Assembly (NCBI GenBank): GCA_947476675.1
Contig: CANJRL010000003.1
Location: forward strand, 1-64,000
Direction: 5' to 3'
From: Phycisphaerales bacterium
GTDB lineage: Bacteria > Planctomycetota > Phycisphaerae > Phycisphaerales > UBA1924
DNA: 64,000 nucleotides
Made by a program: the position numbers and the translations under genes. Each line of letters begins with the position of its first letter. Position 1 is the stretch's first letter. Below, one piece after another: positions 1 through 64,000 of this stretch. Under the pieces are notes generated by a model. It worked only from the letters and a program-made list of their open reading frames with translations. It had not been told where the DNA came from and did not search any database.

Positions 1-88
1 CACGCTGGTTCCGTTCTGGTGGGCGATGGCCGGGCTCGCCGCGGCCATCGCCGCCGTCGCGGGGGGTTTGGTGGCGTTCGGGGCGTAG
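1..88 (+). CDS. 3' end of a membrane protein gene (partial)
   Basis: The reading frame starting at base 2 is open from the window edge to TAG at 86-88 and encodes about 28 residues. They are almost entirely hydrophobic (TLVPFWWAMAGLAAAIAAVA, then GGLVAFGA), as expected for a last transmembrane helix. Nothing more specific can be said from so short a fragment. A 107-nt gap with a Shine-Dalgarno-like AGGAG separates it from the next gene. Confidence 0.45.
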   Translation, partial: TLVPFWWAMAGLAAAIAAVAGGLVAFGA

Positions 89-195
89 GTGGGCGTGAGG
101 CGCGATTCACCGCACTGTCACCGGGGTGGAGGCGGCCCGCGCGATCTCCCTCGGTCAATCATTCGCCGCGATCTGCGGCGCCAGGAGCCCCAGCC

Positions 196-1776
196 ATGAC
201 CCACCGAATGTTGTCCCCGCTGCTCGCGACCATCGCTGCCGCCAGCCTGACGCAGAGCGCGCTCTCGCAGAGCCAGGCGCCGCCGAAGAACACGCCGCAG
301 CAGCCCGGCGCGACGCCCAACGCCCCGCCGCCGCACGGGCAGACCACGACCAACTCGGGGGCGAACACGGAGATCTGGCAGTCCCAGCGCGACCGTGACG
401 GCGCCGGCGCTGCGCCGGCGCGGTCGGGAGCCTCGGATTTCCGCTCGGCGCGCTGGATGAACGGCCGCGATGTCGTGGGCTCGACGACCGACAACGTTGG
501 CGAGATCACGGATCTGGTTGTGGATCGCGGCTCGGGCGTGTTGCGGTCCGTGGCGATCAAGACGGGGGCGGTGCTGGGGATGGGCGGCCGCACGGTGACG
601 GTCCCGTACGACCGGTTCCGGTGGGACTCGGGCCGGGGGCGACTGATCCTCGATGCCTCGGCGGAGGACCTGGCCCGCTTCCCGACGTTCAGTTCGGAGG
701 AATGGCGGGACGGCGCGCAGGCGGAGCCTCGGAGTGGGGCCTCAGATGCTCGCCCGAGCGACGGCCGGGGCGCTCCAGCCGCGAACCAGCCCGGGACGGA
801 GGCGCGCGAGCCGGGGATGAATGACACGCCCCCCGAGACTGCGCGACGCCAGCGCGACGCGCAGCCGGGGACCATGCGCGAGCACATGGAGCGCGACACC
901 GGGGGGCAGTACTCCGAAAACTACGGGTCGCAATGGGACGCCGGCGCCAAGCAGCGCGTGGAGGGCGAGATTCGGCGGATCGACCGCCAGTACTCCCCGC
1001 GGTTCGGCGACACGGTGGTGGTCGAGGTGGCGGCGCAGGACGGGTCCACCAAGAAGGTCGCCCTGGGGCCGTCGTGGTACCTGAGCGGCGGTGAGGCGGC
1101 GCTGAACCGCGGGGAGAAGATCAGCATCGAGTATGTGCCGATCAACGTGGCCACGGCGGCGCGGGTCAGCGGCCGCGAGATCAACCTTCGCGACCAGGCC
1201 GGGTCGGGTGCGTGGTCGGGGGGTTCCTTCCAGGCCGGGGGCAAGACCTACGCGGCGCCCTACTACCGGAACGTGCTGCTGAGCCGCGTCGTGGACGCGC
1301 GGCTGGATTGCCGCGGCGCCGACTGCGGCAAGGTGGACGACGTCATCATCGACGCCGCCTCCGGCGTGGTGGCCTTCCTGTCGATCGACCCGAACCAGAA
1401 CTTCCTGGGCATCGCCGACACCAAGCGGCTCGTGCCGTGGCAGATCGCGTCGATCGCGATGGACGGGACGGTGCGCGTGGACACGTCGAAGGACATGGTT
1501 CTGGCGAGCATGAAGACACCGAGCGACGTGACCACGCTGAACACGTCGCCAGAAGTCGGGAACATCTACGGCGCCTACCAGGTGCAGCCGCGCGATCTGG
1601 ACGGATACCGCCGCTCGGAGCGCGACGGCATGGGCGGGCCGGGCGAGGGCTCCGGGATCGACGGCGGCCGCGGTCGGGGAGACGGTCGCCCGGCTGCGCC
1701 CCAGCCCCCGGAGAGGCGCGACCCTGGGATGCAGCCCGGGACAGAGCGGCGCGACGGGCGCACGCCTCCGAGGTAG
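196..1776 (+). CDS. Secreted protein with two PRC-barrel domains
   Basis: 526 residues from the ATG at 196, which has AGGAG about 9 nt upstream and begins a clear signal peptide (MTHRMLSPLLATIAAASLTQ..., cleavage near ALSQS). The open frame reaches further upstream but without signal-like sequence. A first PRC-barrel-like domain covers roughly residues 85-165 (WMNGRDVVGSTTDN, then GEITDLVVD). A second covers roughly 355-440 (GKVDDVIIDAASGVVAFLSI), with a small Cys pair (DCRGADCG) at its start. The two are joined by a low-complexity Pro/Gly/Arg linker, and the C-terminal tail is disordered. PRC barrels are small beta-barrels used for protein or RNA contacts. An exported pair of them suggests an envelope role that I cannot define further. 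Confidence 0.8.
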   Translation: MTHRMLSPLLATIAAASLTQSALSQSQAPPKNTPQQPGATPNAPPPHGQTTTNSGANTEIWQSQRDRDGAGAAPARSGASDFRSARWMNGRDVVGSTTDNVGEITDLVVDRGSGVLRSVAIKTGAVLGMGGRTVTVPYDRFRWDSGRGRLILDASAEDLARFPTFSSEEWRDGAQAEPRSGASDARPSDGRGAPAANQPGTEAREPGMNDTPPETARRQRDAQPGTMREHMERDTGGQYSENYGSQWDAGAKQRVEGEIRRIDRQYSPRFGDTVVVEVAAQDGSTKKVALGPSWYLSGGEAALNRGEKISIEYVPINVATAARVSGREINLRDQAGSGAWSGGSFQAGGKTYAAPYYRNVLLSRVVDARLDCRGADCGKVDDVIIDAASGVVAFLSIDPNQNFLGIADTKRLVPWQIASIAMDGTVRVDTSKDMVLASMKTPSDVTTLNTSPEVGNIYGAYQVQPRDLDGYRRSERDGMGGPGEGSGIDGGRGRGDGRPAAPQPPERRDPGMQPGTERRDGRTPPR

Positions 1777-1808
1777 GAGCCCGTTCTCCAACGCATTCCA
1801 CGCTCGAG

Positions 1809-1838
1809 AGCCGCCGGCGCCGTCAGGTGCTGGCGGCT
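1809..1838 (+). terminator. Intrinsic terminator-like hairpin after the PRC-barrel gene
   Basis: AGCCGCC at 1809-1815 pairs with GGCGGCT at 1832-1838 and is followed by TTCGTTT. It lies 33 nt after the stop codon of the PRC-barrel gene, where a terminator would be expected. Confidence 0.5.
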
Positions 1839-1967
1839 TTCGTTTGCGCGGGCTGCGGACCACGGGGGGCGGCGGATTCACCGCGTCTTCACCGCGCGCT
1901 CACCGGGCGTCGCGACGCTTCAGCACACAGGGACTCTTGCAACTCTCCCCGAACAAAGGCATTCCCC

Positions 1968-2237
1968 ATGGCGACCGCCAAGACACCGCCGATCACGCCC
2001 GATCGGCCGGATCGTGAATCGGATCAGTCGGGCACTTCGGCGCGCTCTTCGGAGACCGGCCTTGAAGTGCCGCCCCGCCCCGGCGCGGGATCGAACGAGC
2101 AGCGCGACAAGGCGTACGGGCCGGGCGGCGCTACGGCTGTTGGCTCCGACGTTGACTCCCCCACCGCTGTCGATACGACCGGCCCGGAGGAGACGGGGGC
2201 AATCCAGGGCGGAGCCGCCGGTCTTCCCGGCCTGTGA
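1968..2237 (+). CDS. Small hydrophilic hypothetical protein
   Basis: 89 residues from the ATG at 1968. The protein is rich in Pro, Thr, Ser, Gly, Glu and Asp, has no hydrophobic stretch and is probably disordered along its whole length. I recognise no family. It is followed 17 nt later by a second small hydrophilic gene and then a glycine-rich one, so the three may form one transcript. No strong Shine-Dalgarno is visible, so the start is uncertain. Confidence 0.5.
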   Translation: MATAKTPPITPDRPDRESDQSGTSARSSETGLEVPPRPGAGSNEQRDKAYGPGGATAVGSDVDSPTAVDTTGPEETGAIQGGAAGLPGL

Positions 2238-2254
2238 GCACAAGGAGGTCCGCG

Positions 2255-2500
2255 ATGCCTCGGGGCGAGAAGTCCGCGTACACGGCCAAGCAGAAGCGGA
2301 AGGCAGAGCACATCGAGGATTCCTACCGCGAGCGTGGGGCTTCGGAAGGTACGGCGGAGCGCATCGCCTGGGCCACCGTCAACAAGCAGGACGGGGGCGG
2401 AGAGCAGAAGACAAGGACCAAGACTCCCGGCGCGGGCATCGCGCCGGGCAAGACAGCCGCGCGCGGCCGCCCCCGGAGCAGCCGCGGCGGATCACCGTGA
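2255..2500 (+). CDS. Small basic protein of the 'plasmid stabilization protein' type
   Basis: 81 residues. AAGGAGG at 2242-2248 fixes the ATG at 2255 rather than the in-frame GTG at 2234. The N-terminal half (MPRGEKSAYTAKQKRKAEHI, ending WATVNKQDGGG) matches from memory a widespread family of small, charged helical proteins that databases call plasmid stabilization proteins, usually chromosomal and of unproven function. The C-terminal half is basic, Gly/Arg/Pro-rich and probably disordered, as is common in this family. Nothing links it to a plasmid here. It lies close to the Ku/LigD locus on the opposite strand. Confidence 0.65.
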   Translation: MPRGEKSAYTAKQKRKAEHIEDSYRERGASEGTAERIAWATVNKQDGGGEQKTRTKTPGAGIAPGKTAARGRPRSSRGGSP

Positions 2501-2553
2501 CACCGGGCGCCTCGCCGATCGGCGATTCTGAGACCGGCAAGTGGAGATCGACC

Positions 2554-2733
2554 ATGGAACAGCAGAAGGGCAACCAGGGCGACGCCAAAAAGGGCGACGC
2601 GAACAAGAGCGGCGGAAGCAAGGACGGGAACTCCGGCGGCTCGGCCAAAGGTGGCGGCCAGGGCGGCGGGGGGAGCGGCCAGGGCGGCTCCAAAGGCGGG
2701 GGTGGGGGCGGCGGTGGCTCGGGGGGCCGCTAA
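2554..2733 (+). CDS. Glycine-rich small hypothetical protein
   Basis: 59 residues from the ATG at 2554. The first third is Lys/Asp/Asn-rich (MEQQKGNQGDAKKGDANKSG) and the rest is almost pure Gly, Ser and Lys, ending in a Gly run. It is very probably disordered. Low complexity in a GC-rich genome can produce chance open frames. The sensible start context, the position downstream of two similar small genes and a good terminator 60 nt after the stop support a real gene. Function unknown. Confidence 0.45.
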   Translation: MEQQKGNQGDAKKGDANKSGGSKDGNSGGSAKGGGQGGGGSGQGGSKGGGGGGGGSGGR

Positions 2734-2792
2734 CCGCGGAAGTGATCAGGTCTCGCTGCGCTGCTCGACGGAAGCACGCGCAGCGTCGTGAG

Positions 2793-2826
2793 GGCGGCTC
2801 GGGCATCGGATGGAGCCCGGGCCGCC
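2793..2826 (+). terminator. Intrinsic terminator for the three small hydrophilic genes
   Basis: GGCGGCTCGGGC at 2793-2804 pairs with GCCCGGGCCGCC at 2815-2826 (12 positions, one G-T wobble) around a 10-nt loop, followed by TCTTTCTCC. Orientation and position suit the end of the plus-strand transcript carrying the small genes at 1968-2733. It also lies near the presumed end of the convergent ligD remnant. Confidence 0.65.
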
Positions 2827-2849
2827 TCTTTCTCCTGTCGCTTCCCTTG

Positions 2850-4758
2850 CGCTCGCCCGGGGGTTCCGTCAGGCTCTTGAGCAGGCACTCGGGGACGCTC
2901 TGGCGCGGGCCGAGCATGTCGGCCCACGGGTCGCGCTTGCGGCAGCGCGTGCGGGCGATGGCCGTGCGGACGGTGAAGTCGGGGTGGGTGATCGCGACGC
3001 CGAAGATCGGGTCGTCGGGCGCCGGCGCAGGAGTGTCTCGCGAGGGGGGCTTGCGCTGCGCGGGGCGCGCAGCGGGTTTCGGGTTCTTCGTCGTTGCCTC
3101 CGGCGGGCGTTGGCCCGTCTCGTCATCGTCGGGGGGCGTCTCGAGCACGACCTCCGCGGCGGGCTTGTCCTCGCGCAGGCCCACGAACACGGGGCGCCGC
3201 AGGCGCCTGTCCGCGGTCCACCCGGTGTACGACACCTCGATCACCATGGCCGGCTCGGTCTACAGGGCGCCCCGCGCTTCGGCGCCTTTCTTGAGGTCGG
3301 CGAGCGGCGAGGTCTCTCTGGAGCGCCGCCTCAGGGCCTTCTCGATGGAGGCGAGTTCGGCGTCGTCGAAACCTGATCCCACGCGGCCGGCGTAGACGAG
3401 CCCGCGGTCCTGGTTGTTGGCGCCGATGAGCAGCGCGCCGAAGCCCGCGCGCGAGTTTCTTGGCCGGGTCATCCCCCCCACCACGAAATCCTGCCGCTTG
3501 CCGCAGCGGATCTTCAGCCACGCCCCGGTCCTGCCCGGGCTGTAGGTGCTCTCGAGTCTCTTGGACACGATGCCCTCGAGCCCAGCCGGCAGGCGAGAGA
3601 CAGGATCTCCTCGCCCCTTCCGTCGAGGGCATCGCTCATGCGCGCGGCGCCGCCCCGGTCGCGGAGGGCGGCGCGCCGGTCGGCCAGGGAGCACCCGGTG
3701 AGGTCGAACCCCGCCCAGTGCAGCAGGTCGAAGACCATGTAGACGAGGACTCCGGTCAGGCCGCGCTTGAGCGCATCCTGGAGGCCCGGAAAGCCGGACA
3801 CGCCGTCGCGGCGCAGCGACACGATTTCGCCGTCGAACACCGCGGCGGGCGCCGCGAGGCCCTCCAGCGCGGCGCGGATCTCGGGGAAGCGCGCCGACCA
3901 GCGCAGGCCGTTGCGCGACAGGAGCGTCGCGCCCGCGCCATCGCACAGGGCCAGGATGCGGTAGCCGTCGAACTTGATCTCGTGCGTCCACCCTTCGCCG
4001 GAGGGAACCGCGTCGGCTCTCTGGGCGAGCAGGGGCGCCGGCGCCCCGGGCATCTTCGCAAGGCGGGCTCCGGCGAGCGCCGCGGGATCAAGCGGCGGGG
4101 GCGGCGGGGTGTTCTGCCCCCGGCGCCGCGGGGGCGTTGCCGCTGTCTCCCCTGTCGCCCGGTTGCTCCGCCAGACGGCGTCGCCCTTGCCGATCTCCTC
4201 CATGGTCCGGCCGGTCGCGACGCTCGTGGTTTCCGCCTCGGTGATGGGGCGGGCGCCAGCGGCCGCGGCGTGCTCGTCGCTCTCCTTGACCAGCATTCAG
4301 TTGCGCTTCTCGGATTCGCCCTTGAGCCGGACCTGCATCCACGCCCCGCGCAGGCGCTCGCCGCGGAGCGTGAACTTGAGCAGGCCCTTGCGCAAGGCTG
4401 CGCGCGGGCTGGCGCCGTCCAGGGGCGACCATGTGCCGCGGTCCCAGAGCATCACCGTCCCGCCGCCGTGCTCGCCCTTCGGGATCGTGCCCTCGAACGA
4501 GCCGTACTCGGCCGGGTGGTCCTCGACCTCGACCGCGAGCCGCTTGTCCTTGGGGTTGAGGCTCGGGCCCTTGGGGACCGCCCAGCTCTTGAGCACGCAC
4601 TGGTGCTCGAGGCGGAAGTCGAAATGGAGGTGCGAGGCGGAGTGCTTCTGGACGACGAAGGATGCGACTGCTTGGTCGCGCCGGAGCGGCGGCTTCCGCG
4701 GCGCCGGCTCGGGCGATCGGGCGAAGTCGCGCTTCTGCCTTTAGCGGGCGAGGCCCAC
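2850..4758 (-). pseudogene. ligD: Decayed ATP-dependent DNA ligase D (LigD), NHEJ
   Basis: Remnant of the non-homologous end-joining ligase in the order phosphoesterase, ligase, polymerase. A GTG at 4758 lies 3 nt after the ku stop codon. Codon 6 is TAA (4741-4743) where a Tyr is expected (GLAR-stop-RQKRDF). The phosphoesterase domain keeps its His/Asp motifs (FVVQKHSASHLHFDF, VEDHP) but ends at TGA (4297-4299), where Trp is expected before MLVKESDEH. The ligase domain keeps the adenylation lysine motif (EIKFDGYR). A missing G after 3580 then shifts the frame inside RLGLEGIVSKR. Downstream, TAG at 3260-3262 replaces Trp before TEPAMVIEV. The polymerase domain is reduced to its first residues (GVAITHPD) fused to its last (FTVRTAI...DPWADML), near 2975-2985. 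No natural stop follows, so the 3' end is approximate. The motifs remain easy to recognise, so decay is recent or partly an assembly artefact. Confidence 0.85.
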
Positions 4759-4761
4759 GGC

Positions 4762-5637
4762 TCAGCGCCGCGCCGGCTTCTTCGCCGGCGGTCGGGGTCT
4801 GCGGCCGCGGCGCGCGGGGGGCGCCTCCGGCCTGCGGCGCTCCCGGGCCTGGTGCCGCCCGAGGCTCGCCTTGAGCAGGTCCATGATGTCCGCGCTCGCG
4901 GGGGCTCTGGTCGGCTTCTCGGGTTCGAGGGGCCTGGCGCGGCCCTCGGCCTTCCCCTCGATCACCGCGCGCAGCGCGTCGTGGCATGTGTCGCGGTACT
5001 TTTCCGGCTTCCAAGGGGCAGACATCCCCTCGACCAGTTTCTTGGCTATGTCGATCTCCTGCGCGCTGACCTTCCCACCCGCTGCCGACCCGCGGCCCCG
5101 GGCCGCCTCCACATCCTCCGGCTTGCGCATCTCGTCGTTGAAGCGCAGCGTGATCAGCGTGAGGACGTCGCTGAGCGGCAGCAGGGCCGCGAGGTGCTCG
5201 CGCGACTGCAGCACGGCCCGCGCAATCCCCGCCCGCCCGGAATCGCGGAGCGTCTCGCGGAGCAGCGCGTAGGCCTTCTCGCCGCCCTTCGCCGGCTCGA
5301 TGAAGTAGGGCTTCTCGAAGAGCACGGGGCTGATCGAAGCGGCGTCGACGAACTCGACGATCTCAACCCCGCGGACCACGTCCTGCGCCGAGCGCTCGAA
5401 GTCCTGCGGCTCGAGGATGACGTACCCATCCCCCCGCTTGTGGCCCTTGACGATGCGGTCCCAAGGCACCTCGTCGCCGGTCTTTTCGTTCACCCGTTTG
5501 TAGCGGACGCGCGAGTGGTCCCGGGCGTCGAGCAGGTCGAGATCCAGGCGCGCCGTCGGCGATTCCGCGGGGTATAGCACCGCCGGGATCATCACCAGGC
5601 CGAACGACAGATGGCCTTTCCAGGTCGGTCGCGGCAT
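4762..5637 (-). CDS. ku: Ku protein, DNA end-binding, non-homologous end joining
   Basis: 291 residues, about normal for bacterial Ku. The start at 5637 gives MPRPTWKGHLSFGLVMIPAV, the canonical Ku N-terminus. An open frame extends 16 codons upstream but without family resemblance. Ku forms a ring-shaped homodimer on double-strand ends and recruits LigD. The core beta-barrel region is intact (VRYKRVNEKTGDEVPWDRIV, then GYVILEPQDFE), and a Lys/Arg/Pro-rich tail closes the protein, as in other bacterial Ku proteins. It sits 3 nt upstream of the damaged ligD in an evident two-gene operon. Ku itself shows no lesion, so it is either newly orphaned or serves another ligase encoded elsewhere. Confidence 0.93.
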   Translation of the reverse strand: MPRPTWKGHLSFGLVMIPAVLYPAESPTARLDLDLLDARDHSRVRYKRVNEKTGDEVPWDRIVKGHKRGDGYVILEPQDFERSAQDVVRGVEIVEFVDAASISPVLFEKPYFIEPAKGGEKAYALLRETLRDSGRAGIARAVLQSREHLAALLPLSDVLTLITLRFNDEMRKPEDVEAARGRGSAAGGKVSAQEIDIAKKLVEGMSAPWKPEKYRDTCHDALRAVIEGKAEGRARPLEPEKPTRAPASADIMDLLKASLGRHQARERRRPEAPPARRGRRPRPPAKKPARR

Positions 5638-5716
5638 CCCGTCTATCCGGAGGACAGACAGCGCGGGGGACGGTGAACGCCGCATGAAGGACGGGTCATG
5701 CGGCGAGACGCCCGGC

Positions 5717-6214
5717 TCAGTCGCGCCAGCGCTCGATGACGACGCCGTTGCGCAGCCTGACGTAGGTGGTCACGGGCTGGAGCCTGGGCTCGTCCTTGGA
5801 CCCCCCGCCGAAGACGGAGACGACAGACGAGGTCTGCTCGGTGGGACGGTAGGACCACTTCCAGATCTCGGTTCCGTCGTCGAGGGCCGCCGCGGCGTTG
5901 GGCTCGCCGATCACGGCGAGGAGCCAGTCGGTGCGGGTCCTGTTCACCTCGATGCGCTCCGCGAGTTCCTTTGACACGAAAGTTCCCTCGTAGTGCACGG
6001 TCGGGCCCTGCATCTGCATGACGATCGGGCCTTCGAACTTCATCGTCATGGCGCCGTCGAGTTTCGCGTTTGCGTCAGCGGTAAAGCGCCCCTCGATGGG
6101 TGAGCACCCGGCTATCCCGGCGGCGACGAGCGGGCAGAGAACGGCCGCGACGCGGAGCGGATTCGGCACCAGCAATCTCCTTGCATTCCTCGATGGGCGG
6201 TCCGGAGGCGGCAT
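5717..6214 (-). CDS. Lipoprotein of unknown function
   Basis: 165 residues from the ATG at 6214. The N-terminus has a short basic region, a hydrophobic core and a lipobox (VAAGIAGC), so the protein is probably lipid-anchored. The mature part contains a beta-rich stretch (LDGAMTMKFEGPIVMQMQGP) and a C-terminal segment with GEPNAAAALDDGTEIWKWSY, resembling the SmpA/OmlA-like folds in which a template is compared with computed values. That resemblance is weak. It lies upstream of ku on the same strand with a 79-nt gap, so co-transcription is possible but unproven. Confidence 0.65.
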   Translation of the reverse strand: MPPPDRPSRNARRLLVPNPLRVAAVLCPLVAAGIAGCSPIEGRFTADANAKLDGAMTMKFEGPIVMQMQGPTVHYEGTFVSKELAERIEVNRTRTDWLLAVIGEPNAAAALDDGTEIWKWSYRPTEQTSSVVSVFGGGSKDEPRLQPVTTYVRLRNGVVIERWRD

Positions 6215-6405
6215 GACGAAGTTGTTGACCGACCGCGCGCCGGCGCGGACGGCGGATCTTGCACGGAGACGGGGGCGCGGCATGGCCGACGATCCCCGCG
6301 CCGCCCTCTGTTCCTCCTCGCGGACTTGATGGGATGGTTGCGGTGAGCATCCAGTCTGTGAGGAAGTGATGAATGCCATTTCATTGATCCTGCCATGTCC
6401 AATGT

Positions 6406-9126
6406 GTGGCGTGTCTCGCGTGTTCGGCTACCATCAACATTGTGTCGGCGTCCGAAGCCAAGTTCGATGCTGTGTCGTTGAGACGGAGCGATGTGGCGCT
6501 GCGCGAAGCGGCCGCTGCCGCCGGGCTTGGCGCGTATCTCTTCCGCCCGGGCCCTCCTGAGTCATTGGAATGGTCTGCCGAACTCAGAGCGCTCGCCGGG
6601 CTCTCCCAGGATGCGCCGATGTCGCTTGCGGCATTCGCCAATCTGATCCACCCCGGTGACCGCGAGCGAGTTCTGGCTCTTCTGGCCGAGGCCCACTCGC
6701 CGCCGGCCGACGGCTCCGCCGAGCGGGTGTTCCGATGCCGCCACCGCCTCATCCGGCCGGACGGCTCTCTCATGTGGATGCGTCTTCAGGGGCGCTCCTA
6801 CTTCGTGCCCGAGGGCGATGCGCTGCGCCTCGGCCATGCCACAGGCGTTGCTCTTGACGTCACCGACCTCGGCTCTGCGGACCAGGCGGCCCGGGCCAAC
6901 GAGGAGCGGCACCGGCTGGTCACCGAGGCGTTCCACGGGATGACCTACGACTGGGACATCAGAGGCGGCGCGTGCGAGCGTTCCGACGGCCTCGGCGCGC
7001 TGCTCGGCTATCTGCCGCACGAGCACGAGCGCACCGCCGCGTGGTGGGCCTCGCGGATGCACCCGGAGGATCTGGCGGGCGCGGAGAGCCGCTTCCGGGA
7101 CGCCGTCGCGAGCGGGGCGGTGTCGATCGAATCGCGCTACCGCATGCGGCGCCGCGACGGCGGGTGGGTCTGGGTCCACGACCGCGCCCGCATCATGCGC
7201 GACGCCGCCGGGGCGCCGGTGCGTCTGGTCGGCGCAACTGTTGACGTCTCCGCCGAGGTCGAGCGCGAGTCGCGCATCCGCTCCCTCGAGGCCGAGCGCG
7301 CCGCGGCGCTGAGGACGCTGGACGCCTTCATCCGCTCCGCCCCGGTGGGCATCGCCTACTTCGACCGCGAGATGCGGTACCGGTTCATCAATGACCGGCT
7401 CGCGGACATCAACGGCATCCCCGCCCCCGAGCACGTCGGCCGCACGATCGCCGAACTCCTGCCGTCGATCGCCCCGGTCATCGCGCCCGCGTTCGAGCGC
7501 GCGTTCCGGGGCGAGCGCACCGACAACCTGATCATCGAGGGCGAGACGCCGGCGGATCCCGGCGTCACCAGGGCATGGGCCGAGTGGTGGTTCCCGGTGC
7601 CCGACGCGGACGGAGGTGTTGACGGCGTCGGTGTCGTCGTCGACGAGATCACCGAGCAGCGAGAGGCCGAGGCCGCTCTTCGTCAGAGCGAGGAGCGATT
7701 CCGCACGCTGGCGCTCGCGATGCCGCAGATTCTGTGGCAAACTGACGCCGAGGGTGTCGTCACGTACGTCTCCGATCAATGGCGCGCTTACACGGGGTAC
7801 GACCCGGTCATCGCATCGGAAGGCAACCGTACCCTCATCCACCCCGACGACCGCGAGGGCTGTCTCGACGAATGGAGGCGTTGCGTCGCGCTCGGGAAGC
7901 GCTACGAGTGCGAGATGCGCCTCCGTCGCTTCGACGGCGAGCACCGGTGGTTCCTGGCCCGCGCCGAGCCTCTGCGCTCGGCTTCTGGGGCGGTTATCGC
8001 GTGGATCGGCACCTCGACCGACATCCACGACAGGAAGTCGGCGGAGGAGGTGCTGGCCCGCGACAACGAGACGCTCGAGCGGATCGTCCGGGAGCGCACC
8101 GCGGATCTCGAGCGCAGCCACCAGCAGCTCCGTCTCGCCGAGCGGATGGCGTTGCTCGGGACGCTCTCCGCGGGCCTCGGGCACGACATGGGGAACCTGC
8201 TTGTCCCCATCCGGGCGCGCCTCGCCTCGATCCTTCACGGCCAGACCTCCGAACAGACTCGCGCCGACGCGGATGCGATCGGCACCGCGGTGGAGTACCT
8301 GCAGCGCCTCAGCAACGGCCTGCGCCTGCTGGCGCTCGATCCCGAGCGCGCCGGCGCTGACCGCACGGAGGCGCGATCCTGGTGGCTGGACGCCGAACCC
8401 ATGCTGCGAAACGCCCTGCCCCGCGGCATCCACCTGGAGGGCGAGGCCCCGCCGACCGAGACGTGGATCGCGATCTCGCGCGCCGGGCTCACCCAGACTG
8501 TTTTCAACCTCGTCCAGAACGCGGGGGACGCCATGAAGCCGCGCGGGCACGGGCTGATCCGAATCTCCATTCTCCCCGTCGGCGGCGTCGCGCGCCTTCG
8601 CGTCGAGGACAACGGCCCCGGGATGCCGCCCTCGGTCCGCGATCGCTGCTTCGACGCTTTTTTCACCACCAAGCCCCGCGATCTCTCGACCGGCCTGGGG
8701 CTCTCGCTGGTCTACGGCCATGTCCGCCGCGCTGGGGGATCCCTGGCCATCGAGTCCGAACTCGGACGGGGCGCCACGTTCATGATCGATCTGCCCCTGT
8801 GCGAATCCCCGAAGGCCGGCGCCGATGGCGAGGCTCGCTCGGCGCTCGTCGTGGTGCGCGACGCCCGCATGCGCGCGTTCGTGTCGAGTGAGGTCGCGGC
8901 GATGGGGTACGCGGTGCGCGACGACGCCGGCGCGGCGTCCAGCGCCAGCCTGTGGGTGGTCGACCGCCTGCCTGCGGCGCCCTCGGGAGCCACCAGGGCG
9001 GTGCTCCTGGGGGAGGAACCAGAGAATAAGAATGACCCGAGGGTCCGCGCCCTCGGAGAACGCCCAACGTTCTCCGAGGTCCGCGACGCCCTCCGCGCCG
9101 CGCACTCCTCTCCGCGTAGACCATGA
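6406..9126 (+). CDS. Multi-PAS sensor histidine kinase with a degenerate C-terminal receiver
   Basis: 906 residues from the GTG at 6406. A GTG at 6442 is equally plausible, since neither has a Shine-Dalgarno and homology begins near residue 25. No membrane segment is seen, so it is probably cytoplasmic. Four PAS/PAC units occupy roughly residues 35-150, 165-290, 305-430 and 440-560 (for example HPGDRERV, HPEDLAG and HPDDREG). A coiled linker leads to a HisKA-like helix with the presumed phospho-His at 593 (GLGHDMGN), then an ATPase domain with N-box Asn705 (FNLVQNAGDAM), G1 DNGPGM near 735 and GLGLSL. The last ~110 residues look like a receiver domain with RD in place of the acidic pair and a shortened middle. 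The gene overlaps the next by 4 nt, which suggests that the regulator is its partner. Confidence 0.88.
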   Translation: MACLACSATINIVSASEAKFDAVSLRRSDVALREAAAAAGLGAYLFRPGPPESLEWSAELRALAGLSQDAPMSLAAFANLIHPGDRERVLALLAEAHSPPADGSAERVFRCRHRLIRPDGSLMWMRLQGRSYFVPEGDALRLGHATGVALDVTDLGSADQAARANEERHRLVTEAFHGMTYDWDIRGGACERSDGLGALLGYLPHEHERTAAWWASRMHPEDLAGAESRFRDAVASGAVSIESRYRMRRRDGGWVWVHDRARIMRDAAGAPVRLVGATVDVSAEVERESRIRSLEAERAAALRTLDAFIRSAPVGIAYFDREMRYRFINDRLADINGIPAPEHVGRTIAELLPSIAPVIAPAFERAFRGERTDNLIIEGETPADPGVTRAWAEWWFPVPDADGGVDGVGVVVDEITEQREAEAALRQSEERFRTLALAMPQILWQTDAEGVVTYVSDQWRAYTGYDPVIASEGNRTLIHPDDREGCLDEWRRCVALGKRYECEMRLRRFDGEHRWFLARAEPLRSASGAVIAWIGTSTDIHDRKSAEEVLARDNETLERIVRERTADLERSHQQLRLAERMALLGTLSAGLGHDMGNLLVPIRARLASILHGQTSEQTRADADAIGTAVEYLQRLSNGLRLLALDPERAGADRTEARSWWLDAEPMLRNALPRGIHLEGEAPPTETWIAISRAGLTQTVFNLVQNAGDAMKPRGHGLIRISILPVGGVARLRVEDNGPGMPPSVRDRCFDAFFTTKPRDLSTGLGLSLVYGHVRRAGGSLAIESELGRGATFMIDLPLCESPKAGADGEARSALVVVRDARMRAFVSSEVAAMGYAVRDDAGAASSASLWVVDRLPAAPSGATRAVLLGEEPENKNDPRVRALGERPTFSEVRDALRAAHSSPRRP

Positions 9127-9554
9127 GCCCGATGGCGTCACATCGCATCAAGGTCCTGGTCGTCGAGGACAACGCGCAGGTCGCGGAGGCGCTGCAGGTG
9201 ACCGTGGAGCGCGAGTCGGATCTGGCCTGGATTGGGTGGATCCCTTCCGCCGACCGCCTCGCCGCGATGCTTGTCGACCACCGCCCCGATGTGGCGGTCG
9301 TCGATCTTGATATGCCGGGTCTCGACCCCTTCGCGTGCATCCGCGCGATGACCGAAGCCGGGTGCGTCACCCGCTTCATCATCTTCACCGGGAACGCCGG
9401 CCTGGGCGCGATCGAGCAGGCTCTCGGGAGCGGCGTCTGGGGGTACGTCTGCAAGAGCGACGGCGCGGAAGCGCTCCTGGAGGCGCTGCGGCGCGTCGCC
9501 CGCGGAGAGTTTGCCCTCAGCCCGGAGGCGCGGCGGGTGTACCAGCACCGCTGA
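9123..9554 (+). CDS. Receiver-only response regulator
   Basis: 143 residues. Its ATG overlaps the stop of the upstream kinase gene (ATGA), a sign of translational coupling and partnership. A single CheY-like receiver domain has the acidic pair in VVEDN, the phosphoacceptor Asp61 (DLDMPG), the switch Thr (IIFTGNAG) and the conserved Lys (VCKSDG). After the domain only a short tail (LSPEARRVYQHR) remains. This resembles the start of the linker in NarL-type regulators, but no helix-turn-helix follows. Output is therefore by protein contact, or the domain is a phosphate shuttle. Confidence 0.9.
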   Translation: MSPMASHRIKVLVVEDNAQVAEALQVTVERESDLAWIGWIPSADRLAAMLVDHRPDVAVVDLDMPGLDPFACIRAMTEAGCVTRFIIFTGNAGLGAIEQALGSGVWGYVCKSDGAEALLEALRRVARGEFALSPEARRVYQHR

Positions 9555-9567
9555 GCGGCCGGAACGG

Positions 9568-9996
9568 TCAGTCCGCGAGGCTGTCGGGCAGCACCACCCT
9601 TCCGGCGGCGACGGCGCGGACGGCGGCGATGACCTTCAGCGGATCCGAGTGCTTCGCCACGAAGCCCCAGGCGCCCGCGGCCATGCAGCGCTCGACGATC
9701 GCCGCGTCGCAGACGCCGCTGAACACCAGCACGCGAGACCCCGGGGCCGACGCCGCGATCTCCGAGATCGTCTCGAGGGCGTCGCGCCCTCGCATCGTGA
9801 GGTCGAGCATCACGACGTGAGGCTGGCGGCGCAGCACCAGGTCGACCAGACCGTCGGCAGAAGTGGACGTCCCCACGACCCGGATGTCGGGCTGGGCCGA
9901 CAGGAGGCGCTCCCAGGCCGCGATCAGAAGGTGAGAGTCGTCTACGCAGACGAGCCGGATATGCCCTTCCGGAGCGGACCCTGCGGGGGATTCCAT
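9568..9996 (-). CDS. Second receiver-only response regulator
   Basis: 142 residues from the ATG at 9996. Upstream in-frame codons exist but lie outside the domain. The receiver has the acidic pair in VCVDDS, phosphoacceptor Asp65 in LDLTMRG (Arg where Pro is usual), the switch Ser (VFSGVCD) and Lys in FVAKHSDPLK. It ends a few residues past the domain (VVLPDSLAD), where NarL-type regulators would continue into a helix-turn-helix. It is convergent with the kinase-regulator pair, with only 13 nt between stops, so it may be a competing or parallel target of the same kinase. Confidence 0.88.
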   Translation of the reverse strand: MESPAGSAPEGHIRLVCVDDSHLLIAAWERLLSAQPDIRVVGTSTSADGLVDLVLRRQPHVVMLDLTMRGRDALETISEIAASAPGSRVLVFSGVCDAAIVERCMAAGAWGFVAKHSDPLKVIAAVRAVAAGRVVLPDSLAD

Positions 9997-10128
9997 GCGT
10001 CGATCGTAGTGATCCCGCGCGCCGACCGGGGAGGGGTGACTTGCGGGATTCGCGTCATCGGAAGCGGTGGGGCGCGGGTGATGCCTGCGCGCAGGCCGGG
10101 GCGCCGACACGCGCTGCGCGGCCGCCGC

Positions 10129-12234
10129 TCACCAGATCCGGGCTCGCGCATCGGGGGGGAGGAAGGACTTGTCGCCCGGCTGGACGCCGAAGGCGCGGTA
10201 CCACTCGTCGATGTGGCGGGGAGGCGTCGCGGCGCGGACCGGCCCCGGCGAGTGGACGTCGTTGATGATGCGCTGGCGGAGGGCCTCGTCGCGGAGAGCC
10301 ACGCGCCACACCTGGGCCCAGCCGAGGAAGACGCGCTGGACGCCGCTGAAACCGTCGATCTCCGGCGCGGGCTTCCCCTTGAGCGAGAGGCGATAGGCGT
10401 CGAGGGCGAGGAGCAGGCCGCCGAGGTCGGCGATGTTCTCTCCCATGGTCTGCTCGGCCTTGAGGCGCATGCTGGGGAACTGCTGGAACTCGACGGCCTC
10501 GTAGGTGGCGCCGAGGGCCTTGGAGCGGGCGACGAACTGCTCGGCGTCGGCGGCGGTCCACCAGTCGGTGAGTCGGCCTTCGCCGTCGGACTTGCGCCCC
10601 TGGTCGTCGAATCCGTGGGTGATCTCGTGGCCGATGACGGCGCCGATGCCGCCGTAGTTGACCGCGGCGTCGGCGGCGGGGTCGAAGAACGGCGGCTGGA
10701 GGATGGCGGCGGGGAAGACGATCTCGTTGCGCGTCGACGAGTAGTACGCGTTGACGGTCTGGGGGGTCATGCCGAAGTCGGCCCTGTCGACCGGCTTGCC
10801 GAGGCGGGCGGCCCAGAAGTCGGCGTTGTGGCGGCGGGCGCGGAGGGAGTTGCCCACGAGGTCGCCGGGCTTGATCTCGAGACTGGAGTAGTCGCGCCAC
10901 TTGGAGGGGTATCCGATCTTGAGGCCGAACTTCGAGAGTTTGTCGAGGGCCTTGGCCTTGGTGTCGGGGGTCATCCAGTCGAGGGCCTGGATGCGGGACT
11001 TCATCGAGGCGCGGAGATTCTCGACGAGGGCCTCGACCTGGGCCTTGGAGGACGCGGGGAAGAAGCGCTCGACATATTCGCGGCCGAGGGCCTCGCCCAT
11101 GGCCCGCTCGACGAAGCGCACGCCGCGCTTCCAGCGCTCTTCCTGGGCGGGGACGCCGTTGAGGAAGCCCTGGCGGAACGCGAAGTGGGCGTCGGTAAAC
11201 CGCTTGCTGAGGAGCGGAGCGGCGCCGTCGACGGCGTGGAAGGCGGCCCAGGACTGGAGGGTGGCGAGGTCGGCCTTCTGGAGCGCCGAGGCGATCTCGG
11301 GGAACGCGGATTTCTGCGAGATGATGGCCTTCTTCACGCCGGCGAGGCGGGCGCCTTCGAAGTACCTGGGCCAATCGAAGCCCGGGGTCAGGCTCTCGAG
11401 TTCGGCCGGGGTCATCGGGTTGTAGGTCTTCTCGACCTGGCGGCTCTGGGCGATCGACCAGTGGGCGTTGGCGAGCTCCGTCTCGAAGGCAAGTACCTTG
11501 TCCGCGGCGGCGGACGCGTCCGGCCAGTTGACCATGCCCAGGAGCGAGGCGATGTACTCGCGGTACTTGGCCCGGTGGTTGGCGAAGGAGTCGCGGAGGT
11601 AGAACTCGCGGTCGCCCAGGCCCAGGCCCGATTGGAACACGCGGAGCGAGTAATAGTCGGGCTCCTTGGGGTCGTCGCTGACGCGGGCGTTGAACGCGGA
11701 GACGCCGAGGCCGGCGCTGGCGCGGCCCATGAGCGCGCACATGTCGCCGAGGGTGCGCGCCGCGCGGATCTCGTCGAGCAAGGGCTGGACCGGCTTGGCG
11801 TCGAGAGCCTCAACTGCCGCCTCATCCATGTAACTGGCGTAGAGGGCGGCGAGCCTGCCGCGGTCGCCCTCGGTCTGGCCCTTGAGCGACTCGAGGATCT
11901 CGCGGCAGCGCTCGACCGAGAGCTCGTCGAGGCGGGAGAAGGGACCGTCGATCGAGCGGTCGGGCGGGATGACCACGTTCTTGGCCCAGACACCGCTGGT
12001 AAAGAGGAAGAAATCATCCCCGGGCTTGACGGAGCGGTCCATGCCGGCCGCGTCAAAGCCCCAGGCCCCGATGGCGGCGGCGTTGGCCGCGGGCTTCGAA
12101 GGCGGGGTCGAGGAAGTCTGAGCCTGCGCGGTGGCGGCGGCCGCCAGGGCGGTCGTCACCGCGGCGAGCATCGCTCGGCGGAAGGCGCTTCGGGCGGCGC
12201 CGATCAACGGCGCGACGTGGCGATGCGTGATCAT
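10129..12234 (-). CDS. M13 family zinc metallopeptidase (neprilysin/PepO type), exported
   Basis: 701 residues with an N-terminal export signal (AMLAAVTTALAAAATAQAQ). The mature protein starts with the usual M13 motif around VKPGDDFFLFTSGVW. The zinc site is HEITH (His536-His540), and the third ligand lies in GENIADLGG downstream. NAYYSSTRNEIVFPAAI is the substrate-binding NAYY motif of the family. The length matches typical bacterial members. These enzymes cleave oligopeptides on the amino side of hydrophobic residues. The C-terminus ends RIW, close to the family's CxxW ending. The gene lies 96 nt downstream of the TolC-like gene on the same strand and may be read from the same transcript or its own promoter. 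Confidence 0.93.
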   Translation of the reverse strand: MITHRHVAPLIGAARSAFRRAMLAAVTTALAAAATAQAQTSSTPPSKPAANAAAIGAWGFDAAGMDRSVKPGDDFFLFTSGVWAKNVVIPPDRSIDGPFSRLDELSVERCREILESLKGQTEGDRGRLAALYASYMDEAAVEALDAKPVQPLLDEIRAARTLGDMCALMGRASAGLGVSAFNARVSDDPKEPDYYSLRVFQSGLGLGDREFYLRDSFANHRAKYREYIASLLGMVNWPDASAAADKVLAFETELANAHWSIAQSRQVEKTYNPMTPAELESLTPGFDWPRYFEGARLAGVKKAIISQKSAFPEIASALQKADLATLQSWAAFHAVDGAAPLLSKRFTDAHFAFRQGFLNGVPAQEERWKRGVRFVERAMGEALGREYVERFFPASSKAQVEALVENLRASMKSRIQALDWMTPDTKAKALDKLSKFGLKIGYPSKWRDYSSLEIKPGDLVGNSLRARRHNADFWAARLGKPVDRADFGMTPQTVNAYYSSTRNEIVFPAAILQPPFFDPAADAAVNYGGIGAVIGHEITHGFDDQGRKSDGEGRLTDWWTAADAEQFVARSKALGATYEAVEFQQFPSMRLKAEQTMGENIADLGGLLLALDAYRLSLKGKPAPEIDGFSGVQRVFLGWAQVWRVALRDEALRQRIINDVHSPGPVRAATPPRHIDEWYRAFGVQPGDKSFLPPDARARIW

Positions 12235-12330
12235 GGTTTGCTCCGGCGGGGGGTGATTCCAGGATGGTACCGCCGCACTCTGCCGAGCGCGGCACGGGGG
12301 AGCGGGGTGCGCCCACGGCGCTTCGGGGGA

Positions 12331-13788
12331 TCATTCGGGCTCGAGCGTCTGCGCCGGCGGCTGGGGCGGGGCCCACCCGCCGCCGAGAGCCTTGAAGAGC
12401 GCGACGAGGTCGGTCGCGATGTTGGTCTCGGACTGGGTGAGCAGGGCCTCGGTCGCGTAGAGCGAGCGCTGCGCGGAGAGCACGTTCAGGAAGTCGGTGC
12501 GGCCGGCGTTGTAGAGGCTGAGCGCGAGATCGACGGCCTGGCGGTTGGCGGCCGCGGCGTCGGCCAGGGCGGAGCGGCGCTGCTGCTCTCGGGTGAAGTT
12601 GCTCAGCGCCGTCTCGACGTCCTGCAGCGCCGCGAGCACGGCCTGGCGGTAGCCGAGTGCGGCCTGCTCGGCGACTGCGCGGGCCTCCTCGATGTTGCCC
12701 TCGACCCGTCCGCCGGTGAAGAGCGGCAAGGTGACCGCGGGGCTGATGGACCAGAAGTGGTTCGCCAGGCTCACGACCGACGAGGCGTCGCGGCCCTGCG
12801 TGCCGAAGGAGCCGGTCAGGGAAAAGCGGGGGAACTGACCTGCGACGGCGACGCCGACGCGGGCGGTGGCGGCGTGGAGCGACGCTTCCGCGGCGCGGAG
12901 ATCGGGCCTTCGCTCAAGAAGCTCGGACGGGAGCCCCACGGGGATCGAATCGGGGATGGCGGCGGGCGGCGACCCGGGCGTGAGCGCCTGAAGGAGGGCG
13001 TCGGGCTCCTGGCCGACCAGCACGCCGAGGGCGTACGCGGCGGCGCGGAACTGGGCGTCATAGTTCGGGATCTGCGATTCTGTCTGGGTCACGTTGGCGC
13101 GGGCGTTGGCGACGTCGAGGGCGCTGACGAAGCCGGCGTCGAGGCGCTGCTGGGTGAGTTCGAGGGTGCGGCGCTGGGCGTTGAGGTTCTCGCGCGCGAT
13201 GCCGAGTTGGCGCTGGGCGCCGCGGAGGTCGAAGTAGGCCGTGGCGGCCTCGCCTTCGAGGGACACGAGGATGGACTCGCGGTTGAGAAAGGCGGCTTCG
13301 AGGTCGGCGTCCGCCGCTTCGACGCCGCGGCGGAGCCCTCCGAACACGTCGATCTCCCAGGAGGCGTCGAAGCCCGCGCGGAAGAAGTTGGCCGTGGACG
13401 CGACGGGGCCGACGCGGCTGCGGCTGCGCTGGTACGAGGCCGAGGCGTCGACGGTCGGGAGGAGCGCGCCCGCGGCGATCGAGCGCACGGCGCGGGCCTG
13501 GCGCACGCGGGACTGGGCCTGCGCAAGCGTGAGGTTGTCCGCGGCCACCCGCTCGATGATCCAGGTGAGCGTCGGGTCGTTGAACCTGGTCCACCACGCG
13601 GCGAGATCCGCGGGCTCGTTCACGGGGGCGCTGGGAACGGGGCGGTCGGAGGCGCCGGGATCGGCGCCGGTCCATGCGCCCGGCGCGACGCGGGCCGGCG
13701 GCTCGAAGTCGGGACCGACGGTGCACGCCGCGGGCAGCACGGCGGCGAGGAGGGCGATCATCGGGATCCGACGCCTGGCGTCATTCAT
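12331..13788 (-). CDS. TolC/NodT-type outer membrane efflux lipoprotein
   Basis: 485 residues from the ATG at 13788, which overlaps the end of the permease gene by 8 nt. The signal ends in a lipobox (VLPAACTVGPDFEPP), typical of the NodT/OprM family. Two related halves of long alpha-helical coiled-coil with beta segments follow, each starting with a conserved LAQAQSRVRQAR-like or RPDLRAAEASL-like stretch. The protein forms the trimeric outer membrane exit duct for the MacA-like adaptor and ABC transporter encoded just upstream. It is the last gene of that set. Confidence 0.93.
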   Translation of the reverse strand: MNDARRRIPMIALLAAVLPAACTVGPDFEPPARVAPGAWTGADPGASDRPVPSAPVNEPADLAAWWTRFNDPTLTWIIERVAADNLTLAQAQSRVRQARAVRSIAAGALLPTVDASASYQRSRSRVGPVASTANFFRAGFDASWEIDVFGGLRRGVEAADADLEAAFLNRESILVSLEGEAATAYFDLRGAQRQLGIARENLNAQRRTLELTQQRLDAGFVSALDVANARANVTQTESQIPNYDAQFRAAAYALGVLVGQEPDALLQALTPGSPPAAIPDSIPVGLPSELLERRPDLRAAEASLHAATARVGVAVAGQFPRFSLTGSFGTQGRDASSVVSLANHFWSISPAVTLPLFTGGRVEGNIEEARAVAEQAALGYRQAVLAALQDVETALSNFTREQQRRSALADAAAANRQAVDLALSLYNAGRTDFLNVLSAQRSLYATEALLTQSETNIATDLVALFKALGGGWAPPQPPAQTLEPE

Positions 13789-15139
13789 ACCGGAGGGCCT
13801 CAATCGGATCGAGGCGCGAGGCCTTCCAGGCGGGGTAGAAGCCGAAGACGATTCCCACGGCGGCGGAGACGGCGATCGACGCGATGACGGCCTCGAGGGA
13901 GGCTTCGACGGGCCATCGGAGGAGTTGCTTCACGATGATCGCGGCGCCCCGTCCGAGCGAGAGGCCGAGCAGCCCCCCGAGGAGGCAGAGCACCGTCGCC
14001 TCCGTGAGGAACTGGAGGAGGATGTCGCGGGCGCGGGCGCCGACGGCCATGCGCAGCCCGATCTCGCGGGTGCGCTCGGTCACGGAGACGAGCATGATGT
14101 TCATGATGCCCACGCCTCCAACAACCAGGGAGATGAGCGCGACCGCGAGCAGGAGGTTCGTCATCATGGTGGTGGTGGAGGAGAGCGCGTTGGCGGTCTC
14201 GGTCATGTCGCGGAGGGAGAAGTCTTCCGGCTCTCCGGGGCGGGCGCGGTGCCGCTCGCGGAGCAGGTCGGTGATCTGCGCCATCGCGGACCTGATCTCC
14301 GGGGAGGAAGCGGCGGCGACGAGAATCTGATCGACGTTGGCGAAGCGGACGGGCATGGGCTTGTCGAGGGCCTGCGCGGCGGACGTCGCGGGGAACACGC
14401 TGGGCGCGCCGGGGAAGACGGAGTTCGACGTGGACGAGGCGCTCGCGGAGCCGCCGGCGGCGGCGCCCGACCCCGATGAGCCGGAGACGCGATACTTGAT
14501 CGTGGTCCACGGGGCGAGAACAAGATCGTCCTGATCCTGCCCGAAGGCATTGGCCCCCTTCTGCGACAGCACGCCGACGACGCGGAAGCCCACGCTCTGA
14601 AGCCGGATCTCCTCGCCGACCGGGGAGCGGCCCTGGAAGAGCTCGCGAACGATCGTCTGGCCCACGAGGCAGACGCGCGAGGCGTTGCGCACGTCCGCGG
14701 CGCTGAACATCTCGCCCTCCGTCAGGTTCGACCAGTCGCGGACTTCGAGGTACGCCGGGGTGCTCCCGACGATCGACTGAGGCACCCAGTTCCGCTCCTT
14801 GTAGATGACCTGGGTGCGGGCCCGGACGAGCGGGGCCGCGGCCTTGACGGCGGGGCATTCGCGGAGGATGGCGTCGCAGTCTTCCGCCGTCAGGGTGAGG
14901 GTGCTCCCGCCGCCGAACGAAACGCCGCCGCTGGCCGCGGCGCCCGGGAGGACGAGGAGGTTGTTGGCGCCCATGCTCGAGATGGTCTTGGCGATGGCGC
15001 CGGAGGAGCCCTTGCCGATCTCCATCATGGCGATGACGGCGGCGATGCCGATCACGATTCCCAGCACGGTGAGCGCCGAGCGGGTGATGTTGCGGCGGAG
15101 GGCGCGGAGCGCGGTGCGCAGCGTCTTGGCGAAGGTCAC
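13781..15139 (-). CDS. MacB-type ABC transporter permease
   Basis: 452 residues: an N-terminal transmembrane helix after ALRALRRNITRSALTVLGIV, a large periplasmic MacB-PCD domain (about residues 45-325) and a C-terminal FtsX domain with three helices (LLLAVALISLVVGGVGIMNI, then ERTREIGLRMAVGARARDIL). It lacks an ATPase domain, which is encoded by the adjacent gene, unlike E. coli MacB where both are fused. Such permeases couple cytoplasmic ATP hydrolysis to periplasmic motion that expels substrate through a TolC duct. A Ser/Gly/Ala-rich insertion of about 20 residues near residue 230 in the periplasmic domain is unusual but in frame. Confidence 0.93.
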   Translation of the reverse strand: MTFAKTLRTALRALRRNITRSALTVLGIVIGIAAVIAMMEIGKGSSGAIAKTISSMGANNLLVLPGAAASGGVSFGGGSTLTLTAEDCDAILRECPAVKAAAPLVRARTQVIYKERNWVPQSIVGSTPAYLEVRDWSNLTEGEMFSAADVRNASRVCLVGQTIVRELFQGRSPVGEEIRLQSVGFRVVGVLSQKGANAFGQDQDDLVLAPWTTIKYRVSGSSGSGAAAGGSASASSTSNSVFPGAPSVFPATSAAQALDKPMPVRFANVDQILVAAASSPEIRSAMAQITDLLRERHRARPGEPEDFSLRDMTETANALSSTTTMMTNLLLAVALISLVVGGVGIMNIMLVSVTERTREIGLRMAVGARARDILLQFLTEATVLCLLGGLLGLSLGRGAAIIVKQLLRWPVEASLEAVIASIAVSAAVGIVFGFYPAWKASRLDPIEALRYE

Positions 15140-15888
15140 GCGGCGGCCTCCTCGGGGGCCGGCGCCGCGGCGGCGACGCCGGCGAGCAGCGGGGTCTGCG
15201 CGGTGTCGGATTCGACGAGCCCGTCGCGGAGCCTGATGTTGCGCCGGGTGTGGCCCGCAACGACGGGGTCGTGGGTGACGACGATGATCGTGATGCCTTC
15301 TTCCGCGTTGACCCTCTGGAGCATGGCCAGGACCTCCAGGGTGGTGCGGGAGTCGAGGTTGCCGGTCGGCTCGTCGGCGAAGAGCACGGGAGGACGGTTC
15401 ACCAGCGCGCGGGCGATCGCGACTCGCTGCTGCTGCCCGCCGGAGAGCTGGCTGGGGGTGTGGTCCATGCGTTCGCTCAGCCCGACCATGACGAGGAGGT
15501 CCTCGGCGCGGCGCCGAGCCTCGCGGTCGGTGATGCCCGACGCGGTGTACGAGAGCGGCATCATCACCTGCTCGAGCGCCGTGGTGCGGGGGAGGAGATT
15601 GAATGATTGGAAGACAAAGCCGATCTTGCGGTTCCGCACGCGGGCGCGCCCGTCCTTGGTGAGGCGGGTGATCTCCTCATCGTCGAGCCAGTACGATCCG
15701 GAGGTCGGGCGGTCGAGGCAGCCGAGGGTGTTCATCAGGGTTGTCTTCCCAGAACCGGATGGGCCGGTCAGCGCGACCATCTCGCCCCGCTCGATGCAGA
15801 GCGTGATCCCGCGAAGCACGGGGACGTCGATATCGCCGACGTGGAACGTGCGGCGGATATCCTCGAGTTGGATGAGCGGCCTGGGCAT
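15136..15888 (-). CDS. ABC transporter ATP-binding protein, MacB/LolD type
   Basis: 250 residues. Walker A is GPSGSGKTT, the signature is LSGGQQQRVAIARAL, Walker B is VLFADEPTGNLDS and the H-loop His is in VVTHD. The DEPTGNLDS wording is typical of the LolD/MacB/FtsE subfamily that pairs with FtsX-type permeases. The stop overlaps the permease start by 4 nt (ATGA). A tail of about 30 residues rich in Ala, Pro and Glu extends beyond the domain. It supplies ATPase activity for the adjoining permease. Confidence 0.95.
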   Translation of the reverse strand: MPRPLIQLEDIRRTFHVGDIDVPVLRGITLCIERGEMVALTGPSGSGKTTLMNTLGCLDRPTSGSYWLDDEEITRLTKDGRARVRNRKIGFVFQSFNLLPRTTALEQVMMPLSYTASGITDREARRRAEDLLVMVGLSERMDHTPSQLSGGQQQRVAIARALVNRPPVLFADEPTGNLDSRTTLEVLAMLQRVNAEEGITIIVVTHDPVVAGHTRRNIRLRDGLVESDTAQTPLLAGVAAAAPAPEEAAA

Positions 15889-15905
15889 CGGAACTGATGG
15901 ATGGT

Positions 15906-17387
15906 TCAGCGGCCCGCGGGGCGGGCGCCGCCGCCTCCTCCGCGGAAGATCTGCGGGGCAAACGGATTGGTGGTGGCGCCGGAGGCGGCGGCGGAGGCGC
16001 TGACCTCGCCGACGATGACCTCGTCGCCCTCCTTGAGCTCGTCGGTGATGACCTCGGTGAACGTGCCGTCGGACAGGCCGGCGCGCACGGTGATCGCGGT
16101 CGGAGCGCCTTCGCGGAGGACCCAGACGCGGGGCTGCGCGCGCGGCCCGCTTGGGCCGCGGGAGGCCGGTGGCGCCGCGGATGCGGCGGGGGCGCCGGCG
16201 AGCGCGCCGGTCGGGCGGCCCCCCCCCTGCCTCGGCATTGCGGCATCGGCGGGCTGGCGCTGAGACGCGGCGGGGGCCGATGATGCCGCCCCGGAACCGG
16301 ATGCGGCTGCCCCCCCCGGGGCCCCGGGCGCGGTCGGTCGAGCCGCGGGAGCGAGCGCCTGCTCAGTCCGCGGGGCCCATCGGAGCGCCGCGTTGGGCAC
16401 GACGAGCGCCTGCTCGCGGCGGTCGACGACAAAGCGGACGTTGGCGGTGAGGTACGGGAGCAGACGCAGGGCTGAATTGTCGGTGACGATCTCGACGGTG
16501 AAGGTGACGACGTTCTGGGTCATGGTGGCGTTGAGGCGCACCTTGCGGACCTCGCCCTCGAAGCGCTCCCCGGGGAGGGCGTCGACGGCGAAAAAGACGC
16601 GCTCGCCGGGCTTGACGTTGCCGATGTCCGCCTCGTTGACCTGGACGAGCACCTGCATGCGCGAGAGGTCCTTCGCGATGAGGAAGAGGCTGGGGGCGTT
16701 GAGGCTGGAGACGACGGTCTGGCCGATCTCGACGCGGCGGTCGATGATGACGCCGTCGACGGGCGAGGTGATGGTGCAGTAGAAGAGGTTCCGCCGGGAG
16801 CGTTGCAGCGACGCCTTGGCGATCTCGACCTGCGAGCCCGCGGAGACGATCTGCGCCTCGGCGACGGCGAGGCTGGCCACGGCCTGCTCGTAGTTGGACT
16901 TGGAAGCGTCGTAGTCGGCCTGCGAGAGGGCCTGCGATTCGCCGAGTTTCTGGGCCCGGTTCCAGTCGCGCTCGGTCTGGTACAGGCGCGCCCTGGCAAG
17001 GTCGCGCTGCGACTGCGCGACCAGCACCGCGGCGCTGGCCTGGGAGAGCGACGCCTCGTCGGACGCGACCTGGGCGGCGTACAGCGCGTCGTCGATGCGC
17101 GCGAGCACCGAGTTCGCCGCGACGCTCGACCGGTAGTCCACCGGCCTGCCATCGGCGTCGTCGCCGAACGAGGCGATCTGGCCGTTCACCTGGGCGCCGA
17201 CGTCGACGACGTCCTCGGGGACGATCGTTCCGGTCGCGCTGATCGTCGAGACCACGTCCTGTCGGAGGGCGGAGGCGAGGCGGTAGGAGAACGCGGGCGT
17301 GGCGGCGGACTGCCTCCATCGGATCAGCGCGTAGCCGCCGGCGGCGAGCAACGCGAGCAGGAGAACAGCCAGAATCACTCGCTTCAT
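15906..17387 (-). CDS. MacA/HlyD-type periplasmic adaptor subunit
   Basis: 493 residues from the ATG at 17387, chosen because GAGGAG lies 8 nt upstream and the start overlaps the marR stop (ATGA). An ATG at 17408 is possible. A single N-terminal membrane helix (ILAVLLLALLAAGGYAL) anchors the protein. Then come a biotinyl/lipoyl half (VGAQVNGQIASFGDD), a long alpha-hairpin (about residues 90-200), the second lipoyl half (TSPVDGVIIDR) and beta-barrel domains. An insertion of roughly 75 residues of Ala, Pro, Gly and Ser interrupts the membrane-proximal region, and the tail is Gly-rich. It bridges the ABC permease and the outer membrane channel. Confidence 0.92.
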   Translation of the reverse strand: MKRVILAVLLLALLAAGGYALIRWRQSAATPAFSYRLASALRQDVVSTISATGTIVPEDVVDVGAQVNGQIASFGDDADGRPVDYRSSVAANSVLARIDDALYAAQVASDEASLSQASAAVLVAQSQRDLARARLYQTERDWNRAQKLGESQALSQADYDASKSNYEQAVASLAVAEAQIVSAGSQVEIAKASLQRSRRNLFYCTITSPVDGVIIDRRVEIGQTVVSSLNAPSLFLIAKDLSRMQVLVQVNEADIGNVKPGERVFFAVDALPGERFEGEVRKVRLNATMTQNVVTFTVEIVTDNSALRLLPYLTANVRFVVDRREQALVVPNAALRWAPRTEQALAPAARPTAPGAPGGAAASGSGAASSAPAASQRQPADAAMPRQGGGRPTGALAGAPAASAAPPASRGPSGPRAQPRVWVLREGAPTAITVRAGLSDGTFTEVITDELKEGDEVIVGEVSASAAASGATTNPFAPQIFRGGGGGARPAGR

Positions 17388-17947
17388 CGCGGGCTCCTCG
17401 TCCGCCATGGGGCGGGGCCTTGGCGTCGTGCGGGGGCGTCGCCCGCGGCGGTCCGCGCCAGGTGGTCCGCGAGCTTGCCGAGCAGATCGCCTAGGCGGCG
17501 CCGCTCCGGCTCTGAAAGCCCGACCATGATGCCATCGACCCAGGCCCGGTGGGCGGGCGCAGCGCCGCGAAGGAAACGCCGCCCGTCCGCAGTCATGCAG
17601 ACGCGGCGGGATCGGTGATCGTCGGCGTCGTGCCGCCGCGCGACCAGGCCAGAGCGCGTCATGCGATCGACGGTGGCGCTCAGACTCGGGGGCTGCACCA
17701 GCAGTTCGAGGCCGAGCTCGTGCATGCGCGGGTGGGGCATCCCCTTGGCCTCGAGGCGGTCGAGCGCGCGAAGAACCCCCCACTGGGCGCCGCTGATCCC
17801 CAGCCGCTCGAAGTGCGGCTCGGCGACGCGGCGCACCAGGCCTGTCACCCGAATGAGCTCGCGCCACGCGTCCGGGTGCGTCAGCGCCGCGCTGTTCGGG
17901 GCGGGTTGGCGGGGCGGGAGCGGTCGCGGCGCGCGGGAGGCGTTCAT
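17384..17947 (-). CDS. MarR family transcriptional regulator
   Basis: 187 residues from the ATG at 17947, which has GGGAG upstream. The winged helix-turn-helix covers about residues 40-145: LGISGAQWGVLRALDRLEAK, recognition region QPPSLSATVDRMTRSGLV and wing RHDADDHRSRRVCMTADGR. MarR proteins are dimeric ligand-responsive repressors, often of the efflux genes beside them. Here the gene leads the adaptor-ABC-TolC set and overlaps the adaptor start by 4 nt, so it probably controls that operon, including itself. No convincing operator palindrome was found in the 75 nt upstream. Tails at both ends are Pro/Ala/Arg-rich. Confidence 0.9.
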   Translation of the reverse strand: MNASRAPRPLPPRQPAPNSAALTHPDAWRELIRVTGLVRRVAEPHFERLGISGAQWGVLRALDRLEAKGMPHPRMHELGLELLVQPPSLSATVDRMTRSGLVARRHDADDHRSRRVCMTADGRRFLRGAAPAHRAWVDGIMVGLSEPERRRLGDLLGKLADHLARTAAGDAPARRQGPAPWRTRSPR

Positions 17948-18022
17948 TCGTTCGCTCCCGAAGCATACAGCCCGCGCGCCACGCGGTTGCACCGAGTCGG
18001 GAGGCGCCCCGCGGGATCCGGC

Positions 18023-18313
18023 TCATCCGTGCGAATGGCGCCGCGCGCGCAGGATGGCGTCGATCAGTCTCTGCGGCGCCGGGAGGGAGCCGGGGGAGGG
18101 ACCACCCGCGGCTTCCGCGAGGCGCGCGACCCGCGTGTAGTTCGCGAGGTACGCGCCGCACGGGGGGCAGGCCGCGATGTGCTCCTCGAAGGCGCGGAGT
18201 TCCTCGGGCATGAGCGTCCCTTCCGAGTGGTCGAGAAGGAATTCGACGCAGCGCTCGCAGGTGATTCCCCCCGGGGGGACAAAGTCTGAATCACCGGGCT
18301 GTGGGTTGCTCAT
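18023..18313 (-). CDS. Anti-sigma factor with a zinc-finger domain
   Basis: 96 residues, overlapping the sigma factor stop by 4 nt (ATGA). CERC at about residues 19-22 and HIAACPPC at about 45-52 provide the Cys/His set of a ZAS/zf-HC2 anti-sigma domain. There is no transmembrane segment, so this is a soluble anti-sigma factor, unlike the many membrane-anchored ones. Soluble ZAS proteins often sense thiol-oxidising or metal stress, which is a family-level suggestion only. It presumably binds the ECF sigma factor encoded immediately upstream. Confidence 0.88.
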   Translation of the reverse strand: MSNPQPGDSDFVPPGGITCERCVEFLLDHSEGTLMPEELRAFEEHIAACPPCGAYLANYTRVARLAEAAGGPSPGSLPAPQRLIDAILRARRHSHG

Positions 18314-18957
18314 GATGCTCCCGCTCCTGCGAACTCAGAGGCGGCGAGGAGTTTGGTGAGCGCCAGGCGGGCGCGGTGCAGCCTCTGCCTCACCAGCGCG
18401 TCGCTGACACCCAGCGAGGCCGCGACGGCCGAGGAACTCAGCCCCTCCATATCGCGCAGCACAACCACGGTGCGATAATCCTCCGGCAGCCGCTCGATGG
18501 CCGCCCAGACCGCCTTCTTCTGTTCGATGTCGAGCAGCCCCCCTGCTGTGACAGGCTCGGGCACCGGCTCGGGCGTCGCCTCGAAGAACCCGCCTCGGAA
18601 CCTGGGCATCAGGCCCTCGACGTCGACCTCGCGGCGGCGCGAGCGGCTCCGGCGCCGCATGAGAGCGGCATTGACGGTGATGCGGTGGAGCCACGTGCCC
18701 AGCAGGGAACGACCGTCAAACTTCGGCATCGCCTTGAACGCGGAGATGAACGCCTCTTGCAGCACGTCCTCGGCCTCTTCGGGGCAGATACGGGCCGCGA
18801 CGGCCAGCATCCGGCCGGAGTGCGCGGCGACCAGATCGGCATACGCCGCGTCCTCCCCGGCCTTCAGGCGGTGAACCAGCGGCTGCTCTGCGGCAGCCTC
18901 CGGAGAGGGTGTTCGCCCGGCGATCTCGTGGGTTTCGCTCCCGACCGATCTTTCCAC
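18310..18957 (-). CDS. ECF-type RNA polymerase sigma factor
   Basis: About 215 residues if translation starts at the GTG at 18957. Region 2 runs from DAAYADLVAAHSGRML through EEAEDVLQEAFISAFKAMPK to GTWLHRITVNAALMRRR. Region 4 contains LPEDYRTVVVLRDMEGLSS and VSDALVRQRLHRARLALTKL. The linker between them is longer than usual and Pro/Glu-rich. No ATG is suitable and no clear Shine-Dalgarno precedes the GTG. A TATACC-like element lies just upstream, so a very short leader is possible. It is paired with the anti-sigma gene, and the MarR-efflux genes follow on the same strand. Confidence 0.85.
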   Translation of the reverse strand: MERSVGSETHEIAGRTPSPEAAAEQPLVHRLKAGEDAAYADLVAAHSGRMLAVAARICPEEAEDVLQEAFISAFKAMPKFDGRSLLGTWLHRITVNAALMRRRSRSRRREVDVEGLMPRFRGGFFEATPEPVPEPVTAGGLLDIEQKKAVWAAIERLPEDYRTVVVLRDMEGLSSSAVAASLGVSDALVRQRLHRARLALTKLLAASEFAGAGAS

Positions 18958-19168
18958 GTGTGGGCTCGCTGGTATAAGGGTGACCCGCGCGGGGGGCAAT
19001 CGTAGCCTCCGGCGCGCGGACCGCCGGACACGGAGGGCCACCCTTCCGCGAGGCGCATCTTCGGCCTCGGCGTCACACGAGCCGGGCGCGGTTCATCGGA
19101 TGATTCGTGTGCGCCCGGTCTGTCTGCCGCGGCCCACGGGATGTTCCCGCTCACCCGGAGATGACCTC

Positions 19169-20776
19169 ATGATTCCTCACCGTCTCTCATCCGCCATCGT
19201 CGCGTCGGGCATGCTGCTTGCCGGCGTCGGCGGCACGGCGTCCGCGGCTGACCAGACCCCCGTCAAGCGGCCCGAGCCGCAAGCCGCGCAGGCCGAGCCC
19301 GCCAGCCGGGTGCGCTACAACACCGCCAAGGTCAACGGTCTCGACATCTTCTATCGAGAGGCCGGGCCCAACGATGCGCCGGCCATCCTGCTGCTCCACG
19401 GGTTCCCATCGTCGTCGTCGATGTTCCGCGACCTGATCCCGGCGCTGGCCGACCGGTTCCACGTGATCGCGCCGGACTACCCGGGGTTTGGGCAGAGTTC
19501 GCAGCCGCCGGCGGCGCAGTTCGCGTACACCTTCGACAACCTGGCCAGCGTGGTGGACGCGTTGACCGAGCAGATCGGGCTGAGCAAGTTCGCGATCTAC
19601 ATCCAGGATTACGGCGCGCCGATCGGCTTCCGACTGGCGACGAAGCACCCCGAGCGGATCACCGGGATCATCGCGCAGAACGGCAACGCGTACGTCGAGG
19701 GGCTCCCCGACGGCTTCTGGGCGCCGCTGAAGGAATATTGGAAGAACCCCACGCCGGAACTGCGGGCAAAGATCGAGGGGTTCCTGACCCTCGAGACCAC
19801 GAAGTGGCATTACCTCCACGGAGCACGCGACCCGAAGAACATCAGCCCGGACGCCTATCTCGCGGACCAGGCCGTGCTCGACAGGCCGGGCAACAAGGAG
19901 GTGCAGATCGCGCTGTTCAAGGATTACGGCTCGAATCCTCCGCTCTACCCCGCGTGGCAGGAATACCTGCGGAAGCACCAGCCTCCGATGCTGGTGGTGT
20001 GGGGCAAGAACGACCAAATCTTCCCCCCCGCGGGCGCCGAGGGCTACAAGCGCGATGTGAAGAACATCGACTTCAACCTGCTGGACACGGGGCACTTCGC
20101 GCTCGAGGAGGACGGGGCGCTGATCGCGGCGAAGATCCGGGAGTTCATGGGGCGGCTGCCGGACCGCCGCGCCGTGGTCGTGCCCGCGCCGGCTGGCGGG
20201 TTCGACAAGTACATCTTCAGCAAGGCCCCGAACTTCAACGAGGCGGGCTTCTACCGCGCCTTCCGCAAGGCCGTGCCGATCCGCACCATGGTGGTGTACT
20301 GCATGGACCCGCGCTGCATCCGCGTTCCCGAGGTGGTCGCCGACGCATTGCCCGGCGAGGTCTACCCCGGGGAGCTGATCCGGGACGCGCAGGGACGGAA
20401 GGTGGGCGGCACCGCGACGATCCTGCCGGTGGTCGACGCCGGCGGACGCGCGGTGGACGCCCTCCGGTCCATCACGGTCGGCCATCACCTTTTCGGGCTG
20501 GAGAACATCGTCGTGGTGCACCACACGAACTGCGGCGCCACGTCGTACACGCCCGAGGGAATCGCCTCGGCCTATCAGAAGGAGGCGGGCGAGGACATCT
20601 CCAAGGCCTACAACCGGCGGGACGTGGCGATCGGCGACTTCTCCGTCTCGCTGAACGAGGATGTCCGGCTGCTCCGTCAGTCGCCCGGGGTGCCGAAGAA
20701 GGTCAACATCTACGGCTACGTGTACGACATCGACACCGAGCGTCTGACGCTCGTGGTGCAGGACAAGGCTCGGTGA
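19169..20776 (+). CDS. Secreted alpha/beta-hydrolase (Asp nucleophile) fused to a beta-carbonic anhydrase domain
   Basis: 535 residues from the ATG at 19169, with CGGAG 10 nt upstream. A signal peptide ends near TASA-AD. Residues ~48-350 are an alpha/beta-hydrolase with oxyanion motif HGFP (77-80), nucleophile Asp147 in IQDYGAPIG instead of a Ser, acid Asp282 (WGKNDQIFPP) and His309 (DTGHFALEED). An Asp nucleophile places it with haloalkane dehalogenases and epoxide hydrolases. Residues ~370-535 carry a beta-carbonic anhydrase signature: Cys378-Met-Asp380-Pro-Arg382, then His452-x-x-Cys455 (HTNCG). These supply the zinc ligands and the Asp-Arg dyad. The IRNAGG motif of classic members reads IRDAQG here, so activity is not assured. 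There is no stop or weakening between the halves, so the fusion looks real. Confidence 0.88.
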   Translation: MIPHRLSSAIVASGMLLAGVGGTASAADQTPVKRPEPQAAQAEPASRVRYNTAKVNGLDIFYREAGPNDAPAILLLHGFPSSSSMFRDLIPALADRFHVIAPDYPGFGQSSQPPAAQFAYTFDNLASVVDALTEQIGLSKFAIYIQDYGAPIGFRLATKHPERITGIIAQNGNAYVEGLPDGFWAPLKEYWKNPTPELRAKIEGFLTLETTKWHYLHGARDPKNISPDAYLADQAVLDRPGNKEVQIALFKDYGSNPPLYPAWQEYLRKHQPPMLVVWGKNDQIFPPAGAEGYKRDVKNIDFNLLDTGHFALEEDGALIAAKIREFMGRLPDRRAVVVPAPAGGFDKYIFSKAPNFNEAGFYRAFRKAVPIRTMVVYCMDPRCIRVPEVVADALPGEVYPGELIRDAQGRKVGGTATILPVVDAGGRAVDALRSITVGHHLFGLENIVVVHHTNCGATSYTPEGIASAYQKEAGEDISKAYNRRDVAIGDFSVSLNEDVRLLRQSPGVPKKVNIYGYVYDIDTERLTLVVQDKAR

Positions 20777-20833
20777 GCGCTGGAGGTTGAGGTCCGCGCG
20801 CGGAACCGGTTTGATGGTTGCGCATCCTCGGAG

Positions 20834-20854
20834 GCCCGGCGTGAGACGCCGGGC
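20834..20854 (+). terminator. Strong intrinsic terminator after the hydrolase-carbonic anhydrase gene
   Basis: GCCCGGCGT at 20834-20842 pairs perfectly with ACGCCGGGC at 20846-20854 around a 3-nt GAG loop, followed by TTTCCTT. It lies 58 nt past the stop codon and separates this gene from the cytochrome P460 gene downstream. The remainder of this gap (to 21051) shows only a Shine-Dalgarno. Confidence 0.8.
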
Positions 20855-21051
20855 TTTCCTTGCGCAGCGCCCCACCCGCACCGAGTCGAGCAGGCGATTC
20901 TCTGCTGGCAGGTTGCGCCGGGGGCCAGGCGACGCCCCCTCTCCCGCGATTTCTTTCCTCAAATTCGAACACATCGGGGCGACACCGCGGGCAGCAGAGC
21001 GGCGTCTCACTGGGAGTCATCCCTCGTTCACACGTCCCTTGGAGGCAGAGC

Positions 21052-21654
21052 ATGAAGAAGTCGACCGCTGCAATGTTCGCGGCTGGAGTGTCGGGCGTGA
21101 TGGTTGGGCTTGCGATGCTCGGCGCCGCCGATGGCGGTTCCGATCAGACCAAACCCCGCTACACGGCGGACGGGAAACTCAAGACCATCGACCCGGAGGT
21201 GTTCCGCGACTGGGTGCAGCTCGGGACGCCGGTGACTCCGAACGACCAGAACAACGGGGAGGCGGCATTCCCGGAGTTCCACGCGGTGTACGTCCCGCAG
21301 TGGGCGTGGGCCGAGTACAAGAAGACCGCGAAGTGGCCGGACGGGACCATCCTCGCGAAGGAACTGATCAAGGTCGGGGACAAGAAGGCCCCGAGCGGCG
21401 CCGGGTACTTCGAGGGCGAGTTCAACGGCCTCGACGTCGCCGTGAAGGACAAGAGCAAGGGCCCCGAGGCTCCCGGCAACTGGCTGTACTACAACTTCAA
21501 CCACGGCAAGCCGCCGTACGCCGCCGAAGCGGCGGCTCAGCCCAAGGCGAACTGCTCGTCGTGCCACGAATCCAACGCCGGCCCCGAGGCGGACTTCGTG
21601 TTCAGCAGGTACTACCCGAAGGTCAAGGCCGCCGCGGCGAAGGTCAAGAAGTAG
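21052..21654 (+). CDS. Cytochrome P460 family protein, exported
   Basis: 200 residues from the ATG at 21052 with TTGGAGG upstream. An N-terminal export signal (MKKSTAAMFAAGVSGVMVGL) is followed by the P460 fold: FRDWVQLGTPVTPND near the start, FHAVYVPQWAWAEYKKTAKW and PDGTILAKEL, GYFEGEFNGLDVAVKD, GNWLYYNF, then the c-type haem site CSSCH (Cys168, Cys171, His172) and a YYPKVK tail. Characterised members carry a haem cross-linked to a Lys and oxidise hydroxylamine to nitrous oxide or handle NO. Homologues in non-nitrifiers are common and of unclear role. The protein acts in the periplasm and depends on cytochrome c maturation. Confidence 0.9.
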   Translation: MKKSTAAMFAAGVSGVMVGLAMLGAADGGSDQTKPRYTADGKLKTIDPEVFRDWVQLGTPVTPNDQNNGEAAFPEFHAVYVPQWAWAEYKKTAKWPDGTILAKELIKVGDKKAPSGAGYFEGEFNGLDVAVKDKSKGPEAPGNWLYYNFNHGKPPYAAEAAAQPKANCSSCHESNAGPEADFVFSRYYPKVKAAAAKVKK

Positions 21655-21670
21655 GCGCCGAGCGGCCGGA

Positions 21671-21689
21671 GCGGGAAGCCTTCCCCGCG
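21671..21689. terminator. Possible hairpin between convergent P460 and RND genes
   Basis: GCGGGAA and TTCCCCGC form an imperfect stem with one bulge in the 40-nt space between two convergent stop codons. There is no T run, so a bidirectional terminator is only a possibility. Confidence 0.25.
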
Positions 21690-21694
21690 GAAGT

Positions 21695-24600
21695 TCAGAG
21701 CGCTGGGGAAAGGCCGCGGTGCGGAGCGGCGTGGCCGGGCTGCGCCTCGCCGGGCTGGTGGGCGTGCGCCGGGGCGTGGCGGCGCACCGCGAGCAGCACG
21801 TAGATCGAGGGCACGACGAAGAGGGTGAAGAACGTTGAGATCGCCATCCCGCTGACCAGCACGATGCCGATGCTGTTGCGGGACTCGGCGCCCGCGCCGG
21901 TCACGAACACCAGCGGGAGGTGGCCGAAGACCGTGGCGGCGGAGGTCATGAGGATTGGGCGCAGGCGGGTCGCGGCGGCACGCTGCACCGCGCCGCGTTT
22001 GCTGAACCCCTGCTCCTGGAGATGGTTGGCGAACTCGACGATCAGGATGCCGTTCTTCGCGACCAGACCCACGAGGGTGATGAGGCCCACCTGCGAATAG
22101 ATGTTGATGGTGGTCGCTCCGCCCGCGGTGAAGAGCATCGCGCCGGTCAAGGCCAGGGGGACCGAGCCGAGCAGGACGATGAGGGGGTCGCGGAAACTGC
22201 CGAACTGCGCCGCCAGAACGAGGTAGATCAGCCCGATCGCGAAGCCCAGCGTGGACACCAGCGTGGCGCCCTCGGTCCGCATCTGGCGGCTCTCGCCCGC
22301 ATAGTCGATGGCGTACCCGGAGGGCACGATCTTCTTCGCCGCGGCCTCCAGGGCGCTGAGCGCCTCCTCCTTGGTCACACCCGGCGCGACAACCCCGTAG
22401 ATCTTGGCGGCGTTGCGCTGCTGGAAGCGGCTCAGCACGCGCGGCGCGGCTTCGGTTCGCAGGGTGACCAGCGAGCGCAGGGAGACGGACCCACCGTCGC
22501 GCGCCCTGACCTTGAGTTCCAGCAGTTCTTCCGGCGTGCTCCGCTGCTCGTCGCCGACCTGCGGGATCACCTTGTAGCTGCGGCCGGCATAGTTGAAGCG
22601 GTTGACGTACCCGCCCGAGAGCAGGACCGCGAGGTTCTGCCCCACATCCGCCATGTCGAGCCCGAGGTCGGCCACCTTCTTCCGGTCGATCTCGATGCGG
22701 GTCTGCGGCAGGTCGATCTTGAGGTCCGAGTCGACGTAGATGAACTTCCCGCTGGCGTAGCCCGCGCCGATGATCTGGTTGACGGAGGCCTCCATGTCCT
22801 GCGCCTCCTCGGCGCTGGTCACCATGAGCTCGACGTCGAACTGGCCGGCCCCCGGGAGCGGCGGCGGGCGGACGGCGATCGAGCGGAGTTCCTCGATGCC
22901 CATGAGCCTGCCGATGACCTCGCCCTGGATGGGCAGAGTGGTCCGGGAGCGCTTCTCCCAGTCGATGGTCTGGATGCCTCCGAATCCGCCGCCCATCGCC
23001 AGTTCCGCGATCTGGAAGAAGAACTTCGCCTCCTTCACCGACATGAACGCGTCGGCCACCTTCTTGAAGCCGCGGACGGTGTAGTCGAGGGTGGCGTCCG
23101 GGGCGGTCTGGACGACGGCGAAGACGATGCCCTCATCCTCGGTGGGCGCGAGCTCTCGCTTCGAGCGCTGATAGAGCGGCGGGGCGAGCGCCGTGATGGC
23201 GATCGCGGCGATGACGCCGGCCCACCAGCCGCGGAGGACGACACCGAGCACGCGCTCATACACGCCGCGGAGCCAGTCGAACCTGGCCTGCACGAAGCGG
23301 GCGAACCATCCCTCGTTGCCCTTGTCGGGCGCCATCCAGGCGCTCATGATCGGCGAGAGGGTGACGGCGACCACGCCCGAGATCACCACCGCGGCGGCGA
23401 GGGTGAAGGCGAACTCGCGGAAGAGCATGCCGGTGAGACCGGTCTGGAAGCCCAGCGGCGTGTAGACCGCCGCGAGGGTGATGGTCATGGAGATCACCGG
23501 CGCGAAGAGCTCGCGGGCGCCGACCAGCGCCGCGTCGATCCGGCCCATGCCCTCGCGGATGTGCCGCTCGACGTTCTCGACCATGACGATGGCGTCGTCG
23601 ACGACCAGCCCGACCGAGAGCACGATGGCGAGGATGGTGAGAAGGTTGAGCGAGAATCCGAAGATGAGCATCGCGACGCACGCGCCGAGCAGGGAGACGG
23701 GCATCGCGACGAGAGGGACGAGGACCGTGCGCAGGGAGCCCATGAACAGGAAGACGATGAAGGCGACGATCGCGACGGTCTCCGCGAGGGTCTTGGTGAT
23801 CTCCTTGATCGCGTGATCCATGTAGTACGTGCCGTCGTACGCGAGGGTCATCTCGACGCCGGCCGGGAGCGTGGGGCGGATCTCCTCGATGCGCTTCTTG
23901 AGGGCCGCGGCGACGTCGAGCTCGTTGGCGCGGGGGAGGGGCCAGACCGAGAGCCAGATCGCCGGCTTGCCGTTGAAGCCCGCCTGGCCGGTGGGCTCCT
24001 CGTTGCCCAGTTCGATCCTGGCGATGTCCTTGAGCCGCACCATCGAACCCTCGCGCTCGCGGACGATCAGGTCGGCGAACTCCGAGCCGAGTTTGAGGTC
24101 GGTGTCGGCGAGCAGGTCGATCTGCACATCGCGGCCCTTGGTCTTCCCGAGGGACGCGAGGAAGTTGTTCCGCGACAGGGCGTCCCACGCTTGCCTCGGC
24201 GTGACGTTGAGGCTCTCCATCTTTCTGGTGTCGAGCCAGACCCGCATCGCGAGTTCCCTCGGGCCCTCGACGCCCACGCGCTGCACCCCGGGGATGGTCT
24301 GCAGCGCCGGCTGGACCTCCCGGACCAGCATGTCGTTGAGCTGCATCAGGCTGAGCTGTTCGGAGGTGAAGCTGATGTAGAAGGTGGCGTAGGGCTTGTC
24401 GGTGCGCTGGATCGCGACCGAGGGCGCCTCGGCGTCGGAGGGCAGGCGGCTTCGAACCTCGTTCAGGCGGGCGCTGATCTCGGCCAGCGCCGCGTTGCTG
24501 CTGTGGTTGAGCCGCAGGCGGACCGTGACCGTGCTCACGCTGGAGCGGCTGCTGCTCTCGATGTAATCGATGCCGTCGATCGCGGAAACGACCTGCTCGA

Positions 24601-24799
24601 TGGGCGTCGTGATGAACCCCCGCACCGTCTCGGCGCTGGCCCCCACGTACACGGTGGTGATGACGATCGCGCTCGATTCGAGCGTCGGGTACTGCCGCAC
24701 CGCCAGCGCGCCGATCGACCGCCAGCCCACCGCAAGGATCAGCAGGCTGAGCACGATCGCGAGGACCGGCTTCCTGATGAAGACGTCAGTGAACCTCAC
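21695..24799 (-). CDS. RND multidrug efflux transporter, inner membrane pump (AcrB/MexB-like)
   Basis: 1034 residues, the normal length, with twelve expected transmembrane helices and two large periplasmic loops. The N-terminus (MRFTDVFIRKPVLAIVLSLL) is typical. The proton-relay residues are present: Asp401-Asp402 in GLVVDDAIVMVE and the TM10 Lys in GLVAKNGILIVEFA, so it is probably a working proton antiporter. It is translated from a start overlapping the adaptor gene by 14 nt. No outer membrane channel gene lies in this operon, so it must borrow one, for instance the TolC-like protein encoded at 12.3-13.8 kb. It belongs to the hydrophobe/amphiphile efflux subfamily rather than the metal-exporting CzcA group. 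Confidence 0.95.
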   Translation of the reverse strand: MRFTDVFIRKPVLAIVLSLLILAVGWRSIGALAVRQYPTLESSAIVITTVYVGASAETVRGFITTPIEQVVSAIDGIDYIESSSRSSVSTVTVRLRLNHSSNAALAEISARLNEVRSRLPSDAEAPSVAIQRTDKPYATFYISFTSEQLSLMQLNDMLVREVQPALQTIPGVQRVGVEGPRELAMRVWLDTRKMESLNVTPRQAWDALSRNNFLASLGKTKGRDVQIDLLADTDLKLGSEFADLIVREREGSMVRLKDIARIELGNEEPTGQAGFNGKPAIWLSVWPLPRANELDVAAALKKRIEEIRPTLPAGVEMTLAYDGTYYMDHAIKEITKTLAETVAIVAFIVFLFMGSLRTVLVPLVAMPVSLLGACVAMLIFGFSLNLLTILAIVLSVGLVVDDAIVMVENVERHIREGMGRIDAALVGARELFAPVISMTITLAAVYTPLGFQTGLTGMLFREFAFTLAAAVVISGVVAVTLSPIMSAWMAPDKGNEGWFARFVQARFDWLRGVYERVLGVVLRGWWAGVIAAIAITALAPPLYQRSKRELAPTEDEGIVFAVVQTAPDATLDYTVRGFKKVADAFMSVKEAKFFFQIAELAMGGGFGGIQTIDWEKRSRTTLPIQGEVIGRLMGIEELRSIAVRPPPLPGAGQFDVELMVTSAEEAQDMEASVNQIIGAGYASGKFIYVDSDLKIDLPQTRIEIDRKKVADLGLDMADVGQNLAVLLSGGYVNRFNYAGRSYKVIPQVGDEQRSTPEELLELKVRARDGGSVSLRSLVTLRTEAAPRVLSRFQQRNAAKIYGVVAPGVTKEEALSALEAAAKKIVPSGYAIDYAGESRQMRTEGATLVSTLGFAIGLIYLVLAAQFGSFRDPLIVLLGSVPLALTGAMLFTAGGATTINIYSQVGLITLVGLVAKNGILIVEFANHLQEQGFSKRGAVQRAAATRLRPILMTSAATVFGHLPLVFVTGAGAESRNSIGIVLVSGMAISTFFTLFVVPSIYVLLAVRRHAPAHAHQPGEAQPGHAAPHRGLSPAL

Positions 24800-26012
24800 G
24801 GTCGGCTCCCGCGCTGGAATTCGCGGCGATGCCCGGGGGCGGCGCCGGCGGCCCCTCCGCGACCCTGGCCCCGTCGCGAAGCTTGAACGAGCCCGCCGCG
24901 GCGAGCCGCTCCCCGCTCCGCAGCCCTTCGAGCACGATGACGTCGTTGCCGACCGCCGGCCCGAGCGTCACGAACCGCTGCCTCGCCCGCATCGACCCGT
25001 CCTTCTCGTCCTTGCCGACAACGAAGACCGAAGCGCCGTAGGGCGCGCGGCGCACCGCCGTGCTCGGGATCGCGACACGGCTCACCGGCGCATCGGTCGG
25101 CACGCGCACCTGCACGAACATCCCCGGGACCAGAACCCCCGTCGGATTGTCCACCACGGCCCTCACCCGGAGGTTGCGGGTCTCGTTGTTCACCGCGGCG
25201 TCGACGGCGACAACCTCGATCCTCACCGGGTCGGGGCCGAGCAGCGCGCCGGTCGCCATCACCGCCGTGCCGGGCACGACTCGCGGGGCGTTCTCCTGAG
25301 GGATGGCGAAGTCGAGATAGATCCTGTCCGTGAGCTCCTGGAGCATCACCACGTCCGCCCCCTCCGCGAGGTACTGCCCCTCGTGCACGGTGCGCATCCC
25401 GGCCCTCGCCCGGAACGGCGCCGCGATGGTCAACTTGGCAAGGCGGGTCGAGACCTGGTCGACGCGGGCCTTCGCCTGATCGACCTCGGCGCCCCACCGC
25501 ATGCGGTCGGCGGCGGCTGTCTCGAGTTTCGACCTCGCCCGGTCGATCTCGACCTCGGCGACGGCGCGCGACCCGCCGCGCGTCAGGCGCTCCAGTTCCT
25601 GCTCCGCGAGGCGGATCTGGGCTTCGACCTGGGCCAGGTTCGCCTCGGCGACGCGGACGCTGGCTCTGGCGGCCTCGAGGTCGGCGCGCTCCAGCGTCTC
25701 GTCCTGCCTGAGCACAACCTGGCCCGGCTCGAGCACCGACCCGGAGTCGAAGCCGACGTGGCGGACGACCCCGGCGAGCTCGTTCCGCACCATCACCGAC
25801 CGGATGGCGACGACCGTCCCCACGAGGTCCGCAGTGGGCTGCCACGTGACCTCGCGCGATTCAACGATCTGGACAGCCTCCGAGGGCTCGAACGCGGCCT
25901 GCTGCGGCGGCACCCCCGACGGATCGCGGAGCGATCGCACCGCGACGACGCCGCCTCCCGCGAGGGCGAGAAGCAGCACCACAACGAGGGCGGTGACGGT
26001 GATGCGCTTCAT
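24786..26012 (-). CDS. RND efflux periplasmic adaptor subunit
   Basis: 408 residues from the ATG at 26012, which overlaps the tetR stop (ATGA). An N-terminal membrane anchor (VTALVVVLLLALAGGGVVAV) is followed by the lipoyl half VVRHVGFDSGSVLEPGQVVL, a coiled-coil hairpin (about residues 95-165), the returning lipoyl half APFRARAGMRTVHEGQYL, a beta-barrel and a membrane-proximal domain. It links the RND pump encoded next to an outer membrane channel. The overlap at both ends indicates one transcript tetR-adaptor-pump. Confidence 0.93.
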   Translation of the reverse strand: MKRITVTALVVVLLLALAGGGVVAVRSLRDPSGVPPQQAAFEPSEAVQIVESREVTWQPTADLVGTVVAIRSVMVRNELAGVVRHVGFDSGSVLEPGQVVLRQDETLERADLEAARASVRVAEANLAQVEAQIRLAEQELERLTRGGSRAVAEVEIDRARSKLETAAADRMRWGAEVDQAKARVDQVSTRLAKLTIAAPFRARAGMRTVHEGQYLAEGADVVMLQELTDRIYLDFAIPQENAPRVVPGTAVMATGALLGPDPVRIEVVAVDAAVNNETRNLRVRAVVDNPTGVLVPGMFVQVRVPTDAPVSRVAIPSTAVRRAPYGASVFVVGKDEKDGSMRARQRFVTLGPAVGNDVIVLEGLRSGERLAAAGSFKLRDGARVAEGPPAPPPGIAANSSAGADREVH

Positions 26013-26653
26013 CGGGAGCCTCGGGTGCTGTTGGGGCGGGAACGGCGCGCCGCCGGGCCGCGGGAGCGGACGGGCCCGGGCGCACGGCGCGCCGGGGGCG
26101 TCTGATCGACAAGCGACTCGAGCACGAGCCGGATGCGGTCCATCAACCCCTGCTCGACCTCGCGAAGGCCCAGCACGCGGTACAGCCACAGGCCGTCCAT
26201 CGCGGCGATCACCGTCTCGCCGACGCCGGCTGACAGACCATCCTCGCGCAGGCGCGCCCCGATCTCCGCGTACACACGGCGCATCGGCTCGATGAGCCTG
26301 GGATTCTGAACCAGCGCGACGAAGACAGCGGCGGACCGCTGCTGGCACTGGTCCGTCCACGACTGCGCGTCCGCGAGGTGGCCAAGCAGGGCGCGGGCCA
26401 TCCGGCCGGGGCCGGGGGCGGCCCTCTCGCGAGCCTCCAGCGCATACCGGAGCCATTCCTCGGCGCAGCGGGTCACCATGGCCTCGATGAGCCGGTCCTT
26501 GGTCGGGAAATGATGGAGCAACCCGCCCTTGCTCAGGCCGGCCTCGACGGCGACCGCGTCGATGGTGAGGTTGCCGATCCCCTGCCGCACGACCACGATC
26601 TCGGCGGCGTCGAGCACGCGGTCCGCGAGCGGGATATCGAACTTGTGCTCCAT
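26009..26653 (-). CDS. TetR family repressor of the RND operon
   Basis: 214 residues. The helix-turn-helix occupies about residues 10-55 (LTIDAVAVEAGLSKGGLLHH, then FPTKDRLIEAM), which is classic TetR. The remainder is an all-helical ligand-binding and dimerisation domain, with a basic Pro/Arg tail of about 25 residues. TetR proteins repress until a ligand, often the pumped drug, releases them. Two copies of a 14-bp perfect palindrome sit 15-50 nt upstream of its start, so it very probably autoregulates and thereby controls the adaptor and pump genes. Confidence 0.94.
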   Translation of the reverse strand: MEHKFDIPLADRVLDAAEIVVVRQGIGNLTIDAVAVEAGLSKGGLLHHFPTKDRLIEAMVTRCAEEWLRYALEARERAAPGPGRMARALLGHLADAQSWTDQCQQRSAAVFVALVQNPRLIEPMRRVYAEIGARLREDGLSAGVGETVIAAMDGLWLYRVLGLREVEQGLMDRIRLVLESLVDQTPPARRAPGPVRSRGPAARRSRPNSTRGSR

Positions 26654-26667
26654 GAACCCCAGACGAT

Positions 26668-26704
26668 ACCGTCCGGACGGTCGGAGTCAAACCGTCCGGA
26701 CGGT
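26668..26704. promoter_or_regulatory. Tandem TetR operators
   Basis: The perfect palindrome ACCGTCCGGACGGT occurs at 26668-26681 and again at 26691-26704, with centres 23 bp apart (about two helical turns). They lie 15 nt and 38 nt upstream of the TetR start codon. This is the size, symmetry and location expected for binding by two TetR dimers on the same DNA face. The rest of the gap to 26864 shows nothing clear. Confidence 0.8.
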
Positions 26705-26864
26705 TGCACGCCGGCGGGCAGGTCTGGGCAGCGACGCTCCGACCCGCCGTCTCACCGCCCGCATGCCCGGCTCTCCCAACTCGGCGATGCGGCCGCCGGG
26801 CCTCCGCAACGCGATGGCGCCGGGTCGGGGAGCGTACGCACGCGGTTGCCGCGCGCCGGGGGCC

Positions 26865-27935
26865 TCAAGCCGCCGGATGCTCCGCGGCCTCAGTGAGGGC
26901 CCCGCCGCACACGACCTGGTTGCGCCCGGCCCTCTTTGCCCGGTAGAGGGCGCAGTCGGCCGCCTCGACCAGCGCCTCGCCCCGAAGTCCCTGAGCCGAC
27001 ATCGCAAACGCGACCCCGAGGCTCACGGTCGCCTCGCACCCTTCGGGCCCGGCCGCGAACCGGTCGTCGGCGATGCGGCGCCGCACTCGCTCGGCCACCG
27101 CCGCCGCCGCCGCGGGCGACTCGCAAGGCCCCAGCACGATCAGGAACTCCTCCCCGCCGTACCGGCCGACCGCGTCGATCTCGCGGACAGCGCCCACCAT
27201 GCGCTTCGCCGTCTGCCTGAGGATGGCGTCTCCCGCGGCGTGGCCCAGGGAATCGTTGATGCGCTTGAAATGATCGATGTCGGCCATGATCACGCCGACC
27301 CCCACCCCGGCGCGGCGGGCCCTCAGAATCTCCGCTTCAAGCGCCTCGAAGATCGCCTCGCGGTTCCAGAGCCCGGTCATCGAATCCACCCGGGCGGCGC
27401 GCCGAAGGGCCTCGACACCGTCGAGAATCTCGCAATCCGCCGCCCGGCGGAAGGACTGCGCGAGTTCCTGCTCGGCCAGCCGGGCGATATCGCGAAGCGC
27501 GCCGACATCGTCTCGCGACAGGTAGCGGAAACGCCGGTCGACGACGCACATCGAACCGACGCGGCTGCCGTCGGGGGTGCGGATCGGGCAGCCCGCGTAG
27601 AACACGATATGGGGCCCGCCGGTCACCAGCGGGTTGTCGTGGAAGCGCGGGTCCTCCCTCGCGTCTCGGACGATCATCACATCGTCGCAGAGAATCGTGT
27701 GAGAGCAGAACGACACCGCCCTCGCCGTCTCCCTGACATCGAACCCCTGGATCGATTTGAACCATTGCCGCTCCGCGTCGACCAGGGACACCGCGGCGAT
27801 CGGCGTGCGCAGCAGCCGCTGCGCCAGCCTTGTGATGCGCTCGAACCTCTCCTCGAGGGGGGAATCGAGCAGCGCCGTCTCGCGGAGCGAGCGGAGGCGG
27901 CGGGATTCGTCATGGGGGATCAGGGCTTCGCGCAT
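26865..27935 (-). CDS. Diguanylate cyclase with a GAF sensor domain
   Basis: 356 residues from the ATG at 27935; in-frame upstream codons lack family resemblance. A GAF domain spans about residues 20-160 (ERFERITRLAQRLLRTPIAA and SLVDAERQWFKS, then FCSHTILCDD), the form common in planctomycetes and proteobacteria. The GGDEF domain follows at about 180-345, with active-site motif GGEEF. REID five residues before it matches the RxxD inhibitory site. The enzyme should therefore make cyclic di-GMP from GTP under product inhibition. It is divergent from the M20 gene across a 216-nt gap. Confidence 0.93.
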   Translation of the reverse strand: MREALIPHDESRRLRSLRETALLDSPLEERFERITRLAQRLLRTPIAAVSLVDAERQWFKSIQGFDVRETARAVSFCSHTILCDDVMIVRDAREDPRFHDNPLVTGGPHIVFYAGCPIRTPDGSRVGSMCVVDRRFRYLSRDDVGALRDIARLAEQELAQSFRRAADCEILDGVEALRRAARVDSMTGLWNREAIFEALEAEILRARRAGVGVGVIMADIDHFKRINDSLGHAAGDAILRQTAKRMVGAVREIDAVGRYGGEEFLIVLGPCESPAAAAAVAERVRRRIADDRFAAGPEGCEATVSLGVAFAMSAQGLRGEALVEAADCALYRAKRAGRNQVVCGGALTEAAEHPAA

Positions 27936-28139
27936 ACGCCGCCAGCCGAGCGGCTCTGAGCGCAGCCGCCGGGGCCAACGTTGATCGGCGACGCCGCGGC
28001 TCCGGTGCACCGGGTGCCCGCGGGATAACGCCGGAGGCGCCGTCGCCGCAACGTCCATAGCGGCTGCGCCGGGAGGCCACCGGTTTCGGCGACGCGTCAG
28101 GGGACCTCCCCGCCCCCACGGGGCCGACGCGCCGCGGTG

Positions 28140-28145
28140 TACATT
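28140..28145 (+). promoter_or_regulatory. -10-like element abutting the M20 start codon
   Basis: TACATT lies with only 6 nt between it and the ATG at 28152. If used, transcription would begin at or next to the start codon and give a leaderless mRNA. No clear -35 element is visible. Confidence 0.3.
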
Positions 28146-28151
28146 CTCGGG

Positions 28152-29492
28152 ATGACAAGACCCCGCGCAGTCGTTCTCGGTTTCGCCGGCTTCGGGATCG
28201 CGGCGGCCGCCGCCCGAGCCGATGACGCGCTGCGGTCCGCGGTTCTCGCCGACTACCGCTCCGCCCTGGCGCCGCTCTTCGAGCACTTCCACCGCAACCC
28301 GGAACTCTCGTTCCGCGAGTTCAAGACCGCCGAGCGCCTCGCGTCGGAGCTCCGCGCGCTCGGCTACCAGGTCACCGAGAAAGTCGGCGGCGCCGGCGTC
28401 GTCGCGGTGCTCCGCAACGGCGACGGCCCGACCGTCATGCTCCGCGCCGACATGGACGGTCTGCCCATCCAGGAACGCTCGGGCCTTGCGTACGCCTCCA
28501 CGGCGCGCCAGACGGATGCGGCGGGCGTCGAGCAGCCCGTGATGCACGCGTGCGGGCACGACGTGCACATCACGGCCCTCGTCGGCTCGGCGAGGCAACT
28601 CATGCTCCGGCGCGGCGAGTGGTCCGGAACCCTGGTGCTCATCGGCCAGCCCGCCGAAGAGAAGGTGGGCGGGGCTCGGGCCATGCTCGCCGACGGGCTC
28701 TACACCCGCTTCCCCAAGCCCGATTACGCACTCGCCTTCCACGTCTCCGCCGAGCTTCCCTCCGGACGCGTCGAGGTCCCGCTCGACGCCGCCTACGCCG
28801 GCGCGGACACCGTCGAGGTCGTCATGCGCGGCTTCGGCGGGCACGGCGCTTCACCCCACAAGACCATCGACCCCGTGGTCATGGCGGCGCAGACCGTGAT
28901 GTCCCTCCAGACGCTCGTGAGCCGGACCATCTCCCCCCACCGGCCGGGCGTGGTCACCGTCGGCGCCATCCACGGCGGCGTGCGCCACAACATCATCCCG
29001 GACGAGGTGCGGATGCTGCTCACCGTGCGCTCGGAAGACCCCGAAACGCGGAAGACCCTGCTCGAGGGCATCGAACGCGTCGCGGCGGGAACGGCCAAGG
29101 CCCTCGGTGCGCCCCCAGACCGCATGCCGATCGTGACCGTCGAGCCCGACGGCACAACGCCCCCGACGGTCAACCACCACGCGACGGCGCTGAGGGTGCG
29201 CGACGCGATGACCAGAGCGATGGGCGAGGCCCGCATGATCGACAAGCCGCGCGAAGGCATGGGAGCCGAGGACTTCGCCTACTTCGTCCAGCCCGACCTC
29301 GGGGTGAAGGGTGTGTACTTCCAGGTCGGCGGCACGCCGGAAAAGGATGTTCCCTCCGCGCCGTCGCACCACTCGGCGGAGTTCAAGATCGAGCCCGAGC
29401 CCGCGGTGACCTCCGGCGTCGAGGCGACGGTGGTCGCGGCGATGGCGATGATGCCGAAGGCCGCCCCGCCGCCGGCGCTGCCAACCAAGTAG
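28152..29492 (+). CDS. M20 family amidohydrolase (hippurate hydrolase/carboxypeptidase Ss1 type), exported
   Basis: 446 residues from the ATG at 28152. The N-terminus (RPRAVVLGFAGFGIAAAAARAD) looks like an export signal, unusual because most members are cytoplasmic. Metal-site motifs are present: ADMDGLPIQE, HACGHDVH, GQPAEEKVGG and a C-terminal HHSAEFKIE. The dimerisation lid is in the middle (FGGHGASPHKTIDPVVMAAQ). Relatives remove acyl groups from amino acids or amide-linked conjugates using a two-metal centre. No operon partner is evident; the nitroreductase gene follows after 146 nt. Confidence 0.92.
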   Translation: MTRPRAVVLGFAGFGIAAAAARADDALRSAVLADYRSALAPLFEHFHRNPELSFREFKTAERLASELRALGYQVTEKVGGAGVVAVLRNGDGPTVMLRADMDGLPIQERSGLAYASTARQTDAAGVEQPVMHACGHDVHITALVGSARQLMLRRGEWSGTLVLIGQPAEEKVGGARAMLADGLYTRFPKPDYALAFHVSAELPSGRVEVPLDAAYAGADTVEVVMRGFGGHGASPHKTIDPVVMAAQTVMSLQTLVSRTISPHRPGVVTVGAIHGGVRHNIIPDEVRMLLTVRSEDPETRKTLLEGIERVAAGTAKALGAPPDRMPIVTVEPDGTTPPTVNHHATALRVRDAMTRAMGEARMIDKPREGMGAEDFAYFVQPDLGVKGVYFQVGGTPEKDVPSAPSHHSAEFKIEPEPAVTSGVEATVVAAMAMMPKAAPPPALPTK

Positions 29493-29638
29493 CCCGCGCG
29501 CCGCCGCGATGATCGCGCGCGTCGTCGGCCGGGGAAGCCCCGCGCGCTCGCGGTTGCGCGCAACGGCGCTCGGGTAGCCGCCGTGAGGGCGATACGATCA
29601 ACTCCCCCGCCGCACGCACTTCCCCCCAGGAATCGCTC

Positions 29639-30289
29639 ATGACCCCGATTGCCGCCGCAAGCCTGCTTGAGAACCTTCGCTGGCGCTACGCGACCAAACG
29701 CTTCGACCCATCGAAAAAGATCCCGGAAGCGACGTGGGCGGCGCTCGAAGAGGCGATGGTGCTCGCGCCCTCCTCGTTCGGCATGCAGCCGTGGAAGTTC
29801 GTGGTCGTGCAGACGGCCGAACTGAGGGAGAAACTCCGACAGGCGGCGTGGGGACAGCCTCAGGTCACCGAGGCCTCCCACCTCGTGGTGTTCTGCCGCA
29901 AGACCCAGGTGACCCTCGCGGACGTGGACAGGCTGATCGACCGCGTCTCGGCCGTGCGGAGCGTCCCGCGGCCCGCGCTCGACGGCTACCGGGGAATGAT
30001 CGCGGGCTTCGTGCAGAACCCCCCTCCCGGCTTCGACCCCCAGGCGTGGACGGCGCGGCAGGTGTACATCGCGCTGGGCTTCTTCCTCAGCGCCGCGGCC
30101 CAGATGGGTGTCGACGCGTGCCCGATGGAAGGCTTCGATGCGCCGTCGTTCGACCAGATTCTCGGCCTCGCGGGCTCGGGCTACGCCGCCACCGTGATGG
30201 CGACGGCCGGGTACCGCGCCGCGATCGACGACCTCGCCGGGGCCAGGAAGGTGCGGTTCGAGGCCTCCGAGGTCATCCTTCGGAAGTGA
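29639..30289 (+). CDS. NAD(P)H nitroreductase family protein (NfsB-like)
   Basis: 216 residues from the ATG at 29639. FMN-binding features are seen near the N-terminus (RWRYATKRFDPSKKI), in the LAPSSFGMQPWKFVVV motif, and near the C-terminus (VMATAGYRA). These dimeric flavoenzymes reduce nitroaromatics, quinones or flavins with NAD(P)H. The length matches NfsB/dihydropteridine-reductase-like members. A -10-like TACGAT lies about 45 nt upstream. Its 3' end overlaps the convergent Nudix gene by 17 nt. Confidence 0.92.
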   Translation: MTPIAAASLLENLRWRYATKRFDPSKKIPEATWAALEEAMVLAPSSFGMQPWKFVVVQTAELREKLRQAAWGQPQVTEASHLVVFCRKTQVTLADVDRLIDRVSAVRSVPRPALDGYRGMIAGFVQNPPPGFDPQAWTARQVYIALGFFLSAAAQMGVDACPMEGFDAPSFDQILGLAGSGYAATVMATAGYRAAIDDLAGARKVRFEASEVILRK

Positions 30290-30833
30290 GCGACATGTCG
30301 AGCCGCAGCCGCTCGCGCGAGAGCGACCCGGGGTTGACGATCTCGCTCAGGATCTCGCGGATCGTGGCGCGCTGGCCGGGCCACATGAAGGCGCGGTCGG
30401 CGTCGCCGGCAGTGACCCACCGGTGCGCCGAGTGCTCGTGGTTCAGGCGCGGGGTCCACGCCCGGTCGACCTCGACCGCGAAGCGCGGGCTCAACACCAC
30501 CGCGTTGATCGAGGCCAGGAAGAAAGGATGCACCTGCTCCATGGCGTAGGCGCCCAGGAACCCCGCGTCGCCGGGAGAAAGGCCGACCTCCTCGCGCATC
30601 TCCCTCGCCGCGGCGGCCACGGCGGTCTCGCCCGGCTCGCAGTGGCCCATGACCGGCTGCCATGTGCTGTCCAGCGGCGCCTTGGCGCGGAGCAACTGCA
30701 GAAACTCGGGCGCGGCGCGGGCGGCGCGGAACAGGTACACGTCCACCACATCGGCCCGGATGGCGGGCCCCCCCGCCGGGAGCGGGCGGTAGCCCCGGGG
30801 GTCGCGCGCGTCGGAATCGCCGGGCTGGCTCAT
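30273..30833 (-). CDS. Nudix hydrolase, NudB-like (candidate dihydroneopterin triphosphate pyrophosphohydrolase)
   Basis: 186 residues. The Nudix box is complete (GHCEPGETAVAAAA, then REMREEVGL). Flanking wording, TWQPVMG before the box and EHSAHRWVTAGDADRAF plus QRATIREI after it, resembles E. coli NudB, which removes pyrophosphate from dihydroneopterin triphosphate in folate synthesis. The start overlaps the pabB stop (ATGA), so the genes are co-translated, and pabB is itself a folate gene. That context is the main argument for the substrate; the family also cleaves dATP and other nucleotides. Confidence 0.82.
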   Translation of the reverse strand: MSQPGDSDARDPRGYRPLPAGGPAIRADVVDVYLFRAARAAPEFLQLLRAKAPLDSTWQPVMGHCEPGETAVAAAAREMREEVGLSPGDAGFLGAYAMEQVHPFFLASINAVVLSPRFAVEVDRAWTPRLNHEHSAHRWVTAGDADRAFMWPGQRATIREILSEIVNPGSLSRERLRLDMSLTSEG

Positions 30834-32245
30834 GGCGCAGCATTCGCAGGTGCGCGGCGCCCGGAGGCGGCGCCGCAGACTTCCATGAGCGTCGTCGCCT
30901 TCGCGAGCGTCTCGTGCCACTCCGCCACAGGGTCGCTCTCGGCGACAATCCCCGCGCCGATCGGGAACGTCAGCCGCCGCGGCGCGCCACCGACCGTGGC
31001 GGTGCGGATCGCGACGCTCAGGCCCATGGGCCCGTGGTCGGAGACGAAGCCCACGGCGCCGCAGTAGGCGCCCCGGGGCCGCGGCTCGAGTTCCCGGATG
31101 ACCTGCATCGCCCGGACCTTGGGCGCGCCGGTGACCGAGCCGGGCGGAAACGTCGCGCCGATGAGGTCGGCGAACCCCACGCCGTCGCGGAGCCGCCCGG
31201 ACACCGCCCCCACGGTGTGCAGCAGAGCGCCGTTCGCCGCGGCCTCCACGGTGCGCGGCTCATCGACGCGGACGGATCCGAGGTCGCACACGCGGCCCAG
31301 GTCGTTGCGCATCAGGTCGATGATCATCGCGAGTTCCGCCGCGTCCTTGGGCGCCGCGAGCAGGTCGCGCCGGGCGGCGCCCTCGCGGTCGGCCCGGCGG
31401 GTGCCCTTGATGGGCCGCGTGAAGACCCGCCTCGCCCCGCCCGGCGCCAGGTCGGCCGCGAGGAACAGTTCCGGGCTCATCGAGAGCAGGGCATGGGCTG
31501 ACATGTCGGCGGGCTCGAGATCGAGGATGGCGGCAAACGGGGGCGCCGCGGCTCGCAGCATGGCCAGAAACGCGGCTCTCGCCGACCCTTCGAACTCCGA
31601 CTCGAGGTGGTGCGCGAGGTTGACTTGGAAGCAGTCTCCGGCGTGAACCAGCGCAACAGCGCGCGCCACGGCGGCCTCGAAGCCCCCCCGCCCGGTCAGG
31701 GATCGCGGCGCACCGAGAGCGAAGCCCGCGGCGCCCTCCGCCGCACGCCCCGGGTCGATCATGCCCACCAGCCGCGCCGCCTCGTCGGGATCGCCGACCG
31801 CGAACCACGAGTCGTCCGCGGAGTCGTGGACCAGCGCCGCCTCGCACCTCGCGATGGTCATCGCGGGCCTCGCCGGGGGCCGATCGGGATGGACGCCCCC
31901 GCGCAGGACGGCCGGCTCCAGCACCTCGCCAAGTTCGTAATCAAGAGCGACGATCGAGCCTCGAACGAACGGGAAGCCCTCGGGGAGGGCCCGCGCGATG
32001 CCCTCGGCGGCGTCTGCCGGCGGACCGAGTCGCCGCAACTCCCCGGTCAGGGCTTCCCGCCGCGGGGTGCAGAGGCGCGACACCCCGTTCGGCGCGCACA
32101 AGATCGACCATCGTGCGTGCATCCCGCCCCCGGCGGACAGGAGCGCGGCGAGCGGCGCGCTCTCGGGCCATGAGGCCAGCGCCGCCCCGGGGTGGAATCC
32201 CCATGGGAGCCGACGGGCGATAAGCCGGGTGTGTTGCGGCCGCAC
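30830..32245 (-). CDS. pabB: Aminodeoxychorismate synthase component I
   Basis: About 471 residues if started at the GTG at 32245. No ATG fits upstream and the Shine-Dalgarno is poor, so the N-terminus is tentative (IARRLPWGFHPGAAL is the first family-like stretch). The chorismate-binding domain fills the C-terminal half: FQVNLAHHLE, SPELFL, RPIKGTRRAD with the PIKGT Lys typical of PabB, ELAMIIDLMRNDLGRVC, and FPPGSVTGAPKVRAM. It aminates chorismate to 4-amino-4-deoxychorismate for p-aminobenzoate and folate, usually with a PabA glutaminase not seen here. It is co-translated with the Nudix gene and divergent from ppdK. Confidence 0.9.
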   Translation of the reverse strand: MRPQHTRLIARRLPWGFHPGAALASWPESAPLAALLSAGGGMHARWSILCAPNGVSRLCTPRREALTGELRRLGPPADAAEGIARALPEGFPFVRGSIVALDYELGEVLEPAVLRGGVHPDRPPARPAMTIARCEAALVHDSADDSWFAVGDPDEAARLVGMIDPGRAAEGAAGFALGAPRSLTGRGGFEAAVARAVALVHAGDCFQVNLAHHLESEFEGSARAAFLAMLRAAAPPFAAILDLEPADMSAHALLSMSPELFLAADLAPGGARRVFTRPIKGTRRADREGAARRDLLAAPKDAAELAMIIDLMRNDLGRVCDLGSVRVDEPRTVEAAANGALLHTVGAVSGRLRDGVGFADLIGATFPPGSVTGAPKVRAMQVIRELEPRPRGAYCGAVGFVSDHGPMGLSVAIRTATVGGAPRRLTFPIGAGIVAESDPVAEWHETLAKATTLMEVCGAASGRRAPANAAP

Positions 32246-32375
32246 GAAGAAATGGTACGGGCCTTGGCGGCGGCGTCGCGGCGCGCAAATCTTGGATGCC
32301 GCCTCAAGCCTGTGCCGGGGCGGCACGATCTCGCGCGGCCGGACCGGCGTAGGCTGCTCCGGGAAGGAGCGGGCC

Positions 32376-35099
<2,724 letters not shown>

Positions 35100-35242
35100 G
35101 AGTCACGGGAGCGATCCCCAACCGCCGCAATCGCCGCCCGCGCCTTCCAAAGAACAGGGGCGTTCCCGGGAACCCGGACGGGCGGGCGGTCGTCTACGCT
35201 GGCGCTCGATCCGGGACGAAACCTCGACGCGGAGTGCCGGAC

Positions 35243-36352
35243 ATGGCGCGGTGGACATCGGCGGGATCAACCCTTCTCGTAGCCGCGACGCTGCTCGCGA
35301 GCCCTCTCGCTACAACCGCCGCCCCTCCCGCCGGTGACGCCGAGGCCTCGGCCGGCGCGGCGCTGTTCGGCGACGCGGGCGAGGCGTACGCGTACCTCCG
35401 CGGCATCATCGCAACCGGCCGGATGGACAAGGCCAAAGCCGAGGCGGCATCGGCGGCGGTCAGCGACGCATCCGCCCGCGATCCCTCCGAGGCGCGCTGG
35501 GTGCTCGGCATGAGCATCGCCATGTATCTGAACAACGACTTCGCGGGCGCCCGCGCCGCCGCGGAGAAGGGCATCGCCCTGGCGCCGCAGAACCCCGAAG
35601 GCCACTACCTGTTCGGCAACGCGTGCTTCGGAGGCATCATGGACGCGAGCACCATCGACCAGATGTCGCTCTCGGGCAAGGGCAAGAAAGCCTACGAGAA
35701 GGCCGTGGAACTCGATCCCGGGCACGTCGACGCGCACATCGCGCTGTTCCAGTTCTACCTCAACGCGCCCGGGATCGCGGGCGGCTCGTTCCGCAAGGCG
35801 AGGCAGCACGCGGCGGAGGTCGGCAAGGTCGACGGCTACGCCGTCCAAGGGGCCCTCATGCTCGCGCATGTCGAAGCGAAGGACGAGGAGTGGAAGGCCA
35901 TGGACAAGGCGCTCGACGCCGCGGAAGGCGCCGCCGCCACCGAGGAGGACAAACGCTCGGTGGCGATCATGCGGGCCCGCCTGCTCCTGCGCGAGAAGAA
36001 GGATCCCAAGGCCGCGATGCCCTCCATCCAGCGCGTGATCGACCTCGGAAAGACCGTCGCCCCCAAGGACATGAGCGGCTACATCCTGCTGGGCGAGGCG
36101 CACCGAGAACTCAAGGAGTACCCGGCCGCGATCTCGGCGTACCTCCGCATGCTGGAATCCGAGGGCCCGGCGCCGGAGGACCCGTCACCGACGGTCCGCT
36201 ACGGCCTCGGCAAGGCCTACGAAGCGGTCGGCGAGAACGAGAAGGCGCTGGCCATGCTCGAGGACTTCCTCACGAAGTTCCCCAAGGACCGTCGCGCCGA
36301 CGACGCGAAGTCGACCGCGAAGAAGATCCAGCGCCGGCTGGGCAGGTCCTGA
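35243..36352 (+). CDS. Exported tetratricopeptide-repeat protein
   Basis: 369 residues from the ATG at 35243 with GGAG upstream. The signal peptide is ARWTSAGSTLLVAATLLASP with cleavage near TTAAP. Several TPR-like helix pairs follow, among them ARAAAEKGIALAPQNPEGHY, AYEKAVELDPGHVDAHIALF, DMSGYILLGEAHRELKEYPA and YGLGKAYEAVGENEKALAML. TPR proteins act as binding scaffolds. The layout (repeat, a longer non-repeat middle, repeats) resembles periplasmic TPR proteins related to transporter or envelope assembly, but no specific role can be assigned. Confidence 0.85.
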   Translation: MARWTSAGSTLLVAATLLASPLATTAAPPAGDAEASAGAALFGDAGEAYAYLRGIIATGRMDKAKAEAASAAVSDASARDPSEARWVLGMSIAMYLNNDFAGARAAAEKGIALAPQNPEGHYLFGNACFGGIMDASTIDQMSLSGKGKKAYEKAVELDPGHVDAHIALFQFYLNAPGIAGGSFRKARQHAAEVGKVDGYAVQGALMLAHVEAKDEEWKAMDKALDAAEGAAATEEDKRSVAIMRARLLLREKKDPKAAMPSIQRVIDLGKTVAPKDMSGYILLGEAHRELKEYPAAISAYLRMLESEGPAPEDPSPTVRYGLGKAYEAVGENEKALAMLEDFLTKFPKDRRADDAKSTAKKIQRRLGRS

Positions 36353-36365
36353 GCCGCCATCGGGC

Positions 36366-36767
36366 TCAGCGACGCTTGAGCCGGGCCTGGAGGGCGCTGA
36401 GGATCTCGCGCATGGCGGGCTCATCGCCGACCGGTCCGACGAAGATCTCGACGCGGGTGACGCGTTCGCCGTCGCGGAAGGTGTCGACGCGGACGGGGTT
36501 CCCGCGCGCGGTCTTGCCGCGGATCACGCCCTCGCGGGCGTCGACCGCCTCTCTTTCGAGCGTGTAGCCGAAGTCGTCGCGGACAACAAGCACCGCCTGC
36601 TCGTGGGCCCTCTTGAGGTCCGACGCGAGGAACGCCTCGATCGAGCGATCGGCCTGGAGCGTGTAGGACTCGCCGGTGCGGGTGGTGCCCTCGCAGGCCG
36701 GGAGCAGGGCGAGGGCGAGGGCGGCGGCGGCGAGGGCGAGCGAGAGCGGGCGGGCGATGGTCGGCAT
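36366..36767 (-). CDS. Small lipoprotein, DUF3568-like
   Basis: 133 residues from the ATG at 36767. The signal ends in a lipobox (ALALLPAC). The mature part, with SYTLQADRSIEAFLASDLKR, AHEQAVLVVRDDFGYTLE, GVIRGKTARGNPVRVDTF and VTRVEIFVGPVGDEPAM, follows the pattern of DUF3568 lipoproteins: a helix with an early and a late strand that read like a compact alpha/beta domain. The family has no established function. It is downstream of trpC on the same strand with a 50-nt gap and convergent with the TPR gene (13 nt). Confidence 0.75.
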   Translation of the reverse strand: MPTIARPLSLALAAAALALALLPACEGTTRTGESYTLQADRSIEAFLASDLKRAHEQAVLVVRDDFGYTLEREAVDAREGVIRGKTARGNPVRVDTFRDGERVTRVEIFVGPVGDEPAMREILSALQARLKRR

Positions 36768-36817
36768 GGGGGCGCGTTCTCCGCATCGGCGCGGCGCCTG
36801 GCCGCGAATGGGTTTGA

Positions 36818-37663
36818 CTATATCGCGCGGGGGGTGAGCAGGGCGCGCAGCGCGTCCCCCGGCCGCTCCTCGCGCATGAGCGACTCGCCGACGAGAGCGA
36901 TCCGAACCTCCTGCTTGGCGAGGCGCATCAGGTCCGCGTAGGTGCGGATGCCCGATTCCGAGACCAGCACCGATCGGTCGTCGACGAAGTCGACCAGCCG
37001 GAGGGTGTGGTTGATGTCGACCGTCATGGTGTCGAGGTCGCGGTTGTTGATGCCCAGGAGGCAGTACGACCGGGCGGGGAAGCCGATGTGGGGCCGGACG
37101 CGGAGCAGGTTCTCGATGGTGTGGACCTCGAGCAGGCAGGTGAGCCCGAGCTCGTGCGAGAGGATCATCAGGTCGATGATCTCGGCGTCGTTGAGGCACT
37201 CGGCGATGAGCAGGATGGCGTCGGCCCCGGCGGCGCGGGACTCGTAGACCTGCCACGGATCGACGATGAAATCCTTGCGCAGGACGGGCAGGGCCACGGC
37301 GTCGCGGATGCGGTGGATGAAGCCGAGGTCGCCGGCGAAGGAGGGCCCGTCGGTCAGGCACGAGAGCGCCGAGGCGCCGGCCGCCGCGTACTGTCTGGCC
37401 ACCGCGACCGGGTCGAAGTCGTCGCGCTGGTACTCGGGCCTGATCCACCCGGCGGAGGGGCTCTTGCGCTTGATCTCGGCGATGATGTTCACGGGCGAGC
37501 CCGAGGGGTGGCGGACCAGCGCGCCGAAGAAGTTCCGCGGCCTGCCCAGTTCGGAGATCTGCTCCTTCAGGGCCTCGACGGAGAGCCGCTGCCTGCGCGC
37601 GGCCACCTCCTCCCGCTTGCGGCGGACGATGTCGTCGAGCGTGATGCGCGGCGTGTCGCTCAT
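36818..37663 (-). CDS. trpC: Indole-3-glycerol-phosphate synthase
   Basis: 281 residues from the ATG at 37663 (MSDTPRITLDDIVRRKREEV). Catalytic features of the TIM barrel are visible: IIAEIKRKSPSAG (Glu and Lys), VLRKDFIVDPWQVYESRAAG, LLEVHTIENL, INNRDLDTM and VSESGIRT. It converts carboxyphenylamino-deoxyribulose phosphate to indole-3-glycerol phosphate, the fourth step of tryptophan synthesis. No other trp biosynthesis gene lies nearby; trpS encodes the tRNA synthetase. Its start region overlaps the divergent CPBP gene by about 20 nt if both starts are right. Confidence 0.94.
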   Translation of the reverse strand: MSDTPRITLDDIVRRKREEVAARRQRLSVEALKEQISELGRPRNFFGALVRHPSGSPVNIIAEIKRKSPSAGWIRPEYQRDDFDPVAVARQYAAAGASALSCLTDGPSFAGDLGFIHRIRDAVALPVLRKDFIVDPWQVYESRAAGADAILLIAECLNDAEIIDLMILSHELGLTCLLEVHTIENLLRVRPHIGFPARSYCLLGINNRDLDTMTVDINHTLRLVDFVDDRSVLVSESGIRTYADLMRLAKQEVRIALVGESLMREERPGDALRALLTPRAI

Positions 37664-38633
37664 CGGTCTGGCGGCGCTGGCGCCCGCGTCATTCGCGGCC
37701 GAGGCGGGCAAGGCCGTGGAGGGTAGCGGCCCCGGCGCCCCGGGTCAGGACGGGCTCGTGCTCCTCCTCTTGATGGTCGCAGGGGCGGCCGCGGCGGTCG
37801 GCATTCTGCTGCGCCGCGGCGAATTCCGCGCCGACCGGATGACCGCGCGGCGGGCGGCGGCGCCGGCGCCGGCGCGCCCGATCGGCGCGATCCTTCTGGC
37901 GATCGGGCTGGCGGCATGGCTGGCCTGGCAGGTCGGGGGATCGATCGCGATCGGCGCGGCGGGCAGCGCCCCATCCTCGCTCCGATCGCTCGGCGTTGCC
38001 TCCGCGGGCGCGTACGCCGGCGGATTCCTGGCGCTGGCGATCGGCATCGCCGCGCTTCGCCGCGCCGATCACGCTGTGAGTCCGCTGGGCCCGGCGCGGC
38101 CCGCCGACGCGCTGTGGGGCGTCGGGCTGTTGTTGCTGATCTACCCCTTGCTTCACGTCTCCGGGGTCATCAGCCTCGCCATCGCGGGAGAGGTGGCCAG
38201 GATCACCGGGGCGCCTCCCCCGGACACTGTGGCCCACACCACCCTCCGACTCCTGTTCGGCGAGAGCGTCGAGCGCGGCGTGTGGTGGTGGGCCGCCGCT
38301 GTTTCCGCCGGGGTCGTGGCCCCGGTTTTCGAAGAGGCCCTGTACCGCGCGTGCCTGCAGGGCGGGATCACGGAGGCCCTCTGGCGCGGCGCCGGGCCGG
38401 ACGGGGCTCTGCGCAAGCGCTCCGCCGCCGTCTGGTCCGGGATCGTGAGCGCCTCGGCGATCTTCGCCGCGGTGCACGCGCCGTCGGCGTCGCTTCACGC
38501 GTTGCCGACGCTGTTCCTGTTCGGCGTGTCGCTGGGCGTGGTGTACGAGCGGTTCGGGCGTGTCTGGCCCGGCGCCGCCCTGCACGCCGCGTTCAACATC
38601 CTGAACCTCGTGATCGCCGCCCGGGGGGCGTGA
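37644..38633 (+). CDS. CPBP family membrane metalloprotease (CAAX-protease-like)
   Basis: 329 residues if started at the ATG at 37644 (MRGVSLIGLAALAPASFAAE, signal-like). A later in-frame start is possible and would remove the overlap with trpC. About seven hydrophobic segments are present. The C-terminal half contains the CPBP/Rce1 motifs: EEALYR (EExxxR), SAIFAAVHAP (FxxxH) and ALHAAFN (HxxxN). These form a membrane-embedded zinc site in eukaryotic Rce1; bacterial members have roles in peptide maturation, self-immunity or envelope processes. The N-terminal third is an extra Ala/Gly-rich hydrophobic region without assignable function. Confidence 0.85.
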   Translation: MRGVSLIGLAALAPASFAAEAGKAVEGSGPGAPGQDGLVLLLLMVAGAAAAVGILLRRGEFRADRMTARRAAAPAPARPIGAILLAIGLAAWLAWQVGGSIAIGAAGSAPSSLRSLGVASAGAYAGGFLALAIGIAALRRADHAVSPLGPARPADALWGVGLLLLIYPLLHVSGVISLAIAGEVARITGAPPPDTVAHTTLRLLFGESVERGVWWWAAAVSAGVVAPVFEEALYRACLQGGITEALWRGAGPDGALRKRSAAVWSGIVSASAIFAAVHAPSASLHALPTLFLFGVSLGVVYERFGRVWPGAALHAAFNILNLVIAARGA

Positions 38634-38661
38634 CGCCCGGGGCGCCGCCGATCCGCCTCGA

Positions 38662-38667
38662 TAGATT
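38662..38667 (+). promoter_or_regulatory. -10-like element directly upstream of trpS
   Basis: TAGATT ends 9 nt before the trpS start codon (38677). If used, the leader would be 0-4 nt long. No Shine-Dalgarno is visible between the element and the ATG. Confidence 0.3.
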
Positions 38668-38676
38668 CTCCCTGTC

Positions 38677-39771
38677 ATGACCACGCCCCCCGCCGCGACC
38701 CAACGCCCGAGAATCCTCACCGGCGACACCCCGACCGGGGCGCTGCACCTCGGGCACTGGGTGGGGAGCCTCGAGAACCGGGTGCGATTGCAGAAGAAGT
38801 ACGACTGCTACTTCCTCCTCGCGAACATGCACGCGTTCACGACGCGCTCGGAGAAGCCGGGCGAGATCCGCCGCGACACGATCGAGATCGTGAAGGATTG
38901 GCTCGCCGCGGGGATCGACCCCGAGCGGTCGACCGTCGTGCTGCAGACCGAGGTCCCCGCGATCGCGGAACTCTCGTGGTTCTTCGCGATGCTTCTGCCG
39001 TTCAACCGGGTGATGCGGAACCCGACGCTGAAGACCGAGATCGAGACCAAGGACCTGGGGGACAAGTATTCGTTCGGGTTCCCGATGTACGCCGTGGGGC
39101 AGTGCGCCGACATCCTGGCGTTCCGCCCGTTGCTCGTGCCGGTGGGCGAGGACCAGGTGGCGCACATCGAGATGTGCCGCGAGGTGGCGCGACGGTTCAG
39201 CCAGGTGTACCTGAACGTGAACCCCAAGACCGAGGACCCGGACTACGTGAAGGCCGGGGGCCTCTTCCCGATCCCCGAGGCCCTGGTCGGGCGCATCGGC
39301 CGGCTCGTCGGCGTCGACGGCAAGAACAAGATGAGCAAGAGCCTGGGCAACGCCATCTTCCTGAGCGACCCTCCGGACGCTGTGAAGAAGAAGGTCGGCA
39401 AGATCTTCACCGGGCGCCAGAGCGCCACCGAGCCGGGCGATGTCGGCAACGCGCTCTTCCAGTATGTCGAGGCCTTTATCCCCGACGCGGCTCGGGTGGC
39501 GGAACTGAAGGACAGATACGCCCGGGGCGACAACATCGGCGACGGCCACATCAAGGCGGAGGTGGCCGAGGCCATCAGCGCCCTGCTCAGGCCCATGCAC
39601 GACCGCCGCGCGGCTTACGAGGGAGAGGCGGGGGACCGGAAGATCATCGAGGTGATCCGCGAGGGCACCGAGCGTGCGAACGCGGTGGCGGAGCAGACGC
39701 TCCGCCTCGCCAAGGACGCGATGGGGCTAGGCTTCTGGAGGCGCACGCTCTCCGTCGATCGGCCCCATTGA
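38677..39771 (+). CDS. trpS: Tryptophan--tRNA ligase
   Basis: 364 residues. Class I synthetase motifs: TGDTPTGALHLGHWVGSL near the N-terminus (HIGH equivalent HLGH) and KMSKS in NKMSKSLGNAIFL. The ATP and tryptophan site segments FPMYAVGQCADILAF and GEDQVAHIEMCREVARR are as in bacterial TrpRS. It charges tRNA-Trp. The length is slightly above the E. coli enzyme because of a few residues at each end. A hairpin 2 nt past the stop may end transcription, although its T run serves the opposite strand better. Confidence 0.96.
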   Translation: MTTPPAATQRPRILTGDTPTGALHLGHWVGSLENRVRLQKKYDCYFLLANMHAFTTRSEKPGEIRRDTIEIVKDWLAAGIDPERSTVVLQTEVPAIAELSWFFAMLLPFNRVMRNPTLKTEIETKDLGDKYSFGFPMYAVGQCADILAFRPLLVPVGEDQVAHIEMCREVARRFSQVYLNVNPKTEDPDYVKAGGLFPIPEALVGRIGRLVGVDGKNKMSKSLGNAIFLSDPPDAVKKKVGKIFTGRQSATEPGDVGNALFQYVEAFIPDAARVAELKDRYARGDNIGDGHIKAEVAEAISALLRPMHDRRAAYEGEAGDRKIIEVIREGTERANAVAEQTLRLAKDAMGLGFWRRTLSVDRPH

Positions 39772-39773
39772 AA

Positions 39774-39802
39774 AGAGCCCGCGGCGGCCGGCCGTGGGCT
39801 CT
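39774..39802 (-). terminator. Intrinsic terminator after the M14 carboxypeptidase gene
   Basis: Read on the minus strand, AGAGCCC and GGGCTCT arms (39796-39802 and 39774-39780) enclose a GC-rich loop and are followed by TTTTC. It sits 28 nt beyond the carboxypeptidase stop codon. It may also stop transcripts from trpS on the plus strand, though without a T run there. Confidence 0.7.
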
Positions 39803-39829
39803 GCGCAAACCAATGAACCTCGGCGCGGC

Positions 39830-41545
39830 TCAGCCGGTCGCGCCGAAGTTGCTCAGCACGACGTTCAGGTCGGCGAAGGTGTAGGGCGCGCCGAAGCCGC
39901 TCAGAATCACGTTCAGGTCGGCGAACGTGACCTGGCCGTCCCGGGTCACGTCGCCCGGCACCGCGACGCACGAGGGCGGGTTCGAGACGGTGAGCGAGAG
40001 CGGCGAGGCGAGCGCCAGGTTCGGATAGTCCTGGGTGTCGCCCAGCGTCGTGGCGGCCTCGTAGTAGTACGACACGAGGGCGCCGCAGAACTGTCCGGGG
40101 ATCGTCGCGGTGTAGACGCCGCCGGCCCCGCCACTCATGGCGATCGGGGTGTACGGCCCGCTGTTGCCGACGCGGTAGAGCACCCTGGGGGAGGCGGGGT
40201 TGATGGCGGTCTTCAGGGTCGGCGTGAGTGTCGCGCTGAGGTTGATCGGAGCCAGGCGGAGCGCGGCGGTCGGCGCAGAGACCGCCGTGAAATCGATGGG
40301 GTTCACCGCCTGGGTCGCGAGGATTTTCCACGCGGCGAAGTTCTCGGTGGCGGTTGGGATGATCTGGGCGGCGGGCAACTGGAAGCCGGTGGCGCCCGTG
40401 TCGCGCATCTCGATGATGTACGTCATCACGTTGCGCACGCCGTAGACCCAGTCGTTGATGTTGCCGTCTGCGATGTAGAGCGTCGGGCCGATGGCGCCGG
40501 CGGTGTAGGGCGTCCCGGTCGCGCTGAAGATCGCGGTGCGCATCGCCTGCCCGAACCGGTTGAACTGCGCCTCGTCGGGCGTGGTGGCGGTGTCGGTGTA
40601 GCCCCAGGGCCAAAGGACCAGTTGCGAGTAGGAGTGCCAGTCCAGGTGGGCGCGGAGGTTGGCGAGGCCGGTGATGTAATCGCGGATCGCCCGGGTCTCC
40701 GGCTCGGAGAATGCGCTGGGCCCGCGGTAGACGTCGGACGAGCCGACCCCCGAGGAGCCAACCCCGCCCCACTGGTAGCCCCAGTTGCGATTGTTGTCGA
40801 CGCCGAAGGAGCCGTTGTTGTTGTTGCGGCGGTTCTTGCGCCAGAGGCGGGTGCCGGAATTCAGCCACGAATAGACGTAGCCGTCGGGGTTGGAGACCGG
40901 GACGATATGGATCTCGGCGCGGTTGACGATGTCGGTGATGAGCGGATCGGAGCCGTAGAACTGGATGAGCTGATCGGCGACGAACATCGGGACCATCGCC
41001 GCGATCCACTCGCGGGCGTGCTGCGTGCCCTCGATCATGAGTTGGGGCTTGGGCGCGCCGGTGGCCGGGCCGGTGATCTTGATGCCGTAGATCTGCCGGT
41101 TCTCCACGGTGTTCGTGCCGAGCACGAAGCGCGACGCGATGGCGGGGTTCTCCGCCACCAGCGAGGTCAGCTTGGCGTCGATCTCGCTGTACTGCTTGTA
41201 CGCGGTGAACCACGACGTGCCGCGGTCGGCCGCGATGGCCTCGCGCTCGGCGTCGATGGAGGCCTGGAGGTTGTCGTTGAGCACGACGTAGGGCAGGCCC
41301 GAGGCGTCGAGGTCCGCCATGCGCTCGGGCGCAACGGCGTAGTCGACCGTGCCGCCGACGCGCTCGTGGCAGGAGAGCATCGAGTCCGCGATCTTCTCCA
41401 TGCGCTGGAGATCCAGGCCGGTGTGGATCGAGACGCGCACCGATTTGTAGTTGAGGTAGGGCCGCTCGCCCTCGCCGGGGCGGGCCGAGGCGGCGCCGAC
41501 GAGAGCGCAGAGGATCAACGCTGAGGGCATGAACCGGCGGGGCAT
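39830..41545 (-). CDS. Secreted M14 zinc carboxypeptidase with a dockerin-like tail
   Basis: 571 residues from the ATG at 41545 with AAAGG upstream; signal peptide RRFMPSALILCALVGAASA. An N-terminal propeptide-like region is followed by the catalytic domain: zinc motif HxxE in EGTQHAREWIAA, substrate-binding NPDGY and NNRNWGY, third zinc ligand in HLDWHSYSQ and catalytic Glu in EMRDTGATGFQLP. Then come a beta-sandwich-like region and, at the end, the dockerin-like tail GDVTRDGQVTFADLNVILSG with a half second repeat (YTFADLNVVLSNFG). The usual last Cys is missing here. It removes C-terminal residues from extracellular peptides, and the tail presumably anchors it. Confidence 0.93.
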   Translation of the reverse strand: MPRRFMPSALILCALVGAASARPGEGERPYLNYKSVRVSIHTGLDLQRMEKIADSMLSCHERVGGTVDYAVAPERMADLDASGLPYVVLNDNLQASIDAEREAIAADRGTSWFTAYKQYSEIDAKLTSLVAENPAIASRFVLGTNTVENRQIYGIKITGPATGAPKPQLMIEGTQHAREWIAAMVPMFVADQLIQFYGSDPLITDIVNRAEIHIVPVSNPDGYVYSWLNSGTRLWRKNRRNNNNGSFGVDNNRNWGYQWGGVGSSGVGSSDVYRGPSAFSEPETRAIRDYITGLANLRAHLDWHSYSQLVLWPWGYTDTATTPDEAQFNRFGQAMRTAIFSATGTPYTAGAIGPTLYIADGNINDWVYGVRNVMTYIIEMRDTGATGFQLPAAQIIPTATENFAAWKILATQAVNPIDFTAVSAPTAALRLAPINLSATLTPTLKTAINPASPRVLYRVGNSGPYTPIAMSGGAGGVYTATIPGQFCGALVSYYYEAATTLGDTQDYPNLALASPLSLTVSNPPSCVAVPGDVTRDGQVTFADLNVILSGFGAPYTFADLNVVLSNFGATG

Positions 41546-41764
41546 ATCGGACCTTTCGCGTGCGGGCTGGCGGGGGGGCGGACACAAGGATTCTGGGCCC
41601 GGATCACCGGCTGTCAACGATATTTGCGGCGCTTTCGCGCCTTCCGCATCGGTTGCGCGCATGGCGTGCCTTCCCGACCCGGCCTCCCGGGGGGTTCCCC
41701 GCGTTCCCGCTTCGGGCCGTCTCTTGCACGGCGGCGGATCAGGGGCGACCATTCCCGCGAATAG

Positions 41765-41783
41765 CCCGCGGGCATTCCGCGGG
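41765..41783 (+). promoter_or_regulatory. Hairpin adjoining the Shine-Dalgarno of the next gene
   Basis: CCCGCGG (41765-41771) and CCGCGGG (41777-41783) form a perfect 7-bp stem with a 5-nt loop. The GGAGGAGGA ribosome-binding site follows immediately (its first G pairs in the stem) and the ATG is at 41798. The arrangement could restrain translation. The rest of the 252-nt gap between the divergent genes shows no other clear element. Confidence 0.35.
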
Positions 41784-41797
41784 AGGAGGAGATCGGC

Positions 41798-42709
41798 ATG
41801 CGATTCGCGAGTTCGTCGGCGGCGGTGGGCGGTCTGCTGTGTCACCTTGGGGCCGCGACGGCCCAGGTGGTTCCCAGCAGTCTGGAATCACGGCAGGAGA
41901 TCCTGCGGCAGCCCTCCGACGGCTCGCTCAAGGGCCTGATCGAGACCGGGTTTGGCCAGCACGTCCTCGGCGCGGAGGCGCCCGGATTCGCGGTGCGCGC
42001 CGCGTTGGATGGGGCCAACGACGCGCCGTGTCCGACGCAGTACACCGTGCCCAACACCTCCCTGCCGGGAAGGGTGTCCTGCCCCTGCTTCGCAATCAGC
42101 GAGGAGGCCGGCGTGGTGTTCGAGGCGCCCGCGAACCACTACCCGATCCAGATCGTCAAGGTCGGCATCGGTTGGGGATCGCAGCAGGGAGGCTCCCCCA
42201 ACTCCCTCGAGGACGCGATCATCATCTATAGCGGAGGTCTGCCCAGGCCCGGCGGCCCGCTGAGCCAGCCGCTCGCGGTCATCAGCTCGCCGCAGATGGT
42301 TGACGGCGCTATCAGCGTTTTCGATCTGCCCCAGGTTCCCGACCCGATCATCGTCCAGAGCGGGAAGTTCACGGTCACGCTGAAGTTCGCGAATGCCAAC
42401 GTCCCCCCGCCGACGGGGCTCCCCAGCGTGGTGCACGACGGCGCCGGATGCACGCCGGGCAAGAACGTGCTTCGGATCGCAGCGCCGTTTCTTCCCTTTG
42501 GGTGGTACGACGCCTGCTCGCTGGGCGTCTCGGGCAACTGGGTCTTCCAGGTGGTGTACCAGCGCGTTCTGTGCCCCTGCCCCGGGGACTACAACAACGA
42601 CCGCGTGGTGAACTTCTTCGACCTCAACCAGGTGCTCGCGGGCTACGGCTCGATCTATTCCTTCAGCGACCTGGTCGCCGTGCTGGGGAACTTCAGCACC
42701 TCCTGCTGA
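41798..42709 (+). CDS. Secreted protein of unknown function with a dockerin-like tail
   Basis: 303 residues from the ATG at 41798 with a strong GGAGGAGGA. The signal peptide ends near GAATAQ. The central domain contains two Cys-rich patches (CPTQYTVPN with VSCPCFAISEE, and GAGCTPGKNVL), a predicted all-beta character and Gly-rich loops. It resembles the secreted proteins of unknown function common in planctomycetes but matches no named enzyme. The last 45 residues are a dockerin-like tail: CPGDYNNDRVVNFFDLNQVL, AGYG, then a shortened second repeat (SFSDLVAVLGNFSTSC) without a calcium loop. Confidence 0.8.
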   Translation: MRFASSSAAVGGLLCHLGAATAQVVPSSLESRQEILRQPSDGSLKGLIETGFGQHVLGAEAPGFAVRAALDGANDAPCPTQYTVPNTSLPGRVSCPCFAISEEAGVVFEAPANHYPIQIVKVGIGWGSQQGGSPNSLEDAIIIYSGGLPRPGGPLSQPLAVISSPQMVDGAISVFDLPQVPDPIIVQSGKFTVTLKFANANVPPPTGLPSVVHDGAGCTPGKNVLRIAAPFLPFGWYDACSLGVSGNWVFQVVYQRVLCPCPGDYNNDRVVNFFDLNQVLAGYGSIYSFSDLVAVLGNFSTSC

Positions 42710-42815
42710 TCGCGCGGCGCCTGCCGTGAGGCTGTTTCCTTCGCCGGTGCGTACAGACGGAAGGTACGATCGCATCGGCCCCGGGGGCTTCTCGCCGCGG
42801 CCCAGAGGAGCGACC

Positions 42816-44630
42816 ATGAGGACGGCACGGCGGCTCGGCATCGCGCTTGTTGTCGGTGTGTGTACGGTCGGAGGGGGGTGGGCGGCTCGCGCGGCTCGCG
42901 CCGCCGAGACGCCGCTGAACGACCGTCAGACGGCCAACCTCGCGGCGTTCGCGCGGCTGTACGGGGTGATCCGGTGGTTCCACGCAAGCGATGGCGCGTT
43001 CGACAGCGACTGGAACACGCTGGCGGTCGAGGGCGTCAGGAAGGTGGAGCCCGCGACCGACGCCGACGATCTCATCAAGCGGCTGGAGGACTTTCTCCAG
43101 CCGGTCGCGCCGACGCTGCGCGTGTATCGAACCGGCGAGCCCCCGCCGCGACTGGACCCGATCATCGCCCCGGCGGACGCGGGCCTGATGGCCGTGGCCT
43201 ATTGGTCGCACCGGGGCCTCGCCCCGAGCGAGGGGCTGTCGCAGTTCCAGTCGAACCGGGTGGGAGTGAGCGTGCAGGACGGCCCTCGGCTGGAAACGAT
43301 CCCTTCCCCGACGAAGGCGGAGGTGTACGACCTGGGCGGCGGGGTCTCCGCGCGGCTGCCGCTCGCCGTCTACCTGGACCAGAGGCTCCACAGCGTGCCC
43401 AGGGGCGCCCCGGTCAAGGCGGGCCCCGAGGCCCCGCTCAGCGACCGCGCCGCCCGGCTCGGAGCGGTGATCGCGGCGTGGAACGCGGTCAGACATTTCT
43501 GGCCCTTCTTCGGGAACAACAGCGGCCTGCGTTGGGAACGCACGCTCGAACCGGCGCTGCGCGAGGCCGCCGACGCCGACGCCGGCCGCGCCACGGTCGC
43601 GCTGCGCCGGATGCTGGCCCATCTGGGCGACGGGCAGGCCTGGGCCTGGAGCGGCTCCGACGCCGGGAAGCGCTCAGCCCCGATCGCGCTCGCGTGGGTC
43701 GAGGAGCGCCTGGTGATCACCGCGGTCTTCGCGAAGGCGGGGACCGCGGGGCTGGCGGGGGCCGACGCCGCGGCACAGGCCGAAGCCCTGGCCTCGATCA
43801 AGCCCGGCGACGTCGTCACCGCTCTGGACGGAGCGCCGGCGGCCGAGGCGGTGGCGCGCAGGTGGGAGGAGATTCCCTCCGGCTCCGAGCAGCAGGCGCG
43901 GGCCGCCGCCGCCTGGTCGCTCGCGGCCGGACCGGCGATGAGCCGGCTTCGCATGATGGTGAAGACCGGCAGCGGCGAACGGGAGATCGCCCTCCTCCGC
44001 ACGATGGACGCCGCAGAGGCGCGCGAGCCCGCGCCCGCCGCAACGCGAAGCGTCGCCGACGGCGTTCTCTATGTCGACCCGAAGCGACTCGATGAGTCGG
44101 CGCTCGCCGAAACCATGGCGGCCGCGGGAAGCATGCGCGCGATCGTCTTCGACCTCCGAGGACCAACCGGCATCGGCGGGCTGTTCGGCCACTTCATCGA
44201 CCGTCCGATCGAGCCGCTCGACGAGTTGCGCCCCGAGTTCACCATGCCCGACTGCGCCGAGATGCGGACCACGAGCCTCGGCCCCGTGGTCCCGGCGCAG
44301 AGCCCCAGGCTCGCCGCAAGGCCGGTCTTTCTCGTGGACGCGTGGACCCGGGGAGAGGCCGAGATCGACGCGACCACGGCGCAGGTGCGCGGCGTCGGGG
44401 TGGTGGTCGGGTCTCCCACGGCGGGATCGCTCGGGCAGGTGACGCGCCTGCTCCTGCCCGGCGGCGCGTGGCTTTCGTTCACGCAGACGATCGTCGTTGG
44501 GCCCGAGGGAGCGCCCGTCTTCGGCATCGCGGTGGACCCCGACGTCCGCGTCGCCCGCACCATCGAGGGCGTCCGCGCAGGCCGCGACGAACTCCTCGAC
44601 GCGGCGATCCGAGAGGCCCTGAAGCCCTGA
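42816..44630 (+). CDS. S41-like (C-terminal processing peptidase) protein, probably non-catalytic, exported
   Basis: 604 residues from the ATG at 42816 with AGAGGA upstream. Signal peptide, then an N-terminal domain (ARLYGVIRWFHASDGAFDSD) shared with a large S41 subfamily, a PDZ-like region near residues 300-345 (IKPGDVVTALDGAP), and the S41 core (RAIVFDLRGPTGIGG). At the catalytic segment, where active members read TASAAE, this one reads TRGEAE, so the Ser is Gly. The Lys of TxGKG is replaced as well (TAGSLG). It is therefore probably a pseudo-protease that binds peptides without cutting. Frame and length are normal, so this is not a damaged gene. Confidence 0.82.
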   Translation: MRTARRLGIALVVGVCTVGGGWAARAARAAETPLNDRQTANLAAFARLYGVIRWFHASDGAFDSDWNTLAVEGVRKVEPATDADDLIKRLEDFLQPVAPTLRVYRTGEPPPRLDPIIAPADAGLMAVAYWSHRGLAPSEGLSQFQSNRVGVSVQDGPRLETIPSPTKAEVYDLGGGVSARLPLAVYLDQRLHSVPRGAPVKAGPEAPLSDRAARLGAVIAAWNAVRHFWPFFGNNSGLRWERTLEPALREAADADAGRATVALRRMLAHLGDGQAWAWSGSDAGKRSAPIALAWVEERLVITAVFAKAGTAGLAGADAAAQAEALASIKPGDVVTALDGAPAAEAVARRWEEIPSGSEQQARAAAAWSLAAGPAMSRLRMMVKTGSGEREIALLRTMDAAEAREPAPAATRSVADGVLYVDPKRLDESALAETMAAAGSMRAIVFDLRGPTGIGGLFGHFIDRPIEPLDELRPEFTMPDCAEMRTTSLGPVVPAQSPRLAARPVFLVDAWTRGEAEIDATTAQVRGVGVVVGSPTAGSLGQVTRLLLPGGAWLSFTQTIVVGPEGAPVFGIAVDPDVRVARTIEGVRAGRDELLDAAIREALKP

Positions 44631-44631
44631 C

Positions 44632-46887
44632 TCAGGGCTCGACCGCCCGCCGCGCCTCGTCCGTCGCCGCGGCCGCTTTCGTCGCCACCTCCCGGTACCG
44701 CCGCGCCGCTTCCTCGACCAGCGCCGGGTCGCGCCGCTCGATCCCCAGGCGGAGCAGCGGCAAGGGCCACGGGGCGTAGCCGCTGTCCTCGTCCGGCCCT
44801 ACAAACAGGTTGCGGTGCCATGGGCGGCCCGGAAGCCCCTCGGCGAGGAACCACGCCCCGTCGGCATCGCGCAGAGCCCGGGCAACCCGTGCAATCGCCG
44901 GCGTGTCGCCCGGCGCGGGCTTCCACGCCGCGAGCGCCGCGGCGGCCCTCCTCGCGCTCGCGAGCATCTCGTCGAACGGGGCGATGAACGGCTCGGCGGA
45001 GAAGGCGAAGCCGAGCGCCGCGGCGCGCCTCGTCGCGCTGTCGAGCATCGCCCGCGCGTCGGAAGCCGCCATCGATGGGTCGACCGGAGGCAGGTCGGCG
45101 TCCGCGACCGCCGCCATCGTCAGCGCGACGATCTTGGTCAGCGCCGCGTGCGGCTGGTAGTCGTCGCCCATCATCTTCCGGTACCAGGCCAGGTTGTCGT
45201 AGTTGGTGTGCCACTGCGTCCCCGGCGCGCCGGAGAAGCCGGGCGCCGCGCACGGGATGGCGAGGTGCGAGAGGAACGCGACATGGTCCGACCCGCCGCC
45301 AAGCGTGCGGGCGGGGCCATCGCCCGGGCGGGCCCCGGGCCACACGGCGAACACCGCGGCGGGCATCATCTGGCCGGGGTCCCTCGGCGCTCGCGCCTCC
45401 CAGGGCCTAGGCGGCGCCGGCGGCTGCGGCACAAATCGTGTCGCCCAGATCACCGCCGGGCGGAGCGAGGGCGAGCACGAAGCGTCGAAGGTGTGCCCGG
45501 CGACAGCCGCGTCGAGATTGATGTACGCGAGACAGTTGCCGGCCAGGTCGGCGGCGTGCTCCTCGACCCACTCGGTGGAGCCGATGATCCCCCACTCCTC
45601 CGCGTCCCACCCCGCGAACACCACCGTGCGCGCCGGGCGCAGCCCGCTCCGCGCCGCTTCGGCGAACGCCCGCGCCGCCTCGACCACAACGATCGTCCCC
45701 GAGAGCGGGTCGTCAGCGCCGAAGTTCCAGGCGTCGTGGTGGGCGCCGACGATGACCGTCTGCTCCGGATGGCTCGCGCCCGGCAGGCGGGCGATCACAT
45801 CGGTGATCATCCGCCGCTCGCGCTTCGACTCCACCCGCACCCGCACCGTCAGCGCATCGCCCCCCGTCATGCGATAGGTGAAGGGCAGCGCCCCCTGCCA
45901 TTCACGCGGAGCAACGACGCCGCGCATCCGCAGAAGGATCTTCTCGGCCGACGCCCACGAGATCGGCTGTACGGGAATCCCCGGCAGGTCGATCTCGCTC
46001 ACCCTGAGCCGCTTCTCGTCGGGGAGATCGGGGGTCGATGCGATGCCCGGCGTCTGGGGATCGCCGGCGTACGGGAGCGTCGGCAGCGAGCCCCGGTGGA
46101 TCGACTCCGGCGTGTAGTAGCCGCCCTCGGGGTACGGCAGGCCCTGGGCGTAGCCCATGTCGCGCGGGTCCGGGTAGATGATGAGCGCCGCGGCGCCGGC
46201 CTCGCGCGCGAACTTCTCCTTGTACCCGCGGAAGTTCCCGCCCATCCGCGCGATGACCACCTTGCCGGCGAGATCGATCCCGAGCGACTTCAGCCGGGCG
46301 AAGTCGTCCTTCGTTCCGGTGTTCGCGTAGACAACCTCCGCCGTAACGTCGCCGGAGGCGGAATACGCCGAGAATCCACCGGCGAGGTCGGGGTGCGCGG
46401 AGAAGGGATCGCCGGGAATCGCGGGCTCCCGGTCGGGCAGATCGACGCGCTCCGGCGAAGCGATCGAGACCGAGCCCGAGATGTGAGGGGCCAGAAGCAC
46501 GTCGTACGAGGGAGTCTCGACCTCCAGCCCGAAGCCGCGGAAGAGCGCCGCCAGGCGCTCGGCCCCTCGGGCTCCGCCGGGAGTGCCCGCGATGTGCGGC
46601 TCGGAGGCGAGCACGTTGTGATGGTCTCGGAGTCTGGCCGCATCAGGCGTCTCGAGCAGCGAATCTCGAAGACGATCGAAAACAGCGGCACGCGACCCGT
46701 CGCCGAACACGGGCTCAGGGCCAGGAGTATCCCTTGGCGCAGCCTGCGCAAACGCTCGCGGCCCGGGGTGCGCGGCCGCAAGCAGTGCGACCGCTGTGCA
46801 AATCTTCAGACACACCTCTCTCGCCTTGGCGTGGACGGTCTTGCAGCCGCGGCGGGGGTGTTCGAGCATGCGGCGAGTCGGTGTCAT
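44632..46887 (-). CDS. Exported M28 metallopeptidase of the glutamate carboxypeptidase II/PSMA type
   Basis: 751 residues if started at the ATG at 46887, just after CTGGAG; an ATG at 46869 is the alternative. Signal-like CTAVALLAAAHPG precedes AFAQAAP. The architecture matches the family: an apical PA domain (about 150-320), the M28 catalytic domain and a C-terminal TFR-like helical dimerisation domain. Two-zinc ligands are visible: HHDAWNFGADDPLSGT (His, bridging Asp), WDAEEWG (catalytic Glu and Glu ligand), INLDAAVAG (Asp) and HTNYDN (His). Such enzymes remove C-terminal Glu or other residues from small peptides. It is divergent from the haem-motif gene across 40 nt. Confidence 0.92.
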   Translation of the reverse strand: MTPTRRMLEHPRRGCKTVHAKAREVCLKICTAVALLAAAHPGPRAFAQAAPRDTPGPEPVFGDGSRAAVFDRLRDSLLETPDAARLRDHHNVLASEPHIAGTPGGARGAERLAALFRGFGLEVETPSYDVLLAPHISGSVSIASPERVDLPDREPAIPGDPFSAHPDLAGGFSAYSASGDVTAEVVYANTGTKDDFARLKSLGIDLAGKVVIARMGGNFRGYKEKFAREAGAAALIIYPDPRDMGYAQGLPYPEGGYYTPESIHRGSLPTLPYAGDPQTPGIASTPDLPDEKRLRVSEIDLPGIPVQPISWASAEKILLRMRGVVAPREWQGALPFTYRMTGGDALTVRVRVESKRERRMITDVIARLPGASHPEQTVIVGAHHDAWNFGADDPLSGTIVVVEAARAFAEAARSGLRPARTVVFAGWDAEEWGIIGSTEWVEEHAADLAGNCLAYINLDAAVAGHTFDASCSPSLRPAVIWATRFVPQPPAPPRPWEARAPRDPGQMMPAAVFAVWPGARPGDGPARTLGGGSDHVAFLSHLAIPCAAPGFSGAPGTQWHTNYDNLAWYRKMMGDDYQPHAALTKIVALTMAAVADADLPPVDPSMAASDARAMLDSATRRAAALGFAFSAEPFIAPFDEMLASARRAAAALAAWKPAPGDTPAIARVARALRDADGAWFLAEGLPGRPWHRNLFVGPDEDSGYAPWPLPLLRLGIERRDPALVEEAARRYREVATKAAAATDEARRAVEP

Positions 46888-46927
46888 CTCCAGACGATAC
46901 GGATCGCCTTCGGGCGGGGAGCGCGCA

Positions 46928-47581
46928 ATGGCCGGATTGAAGAAGCCTCTGACGTTTGTCGGCGCCCGCATCGCGGCGGCCGCCTTCGGTGTTCCGGCGC
47001 TGATCGGCGAGCGCGCCGCGGACGCGTTCCCGACGTACCTGGACGCGTTCATCGCCCGCTACCCGACCTGCACGACGCCCCAGCGCCTCGAGAACACCGT
47101 GGGCGCATGCTCCAACTGCCACAGCCCTCTCAGCTACGGGCTCGAGGCCACCGCGTACCGGCTCGCGGTCCGCGATCGGCTCCGCCAGGGGATGACGATC
47201 CAGCAGGCGCTCGCCGCGGTCGAGCCGCTCGACTCCGACGGCGACGGCGTGCGCAACATCGACGAGATCCTCCGCCCGCGCCCGCAGGTCGCGGGCCAGC
47301 CGCAGGACATCGGCTACCACCCGGGCCTGGTGGGCACGCGCGGGGTTGACCCGCTGGTCAGCCTCACCGATCCCGTGACCGGCATGCCCGAGTCCCCGCT
47401 CCCCCGGTGCCCCGGCGACACCAACGCCGACAACCGCATCGACTTCGCGGACCTCAACAATTTGCTCGGCGTGTTCGGGCTGGTGCGCCCGGGCCTTGCC
47501 GCCGACGTCAACCGCGACGACAGGGTGGACTTCCGGGACCTCAACGCGGTGCTCGGCGCGTTCGGCGCCGTGTGCCCCTGA
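46928..47581 (+). CDS. Small exported protein with a CxxCH motif and a dockerin-like tail
   Basis: 217 residues from the ATG at 46928 with GGGGAG upstream. The N-terminus (TFVGARIAAAAFGVPALIGE) looks like a signal. ACSNCHSPLSYG supplies one c-type haem attachment site, a few residues before an EF-hand-like loop (DSDGDGVRNIDEIL). The C-terminal 60 residues hold two full dockerin-like repeats (CPGDTNADNRIDFADLNNLL and AADVNRDDRVDFRDLNAVLG), ending in FGAVCP. The haem is inferred only from the motif. A distal Met or second His cannot be assigned. It may be a small electron carrier or redox sensor held at the cell surface. Confidence 0.8.
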   Translation: MAGLKKPLTFVGARIAAAAFGVPALIGERAADAFPTYLDAFIARYPTCTTPQRLENTVGACSNCHSPLSYGLEATAYRLAVRDRLRQGMTIQQALAAVEPLDSDGDGVRNIDEILRPRPQVAGQPQDIGYHPGLVGTRGVDPLVSLTDPVTGMPESPLPRCPGDTNADNRIDFADLNNLLGVFGLVRPGLAADVNRDDRVDFRDLNAVLGAFGAVCP

Positions 47582-47674
47582 GGCGGGCGATCGGGGCCCG
47601 ACATGCCGCCGGTAGGATGCACGAGCCGCCCGGCGATGCCGCCGCGCGCCTCCGCTCCTTTGCCGAGTGAGCCC

Positions 47675-50068
47675 ATGCCAAACCCTCGCCTCCTCCGCGT
47701 GCTGCCCGTCGTCGCGGCGGCCTTCTCCCTGCTCGGCGCGGCCGGGTGCGCCACCGAGCCGGCCACCACCGCCGACGAGCGCGCCGCCCGCGAGGCGGCC
47801 CGCGAATCAGTACGCGAGGCCAAGGCCCGCGAGGCGGCGAAGGCGGAGGCGGAGAAGAAGCCGGCCGGGCCTCAGTCGCGCGCCCCCGGCGCAGCGCCCG
47901 GCGCGCTCGCCGACCCCGCCTTCCTCGAGCAGTGGGCCGCGACCTACCGCTTCCGCCTCGGCAACCCCACGGCGTTCGCCCTGACCCCCGACGGCGGCGC
48001 CGCGTGCTTCCTCCGCTCCGGGCCCCGCTCCTTCGTCAACGACCTCTACGAGTTCGACCTGGCCACCGGCAAGGAGCGCGTCCTGCTCACCGCCGAGCAG
48101 ATCCTCCGCGGGAAGAACGAGGTCCTCACCGCGGAAGAACTGGCGCGGCGCGAGCGGATGCGCATGGCGTCGCGCGGCATCGCCTCGTTCCGCCTCTCCG
48201 ACGACGGGGCGAAGATTCTCGTGCCCCTCTCGGGGAGACTCTTTGTCGTCGACCGCTCGACCGGGGCCGCGACCGAACTCAGAGGCGCCGAAGGCTTCCC
48301 GATCGACCCGCGCTTCTCGCCCGACGGCGCCTCCGTCGCCTGCGTCCGCGACGGCGATCTGTACCTCGCCTCGATCGCGGCCAACGCCGAGCGGCGGCTC
48401 ACCACGCGGCCCGCCCCCACCGTGAGCAACGGCGTCGCCGAGTTCGTCGCCCAGGAGGAGATGGGCCGCCAGCGCGGCTACTGGTTCTCTCCCGACTCCT
48501 CCATGATCGCCTACGCCAGGGTCGACACCGCCGGGGTCGAGGTGTTCACGATCATGGACCCGACGGACCCCGCGAAGCAGCCGCAAGCGTGGCCCTATCC
48601 GCGCGCCGGGAAGAAGAACGCGGCGGTGGCCCTCGGGGTGCTGTCGGTGACCGATCCCTCCGCGGCGCCCGCGACGGTCTGGGCCCGCTGGGACCGCGAG
48701 CGCTTCCCATACCTCGCGACCGTGACCTGGGACGAGGGCGCGCCGCTCGCCATCCTGGTGCAGAACCGCGAGCAGACCGAGCAAACCCTGCTCGAAGTCG
48801 ACCCCAGGACCGGCGAGACGCGCCAACTTCTCGTGGAGCGCGACGCGGCATGGCTCAACCTCGATCACGCCTTCCCCAAGTGGCTCAAGGGAGGGGCGGG
48901 GTTCCTGTGGTCCACCGAGCGCAGCGGCTCCTGGGAACTCGAACTCCGCGACCGTGCCGGATCGCACCTCCGCACGCTCTGCGGGGCCAACATCAACTAC
49001 CGCGAGGGCCTCGCGGGGCTCGATGAGCGCGCCGGCTACGCCTACGTGATGGGAGGGGAGGACACGACCGAGCAGCACCTGTACCGCGTGCCGCTGGACC
49101 CGGCGCGCGGCGCGCCCGAGCGGCTCACGACCGCGCCGGGCGTGCACGGCGCGGTCTTCGCCAAGAACTCGTCCGCGCGCGTGCTGTCGCACGAGCGCTT
49201 CGACAGCCCCCCGCGATGGGCCGCCGTCCGCGCCGATGGGAGCGAGGCGGGGGCCATCGCTTCGGTGAGCGAGCGCCCGCCGTTCGCTCCGCGCATGCAG
49301 TTTGTCGACCTCTCGATCGAGGGCCGAACGCACAAGGCCTCGGTGATCCGACCGCGGGATTTCGAGCCCTCGAAGCGGTACCCGGTCATCCTCTCGGTGT
49401 ACGGCGGGCCGGGGGTGGCGGTGGTGTCGACCGCCTCGCGCACCGCCCTGCTCGACCAGTGGTACGCGGACCACGGCTTCATCGTTGTCTCCGCCGACGG
49501 GCGAGGCACACCGGGCCGGGGGCGCGCGTGGGAGCGGGCGATCAAGGACGACTTTGTGACCGTGCCGCTGGGGGATCAGGTCGCCGCGCTCCGGGCCCTG
49601 GGCGCGCGGTTCCCGGAGATGGACCTGTCGCGCGTCGGCGTGTACGGCTGGTCCTTCGGGGGGTACTTCTCGGCGATGGCGATCATGCGCGAGCCGGGGG
49701 TCTTCCACGCCGCCGTTGCAGGGGCGCCCGTGTGCGCATGGGAGGACTACGACACCCACTACACCGAGCGGTACCTCGGCACGCCGCAGAGCAACCCCTC
49801 GGGCTACCGCGACGGCAACGTCGCGACCTGGGCAAGGGACCTGCGCCGACCCCTGCTCATCGCCCACGGCACTGCGGACGACAACGTGTACTTCATGCAC
49901 GCGCTCAAGATGAGCGACGCCCTCTTCCGCGCCGGGAAGCAGCACGAGTTCCTCCCACTCGCCAGCTTTACCCACATGGTGCCCGATCCCCTCGTCACAC
50001 GCCGCCTCTACTCGCGCGTCGCGGAGCACTTCGTCGAGCACCTGCGGCGTTCCCCCGCGCCGGAGTGA
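47675..50068 (+). CDS. Dipeptidyl-peptidase IV-type S9 serine peptidase, lipoprotein
   Basis: 797 residues from the ATG at 47675. The signal ends in a lipobox (FSLLGAAGCATEP), so the protein is probably a lipid-anchored envelope enzyme. A charged Ala/Glu/Lys linker leads to a beta-propeller (about residues 90-540; the Glu pair in FVAQEEMGR binds the substrate N-terminus in DPP-IV). An alpha/beta-hydrolase domain follows, with Ser in YGWSFGGYFSAM, Asp in HGTADDNVY and His in FTHMVPDP. Family members release X-Pro or X-Ala dipeptides. It is followed only 3 nt later by the convergent nagZ. Confidence 0.93.
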   Translation: MPNPRLLRVLPVVAAAFSLLGAAGCATEPATTADERAAREAARESVREAKAREAAKAEAEKKPAGPQSRAPGAAPGALADPAFLEQWAATYRFRLGNPTAFALTPDGGAACFLRSGPRSFVNDLYEFDLATGKERVLLTAEQILRGKNEVLTAEELARRERMRMASRGIASFRLSDDGAKILVPLSGRLFVVDRSTGAATELRGAEGFPIDPRFSPDGASVACVRDGDLYLASIAANAERRLTTRPAPTVSNGVAEFVAQEEMGRQRGYWFSPDSSMIAYARVDTAGVEVFTIMDPTDPAKQPQAWPYPRAGKKNAAVALGVLSVTDPSAAPATVWARWDRERFPYLATVTWDEGAPLAILVQNREQTEQTLLEVDPRTGETRQLLVERDAAWLNLDHAFPKWLKGGAGFLWSTERSGSWELELRDRAGSHLRTLCGANINYREGLAGLDERAGYAYVMGGEDTTEQHLYRVPLDPARGAPERLTTAPGVHGAVFAKNSSARVLSHERFDSPPRWAAVRADGSEAGAIASVSERPPFAPRMQFVDLSIEGRTHKASVIRPRDFEPSKRYPVILSVYGGPGVAVVSTASRTALLDQWYADHGFIVVSADGRGTPGRGRAWERAIKDDFVTVPLGDQVAALRALGARFPEMDLSRVGVYGWSFGGYFSAMAIMREPGVFHAAVAGAPVCAWEDYDTHYTERYLGTPQSNPSGYRDGNVATWARDLRRPLLIAHGTADDNVYFMHALKMSDALFRAGKQHEFLPLASFTHMVPDPLVTRRLYSRVAEHFVEHLRRSPAPE

Positions 50069-50071
50069 GCC

Positions 50072-51190
50072 TCAGGCCCGCGGCCGCCCGACCAGCGTCG
50101 CCTCGATGCGGGCGGCGCTGAGGGCAAGCCTCTCGATCCCCCCCACCACGCGGCCGTCGGTCACGGCCCGGGCCACCGCCTCGTGCATCGCGGGGGCCGG
50201 GCAGGCGCGGGGATCGCCCGGCGCGTTGTTGCAATCGAGGAGCACATCCGCCCCCGCGTTGATCGCGAGCACGAGCGCCTCCTCCGGCGCGTAGCGCCCA
50301 GTCACCGCCCCCATGTCGAGCGAATCGACGACGACCGGGCCCTCGAACCCCAGCCGCTCGCGCAGGACCCCCGTCGTCCACGCGCGCGAGAGGCTCGCCG
50401 GGTGATCGGGGTCGAAGAGCCGGTGGTGGACGTGCCCGGTCATGACCGCGACAGCCGACCGACCGAGCGCGTCGAACATCATCCGGTATGGCGCCCACTC
50501 GAGTTCGGGAGAGTGCGTCTGCGTGATGTCGGCGAAGCCCAGGTGCGAATCGGCGGTCGATGAGCCGTGCCCCGGGAAGTGCTTCAGGCACGACGCCACG
50601 CCGGCGGCACGATGCGCCTCCACGACGAGCGATGCGCACGCCGCCGCCAGGGAGGGGTGGGCGGCGTAGGCGCGACGCTTCCCGGCGATGATCGGGTTGG
50701 CGGGGTTGAGCGCCAGGTCCACGCACGGGGCCAGGTTGAGCGTGAACCCGGCGTCGGCGACGGTGCGCGCTAGCGCCGCGGCCTCGGATCGCCGCCCGCT
50801 CTCGTCCAGTGCGGCGCACCCCGCCGCCGACAGCGTGCACGGGAACCCCCGAGCCCGCGACAGCCGCGCCACATCGCCCCCCTCCTGGTCCACCGCGACG
50901 ATCGCGCTGTCACCGAGAAAACGCTTCAGATGCTCGGTCAGCGCGCCCGTCTGACGCGGCCCGAGGATGTTGCGAACCGCTCTCGCCTTGGCCTCATCGC
51001 GCGTCACGCCGGCGCCCGTCAGCGCCGACATGGCGGGGAGGTCGACATCGAACAGGATCACCGCCGCGCAGCCGGCATCGCGGCACGCATCGAGATCGGC
51101 GCGCAGCGCCGGGTCGTCTTCCGAGGCGCCGCGGACGCCCACCATGAGCATGCGGGCGATGAGCCGGTCTCGCGCCGCGCCGTCGATCAC
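50072..51190 (-). CDS. nagZ: GH3 beta-N-acetylhexosaminidase, NagZ-like
   Basis: 372 residues from the GTG at 51190, which overlaps the transporter stop (GTGA). The protein has no signal peptide, so it is cytoplasmic. Typical NagZ segments are VDQEGGDVARL, KHFPGHGSSTADSHLG (the catalytic Asp-His dyad loop) and the nucleophile Asp in VVVDSLDMGAV. The C-terminal alpha/beta sandwich domain of larger GH3 enzymes is missing, as in NagZ. It would cut GlcNAc from anhydromuropeptides taken up by the cell. It is the last gene of the anmK-murQ-symporter-nagZ operon, each joined by a 4-nt overlap. Confidence 0.9.
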   Translation of the reverse strand: MIDGAARDRLIARMLMVGVRGASEDDPALRADLDACRDAGCAAVILFDVDLPAMSALTGAGVTRDEAKARAVRNILGPRQTGALTEHLKRFLGDSAIVAVDQEGGDVARLSRARGFPCTLSAAGCAALDESGRRSEAAALARTVADAGFTLNLAPCVDLALNPANPIIAGKRRAYAAHPSLAAACASLVVEAHRAAGVASCLKHFPGHGSSTADSHLGFADITQTHSPELEWAPYRMMFDALGRSAVAVMTGHVHHRLFDPDHPASLSRAWTTGVLRERLGFEGPVVVDSLDMGAVTGRYAPEEALVLAINAGADVLLDCNNAPGDPRACPAPAMHEAVARAVTDGRVVGGIERLALSAARIEATLVGRPRA

Positions 51191-52722
51191 GCGCGCGCCC
51201 CGGAGGGTGTCGGCCGGCCCGCCGCGCAGACCGCGAAGGCCAGAGCCGAGCCGATCAGCATCTGCCATCCCGACGAGAGCGCGGGCAGTTCCAGGGAGAA
51301 CCACGCCGGGAAGCGCATGACGAGCACCGCCGCGAACCCGGCGAAGATCGCGAGGCCCGCCGAGAGACCGTTGCCCCGCCGGGTGAACAGGGCCGTCAGG
51401 AACACGCCGAGCAGCCCGGTGTAGGCGAAGATCATCACGCCGATGGCGAACTGCAGCAGCCCCGCGCCCGAGTTCTGCTGCCACGCCACGCACACCAGGG
51501 CGAACGCGGCCAGGATCGCCCCCCACGCGCCGACCGCGATCCGCGAGGCCCTCATGTAGTGCGCCTCGCTGCGCCCGGGCCGCAGCGGCCTGTAAAAGTC
51601 GACCACCGCGGTGGAAGCCATCGCGGCCACCGCGGACGCGAGCGAGGACATCGCGGCCGCGAACACGCCGGCGATCATCAGCCCGCGCAGGCCGGTGGGG
51701 GTTTCCGAGAGGATGAAGCGCAGGAACACGGTGCGCGAATCGCCGGGGGGGGCCGGCGCCGCACCGCCCATGAGGTCGGGCCTCTGGTAGAAGAGGTACA
51801 GCAGCAGGCCGATCGCGAGGAACATCGCGGCGACGCCCAGACCGATGATGTTCGAAAGGACCGCCGACCAGGCGCCCCGGACGGCGCTGCGGCACGTGAG
51901 CATGCGCTGGGCGAGGTCCTGGTCGGCGCCGTAGACCGCCATGTTGAACAGCGTGAAGCCGAGCATCGCCGACCACACGGAGTAGGGCAAGGAGGCGTCG
52001 AGCCGCCAGTCGAGCACGGTCAGTTTCGAGGAGCCGTCGGAGGCCTTGGCGGAGGCGAGGGCCGCGTGCATCTCGGCGCCGCTGAGCGGGATCCTGGAGA
52101 CCAGAAGGGCCAGGGCCACCGCCGCGGCGCCGACGAAAACCACGGTCTGCGGCACCTCGGTCCAGATGACCGCGTGAAGCCCTCCGATCATCGTGTAGAG
52201 GGTGGCCACCGTTGCAACGACGGCGATGGCGAGCGCGAGATTCGAGGGGTCGAGGTCGCCGAAGGCGATCAGCGAGAACGGGACCGCCGCGACGTAGAGC
52301 CGGGCCCCCGAGGCCAGGACCCGCCCGAGCATGAAGGCGCCGCTGCACCACCGCTGCGCCCCGGGGCCGAAGCGGGCGCCGATCAGCTGGTAGATGCTCG
52401 TCACCTTCTCGCGGTAGAACACGGGCACAAAGAAGATCGCGACCAGCGCCACGGCGATGAACCCCGCGATGTTCAGGGAGAGGTAGGTCAGATTCCCCCT
52501 GTACGCGTCCTCCGGCGCGCCGATGAAGGTCACCGCGGACACCGACGTCGCGACGATCGAGATCGCGGCGGCCCAGACCGGGATGCGGTTGCCCGCGAGG
52601 AAGTACTCGCCGAGGTTCTTCTGGCGCCGGGCGAAGTAGGCGCCCATCCCCAGCATCGCCAGGAGGTAGCCGCCGAGCACGGACCAGTCGACGGCGTTGA
52701 GTGCGGGGCCCGGCGCGGTCAT
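51187..52722 (-). CDS. Sodium:solute symporter (SSS family), candidate wall-fragment importer
   Basis: 511 residues with about thirteen hydrophobic segments. The family pattern is visible at the start (GGYLLAMLGMGAYFARRQKN), where LGEYFLAGNRIPVWAAAISI is a typical SSS signature, and in the Na-site region (GVFAAAMSSLASAVAAMAST). SSS proteins import sugars, amino acids or sialic acid with sodium. Its position between murQ and nagZ, with 4-nt overlaps on both sides, makes a muropeptide sugar such as GlcNAc-anhydroMurNAc or anhydroMurNAc the likely substrate. That is inference from context; the sequence does not identify the ligand. No AmpG-like permease is seen here. Confidence 0.92.
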   Translation of the reverse strand: MTAPGPALNAVDWSVLGGYLLAMLGMGAYFARRQKNLGEYFLAGNRIPVWAAAISIVATSVSAVTFIGAPEDAYRGNLTYLSLNIAGFIAVALVAIFFVPVFYREKVTSIYQLIGARFGPGAQRWCSGAFMLGRVLASGARLYVAAVPFSLIAFGDLDPSNLALAIAVVATVATLYTMIGGLHAVIWTEVPQTVVFVGAAAVALALLVSRIPLSGAEMHAALASAKASDGSSKLTVLDWRLDASLPYSVWSAMLGFTLFNMAVYGADQDLAQRMLTCRSAVRGAWSAVLSNIIGLGVAAMFLAIGLLLYLFYQRPDLMGGAAPAPPGDSRTVFLRFILSETPTGLRGLMIAGVFAAAMSSLASAVAAMASTAVVDFYRPLRPGRSEAHYMRASRIAVGAWGAILAAFALVCVAWQQNSGAGLLQFAIGVMIFAYTGLLGVFLTALFTRRGNGLSAGLAIFAGFAAVLVMRFPAWFSLELPALSSGWQMLIGSALAFAVCAAGRPTPSGARA

Positions 52723-53648
52723 CGGGGGGCGCTCTCGAGGGCGGCGCGGAGGTTCCCGCCGGCGAGATCCAGCGCCGCCTCGGCGCGATCACGATCCGCA
52801 CCCAGGCGCCGCATGGCCACCGCCGTCTTCGCCGAGCCCCCGGCGGCGTCGAGCAGGGCGAAGGCCTCCTCGCGCGAGGCGCCGGTGATCTCCGACACGA
52901 TCCGCGCCGCGCGGTCCCGGAGTTTCTCGTTGGTCGCCCGCAGGTCGACCATCAGGTTCTCGTAGCACTTGCCCAGCCGGACCATGAGCGTTGTCGAGAC
53001 GGTGTTGAGGATCATCTTGGTCGCCGTCCCGGCCTTCAGCCGCGTCGACCCGGTGAGCGCCTCGGGGCCCGTCAGCGCCTCGATGAGGTGGCCGATGCCC
53101 GCGGGGCGCTGGGCCAGGTTCGCGCAGGTCAGCAGGCCGGTCACGCAGCCGCGCGCATGCGCGATGCGGAGCCCTCCGAGGACGTACGGCGTCGTCCCCC
53201 CGGCCGCGATGCCCAGCACCGCGTCCTTCGCCTTCAGCCCGATCGCGTCGAGGTCGGCGAGCGCCCCGTCCGGGTCATCTTCCCTCGACTCGCTCGATCG
53301 CCTCAGCGCCGCGTCCCCCCCGGCGATCAGCCCGACGACGAGGTCCGGCGGCGTCTGGAACGTCGGCGGGCACTCGCTCGCGTCGAGCACCCCGAGCCTG
53401 CCCGACGTCCCCGCGCCCACATACACAAGCCGCCCCCCGCCGCGCAGCCGCGCCTCCGCGTCGCGTATAAAACCGCACACCGCCGGCAGGGCTCGGGCCA
53501 CGGCGGAGGCGACCGTCGCGTCCTCCGCGTTCAGCAGAGCGGCGCACTCCTCGACCGACATCCCGTCGAGGCCCATCGAGCGGGGATTCCGCGCCTCGGT
53601 GAGAACACCCGACCGGTCGGGCGGGAGATGGCCGCGGCCGTCGTTCAC
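52719..53648 (-). CDS. murQ: N-acetylmuramic acid 6-phosphate etherase
   Basis: 309 residues from the GTG at 53648, which overlaps the anmK stop (GTGA). The family's opening text is present (TEARNPRSMGLDGMSVEECA). The SIS domain carries GGGRLVYVGAGTSGRLGVLD, then the conserved ASECPPTF, GLIAGGDAALRRSSE, GIAAGGTTPYV and the C-terminal NTVSTTLMVRLGKCYENLM. The enzyme removes lactate from MurNAc-6-phosphate to give GlcNAc-6-phosphate. It receives its substrate from AnmK, encoded just upstream, and its product enters amino-sugar metabolism. Confidence 0.94.
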   Translation of the reverse strand: MNDGRGHLPPDRSGVLTEARNPRSMGLDGMSVEECAALLNAEDATVASAVARALPAVCGFIRDAEARLRGGGRLVYVGAGTSGRLGVLDASECPPTFQTPPDLVVGLIAGGDAALRRSSESREDDPDGALADLDAIGLKAKDAVLGIAAGGTTPYVLGGLRIAHARGCVTGLLTCANLAQRPAGIGHLIEALTGPEALTGSTRLKAGTATKMILNTVSTTLMVRLGKCYENLMVDLRATNEKLRDRAARIVSEITGASREEAFALLDAAGGSAKTAVAMRRLGADRDRAEAALDLAGGNLRAALESAPR

Positions 53649-54742
53649 TGCGTGGGGCGGGTGTTGATCCACGCTCCCGAGATCGGCGCGGGGGCTGGGA
53701 CGCCCGTGACTTTTGGGAGCGTGATCGCAACGCCGTCGGCGCAGAGCGCGCCCAGCACCGCGATTTGGGCGGCCTCGCGGTGCGTGACCGGGACGCCCTC
53801 GCTGTCCGTGGGCCGGAGCGGGGCCCCGGCCGCGCGCCTCAGCGCCGAGACCAGCGCCCCGTTGCGCGCCCCCCCGCCCGCCACCAATACGAGCGCCGCG
53901 CGGTGCTCCGCCACAGCGCCGCCGATGACCTCGCCGACCCCCAGCGCCGCGGACGCGGCGAGATCCTCGGCGGCAAGCCGGTTCTTCCACGCGCTCACCC
54001 ACCCGGCGATCTCGTCGCCCGTGCCCAACGAGCGCCCCCCGATCCGCTGCGCGCCCAGAACATCGCGGAGCGATCGGACCGCAGCCGAGTCCGCCGACCC
54101 CCTCAGCGCCGCCTCGCCGTCGTTGTCGTACGGCCTTCCGAGCGCCGTTCGCGCGACCGCGTCGAGCACGTGGTTGCACGCGCACACGTCCATGCCGAGG
54201 ACCGCCCCGGGCTCGGCGCCGCCGGGCAGGATCGTCACGTTGCAGAAACCCCCGAGGTTCACCACGGCGCGGGTCTCGCCGGCGCGGAAGAACACCCAAT
54301 CAGCCAGAGGCGTGATCGGGGCCCCCTGCCCCCCCGCCGCCAGATCCGCGCCTCGCAGGTCGTGCACCACAGGGCAGCCCAGCGACCGCGCGATCGGCCA
54401 CGGGTTCAGCATCTGCCAGGAGAGCGGCGGCGAGTGGAACACCGTCTGCCCATGCACCGCGACAAAGTCCGGACGGCCCGCCGCGCCCGCCAGGCCGAGC
54501 AGCGCGTCGGCGTGCGCGACCCCGAGATCGCGCGCGAGCCCGGCGGCCTCGCCCGCGGTCATCGCCTCGCCCGAGGCCAGCGACCGCAGGCGCGGCGCCA
54601 GCGCTCCCAGCGGCGCCGCCGCGCACGCGACCACCCTCGCCCGCACGCCCAGACCCCGCCCCTCCAGGCGGACCGCCGCCGCGTCGAGCGCGTCGATGCT
54701 CGTGCCCGTCATGCACCCGAAGACCAGCCGGCTCTCGGTCAC
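53645..54742 (-). CDS. anmK: Anhydro-N-acetylmuramic acid kinase
   Basis: 365 residues. The first gene of the recycling operon. GCMTGTSIDALDAAAVRLEG at the N-terminus is the ATP-phosphate loop of this ASKHA-fold kinase, followed by VHGQTVFHSPPLSWQMLNP, VVHDLRGADLAAGGQGAPITP, VNLGGFCNVT and VLVAGGGARNG. It hydrolyses the 1,6-anhydro bond of anhydroMurNAc while phosphorylating it, giving MurNAc-6-phosphate for MurQ. The substrate arises only from wall turnover by lytic transglycosylases, so the gene implies peptidoglycan in this organism or its prey. Confidence 0.95.
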   Translation of the reverse strand: MTESRLVFGCMTGTSIDALDAAAVRLEGRGLGVRARVVACAAAPLGALAPRLRSLASGEAMTAGEAAGLARDLGVAHADALLGLAGAAGRPDFVAVHGQTVFHSPPLSWQMLNPWPIARSLGCPVVHDLRGADLAAGGQGAPITPLADWVFFRAGETRAVVNLGGFCNVTILPGGAEPGAVLGMDVCACNHVLDAVARTALGRPYDNDGEAALRGSADSAAVRSLRDVLGAQRIGGRSLGTGDEIAGWVSAWKNRLAAEDLAASAALGVGEVIGGAVAEHRAALVLVAGGGARNGALVSALRRAAGAPLRPTDSEGVPVTHREAAQIAVLGALCADGVAITLPKVTGVPAPAPISGAWINTRPTQ

Positions 54743-54791
54743 CGGCCCATCATCGCACGATCAAGGCCGCCGCGCCGGCCCGAGGGCCGGA

Positions 54792-55988
54792 TCACGGATC
54801 CGGAACCTCGATGTCCAGCCACACCGGGAAGTGGTCCGACGGGAACCGCTCGAACCGCGGCAGGGCGGGCGCCGGCGCCCCGTCCGGCAACGCCGGCACA
54901 TCCTCCGGGCCTCGCAGGACCCCACCCCCCAGGACCTTCAGCGATCGCGAAGGAAGCACGTAGTCCACCCGCAGCCCGAAGGCCGCCGTGTCGGTCGGCT
55001 CGAGTCGGGGCGTCTCGATGACGCTCCTGGGCGTGAACTCGCCGCTGACCCGCGCCGACTTGAACAACAGGTTCGCGATGGGATTGTCGCGCGAGTCCCC
55101 TTTCGCCGGGTCGGCGTTCAGATCCCCCAGGATGACAAAGTGCGCCGCCGGGTCCAGCCCCCCCGCCTTCCCGCGGTCGTCCTTCACGTACGGCGCGCCA
55201 CCGATGTAGTCCGCCCACAGCCGGATCTCGTCGTGGTTCCGCCGCCCGTTGCGGTCCTCCGGCCCGTCAAACACCGGCGGCGTCGGGTGGCTGCACAGCA
55301 GATGCACCACCGCGCCGGACGGGAGCCGAGCCGGGAAGTCCCAGTGGTTCTTGCTGCTCAGAGGCAGCACGGCGAGCATCTCAGGCGTGTACCAGCCGCG
55401 GTCGGGCCGGTCCTCGGAGACCGAGGGCAGGATCGCGCCGGGCATGTCCTTCCACAGGAACTTGCCGAACGTGCGGATCTCGTGGAACGCCACCGTGAAC
55501 CCCTCGCGGAGCAGCAGGGCCATGCCGTAATGCCCGGGGAACTCGCCGTAGCCCAGCGAATCCCCGCCGTAGTCGCGGCTCCCGGGCTTCGCGTCGATCG
55601 CGCCGTTGCGGTCGAGGTCGAGCCCGGAGTGCACCCCCGTGTTCGAGGCGGTCGCGAAGGCGTTGTAGAACACGGGGCGGATCCGCTCGTCCTGCACGTC
55701 CCCGATGTAGCGCTCGGCGAAGAGCCGCGCCGTGCGCTCCGGCCGCGCCCGCGCCGCGCCATCGGCCTGCTCCGGCGCGATCTCGTTGAGCAGGATGATG
55801 TCAGGCCGCAGCGCCTGGATGACGAGTGCCAGCCGCTTGAGCCGCGGGTCGTCGCGCGTCGCCACGTGCTCGGGCCGCACGTCCTCGAGGTTGAACGTCG
55901 CCACCCGGACCGCCGACGGGCGCGCCAAGCCGGGCGGCGCCCAGGCGGAGGCCGCCAAGGCCAGGGCGGCGGCCCCCGCCCGACTCAC
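54792..55988 (-). CDS. Exported endonuclease/exonuclease/phosphatase family protein
   Basis: 398 residues from the GTG at 55988, which overlaps the stop of the upstream nuclease gene (GTGA); no Shine-Dalgarno, so translation is probably coupled. The N-terminus (SRAGAAALALAASAWAPPGL) is signal-like. Fold motifs: VRVATFNLEDV (metal ligand Asn), ILLNEIAP (Glu), CSHPTPPVFDGPED, ILGDLNADP (Asp/Asn) and SDHFPVW (Asp-His). Relatives are DNases, sphingomyelinases or phosphodiesterases. It lacks the dockerin-like tail of its neighbour and would therefore be released or periplasmic. Confidence 0.88.
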   Translation of the reverse strand: MSRAGAAALALAASAWAPPGLARPSAVRVATFNLEDVRPEHVATRDDPRLKRLALVIQALRPDIILLNEIAPEQADGAARARPERTARLFAERYIGDVQDERIRPVFYNAFATASNTGVHSGLDLDRNGAIDAKPGSRDYGGDSLGYGEFPGHYGMALLLREGFTVAFHEIRTFGKFLWKDMPGAILPSVSEDRPDRGWYTPEMLAVLPLSSKNHWDFPARLPSGAVVHLLCSHPTPPVFDGPEDRNGRRNHDEIRLWADYIGGAPYVKDDRGKAGGLDPAAHFVILGDLNADPAKGDSRDNPIANLLFKSARVSGEFTPRSVIETPRLEPTDTAAFGLRVDYVLPSRSLKVLGGGVLRGPEDVPALPDGAPAPALPRFERFPSDHFPVWLDIEVPDP

Positions 55989-57145
55989 GAGCAGGAGGTC
56001 CCGATCCCGGTGAGCACCTGGTTGAGGTCGGCGAAGTTCACGTTCCCGTCGCCGTTGAAATCGCCCGAGAGGTTCCAGCCCCGCGTGCCGAACTGGTTCA
56101 GCACCGCGTTGAGGTCGGCGAAGTTCACGACGTTGTCGCCGTTGGTGTCCGGGCAGGTGCGGCCCAGGAGCAGATCGAACACCACCGGGCGGTGGTCCGA
56201 CGCGTTGGTGGTCGCGCTGGTCTCGCCGCTGGACATCACGCCGCTGTCGTCGCCCGAGTAGTAGACGAACCCCATGTTGTTGATCTCGTCCTGCGTGAAG
56301 ATCAGGTTGCCGGCGGCGGAGAACCGCGCCGCGAGCGCCGACGTGGTGCACACGTAATCGAGGCGCGACGCCGGCGGGAACGTGGTGATGATGGGGTCGC
56401 CCGACAGGATGCGGCCCAGCAGGCTCTCGACCGGCAGGTTGAGCAGGCCGGTCGGCTGCCCGGTGCTGGCATTGGTGAACAGCCCGTTGAGCGAGCCGTC
56501 CCCGTTGTTGCTCGAGTTCAGGTCGCCGCAGAGCAGCACGTACCCCATCGGGGTCTCGCGGACGCCGTCGCCGTCGAGGTCAAGCCCCAGCGCGATGTCC
56601 TCGGAGATGAAGATGCCCGAGGAGTTGGCGTTGGTGCGGCGCTGCGACGTGCTCGACGCGTCGCCGAACGCCTTGAAGTGCGCGGTGTACACCGTCAGCA
56701 GCCGGTCGGCGCCGGGGACGCGCATGGTCACGCGCAGCATGTTCCGGGGCCCGCCGATGTACCGCTCCTGACGGTTGAGCACCTGGTAATCGGGCCGCAC
56801 CAGCATCACCGCGAAGTTCCCCCCCGCGTCCACCTGGTTCACCCGGATGTACTGGTACCCGGGCAGGTACTGGTCCCGGAACGCCAGGTTGTCCGAGTCG
56901 TTCGTCATCTCGTGCAGGCACACCACGTCGGGCTTGAGCCCGCTCGTGCCCGCCGGGGCGCCGGGCAGCGCCTGGTTGGTGAGGAACTTGCCCGTCGCGA
57001 CCGCGGGGGTCGACCCGGGCGGATCGATGCCGAGGCGCACGTTCAGCTCCACCAGCCGCACGCGCAAAGGCTGGGCGAGCCCGGAGGCGCCGAACCAGGC
57101 CACCAGGGCGGAGGCAAGAATCACACGGGTCAGGCGAGCCAGCAT
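55985..57145 (-). CDS. Secreted endonuclease/exonuclease/phosphatase protein with a two-repeat dockerin-like tail
   Basis: 386 residues with a signal peptide (MLARLTRVILASALVAWFGA, cleavage near GLAQ). The catalytic fold has CLHEMTNDSD (Glu), YTAHFKAFGD, LLCGDLNSSN (Asp/Asn), RLDYVCTT and ASDHRPVVFD (His). The tail contains two complete calcium-type loops: CPDTNGDNVVNFADLNAVLN and SGDFNGDGNVNFADLNQVLT, ending TSCS. Likely an extracellular nuclease or phosphodiesterase tethered to the cell or to a partner protein. It is co-translated with the tail-less paralogue downstream. Confidence 0.9.
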   Translation of the reverse strand: MLARLTRVILASALVAWFGASGLAQPLRVRLVELNVRLGIDPPGSTPAVATGKFLTNQALPGAPAGTSGLKPDVVCLHEMTNDSDNLAFRDQYLPGYQYIRVNQVDAGGNFAVMLVRPDYQVLNRQERYIGGPRNMLRVTMRVPGADRLLTVYTAHFKAFGDASSTSQRRTNANSSGIFISEDIALGLDLDGDGVRETPMGYVLLCGDLNSSNNGDGSLNGLFTNASTGQPTGLLNLPVESLLGRILSGDPIITTFPPASRLDYVCTTSALAARFSAAGNLIFTQDEINNMGFVYYSGDDSGVMSSGETSATTNASDHRPVVFDLLLGRTCPDTNGDNVVNFADLNAVLNQFGTRGWNLSGDFNGDGNVNFADLNQVLTGIGTSCS

Positions 57146-57213
57146 GCGGCATTCTCCCAGGCGCTCGGCGGCGCCTTCATCTCGGGCGACACGGGACGAT
57201 CTCCGGACAAGAA

Positions 57214-57239
57214 CGGCGGGGAGCGTCAGCCCCCCGCCG
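57214..57239 (-). terminator. Intrinsic terminator after the 650-residue secreted protein gene
   Basis: On the minus strand CGGCGGGG and CCCCGCCG (57239-57232 and 57221-57214) form a perfect 8-bp stem, followed by TTCTTGT. It lies 44 nt past the stop codon at 57284 and separates the upstream transcription unit from the nuclease pair. Confidence 0.65.
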
Positions 57240-57283
57240 CTGGAAAACTCAGGTCGGCGAACCTCTGCCGTCAGGCAGGGACC

Positions 57284-59236
57284 TCAGGGGCAGTTCTGGC
57301 CGAAGGCGGCGAGAACCTGGTTGAGGTTGGTGAAGGTGTAGGTCGTGCCGAAGCCGGCCAGCACGAGGTTGAGGTCGCTGAAGTTGACGACGCCGTCGCC
57401 GTTGATATCGCCGGGGCACGGGGCGCGGCCGGGGAACTTGATCTGGATCACGCCGCGCACCGACGACTCCTGGCCGGAGCCCTGGTTGAGCAGCCCGCCC
57501 CTGGGGGTGAAGCCGGCCGGGACCGTCGTGCCCGAGCCGAGGTACACGCCGTTGGCGTAGTTGTTGGAGCGGAAGCACAGGGACAGGGCGTTGCCGGCCT
57601 TGTTCATGCCCGCGCGGGTGAAGGAGTCGGTGGCGGCGTCAACGGGGAAGAAGCCGATGCCCAGGTTCGGGCCGCCGGCGTTGATGTTGCTCAGGATGTC
57701 GCCGTTCTGCCCGCCCTTGACGATCGCGTGCAGGCTGTTGCGCGCGGCCTCGTAGTAGAAAAGGGTGTTGGTCGAGGCGTAGAGCACCGGGCCGGAGCCG
57801 GTCGCGCCCGTGCCGCTCACCGTGCGGACCTCGGTGAAGGACTCGGTCGTGCCGACGAACGCGATGTTGCCGTTGTCGTCGATCGAGACGCCGGAGAAGG
57901 GAACCAGGCTGCTGGTGATGACGGCGGCCGGGGGGCCGGAGACATAGGTGGTGTTGAGCAGCTGGGCGACGATCCCGTCCTGCCCGTTGCGGGCGATGAC
58001 CACGGGGGGGTTGTACCCGGTGATCTGGCAGTTGCTGACGATGGGGTCGTAGCGGAGGACCTCGAAGACAAAGACCGAACCGGAGCGGTTCTCGCGGACC
58101 GCGACGACCTGGCCCTTGCTGTTCATGTCGAACATGCCGCCGGTGAAGGGGCCGGCGCCGCCGCCGGTCGCCTGCGCGGAGATGAAGCGGAAGTTGGCGT
58201 CCGCCGGGACGGTGGGGTCAGACCCGTTGCCGTCGGCGCGGATCACGCGGTAGGGCAGGGTGTAGCCGTTGGCGACGTTCTGCGTCGGGGCGACGAACAG
58301 GAACAGAGGGCGAGCCGAGCCGCCGGAGTAGGGCGTGGTCGAGCCCGTGCCCGGGGTGATGCCGACGCCGAAGACGGTGTACAGGGCGTCGGAGCAGCCC
58401 GCGCCGAGGTTCACCTTCTTGATGTGCGGCTGGGTCTGGCGAGTCTCGCTGGTCAGCGCGTTCGTCGGGATCGGGGTGTTGACCTGGCGCCACACACAGA
58501 AGGGGGCGTTGGGGTTGTTGTCGTTGTTGCGGTAGACGCCCGTGCCGCTGGGGCAGTGGCCGTTGTTCGCGTCGAACATGGTGACCGCGGTGTAGAGGTC
58601 GTTGTTGGGGCCGAAGCGGTCCGCGCCCGGGACGCCGAGGAACACGTCGGTGAAGCCCGCGGGGTCGCCGGTGATGCCGGGGAGGCCCTCCTGGAACACC
58701 TTGAAGGCGCCCGAGGAGGGAACGGGGTTGGTGTTCACGTTGATGGGGAGGGCCTGGTACTCCAGGTTGTTCTGGTCAACGCCGGCGAAGTTGGCGCGCC
58801 ACACCGCGGTGCCGTCGGCCAGCAGCGTGCCCAGGGCGTCGGAGCGGTTGTTGGCGCCCTCGTCGATGAAGCGGTTGTTCGAGCCGCCGGCCGCGGGCCA
58901 CGCTGCGCGGGTCGAGCCGAGCGCCGCCACAACCCGGACCGTGTTGAGCGGCGGGGGGTTGCCGCTGGTGAAGGTGGTCACGGCGCCGACCGGATTGCCC
59001 TGGGCGTCCACGCCGGCGACGGACGAATCCTGCTGGCCGTCGGTCGAGTTGAGCAGCCAGGGAGCGTAGACGACGACGTTGTTGATCGGGCCGGCCGTGC
59101 CGCGCACGACGGTCGTGCTCTTGGTCGTGGCGTAGGTGCCGGCGAAGGTGGTGGGATCGTACGGGAGGGCCATTGCGGCGCCGGCGCAGAGGCCGAGCAG
59201 CGCGAGGGCCGAGACGGTGCGAACGGTCTGAGTCAT
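57284..59236 (-). CDS. Large secreted protein of unknown function with a dockerin-like tail
   Basis: 650 residues from the ATG at 59236 with AGGAGAG upstream. The signal peptide ends at AAMALP. The body is Asn/Gly/Thr-rich and predicted all-beta, with repeated short segments such as MFDMNSKGQVVAVREN, VSIDDNGNIAFVGT and FTRAGMNKAGNALSL. These resemble blades of beta-propeller surface proteins (the pattern N-x-x-G-x-V/I-A-F). The tail is CPGDINGDGVVNFSDLNLVL, AGFG, then a half repeat (TFTNLNQVLAAFGQNCP). No enzymatic motif was found. It is 71 nt downstream of the pseudopilin gene. Confidence 0.82.
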   Translation of the reverse strand: MTQTVRTVSALALLGLCAGAAMALPYDPTTFAGTYATTKSTTVVRGTAGPINNVVVYAPWLLNSTDGQQDSSVAGVDAQGNPVGAVTTFTSGNPPPLNTVRVVAALGSTRAAWPAAGGSNNRFIDEGANNRSDALGTLLADGTAVWRANFAGVDQNNLEYQALPINVNTNPVPSSGAFKVFQEGLPGITGDPAGFTDVFLGVPGADRFGPNNDLYTAVTMFDANNGHCPSGTGVYRNNDNNPNAPFCVWRQVNTPIPTNALTSETRQTQPHIKKVNLGAGCSDALYTVFGVGITPGTGSTTPYSGGSARPLFLFVAPTQNVANGYTLPYRVIRADGNGSDPTVPADANFRFISAQATGGGAGPFTGGMFDMNSKGQVVAVRENRSGSVFVFEVLRYDPIVSNCQITGYNPPVVIARNGQDGIVAQLLNTTYVSGPPAAVITSSLVPFSGVSIDDNGNIAFVGTTESFTEVRTVSGTGATGSGPVLYASTNTLFYYEAARNSLHAIVKGGQNGDILSNINAGGPNLGIGFFPVDAATDSFTRAGMNKAGNALSLCFRSNNYANGVYLGSGTTVPAGFTPRGGLLNQGSGQESSVRGVIQIKFPGRAPCPGDINGDGVVNFSDLNLVLAGFGTTYTFTNLNQVLAAFGQNCP

Positions 59237-59284
59237 GCTCAATCTCTCCTGAGTGAGTGGGAACATTCTTTGGGTGACCGAACC

Positions 59285-59303
59285 CGCCGCGAATGGCGCG
59301 GCG
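59285..59303 (-). terminator. Hairpin 4 nt after the pseudopilin stop codon
   Basis: CGCCGCG and CGCGGCG form a perfect 7-bp stem with a 5-nt loop. There is no T run, so it may attenuate or protect the message rather than fully terminate. The downstream gene has its own strong Shine-Dalgarno. Confidence 0.35.
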
Positions 59304-59307
59304 AGAG

Positions 59308-60339
59308 TCATTCAACGAGGGAGAACGCCGGTTGGTACGACAGGCACCGGGGATCAAGATTGCTCGCCGACCCCAGCCGCGCCCCGCGTGGGAACCAATA
59401 TGTCGGGTTTCGGCTGGTGTCATCCGACAGCCGCTCGACGTGCCCGTCGAAGTACGCGGCGTTCATCTCGAGCTTGCCATGGCGGTAGGACAGAGGCAGG
59501 TTGCGCCGGCGCGGCAGGTCGGCGTCGCGCCCAAGGGACTTGTCCTTGACGAACATCGCCCCGTGGGTGAATGAGCCGAAGACGGACGCCTTGATCGACA
59601 CGTCGACATCCACGATGCCGGTGGCGGGGTCGAAGTATCGAAGGCCATCCGACATGGCGATTTTCCGCGCAGGCTCCCCGATGCGTGTGACGAAGGGGAA
59701 GTAACTCCGCGGCAGCGTGGCAGTCCCATCCGGACCGCCGGAGAGCCCCACTCGTAGATACCGGGTGCCGGTGAAGGCGTTGGAACCTCCCGAGTACTGG
59801 TAGAACGTCGACATCAAGTAACTGGTGGGTTGCAGTTCGTCATCCAGCGACAGCGCCTGCACGATCTCGTCCCGGCCCGGATCGGACTGGCCCGCCGTCC
59901 ACGCGCCGATCTGCACATTCAGGCTCGGGCAGCGGTAGTTCCGCAGGATCGCGAGGAAACGCGGTCCGGTCTGCGACGGCAACGAATCGCCGACGGAAGG
60001 CGACATCCAGTCGAAATTCTGCACCGGGCGGGTCCCAGATTCGCTTGACCACTTCAAGGCGTCACGGATGTCGGCGAAATTCGCGATGGGCAGGCCCGTG
60101 GTCGTAATCCCCGGGATCTGCTCCTGATTGTCGCCGACGAAGCCAGACAGCCCCGTGATCAGTTGCTTCTGGAACGCGGCGCACGCGACCGCCTGCGCCT
60201 CGCGGCGGGCGGCCCCCAGCGAGGGAACGAGGATCCCGATCAGCAGCGCGATCACCGAGACCACCACCAGCAGTTCGATCAGCGTGAACCCGCGGGGCCC
60301 CCGGCGAAGGTCCATGATCCTTTTCTTCCGTGCATCCAT
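59308..60339 (-). CDS. Prepilin-type pseudopilin-like protein (planctomycete family)
   Basis: 343 residues from the ATG at 60339, chosen because GGAG lies 6 nt upstream of it; an ATG at 60351 is in frame. The prepilin peptidase site is GFTLIELLVVVSVIALLIGI (cleavage after the Gly, Glu at +5), followed by a 25-residue hydrophobic helix. The large C-terminal domain ends with LSYRHGKLEMNAAYFDGHVE, the RH...DGHV motif common to a much expanded planctomycete family. Such proteins are thought to enter type II secretion or pilus-like fibres, but the function of the family is open. It ends a run of genes starting at 62016. Confidence 0.92.
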   Translation of the reverse strand: MDARKKRIMDLRRGPRGFTLIELLVVVSVIALLIGILVPSLGAARREAQAVACAAFQKQLITGLSGFVGDNQEQIPGITTTGLPIANFADIRDALKWSSESGTRPVQNFDWMSPSVGDSLPSQTGPRFLAILRNYRCPSLNVQIGAWTAGQSDPGRDEIVQALSLDDELQPTSYLMSTFYQYSGGSNAFTGTRYLRVGLSGGPDGTATLPRSYFPFVTRIGEPARKIAMSDGLRYFDPATGIVDVDVSIKASVFGSFTHGAMFVKDKSLGRDADLPRRRNLPLSYRHGKLEMNAAYFDGHVERLSDDTSRNPTYWFPRGARLGSASNLDPRCLSYQPAFSLVE

Positions 60340-60363
60340 GACGGTCTCCATGAGCGCTCCGTG

Positions 60364-60705
60364 CTACGACGCGGCAACGACAAATGTTTCGAGATCGACC
60401 TTCAGCCGCGGATCCTTGCCGAACGATTGCCTGAGCGCGTCGCGGTACGTCTCAGGAACCATCCACTTTCCCGACTCGTCCTTCGTCACCGGGAAGAGAA
60501 CAACCTGCCCTTCCTCGTTCGCCGCCGGAAGGAACAGCCCCTTGCCGGTCTTCAGCCTCGAGATCTTCCCCGTCGTCACGTCCACCACCTGAATCGTGCT
60601 GTTCACCGACACCGAGCCCGGCCCGCCCGAGGCGAAGTAGAGACTCGCAATCAGCGCTATAGGACCGAGGACGAGCAGCAGTATCTTGCCTCGGTTCATG
60701 ACCAT
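60364..60705 (-). CDS. Small membrane-anchored protein of unknown function
   Basis: 113 residues from the ATG at 60705 (an ATG at 60699 is equally possible). One N-terminal hydrophobic helix (ILLLVLGPIALIASLYFA) is followed by a compact domain of about 85 residues with alternating strands (TIQVVDVTTGKISRLKTGKG, then FLPAANEEGQVVLFPVTKDE). The pattern resembles small planctomycete proteins encoded near pseudopilins, but I cannot name a family. It lies 3 nt after the dockerin-tailed gene and 24 nt before the pseudopilin gene, which implies one transcript for all three. Confidence 0.75.
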   Translation of the reverse strand: MVMNRGKILLLVLGPIALIASLYFASGGPGSVSVNSTIQVVDVTTGKISRLKTGKGLFLPAANEEGQVVLFPVTKDESGKWMVPETYRDALRQSFGKDPRLKVDLETFVVAAS

Positions 60706-60708
60706 CCG

Positions 60709-62016
60709 TTACTGGCAAGACATGCCGTAGTTCGCGAGGATAATAGCGATGTCGGAGAAATTCACGCAGCCATCGCGATTGACATCTGCACGCGCATTCC
60801 AGTTGGGCTGACCATTGCAAGTCCCATACGCGCTCTGCACCAGGTTGAGGTCGGCAAAGTTCACAATCAAGTCGTCGTTCGTATCACCGGCAAATGGAGT
60901 GTAAACAGCCAGCATGGCAGACTCGTCAGTAGCGTCAAGTGCGCCATCGAGGTTGCTGTCAAGGGAAATCGCGTATCCAACCTCACCCATGCGCTTCAGA
61001 GGTAACTGCGCTCGCAGCAACGCGAGGTCACGGCAATCCACGACACCGTCGCTGTTCCCATCACCGAAGGAGCCCGAACCGAGGCCAGCGTCCAGAAAGC
61101 CCTGAAGCGTATCAACGTCAAACTGGTCGATGCTTCCGCTCAGGTTGTAATCCCACCGGGAGAGCGCGCCCGACGCAGGCTGGCCAATCCGCTGGTGGAG
61201 CCACGTGATATCCGCCTGTGTGAACCGATTGTCTCCGTTTGCATCGAAAGTCTTGTCATTGCCCGCGACGACCGAAGGGGTGAGATTGACACTTCCAGGA
61301 GCAGGGACGCTGACGACGACGTTGCCTGACCACTCGTTGAACGCTGTCTGCGTCAAGCCTGACAACAAGGGCGCGACCGCGCGTGGTGCCGAAGTGTAGG
61401 CCATTCGAGCGCCACCGAGCGAGACGACGATCCGACGGATGGAATCGCTAGTGACTCCAGGCACATCGAGCAGCGAAGCACAGGGTCCAACAATCACACG
61501 TGCCCTAAGGACAACTCCGGGCTCCGGGTCACCGGGCATCTGCGGATCGATCGTGTACGAACCGCCAGTGCTCACAGAGCCACCTGCGATTCCCAAGGCA
61601 ATCGGTCCATTGGGAGGAACCCAACAGCCCTGCGATTCAAAGTCTAGGACCTGGTGGCCCGAGGCAAAGACGCCACATCGTGAAAGGTAACTAGCCTGCC
61701 CGGAACAACCGGCGTCCGGGGCCTCGCCGCATGAGCCAGCGCCCGCTGCGGCTTCCGAACCGCCTGCGGCATTCGAGTTACATTCTGAAGCGATGCCGAA
61801 GGGGCAATTCCCGCAAGGGTCTGCACCGAACGCCACAGCGCAGCATGCCGTGGAGAACGGGCCGGATTGCGACTTGCCTAGCCACTGTGCGGTGTATCCC
61901 ACGAACATTCCGCACCTTGGTGTCATCCCGGATGGCACTCTCGCGGGGCATTCCTGAGCCTGGGCGCTTCCGAACGATCCGAGGACGAGGAAGATGGCGA
62001 CGGTGAAATTCCTCAT
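60709..62016 (-). CDS. Secreted Cys-rich protein with several calcium-loop repeats and a dockerin-like tail
   Basis: 435 residues from the ATG at 62016 with AAGGA upstream. The signal peptide ends near SAQAQ. A Cys-rich N-terminal part of about 110 residues (for example STACCAVAFGADPCGNCPFG) is followed by a beta-rich domain. From about residue 260 come dockerin-like or EF-type segments: FDANGDNRFTQADITWLHQR, WDYNLSGSIDQFDVDTLQGF, GDGNSDGVVDCRDLALLRAQ, SLDSNLDGALDATDES, and the tail pair GDTNDDLIVNFADLNLVQSA and ADVNRDGCVNFSDIAIILAN. Six loops is far more than in its neighbours. The function is unknown. It is the first gene of the run ending with the pseudopilin. Confidence 0.85.
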   Translation of the reverse strand: MRNFTVAIFLVLGSFGSAQAQECPARVPSGMTPRCGMFVGYTAQWLGKSQSGPFSTACCAVAFGADPCGNCPFGIASECNSNAAGGSEAAAGAGSCGEAPDAGCSGQASYLSRCGVFASGHQVLDFESQGCWVPPNGPIALGIAGGSVSTGGSYTIDPQMPGDPEPGVVLRARVIVGPCASLLDVPGVTSDSIRRIVVSLGGARMAYTSAPRAVAPLLSGLTQTAFNEWSGNVVVSVPAPGSVNLTPSVVAGNDKTFDANGDNRFTQADITWLHQRIGQPASGALSRWDYNLSGSIDQFDVDTLQGFLDAGLGSGSFGDGNSDGVVDCRDLALLRAQLPLKRMGEVGYAISLDSNLDGALDATDESAMLAVYTPFAGDTNDDLIVNFADLNLVQSAYGTCNGQPNWNARADVNRDGCVNFSDIAIILANYGMSCQ

Positions 62017-62068
62017 TTCGGATCCTTCTGGGAACGATCGCTGGCATTCGTGGAGAACCGGGATCCAG

Positions 62069-62097
62069 AGCATAGCCCCCCGATCGCCCCAGTCGAA
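62069..62097 (-). promoter_or_regulatory. Candidate promoter for the dockerin-pseudopilin gene run
   Basis: On the minus strand TTCGAC (62097-62092) and TATGCT (62074-62069) are separated by 17 nt, a housekeeping-like spacing, placing transcription start near 62062 and a leader of about 45 nt before the ATG at 62016. The remaining part of the 252-nt divergent gap shows nothing further. Confidence 0.35.
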
Positions 62098-62268
62098 TCC
62101 GCTCCACCTGACTCTCTGTTAAGCATGCGCAAAGACATCGCCCCGCAGGCAATGCCGCCCAATCGCCCGCCTGACGCGAGCCACATCACGCGACTCCCCG
62201 AGGGTCGGCCCGCCGCACAAACGCCGGCCCTCCGGCGCCGCCCGCCTCACCGCGTCATCATCTCTCCC

Positions 62269-63861
62269 ATGCGATTCCTCCGCGCCGCTCTCCTCGCCGC
62301 CGCCTTCGCAACTCTGATCGCGGCCCCCTTCCTCGCCCGCGGCGCCGAGCGAGCCGCCCCCGCGCGCGCCGGCCGCGCCCCCGCCCGCCTCGTCATCATC
62401 ACGCCCCACAACGAGCAGATACGCCACGAGTTCGGCCTCGCATTCGAGCGATGGTGGGCGCAGACCCACGACGGACCGACCGTCACCGTCGACTGGCGCG
62501 CCCCCGGCGGCACCAGCGAGATCCGCAAACTCCTGGAATCCCAGTACATCCGCGCGGTCCGCGGCGGGGCCATCGCCCCCGACGGGGCCTGCGACCCCGG
62601 CGCCATGCCCTACGACATCCTCTTCGGCGGAGGCGCCTACGAGCACGACGTGGTCAAGAAGGGCGTCAGCGTCGAACTCGCCGCCACCGGCCCCGACGGC
62701 AAGCCGCTCCGCGCCGCCGTGCCCATGTCCGTCCCGGCGCGCCTCACCGACGACGAACTCAAGGAGATCTTCCCGGAGAACCGCATCGGCCAGGGCGTGC
62801 TGCACGACCCCCAGAAGTTCTGGCTCGGCGCCGCCCTCACCGCCTTCGGCATCGGCTTCAACCGCGACGTCATCCGCGAACTCGGCGTCCCCGAGCCCTC
62901 CACGTGGGACGACCTCACCGACCGCCGCTACGCCGGGCGCCTGGCCATGACCGACCCCCGCCAATCCGGCTCGGTCGCCACGACCTACGACTCCATCCTG
63001 AACGCCTACGGCTGGGAGAAGGGCTGGCGCGTGCTCCGAGGCATGGCCGCCAACGCCCGCTTCTTCGCCAACACCTCCCTCAAGCCCCCGCTCGAGATCA
63101 GCAGCGGCGAGGCCGCCGCCGGCCCCGTGCTCGAGTTCTACGGCCGCTACCAGAGCCAGTCGCTGCTCAAGCCCGGGCAGAAGCCCGAGGGCTCGCGCCT
63201 CGGCTATGTCGACCCGCCGGGCATGGTGTTCATCGACTCCGACCCCATCTCGATCCTCCGCGGCGGGCCCAACCCCGAAGCGGCGCTCGAGTTCGTCCGC
63301 TTCGCCCTCAGCGAGCAGGGCCAGGCGCTGTGGCAGTTCAAGAAGCACTCCGGGCTCGCGCTCGATACCGGCTACCCGGTCAGCGATGACGCGCTGCAGT
63401 ATGACTGGGGCCCGGACAAGTTCGAACTCCGCCGCATGCCCGTCCGCCGCTCGATGTACGAGAAGTTCCGCGACCGCTTCGTCGACCGCGACCTGCGGCC
63501 CTTCGAGATCGTCTCCAAGGCTCCGCTCATGGGATGGCGCCCCCTCGTCATCCCGATGTTCAGCGCCTTCGCCATCGACATCCACGCCGACATGCGCGAG
63601 GCGTGGGACGCGATGGGGCGCGCCGCGGCGGCCCACGCCGACCCGTCCCTCCTCGCCGAACTCGACGCCATCTTCTACGCCATGCCCCCCCACCCACTGA
63701 AGGACGGAGCCACGGCGCCGTTCGCCGAGGCCAACTTCAAGGTCATCCGCGACGACTGGCGCGACCCCCGGCGCGAGACCGACCTGCGCATGGCCTACAC
63801 CGCCTTCTTCCGCGAGCGGTACCGCGAGGTGACGCGGCGTGCGCGCGAAGCGGGATATTGA
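62269..63861 (+). CDS. ABC transporter extracellular solute-binding protein, type 2 fold
   Basis: 530 residues from the ATG at 62269. The N-terminus (MRFLRAALLAAAFATLIAAP) is an export signal with cleavage near ARGAE. The fold starts at RLVIITPHNEQIRHEF and continues with YDILFGGGAYEHDVV, GIGFNRDVIRELGV with PEPSTWDDLTDRRYAGRLAM, and SGSVATTYDSIL, as in iron(III)- or polyamine-type binding proteins. The C-terminal ~150 residues extend beyond the usual fold with helical, charged sequence. The ligand cannot be told from the sequence. No permease or ATPase gene follows on this strand; the next gene is convergent. Confidence 0.88.
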   Translation: MRFLRAALLAAAFATLIAAPFLARGAERAAPARAGRAPARLVIITPHNEQIRHEFGLAFERWWAQTHDGPTVTVDWRAPGGTSEIRKLLESQYIRAVRGGAIAPDGACDPGAMPYDILFGGGAYEHDVVKKGVSVELAATGPDGKPLRAAVPMSVPARLTDDELKEIFPENRIGQGVLHDPQKFWLGAALTAFGIGFNRDVIRELGVPEPSTWDDLTDRRYAGRLAMTDPRQSGSVATTYDSILNAYGWEKGWRVLRGMAANARFFANTSLKPPLEISSGEAAAGPVLEFYGRYQSQSLLKPGQKPEGSRLGYVDPPGMVFIDSDPISILRGGPNPEAALEFVRFALSEQGQALWQFKKHSGLALDTGYPVSDDALQYDWGPDKFELRRMPVRRSMYEKFRDRFVDRDLRPFEIVSKAPLMGWRPLVIPMFSAFAIDIHADMREAWDAMGRAAAAHADPSLLAELDAIFYAMPPHPLKDGATAPFAEANFKVIRDDWRDPRRETDLRMAYTAFFRERYREVTRRAREAGY

Positions 63862-63864
63862 CCC

Positions 63865-64000
63865 TCAGGCGCGGAACACCGCGCCGAGTTTCTTGCCCAG
63901 CAGCACGCTCACACCGGCCAGCGTGGTCGCGAGGAGGAGCATGCCCCAGAGGCCCATGCCGCTGGCGATGCCCGGCCCGTCGCCCAGGCGCTCGGCGAAG
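63865..64000 (-). CDS. 3' end of a membrane protein gene (partial)
   Basis: The last 44 residues of a minus-strand gene whose start lies beyond the window. They contain one hydrophobic helix (MGLWGMLLLATTLAGVSVLL) followed by the basic tail GKKLGAVFRA and TGA at 63867-63865. Only 3 nt separate its stop from that of the solute-binding protein. An ABC permease is conceivable given the neighbour, but the fragment is too short to say. Confidence 0.5.
   Translation of the reverse strand, partial: FAERLGDGPGIASGMGLWGMLLLATTLAGVSVLLGKKLGAVFRA

Follow-up and report, generated by a model that had tools for sequence, protein, structure and literature searches.

An SSS-family Na+ symporter encoded among peptidoglycan-sugar genes of a Phycisphaerales bacterium probably takes up peptide-free GlcNAc-anhydroMurNAc by Na+ symport, after which NagZ, AnmK and MurQ would act on the sugar in turn. 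It is likewise the more probable reading of the sequences that this SSS takes over the role of AmpG by non-orthologous replacement. AmpG, a member of the MFS, is the textbook importer of anhydro-muropeptides. A wider claim, for and against which the scales are about level, is that a widespread Planctomycetota SSS subfamily, with more distant peptidoglycan- or GH20-linked relatives in Verrucomicrobiota, represents the first sodium-driven importer of GlcNAc-1,6-anhydroMurNAc, and that it has been exchanged with AmpG several times beside homologous cytosolic enzymes, the peptides being removed outside the cytoplasm. Confirmation of a wall in Planctomycetota came only in 2015; if the claim is true, a sodium-driven AmpG replacement would open wall turnover in this phylum to direct testing, and AmpG-negative genomes would be read differently.

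The window, which is the whole stretch of 64,000 nucleotides that was analysed, belongs to a genome of 2.72 Mb that is 91.6% complete. All four genes are encoded on the minus strand. The anmK gene (53645..54742, GTG start, 365 aa) encodes a 1,6-anhydro-MurNAc kinase of a divergent subfamily, which matches PF03702 with 155 bits (E=4e-45) and has the AnmK entries 3cqy, 8bre and 3qbw as its closest PDB chains, with levoglucosan kinases ranking lower. The motif reads DVCACN in place of the canonical DTGPGN, with the motif aspartate retained. Action of this variant on another anhydro sugar was set aside, since genomes with AmpG have the motif too (G113) and anmK remains together with murQ. The product of murQ (52719..53648, GTG start, 309 aa) is a MurNAc-6-phosphate etherase that exceeds the TIGR00274 cut-off (343 bits against 302) and matches the PDB MurQ 4s12 at E=9e-74. 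This is followed by the SSS gene (51187..52722, ATG start, 511 aa; PF00474), the proposed GlcNAc-1,6-anhydroMurNAc importer, and by a nagZ-like gene for a GH3 beta-N-acetylhexosaminidase (50072..51190, GTG start, 372 aa). The latter protein matches PF00933 with 158 bits (E=6e-46) and the PRK05337 hexosaminidase model with 136 bits, short of the 207 that NCBIfam sets as the equivalog cut-off. Its KHFPGHGSSTADSH motif and DS motif both align with solved GH3 enzymes, its closest solved structures are GH3 beta-N-acetylhexosaminidases, and the absence of an N-terminal hydrophobic segment, and hence of a signal peptide, predicts a cytosolic location.

Each neighbouring pair of genes overlaps by 4 nt: GTGA between anmK and murQ (53645-53648), ATGA between murQ and the SSS gene (52719-52722) and GTGA between the SSS gene and nagZ (51187-51190). 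The coordinates and family matches thus bear out the preliminary description, which had the four genes joined by these overlaps. The best explanation of the layout is one translationally coupled operon, predicted to take up and break down the glycan products of peptidoglycan turnover. The same gene set recurs in other genera at about 46-53% SSS identity, and the arrangement is therefore more than chance.

Sequence comparison matched all three of the E. coli-type recycling enzymes AnmK, MurQ and cytosolic NagZ. The operon has these homologues, the anhydro-sugar logic and the cytosolic processing in common with the AmpG-NagZ-AnmK-MurQ system of E. coli. However, the importer here is an SSS protein of the LeuT fold whereas that of E. 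coli is the MFS protein AmpG, the genes here form one coupled operon, and neither a cytosolic AmpD-type amidase nor a convincing NagA was found. The absence of ampG anticipated earlier was borne out, with no AmpG match (TIGR00901) in the 91.6% complete genome, where the transporter of the operon is the SSS. For NagA, the genome gave no convincing match to TIGR00221, only partial ones (best E=9e-7, within a 1119 aa frame), and the same lack extends across its family, f1, including the single-contig member G095. GlcNAc-6-P must therefore go by another route. In view of this and of the missing cytosolic AmpD, the description of the set as a “complete” recycling operon was too strong.

The SSS protein matches PF00474 (SSF) with 105 bits (E=5e-30) and TIGR00813 with 162 bits, under the cut-off of 184. 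The closest PDB entry is SiaT (5nv9), both by sequence (E=9e-51) and by fold (Foldseek E=2e-24), and the AlphaFold model (mean pLDDT 90.4) has a LeuT-like fold with a TM of 0.82-0.89 to SiaT. In SiaT the Na+ ion of the Na2 site is held by Ala56, Leu59, Ala339, Ser342 and Ser343 (PMC5931594). These residues align with A58, V61, A356, S359 and S360 of the SSS, and A58, A356, S359 and S360 are each at least 93% conserved in an alignment of 117 homologues. The carboxylate of Neu5Ac is bound in SiaT by Ser60, Thr63 and Arg135 (PMC5931594). Two of the three are kept, as S62 and T65, which together with the Na2 serines are 93-100% conserved among the 117 homologues. The salt-bridge residue Arg135 has no equivalent in place, the aligned position being Ala137; Arg134 and Arg141 lie one turn either side of it and are 73% and 95% conserved, respectively, in the same set. 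Thus, the Na2 site and the equivalents of Ser60 and Thr63 are shared with SiaT, whereas Arg135 and, in the alignment, Gln82 are not conserved and the gene context differs. The binding-site serine is also common to SSS members of other specificity. These residues fit Na+ symport of a carboxylated sugar and do not single out the sugar itself; the substrate and the sodium coupling are both predictions from sequence and fold.

The SSS was scanned for across 294 genomes of the phylum, with strong matches in 44, and the loci were read by six-frame HMM scans, automatic gene calls being unreliable at high GC. Within its own family, five of the six sampled relatives carry the SSS and all five keep the order anmK-murQ-SSS-nagZ; the relative G172 has neither SSS nor AnmK. 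The expected conservation of the four-gene order therefore holds in the family, while other arrangements are found elsewhere and one clade of 26 members, discussed below, is unlinked. Other families show SSS-anmK-murQ (G198, G220, G040, G017), SSS-GH20-anmK-murQ with a cytosolic GH20 hexosaminidase in place of NagZ (G232, G097, G144, G262, G288) or SSS-GHL10-murQ-GH20 (G077), and SSS-nagZ pairs occur in deeper clades. A scan of named genomes placed the nearest SSS relatives in Planctomycetota, mostly Phycisphaerales. It also recovered additional linked loci, among them SSS-anmK-murQ in Planctomycetales bacterium ZRK34, whose genome is complete, as well as SSS-GH20 pairs in Verrucomicrobiota, which are more distant. 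The SSS of G231, likewise a more distant one, has an M15 D-Ala-D-Ala dipeptidase as its neighbour.

A cytosolic hexosaminidase, either NagZ or GH20, adjoins the SSS in most linked loci. The partner GH20 proteins contain GH20 catalytic domains, and no signal-peptide-like segment was seen upstream of the partner NagZ and GH20 domains, so the imported sugar should carry a terminal beta-GlcNAc. Two candidate substrates had been named, GlcNAc-anhydroMurNAc and anhydroMurNAc, and the adjoining hexosaminidase favours the disaccharide. The proposed route would begin with wall amidases outside the cytoplasm, which would remove the stem peptides, and with lytic transglycosylases, which would liberate GlcNAc-1,6-anhydroMurNAc. 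The SSS would take in this peptide-free, carboxylated disaccharide with Na+. In the cytosol, NagZ would cleave it to GlcNAc and anhydroMurNAc, AnmK would convert the anhydroMurNAc to MurNAc-6-P, and MurQ would convert this to GlcNAc-6-P and D-lactate. As sources of the sugar, recycling of the cell’s own wall and scavenging would look alike by sequence.

It is possible, though rather unlikely, that the sugar taken up by the SSS is a monosaccharide, either anhydroMurNAc or MurNAc, in the manner reported for MurT of T. forsythia, and that the disaccharide for NagZ arrives otherwise. MurT takes up MurNAc, lies in murTKQ and is described as belonging to the “sodium symporter superfamily” in one passage and to the MFS in another (PMC5790795); its gene is transcribed as a single unit together with ampG, murK and murQ (PMC5388701). 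The MurT-MurK-MurQ system thus resembles the operon in that an importer reported to be of the sodium symporter superfamily shares a transcript with murQ (PMC5790795, PMC5388701), and SSS uptake of a muramic sugar has a reported precedent. Carboxylated amino sugars are taken up by several SSS members, among them SiaT, SiaX (PMC10955332) and OngIT (PMC9537276). SiaT (PMC5931594) and OngIT take monosaccharides, and several relatives have SSS-anmK-murQ with no adjoining hexosaminidase. OngIT resembles the present SSS in being encoded in a glycan-utilisation cluster, but its substrate, GlcNAc1A, is a monosaccharide from oxidised chitin (PMC9537276). However, the cytosolic NagZ or GH20 beside most linked SSS genes would be pointless without import of a disaccharide, and the genome has no AmpG match to bring one in. 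Moreover, the SSS alternates with AmpG, the minimal substrate of which is the disaccharide (PMC7670621). T. forsythia itself has AmpG and no predicted AnmK (PMC7670621). MurT delivers MurNAc to a MurNAc kinase, whereas AnmK and NagZ here imply an anhydro-disaccharide; the comparison with MurT draws on its published descriptions.

The amidases bear on the form in which the disaccharide would be imported. The genome, 91.6% complete, yielded a single Amidase_2 protein, whose N-terminal membrane segment indicates that it is membrane-anchored. The Amidase_2 proteins of relatives, where readable, look like exported ones, and several have LysM-like stretches. No cytosolic AmpD-type amidase was thus found, and the simplest assumption is import of a sugar free of peptide. 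Import of peptide-bearing anhydro-muropeptides, as by AmpG, would agree with the alternation of the SSS and AmpG and with the dipeptidase neighbour in G231. This is improbable given the location of the amidases, and the solved SSS members have, to our knowledge, small known substrates.

The replacement of AmpG by the SSS is suggested by family f15. Sixteen of its 23 genomes hold the AnmK subfamily, and these comprise six with the SSS and no AmpG, nine with AmpG and no SSS, and one with neither. The overlap of zero has a hypergeometric P = 9e-4, uncorrected for kinship, and the counts include incomplete MAGs, in which missing genes add noise. The AmpG genomes G009, G113, G174 and G187 keep the homologous GH20-anmK-murQ core without the SSS. 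In genus g72 (G113, G279), ampG adjoins GH20 in divergent orientation, and genus g100 holds both states, with the SSS in G097 and G252 and AmpG in G174. A kinship-aware test gave about 5 switches by parsimony and 2 independent pairs on well-supported branches, so that phylogeny-corrected support for the exchange is weak. With the lack of AmpG in the genome itself and the linkage to peptidoglycan genes across the phylum, this alternation leaves import of an anhydro-muro-sugar, as first proposed, the best reading of the sequences. Exchange within one family also makes the substrate claim open to simple complementation.

A precedent for such a replacement is the YejBEF-YepA system of Agrobacterium, a non-AmpG importer of peptidoglycan fragments in bacteria without AmpG, with occasional co-existence (PMC9790009). 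There an unrelated importer is known to replace AmpG, as is proposed for the SSS, but YejBEF-YepA is an ABC transporter of peptide-bearing muropeptides from Alphaproteobacteria. This ABC system and the MurNAc carriers are the replacements of AmpG so far described in the literature consulted. An SSS annotated “nis” stands beside murQ and ampG in a Bacteroidota PUL (PMC10199937), and may be related to that of the operon. The open-access literature yielded nothing direct on an SSS with anmK or murQ in Planctomycetes, and no published description of an SSS replacing AmpG beside anmK-murQ and a hexosaminidase. The novelty appears to lie in this placement and its conservation in a phylum. The operon does not settle the debate on peptidoglycan in Planctomycetes, on which it had been thought to bear; peptidoglycan was reported there in 2015, by a report cited in a passage of PMC5814848.

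In a tree of the 117 homologues, the SSS of the window falls inside a well-supported clade of 58, of which 27 members are linked to peptidoglycan genes. A marine sub-clade of 26 members, of similar identity, stands away from peptidoglycan genes and beside a convergent aminotransferase gene. These close homologues outside peptidoglycan gene sets would accord with an SSS that carries a solute unrelated to muramic sugars and sits in the operon by happenstance. This reading has little probability, as the linkage recurs in 27 of the 58 clade members and in several arrangements, with NagZ replaced by GH20 and the gene order changed. Among the genomes with unlinked members that were searched, most also carry AnmK elsewhere, in the majority of cases from the same low-scoring subfamily; none of the 20 anmK loci read contains the other peptidoglycan genes.

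Mutual exclusion of AmpG and the SSS across the phylum was considered and rejected, as it is true in f15 and fails in the unlinked marine clade. Some genomes of this 26-member clade also hold an AmpG-like MFS protein at about 130-170 bits. Such a match occurs in 12 of the 59 SSS-clade genomes, namely in 1 of 27 with a linked SSS and in 11 of 32 in which it is unlinked or its linkage undetermined (Fisher P = 0.004, without correction for kinship).

In the operons ordered SSS-GH20-anmK-murQ, the position of the GH3 enzyme NagZ is taken by a GH20-family hexosaminidase without a signal peptide (positions 9619-11523 of locus L037, 7670-9427 of L042 and 11413-13122 of L043). This is a second non-orthologous replacement within one pathway. 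A GHL10 glycosidase-like gene sits between the symporter gene and murQ, with GH20 downstream, in genome G077 (L038:7678-8979) and also in L169. Its product shares a Pfam family with E. coli DigH, an enzyme that cleaves denuded glycan.

The AnmK of the window (53645-54742) and those of its relatives form a divergent subfamily, carrying DVCACN where the canonical motif is DTGPGN, and this subfamily occurs in SSS genomes and AmpG genomes alike. A profile search with TIGR00221 returned no convincing NagA in the window's own genome or its family, f1. MurQ nonetheless yields GlcNAc-6-P there, which implies that a different deacetylase acts on this product or that it has some other fate.

A close SSS clade (loci L154-L171 and L174-L192) lies apart from peptidoglycan genes and adjoins a convergent class I/II aminotransferase gene; in these genomes, anmK is solitary and located at a different site. 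In G231 (L062:10993-11661), an M15 D-Ala-D-Ala dipeptidase gene directly follows a more distant SSS. Within the window, a DPP-IV/S9 exopeptidase gene (47603-50068, plus strand) converges with the end of the anmK-murQ-SSS-nagZ operon, to which it may be unrelated.
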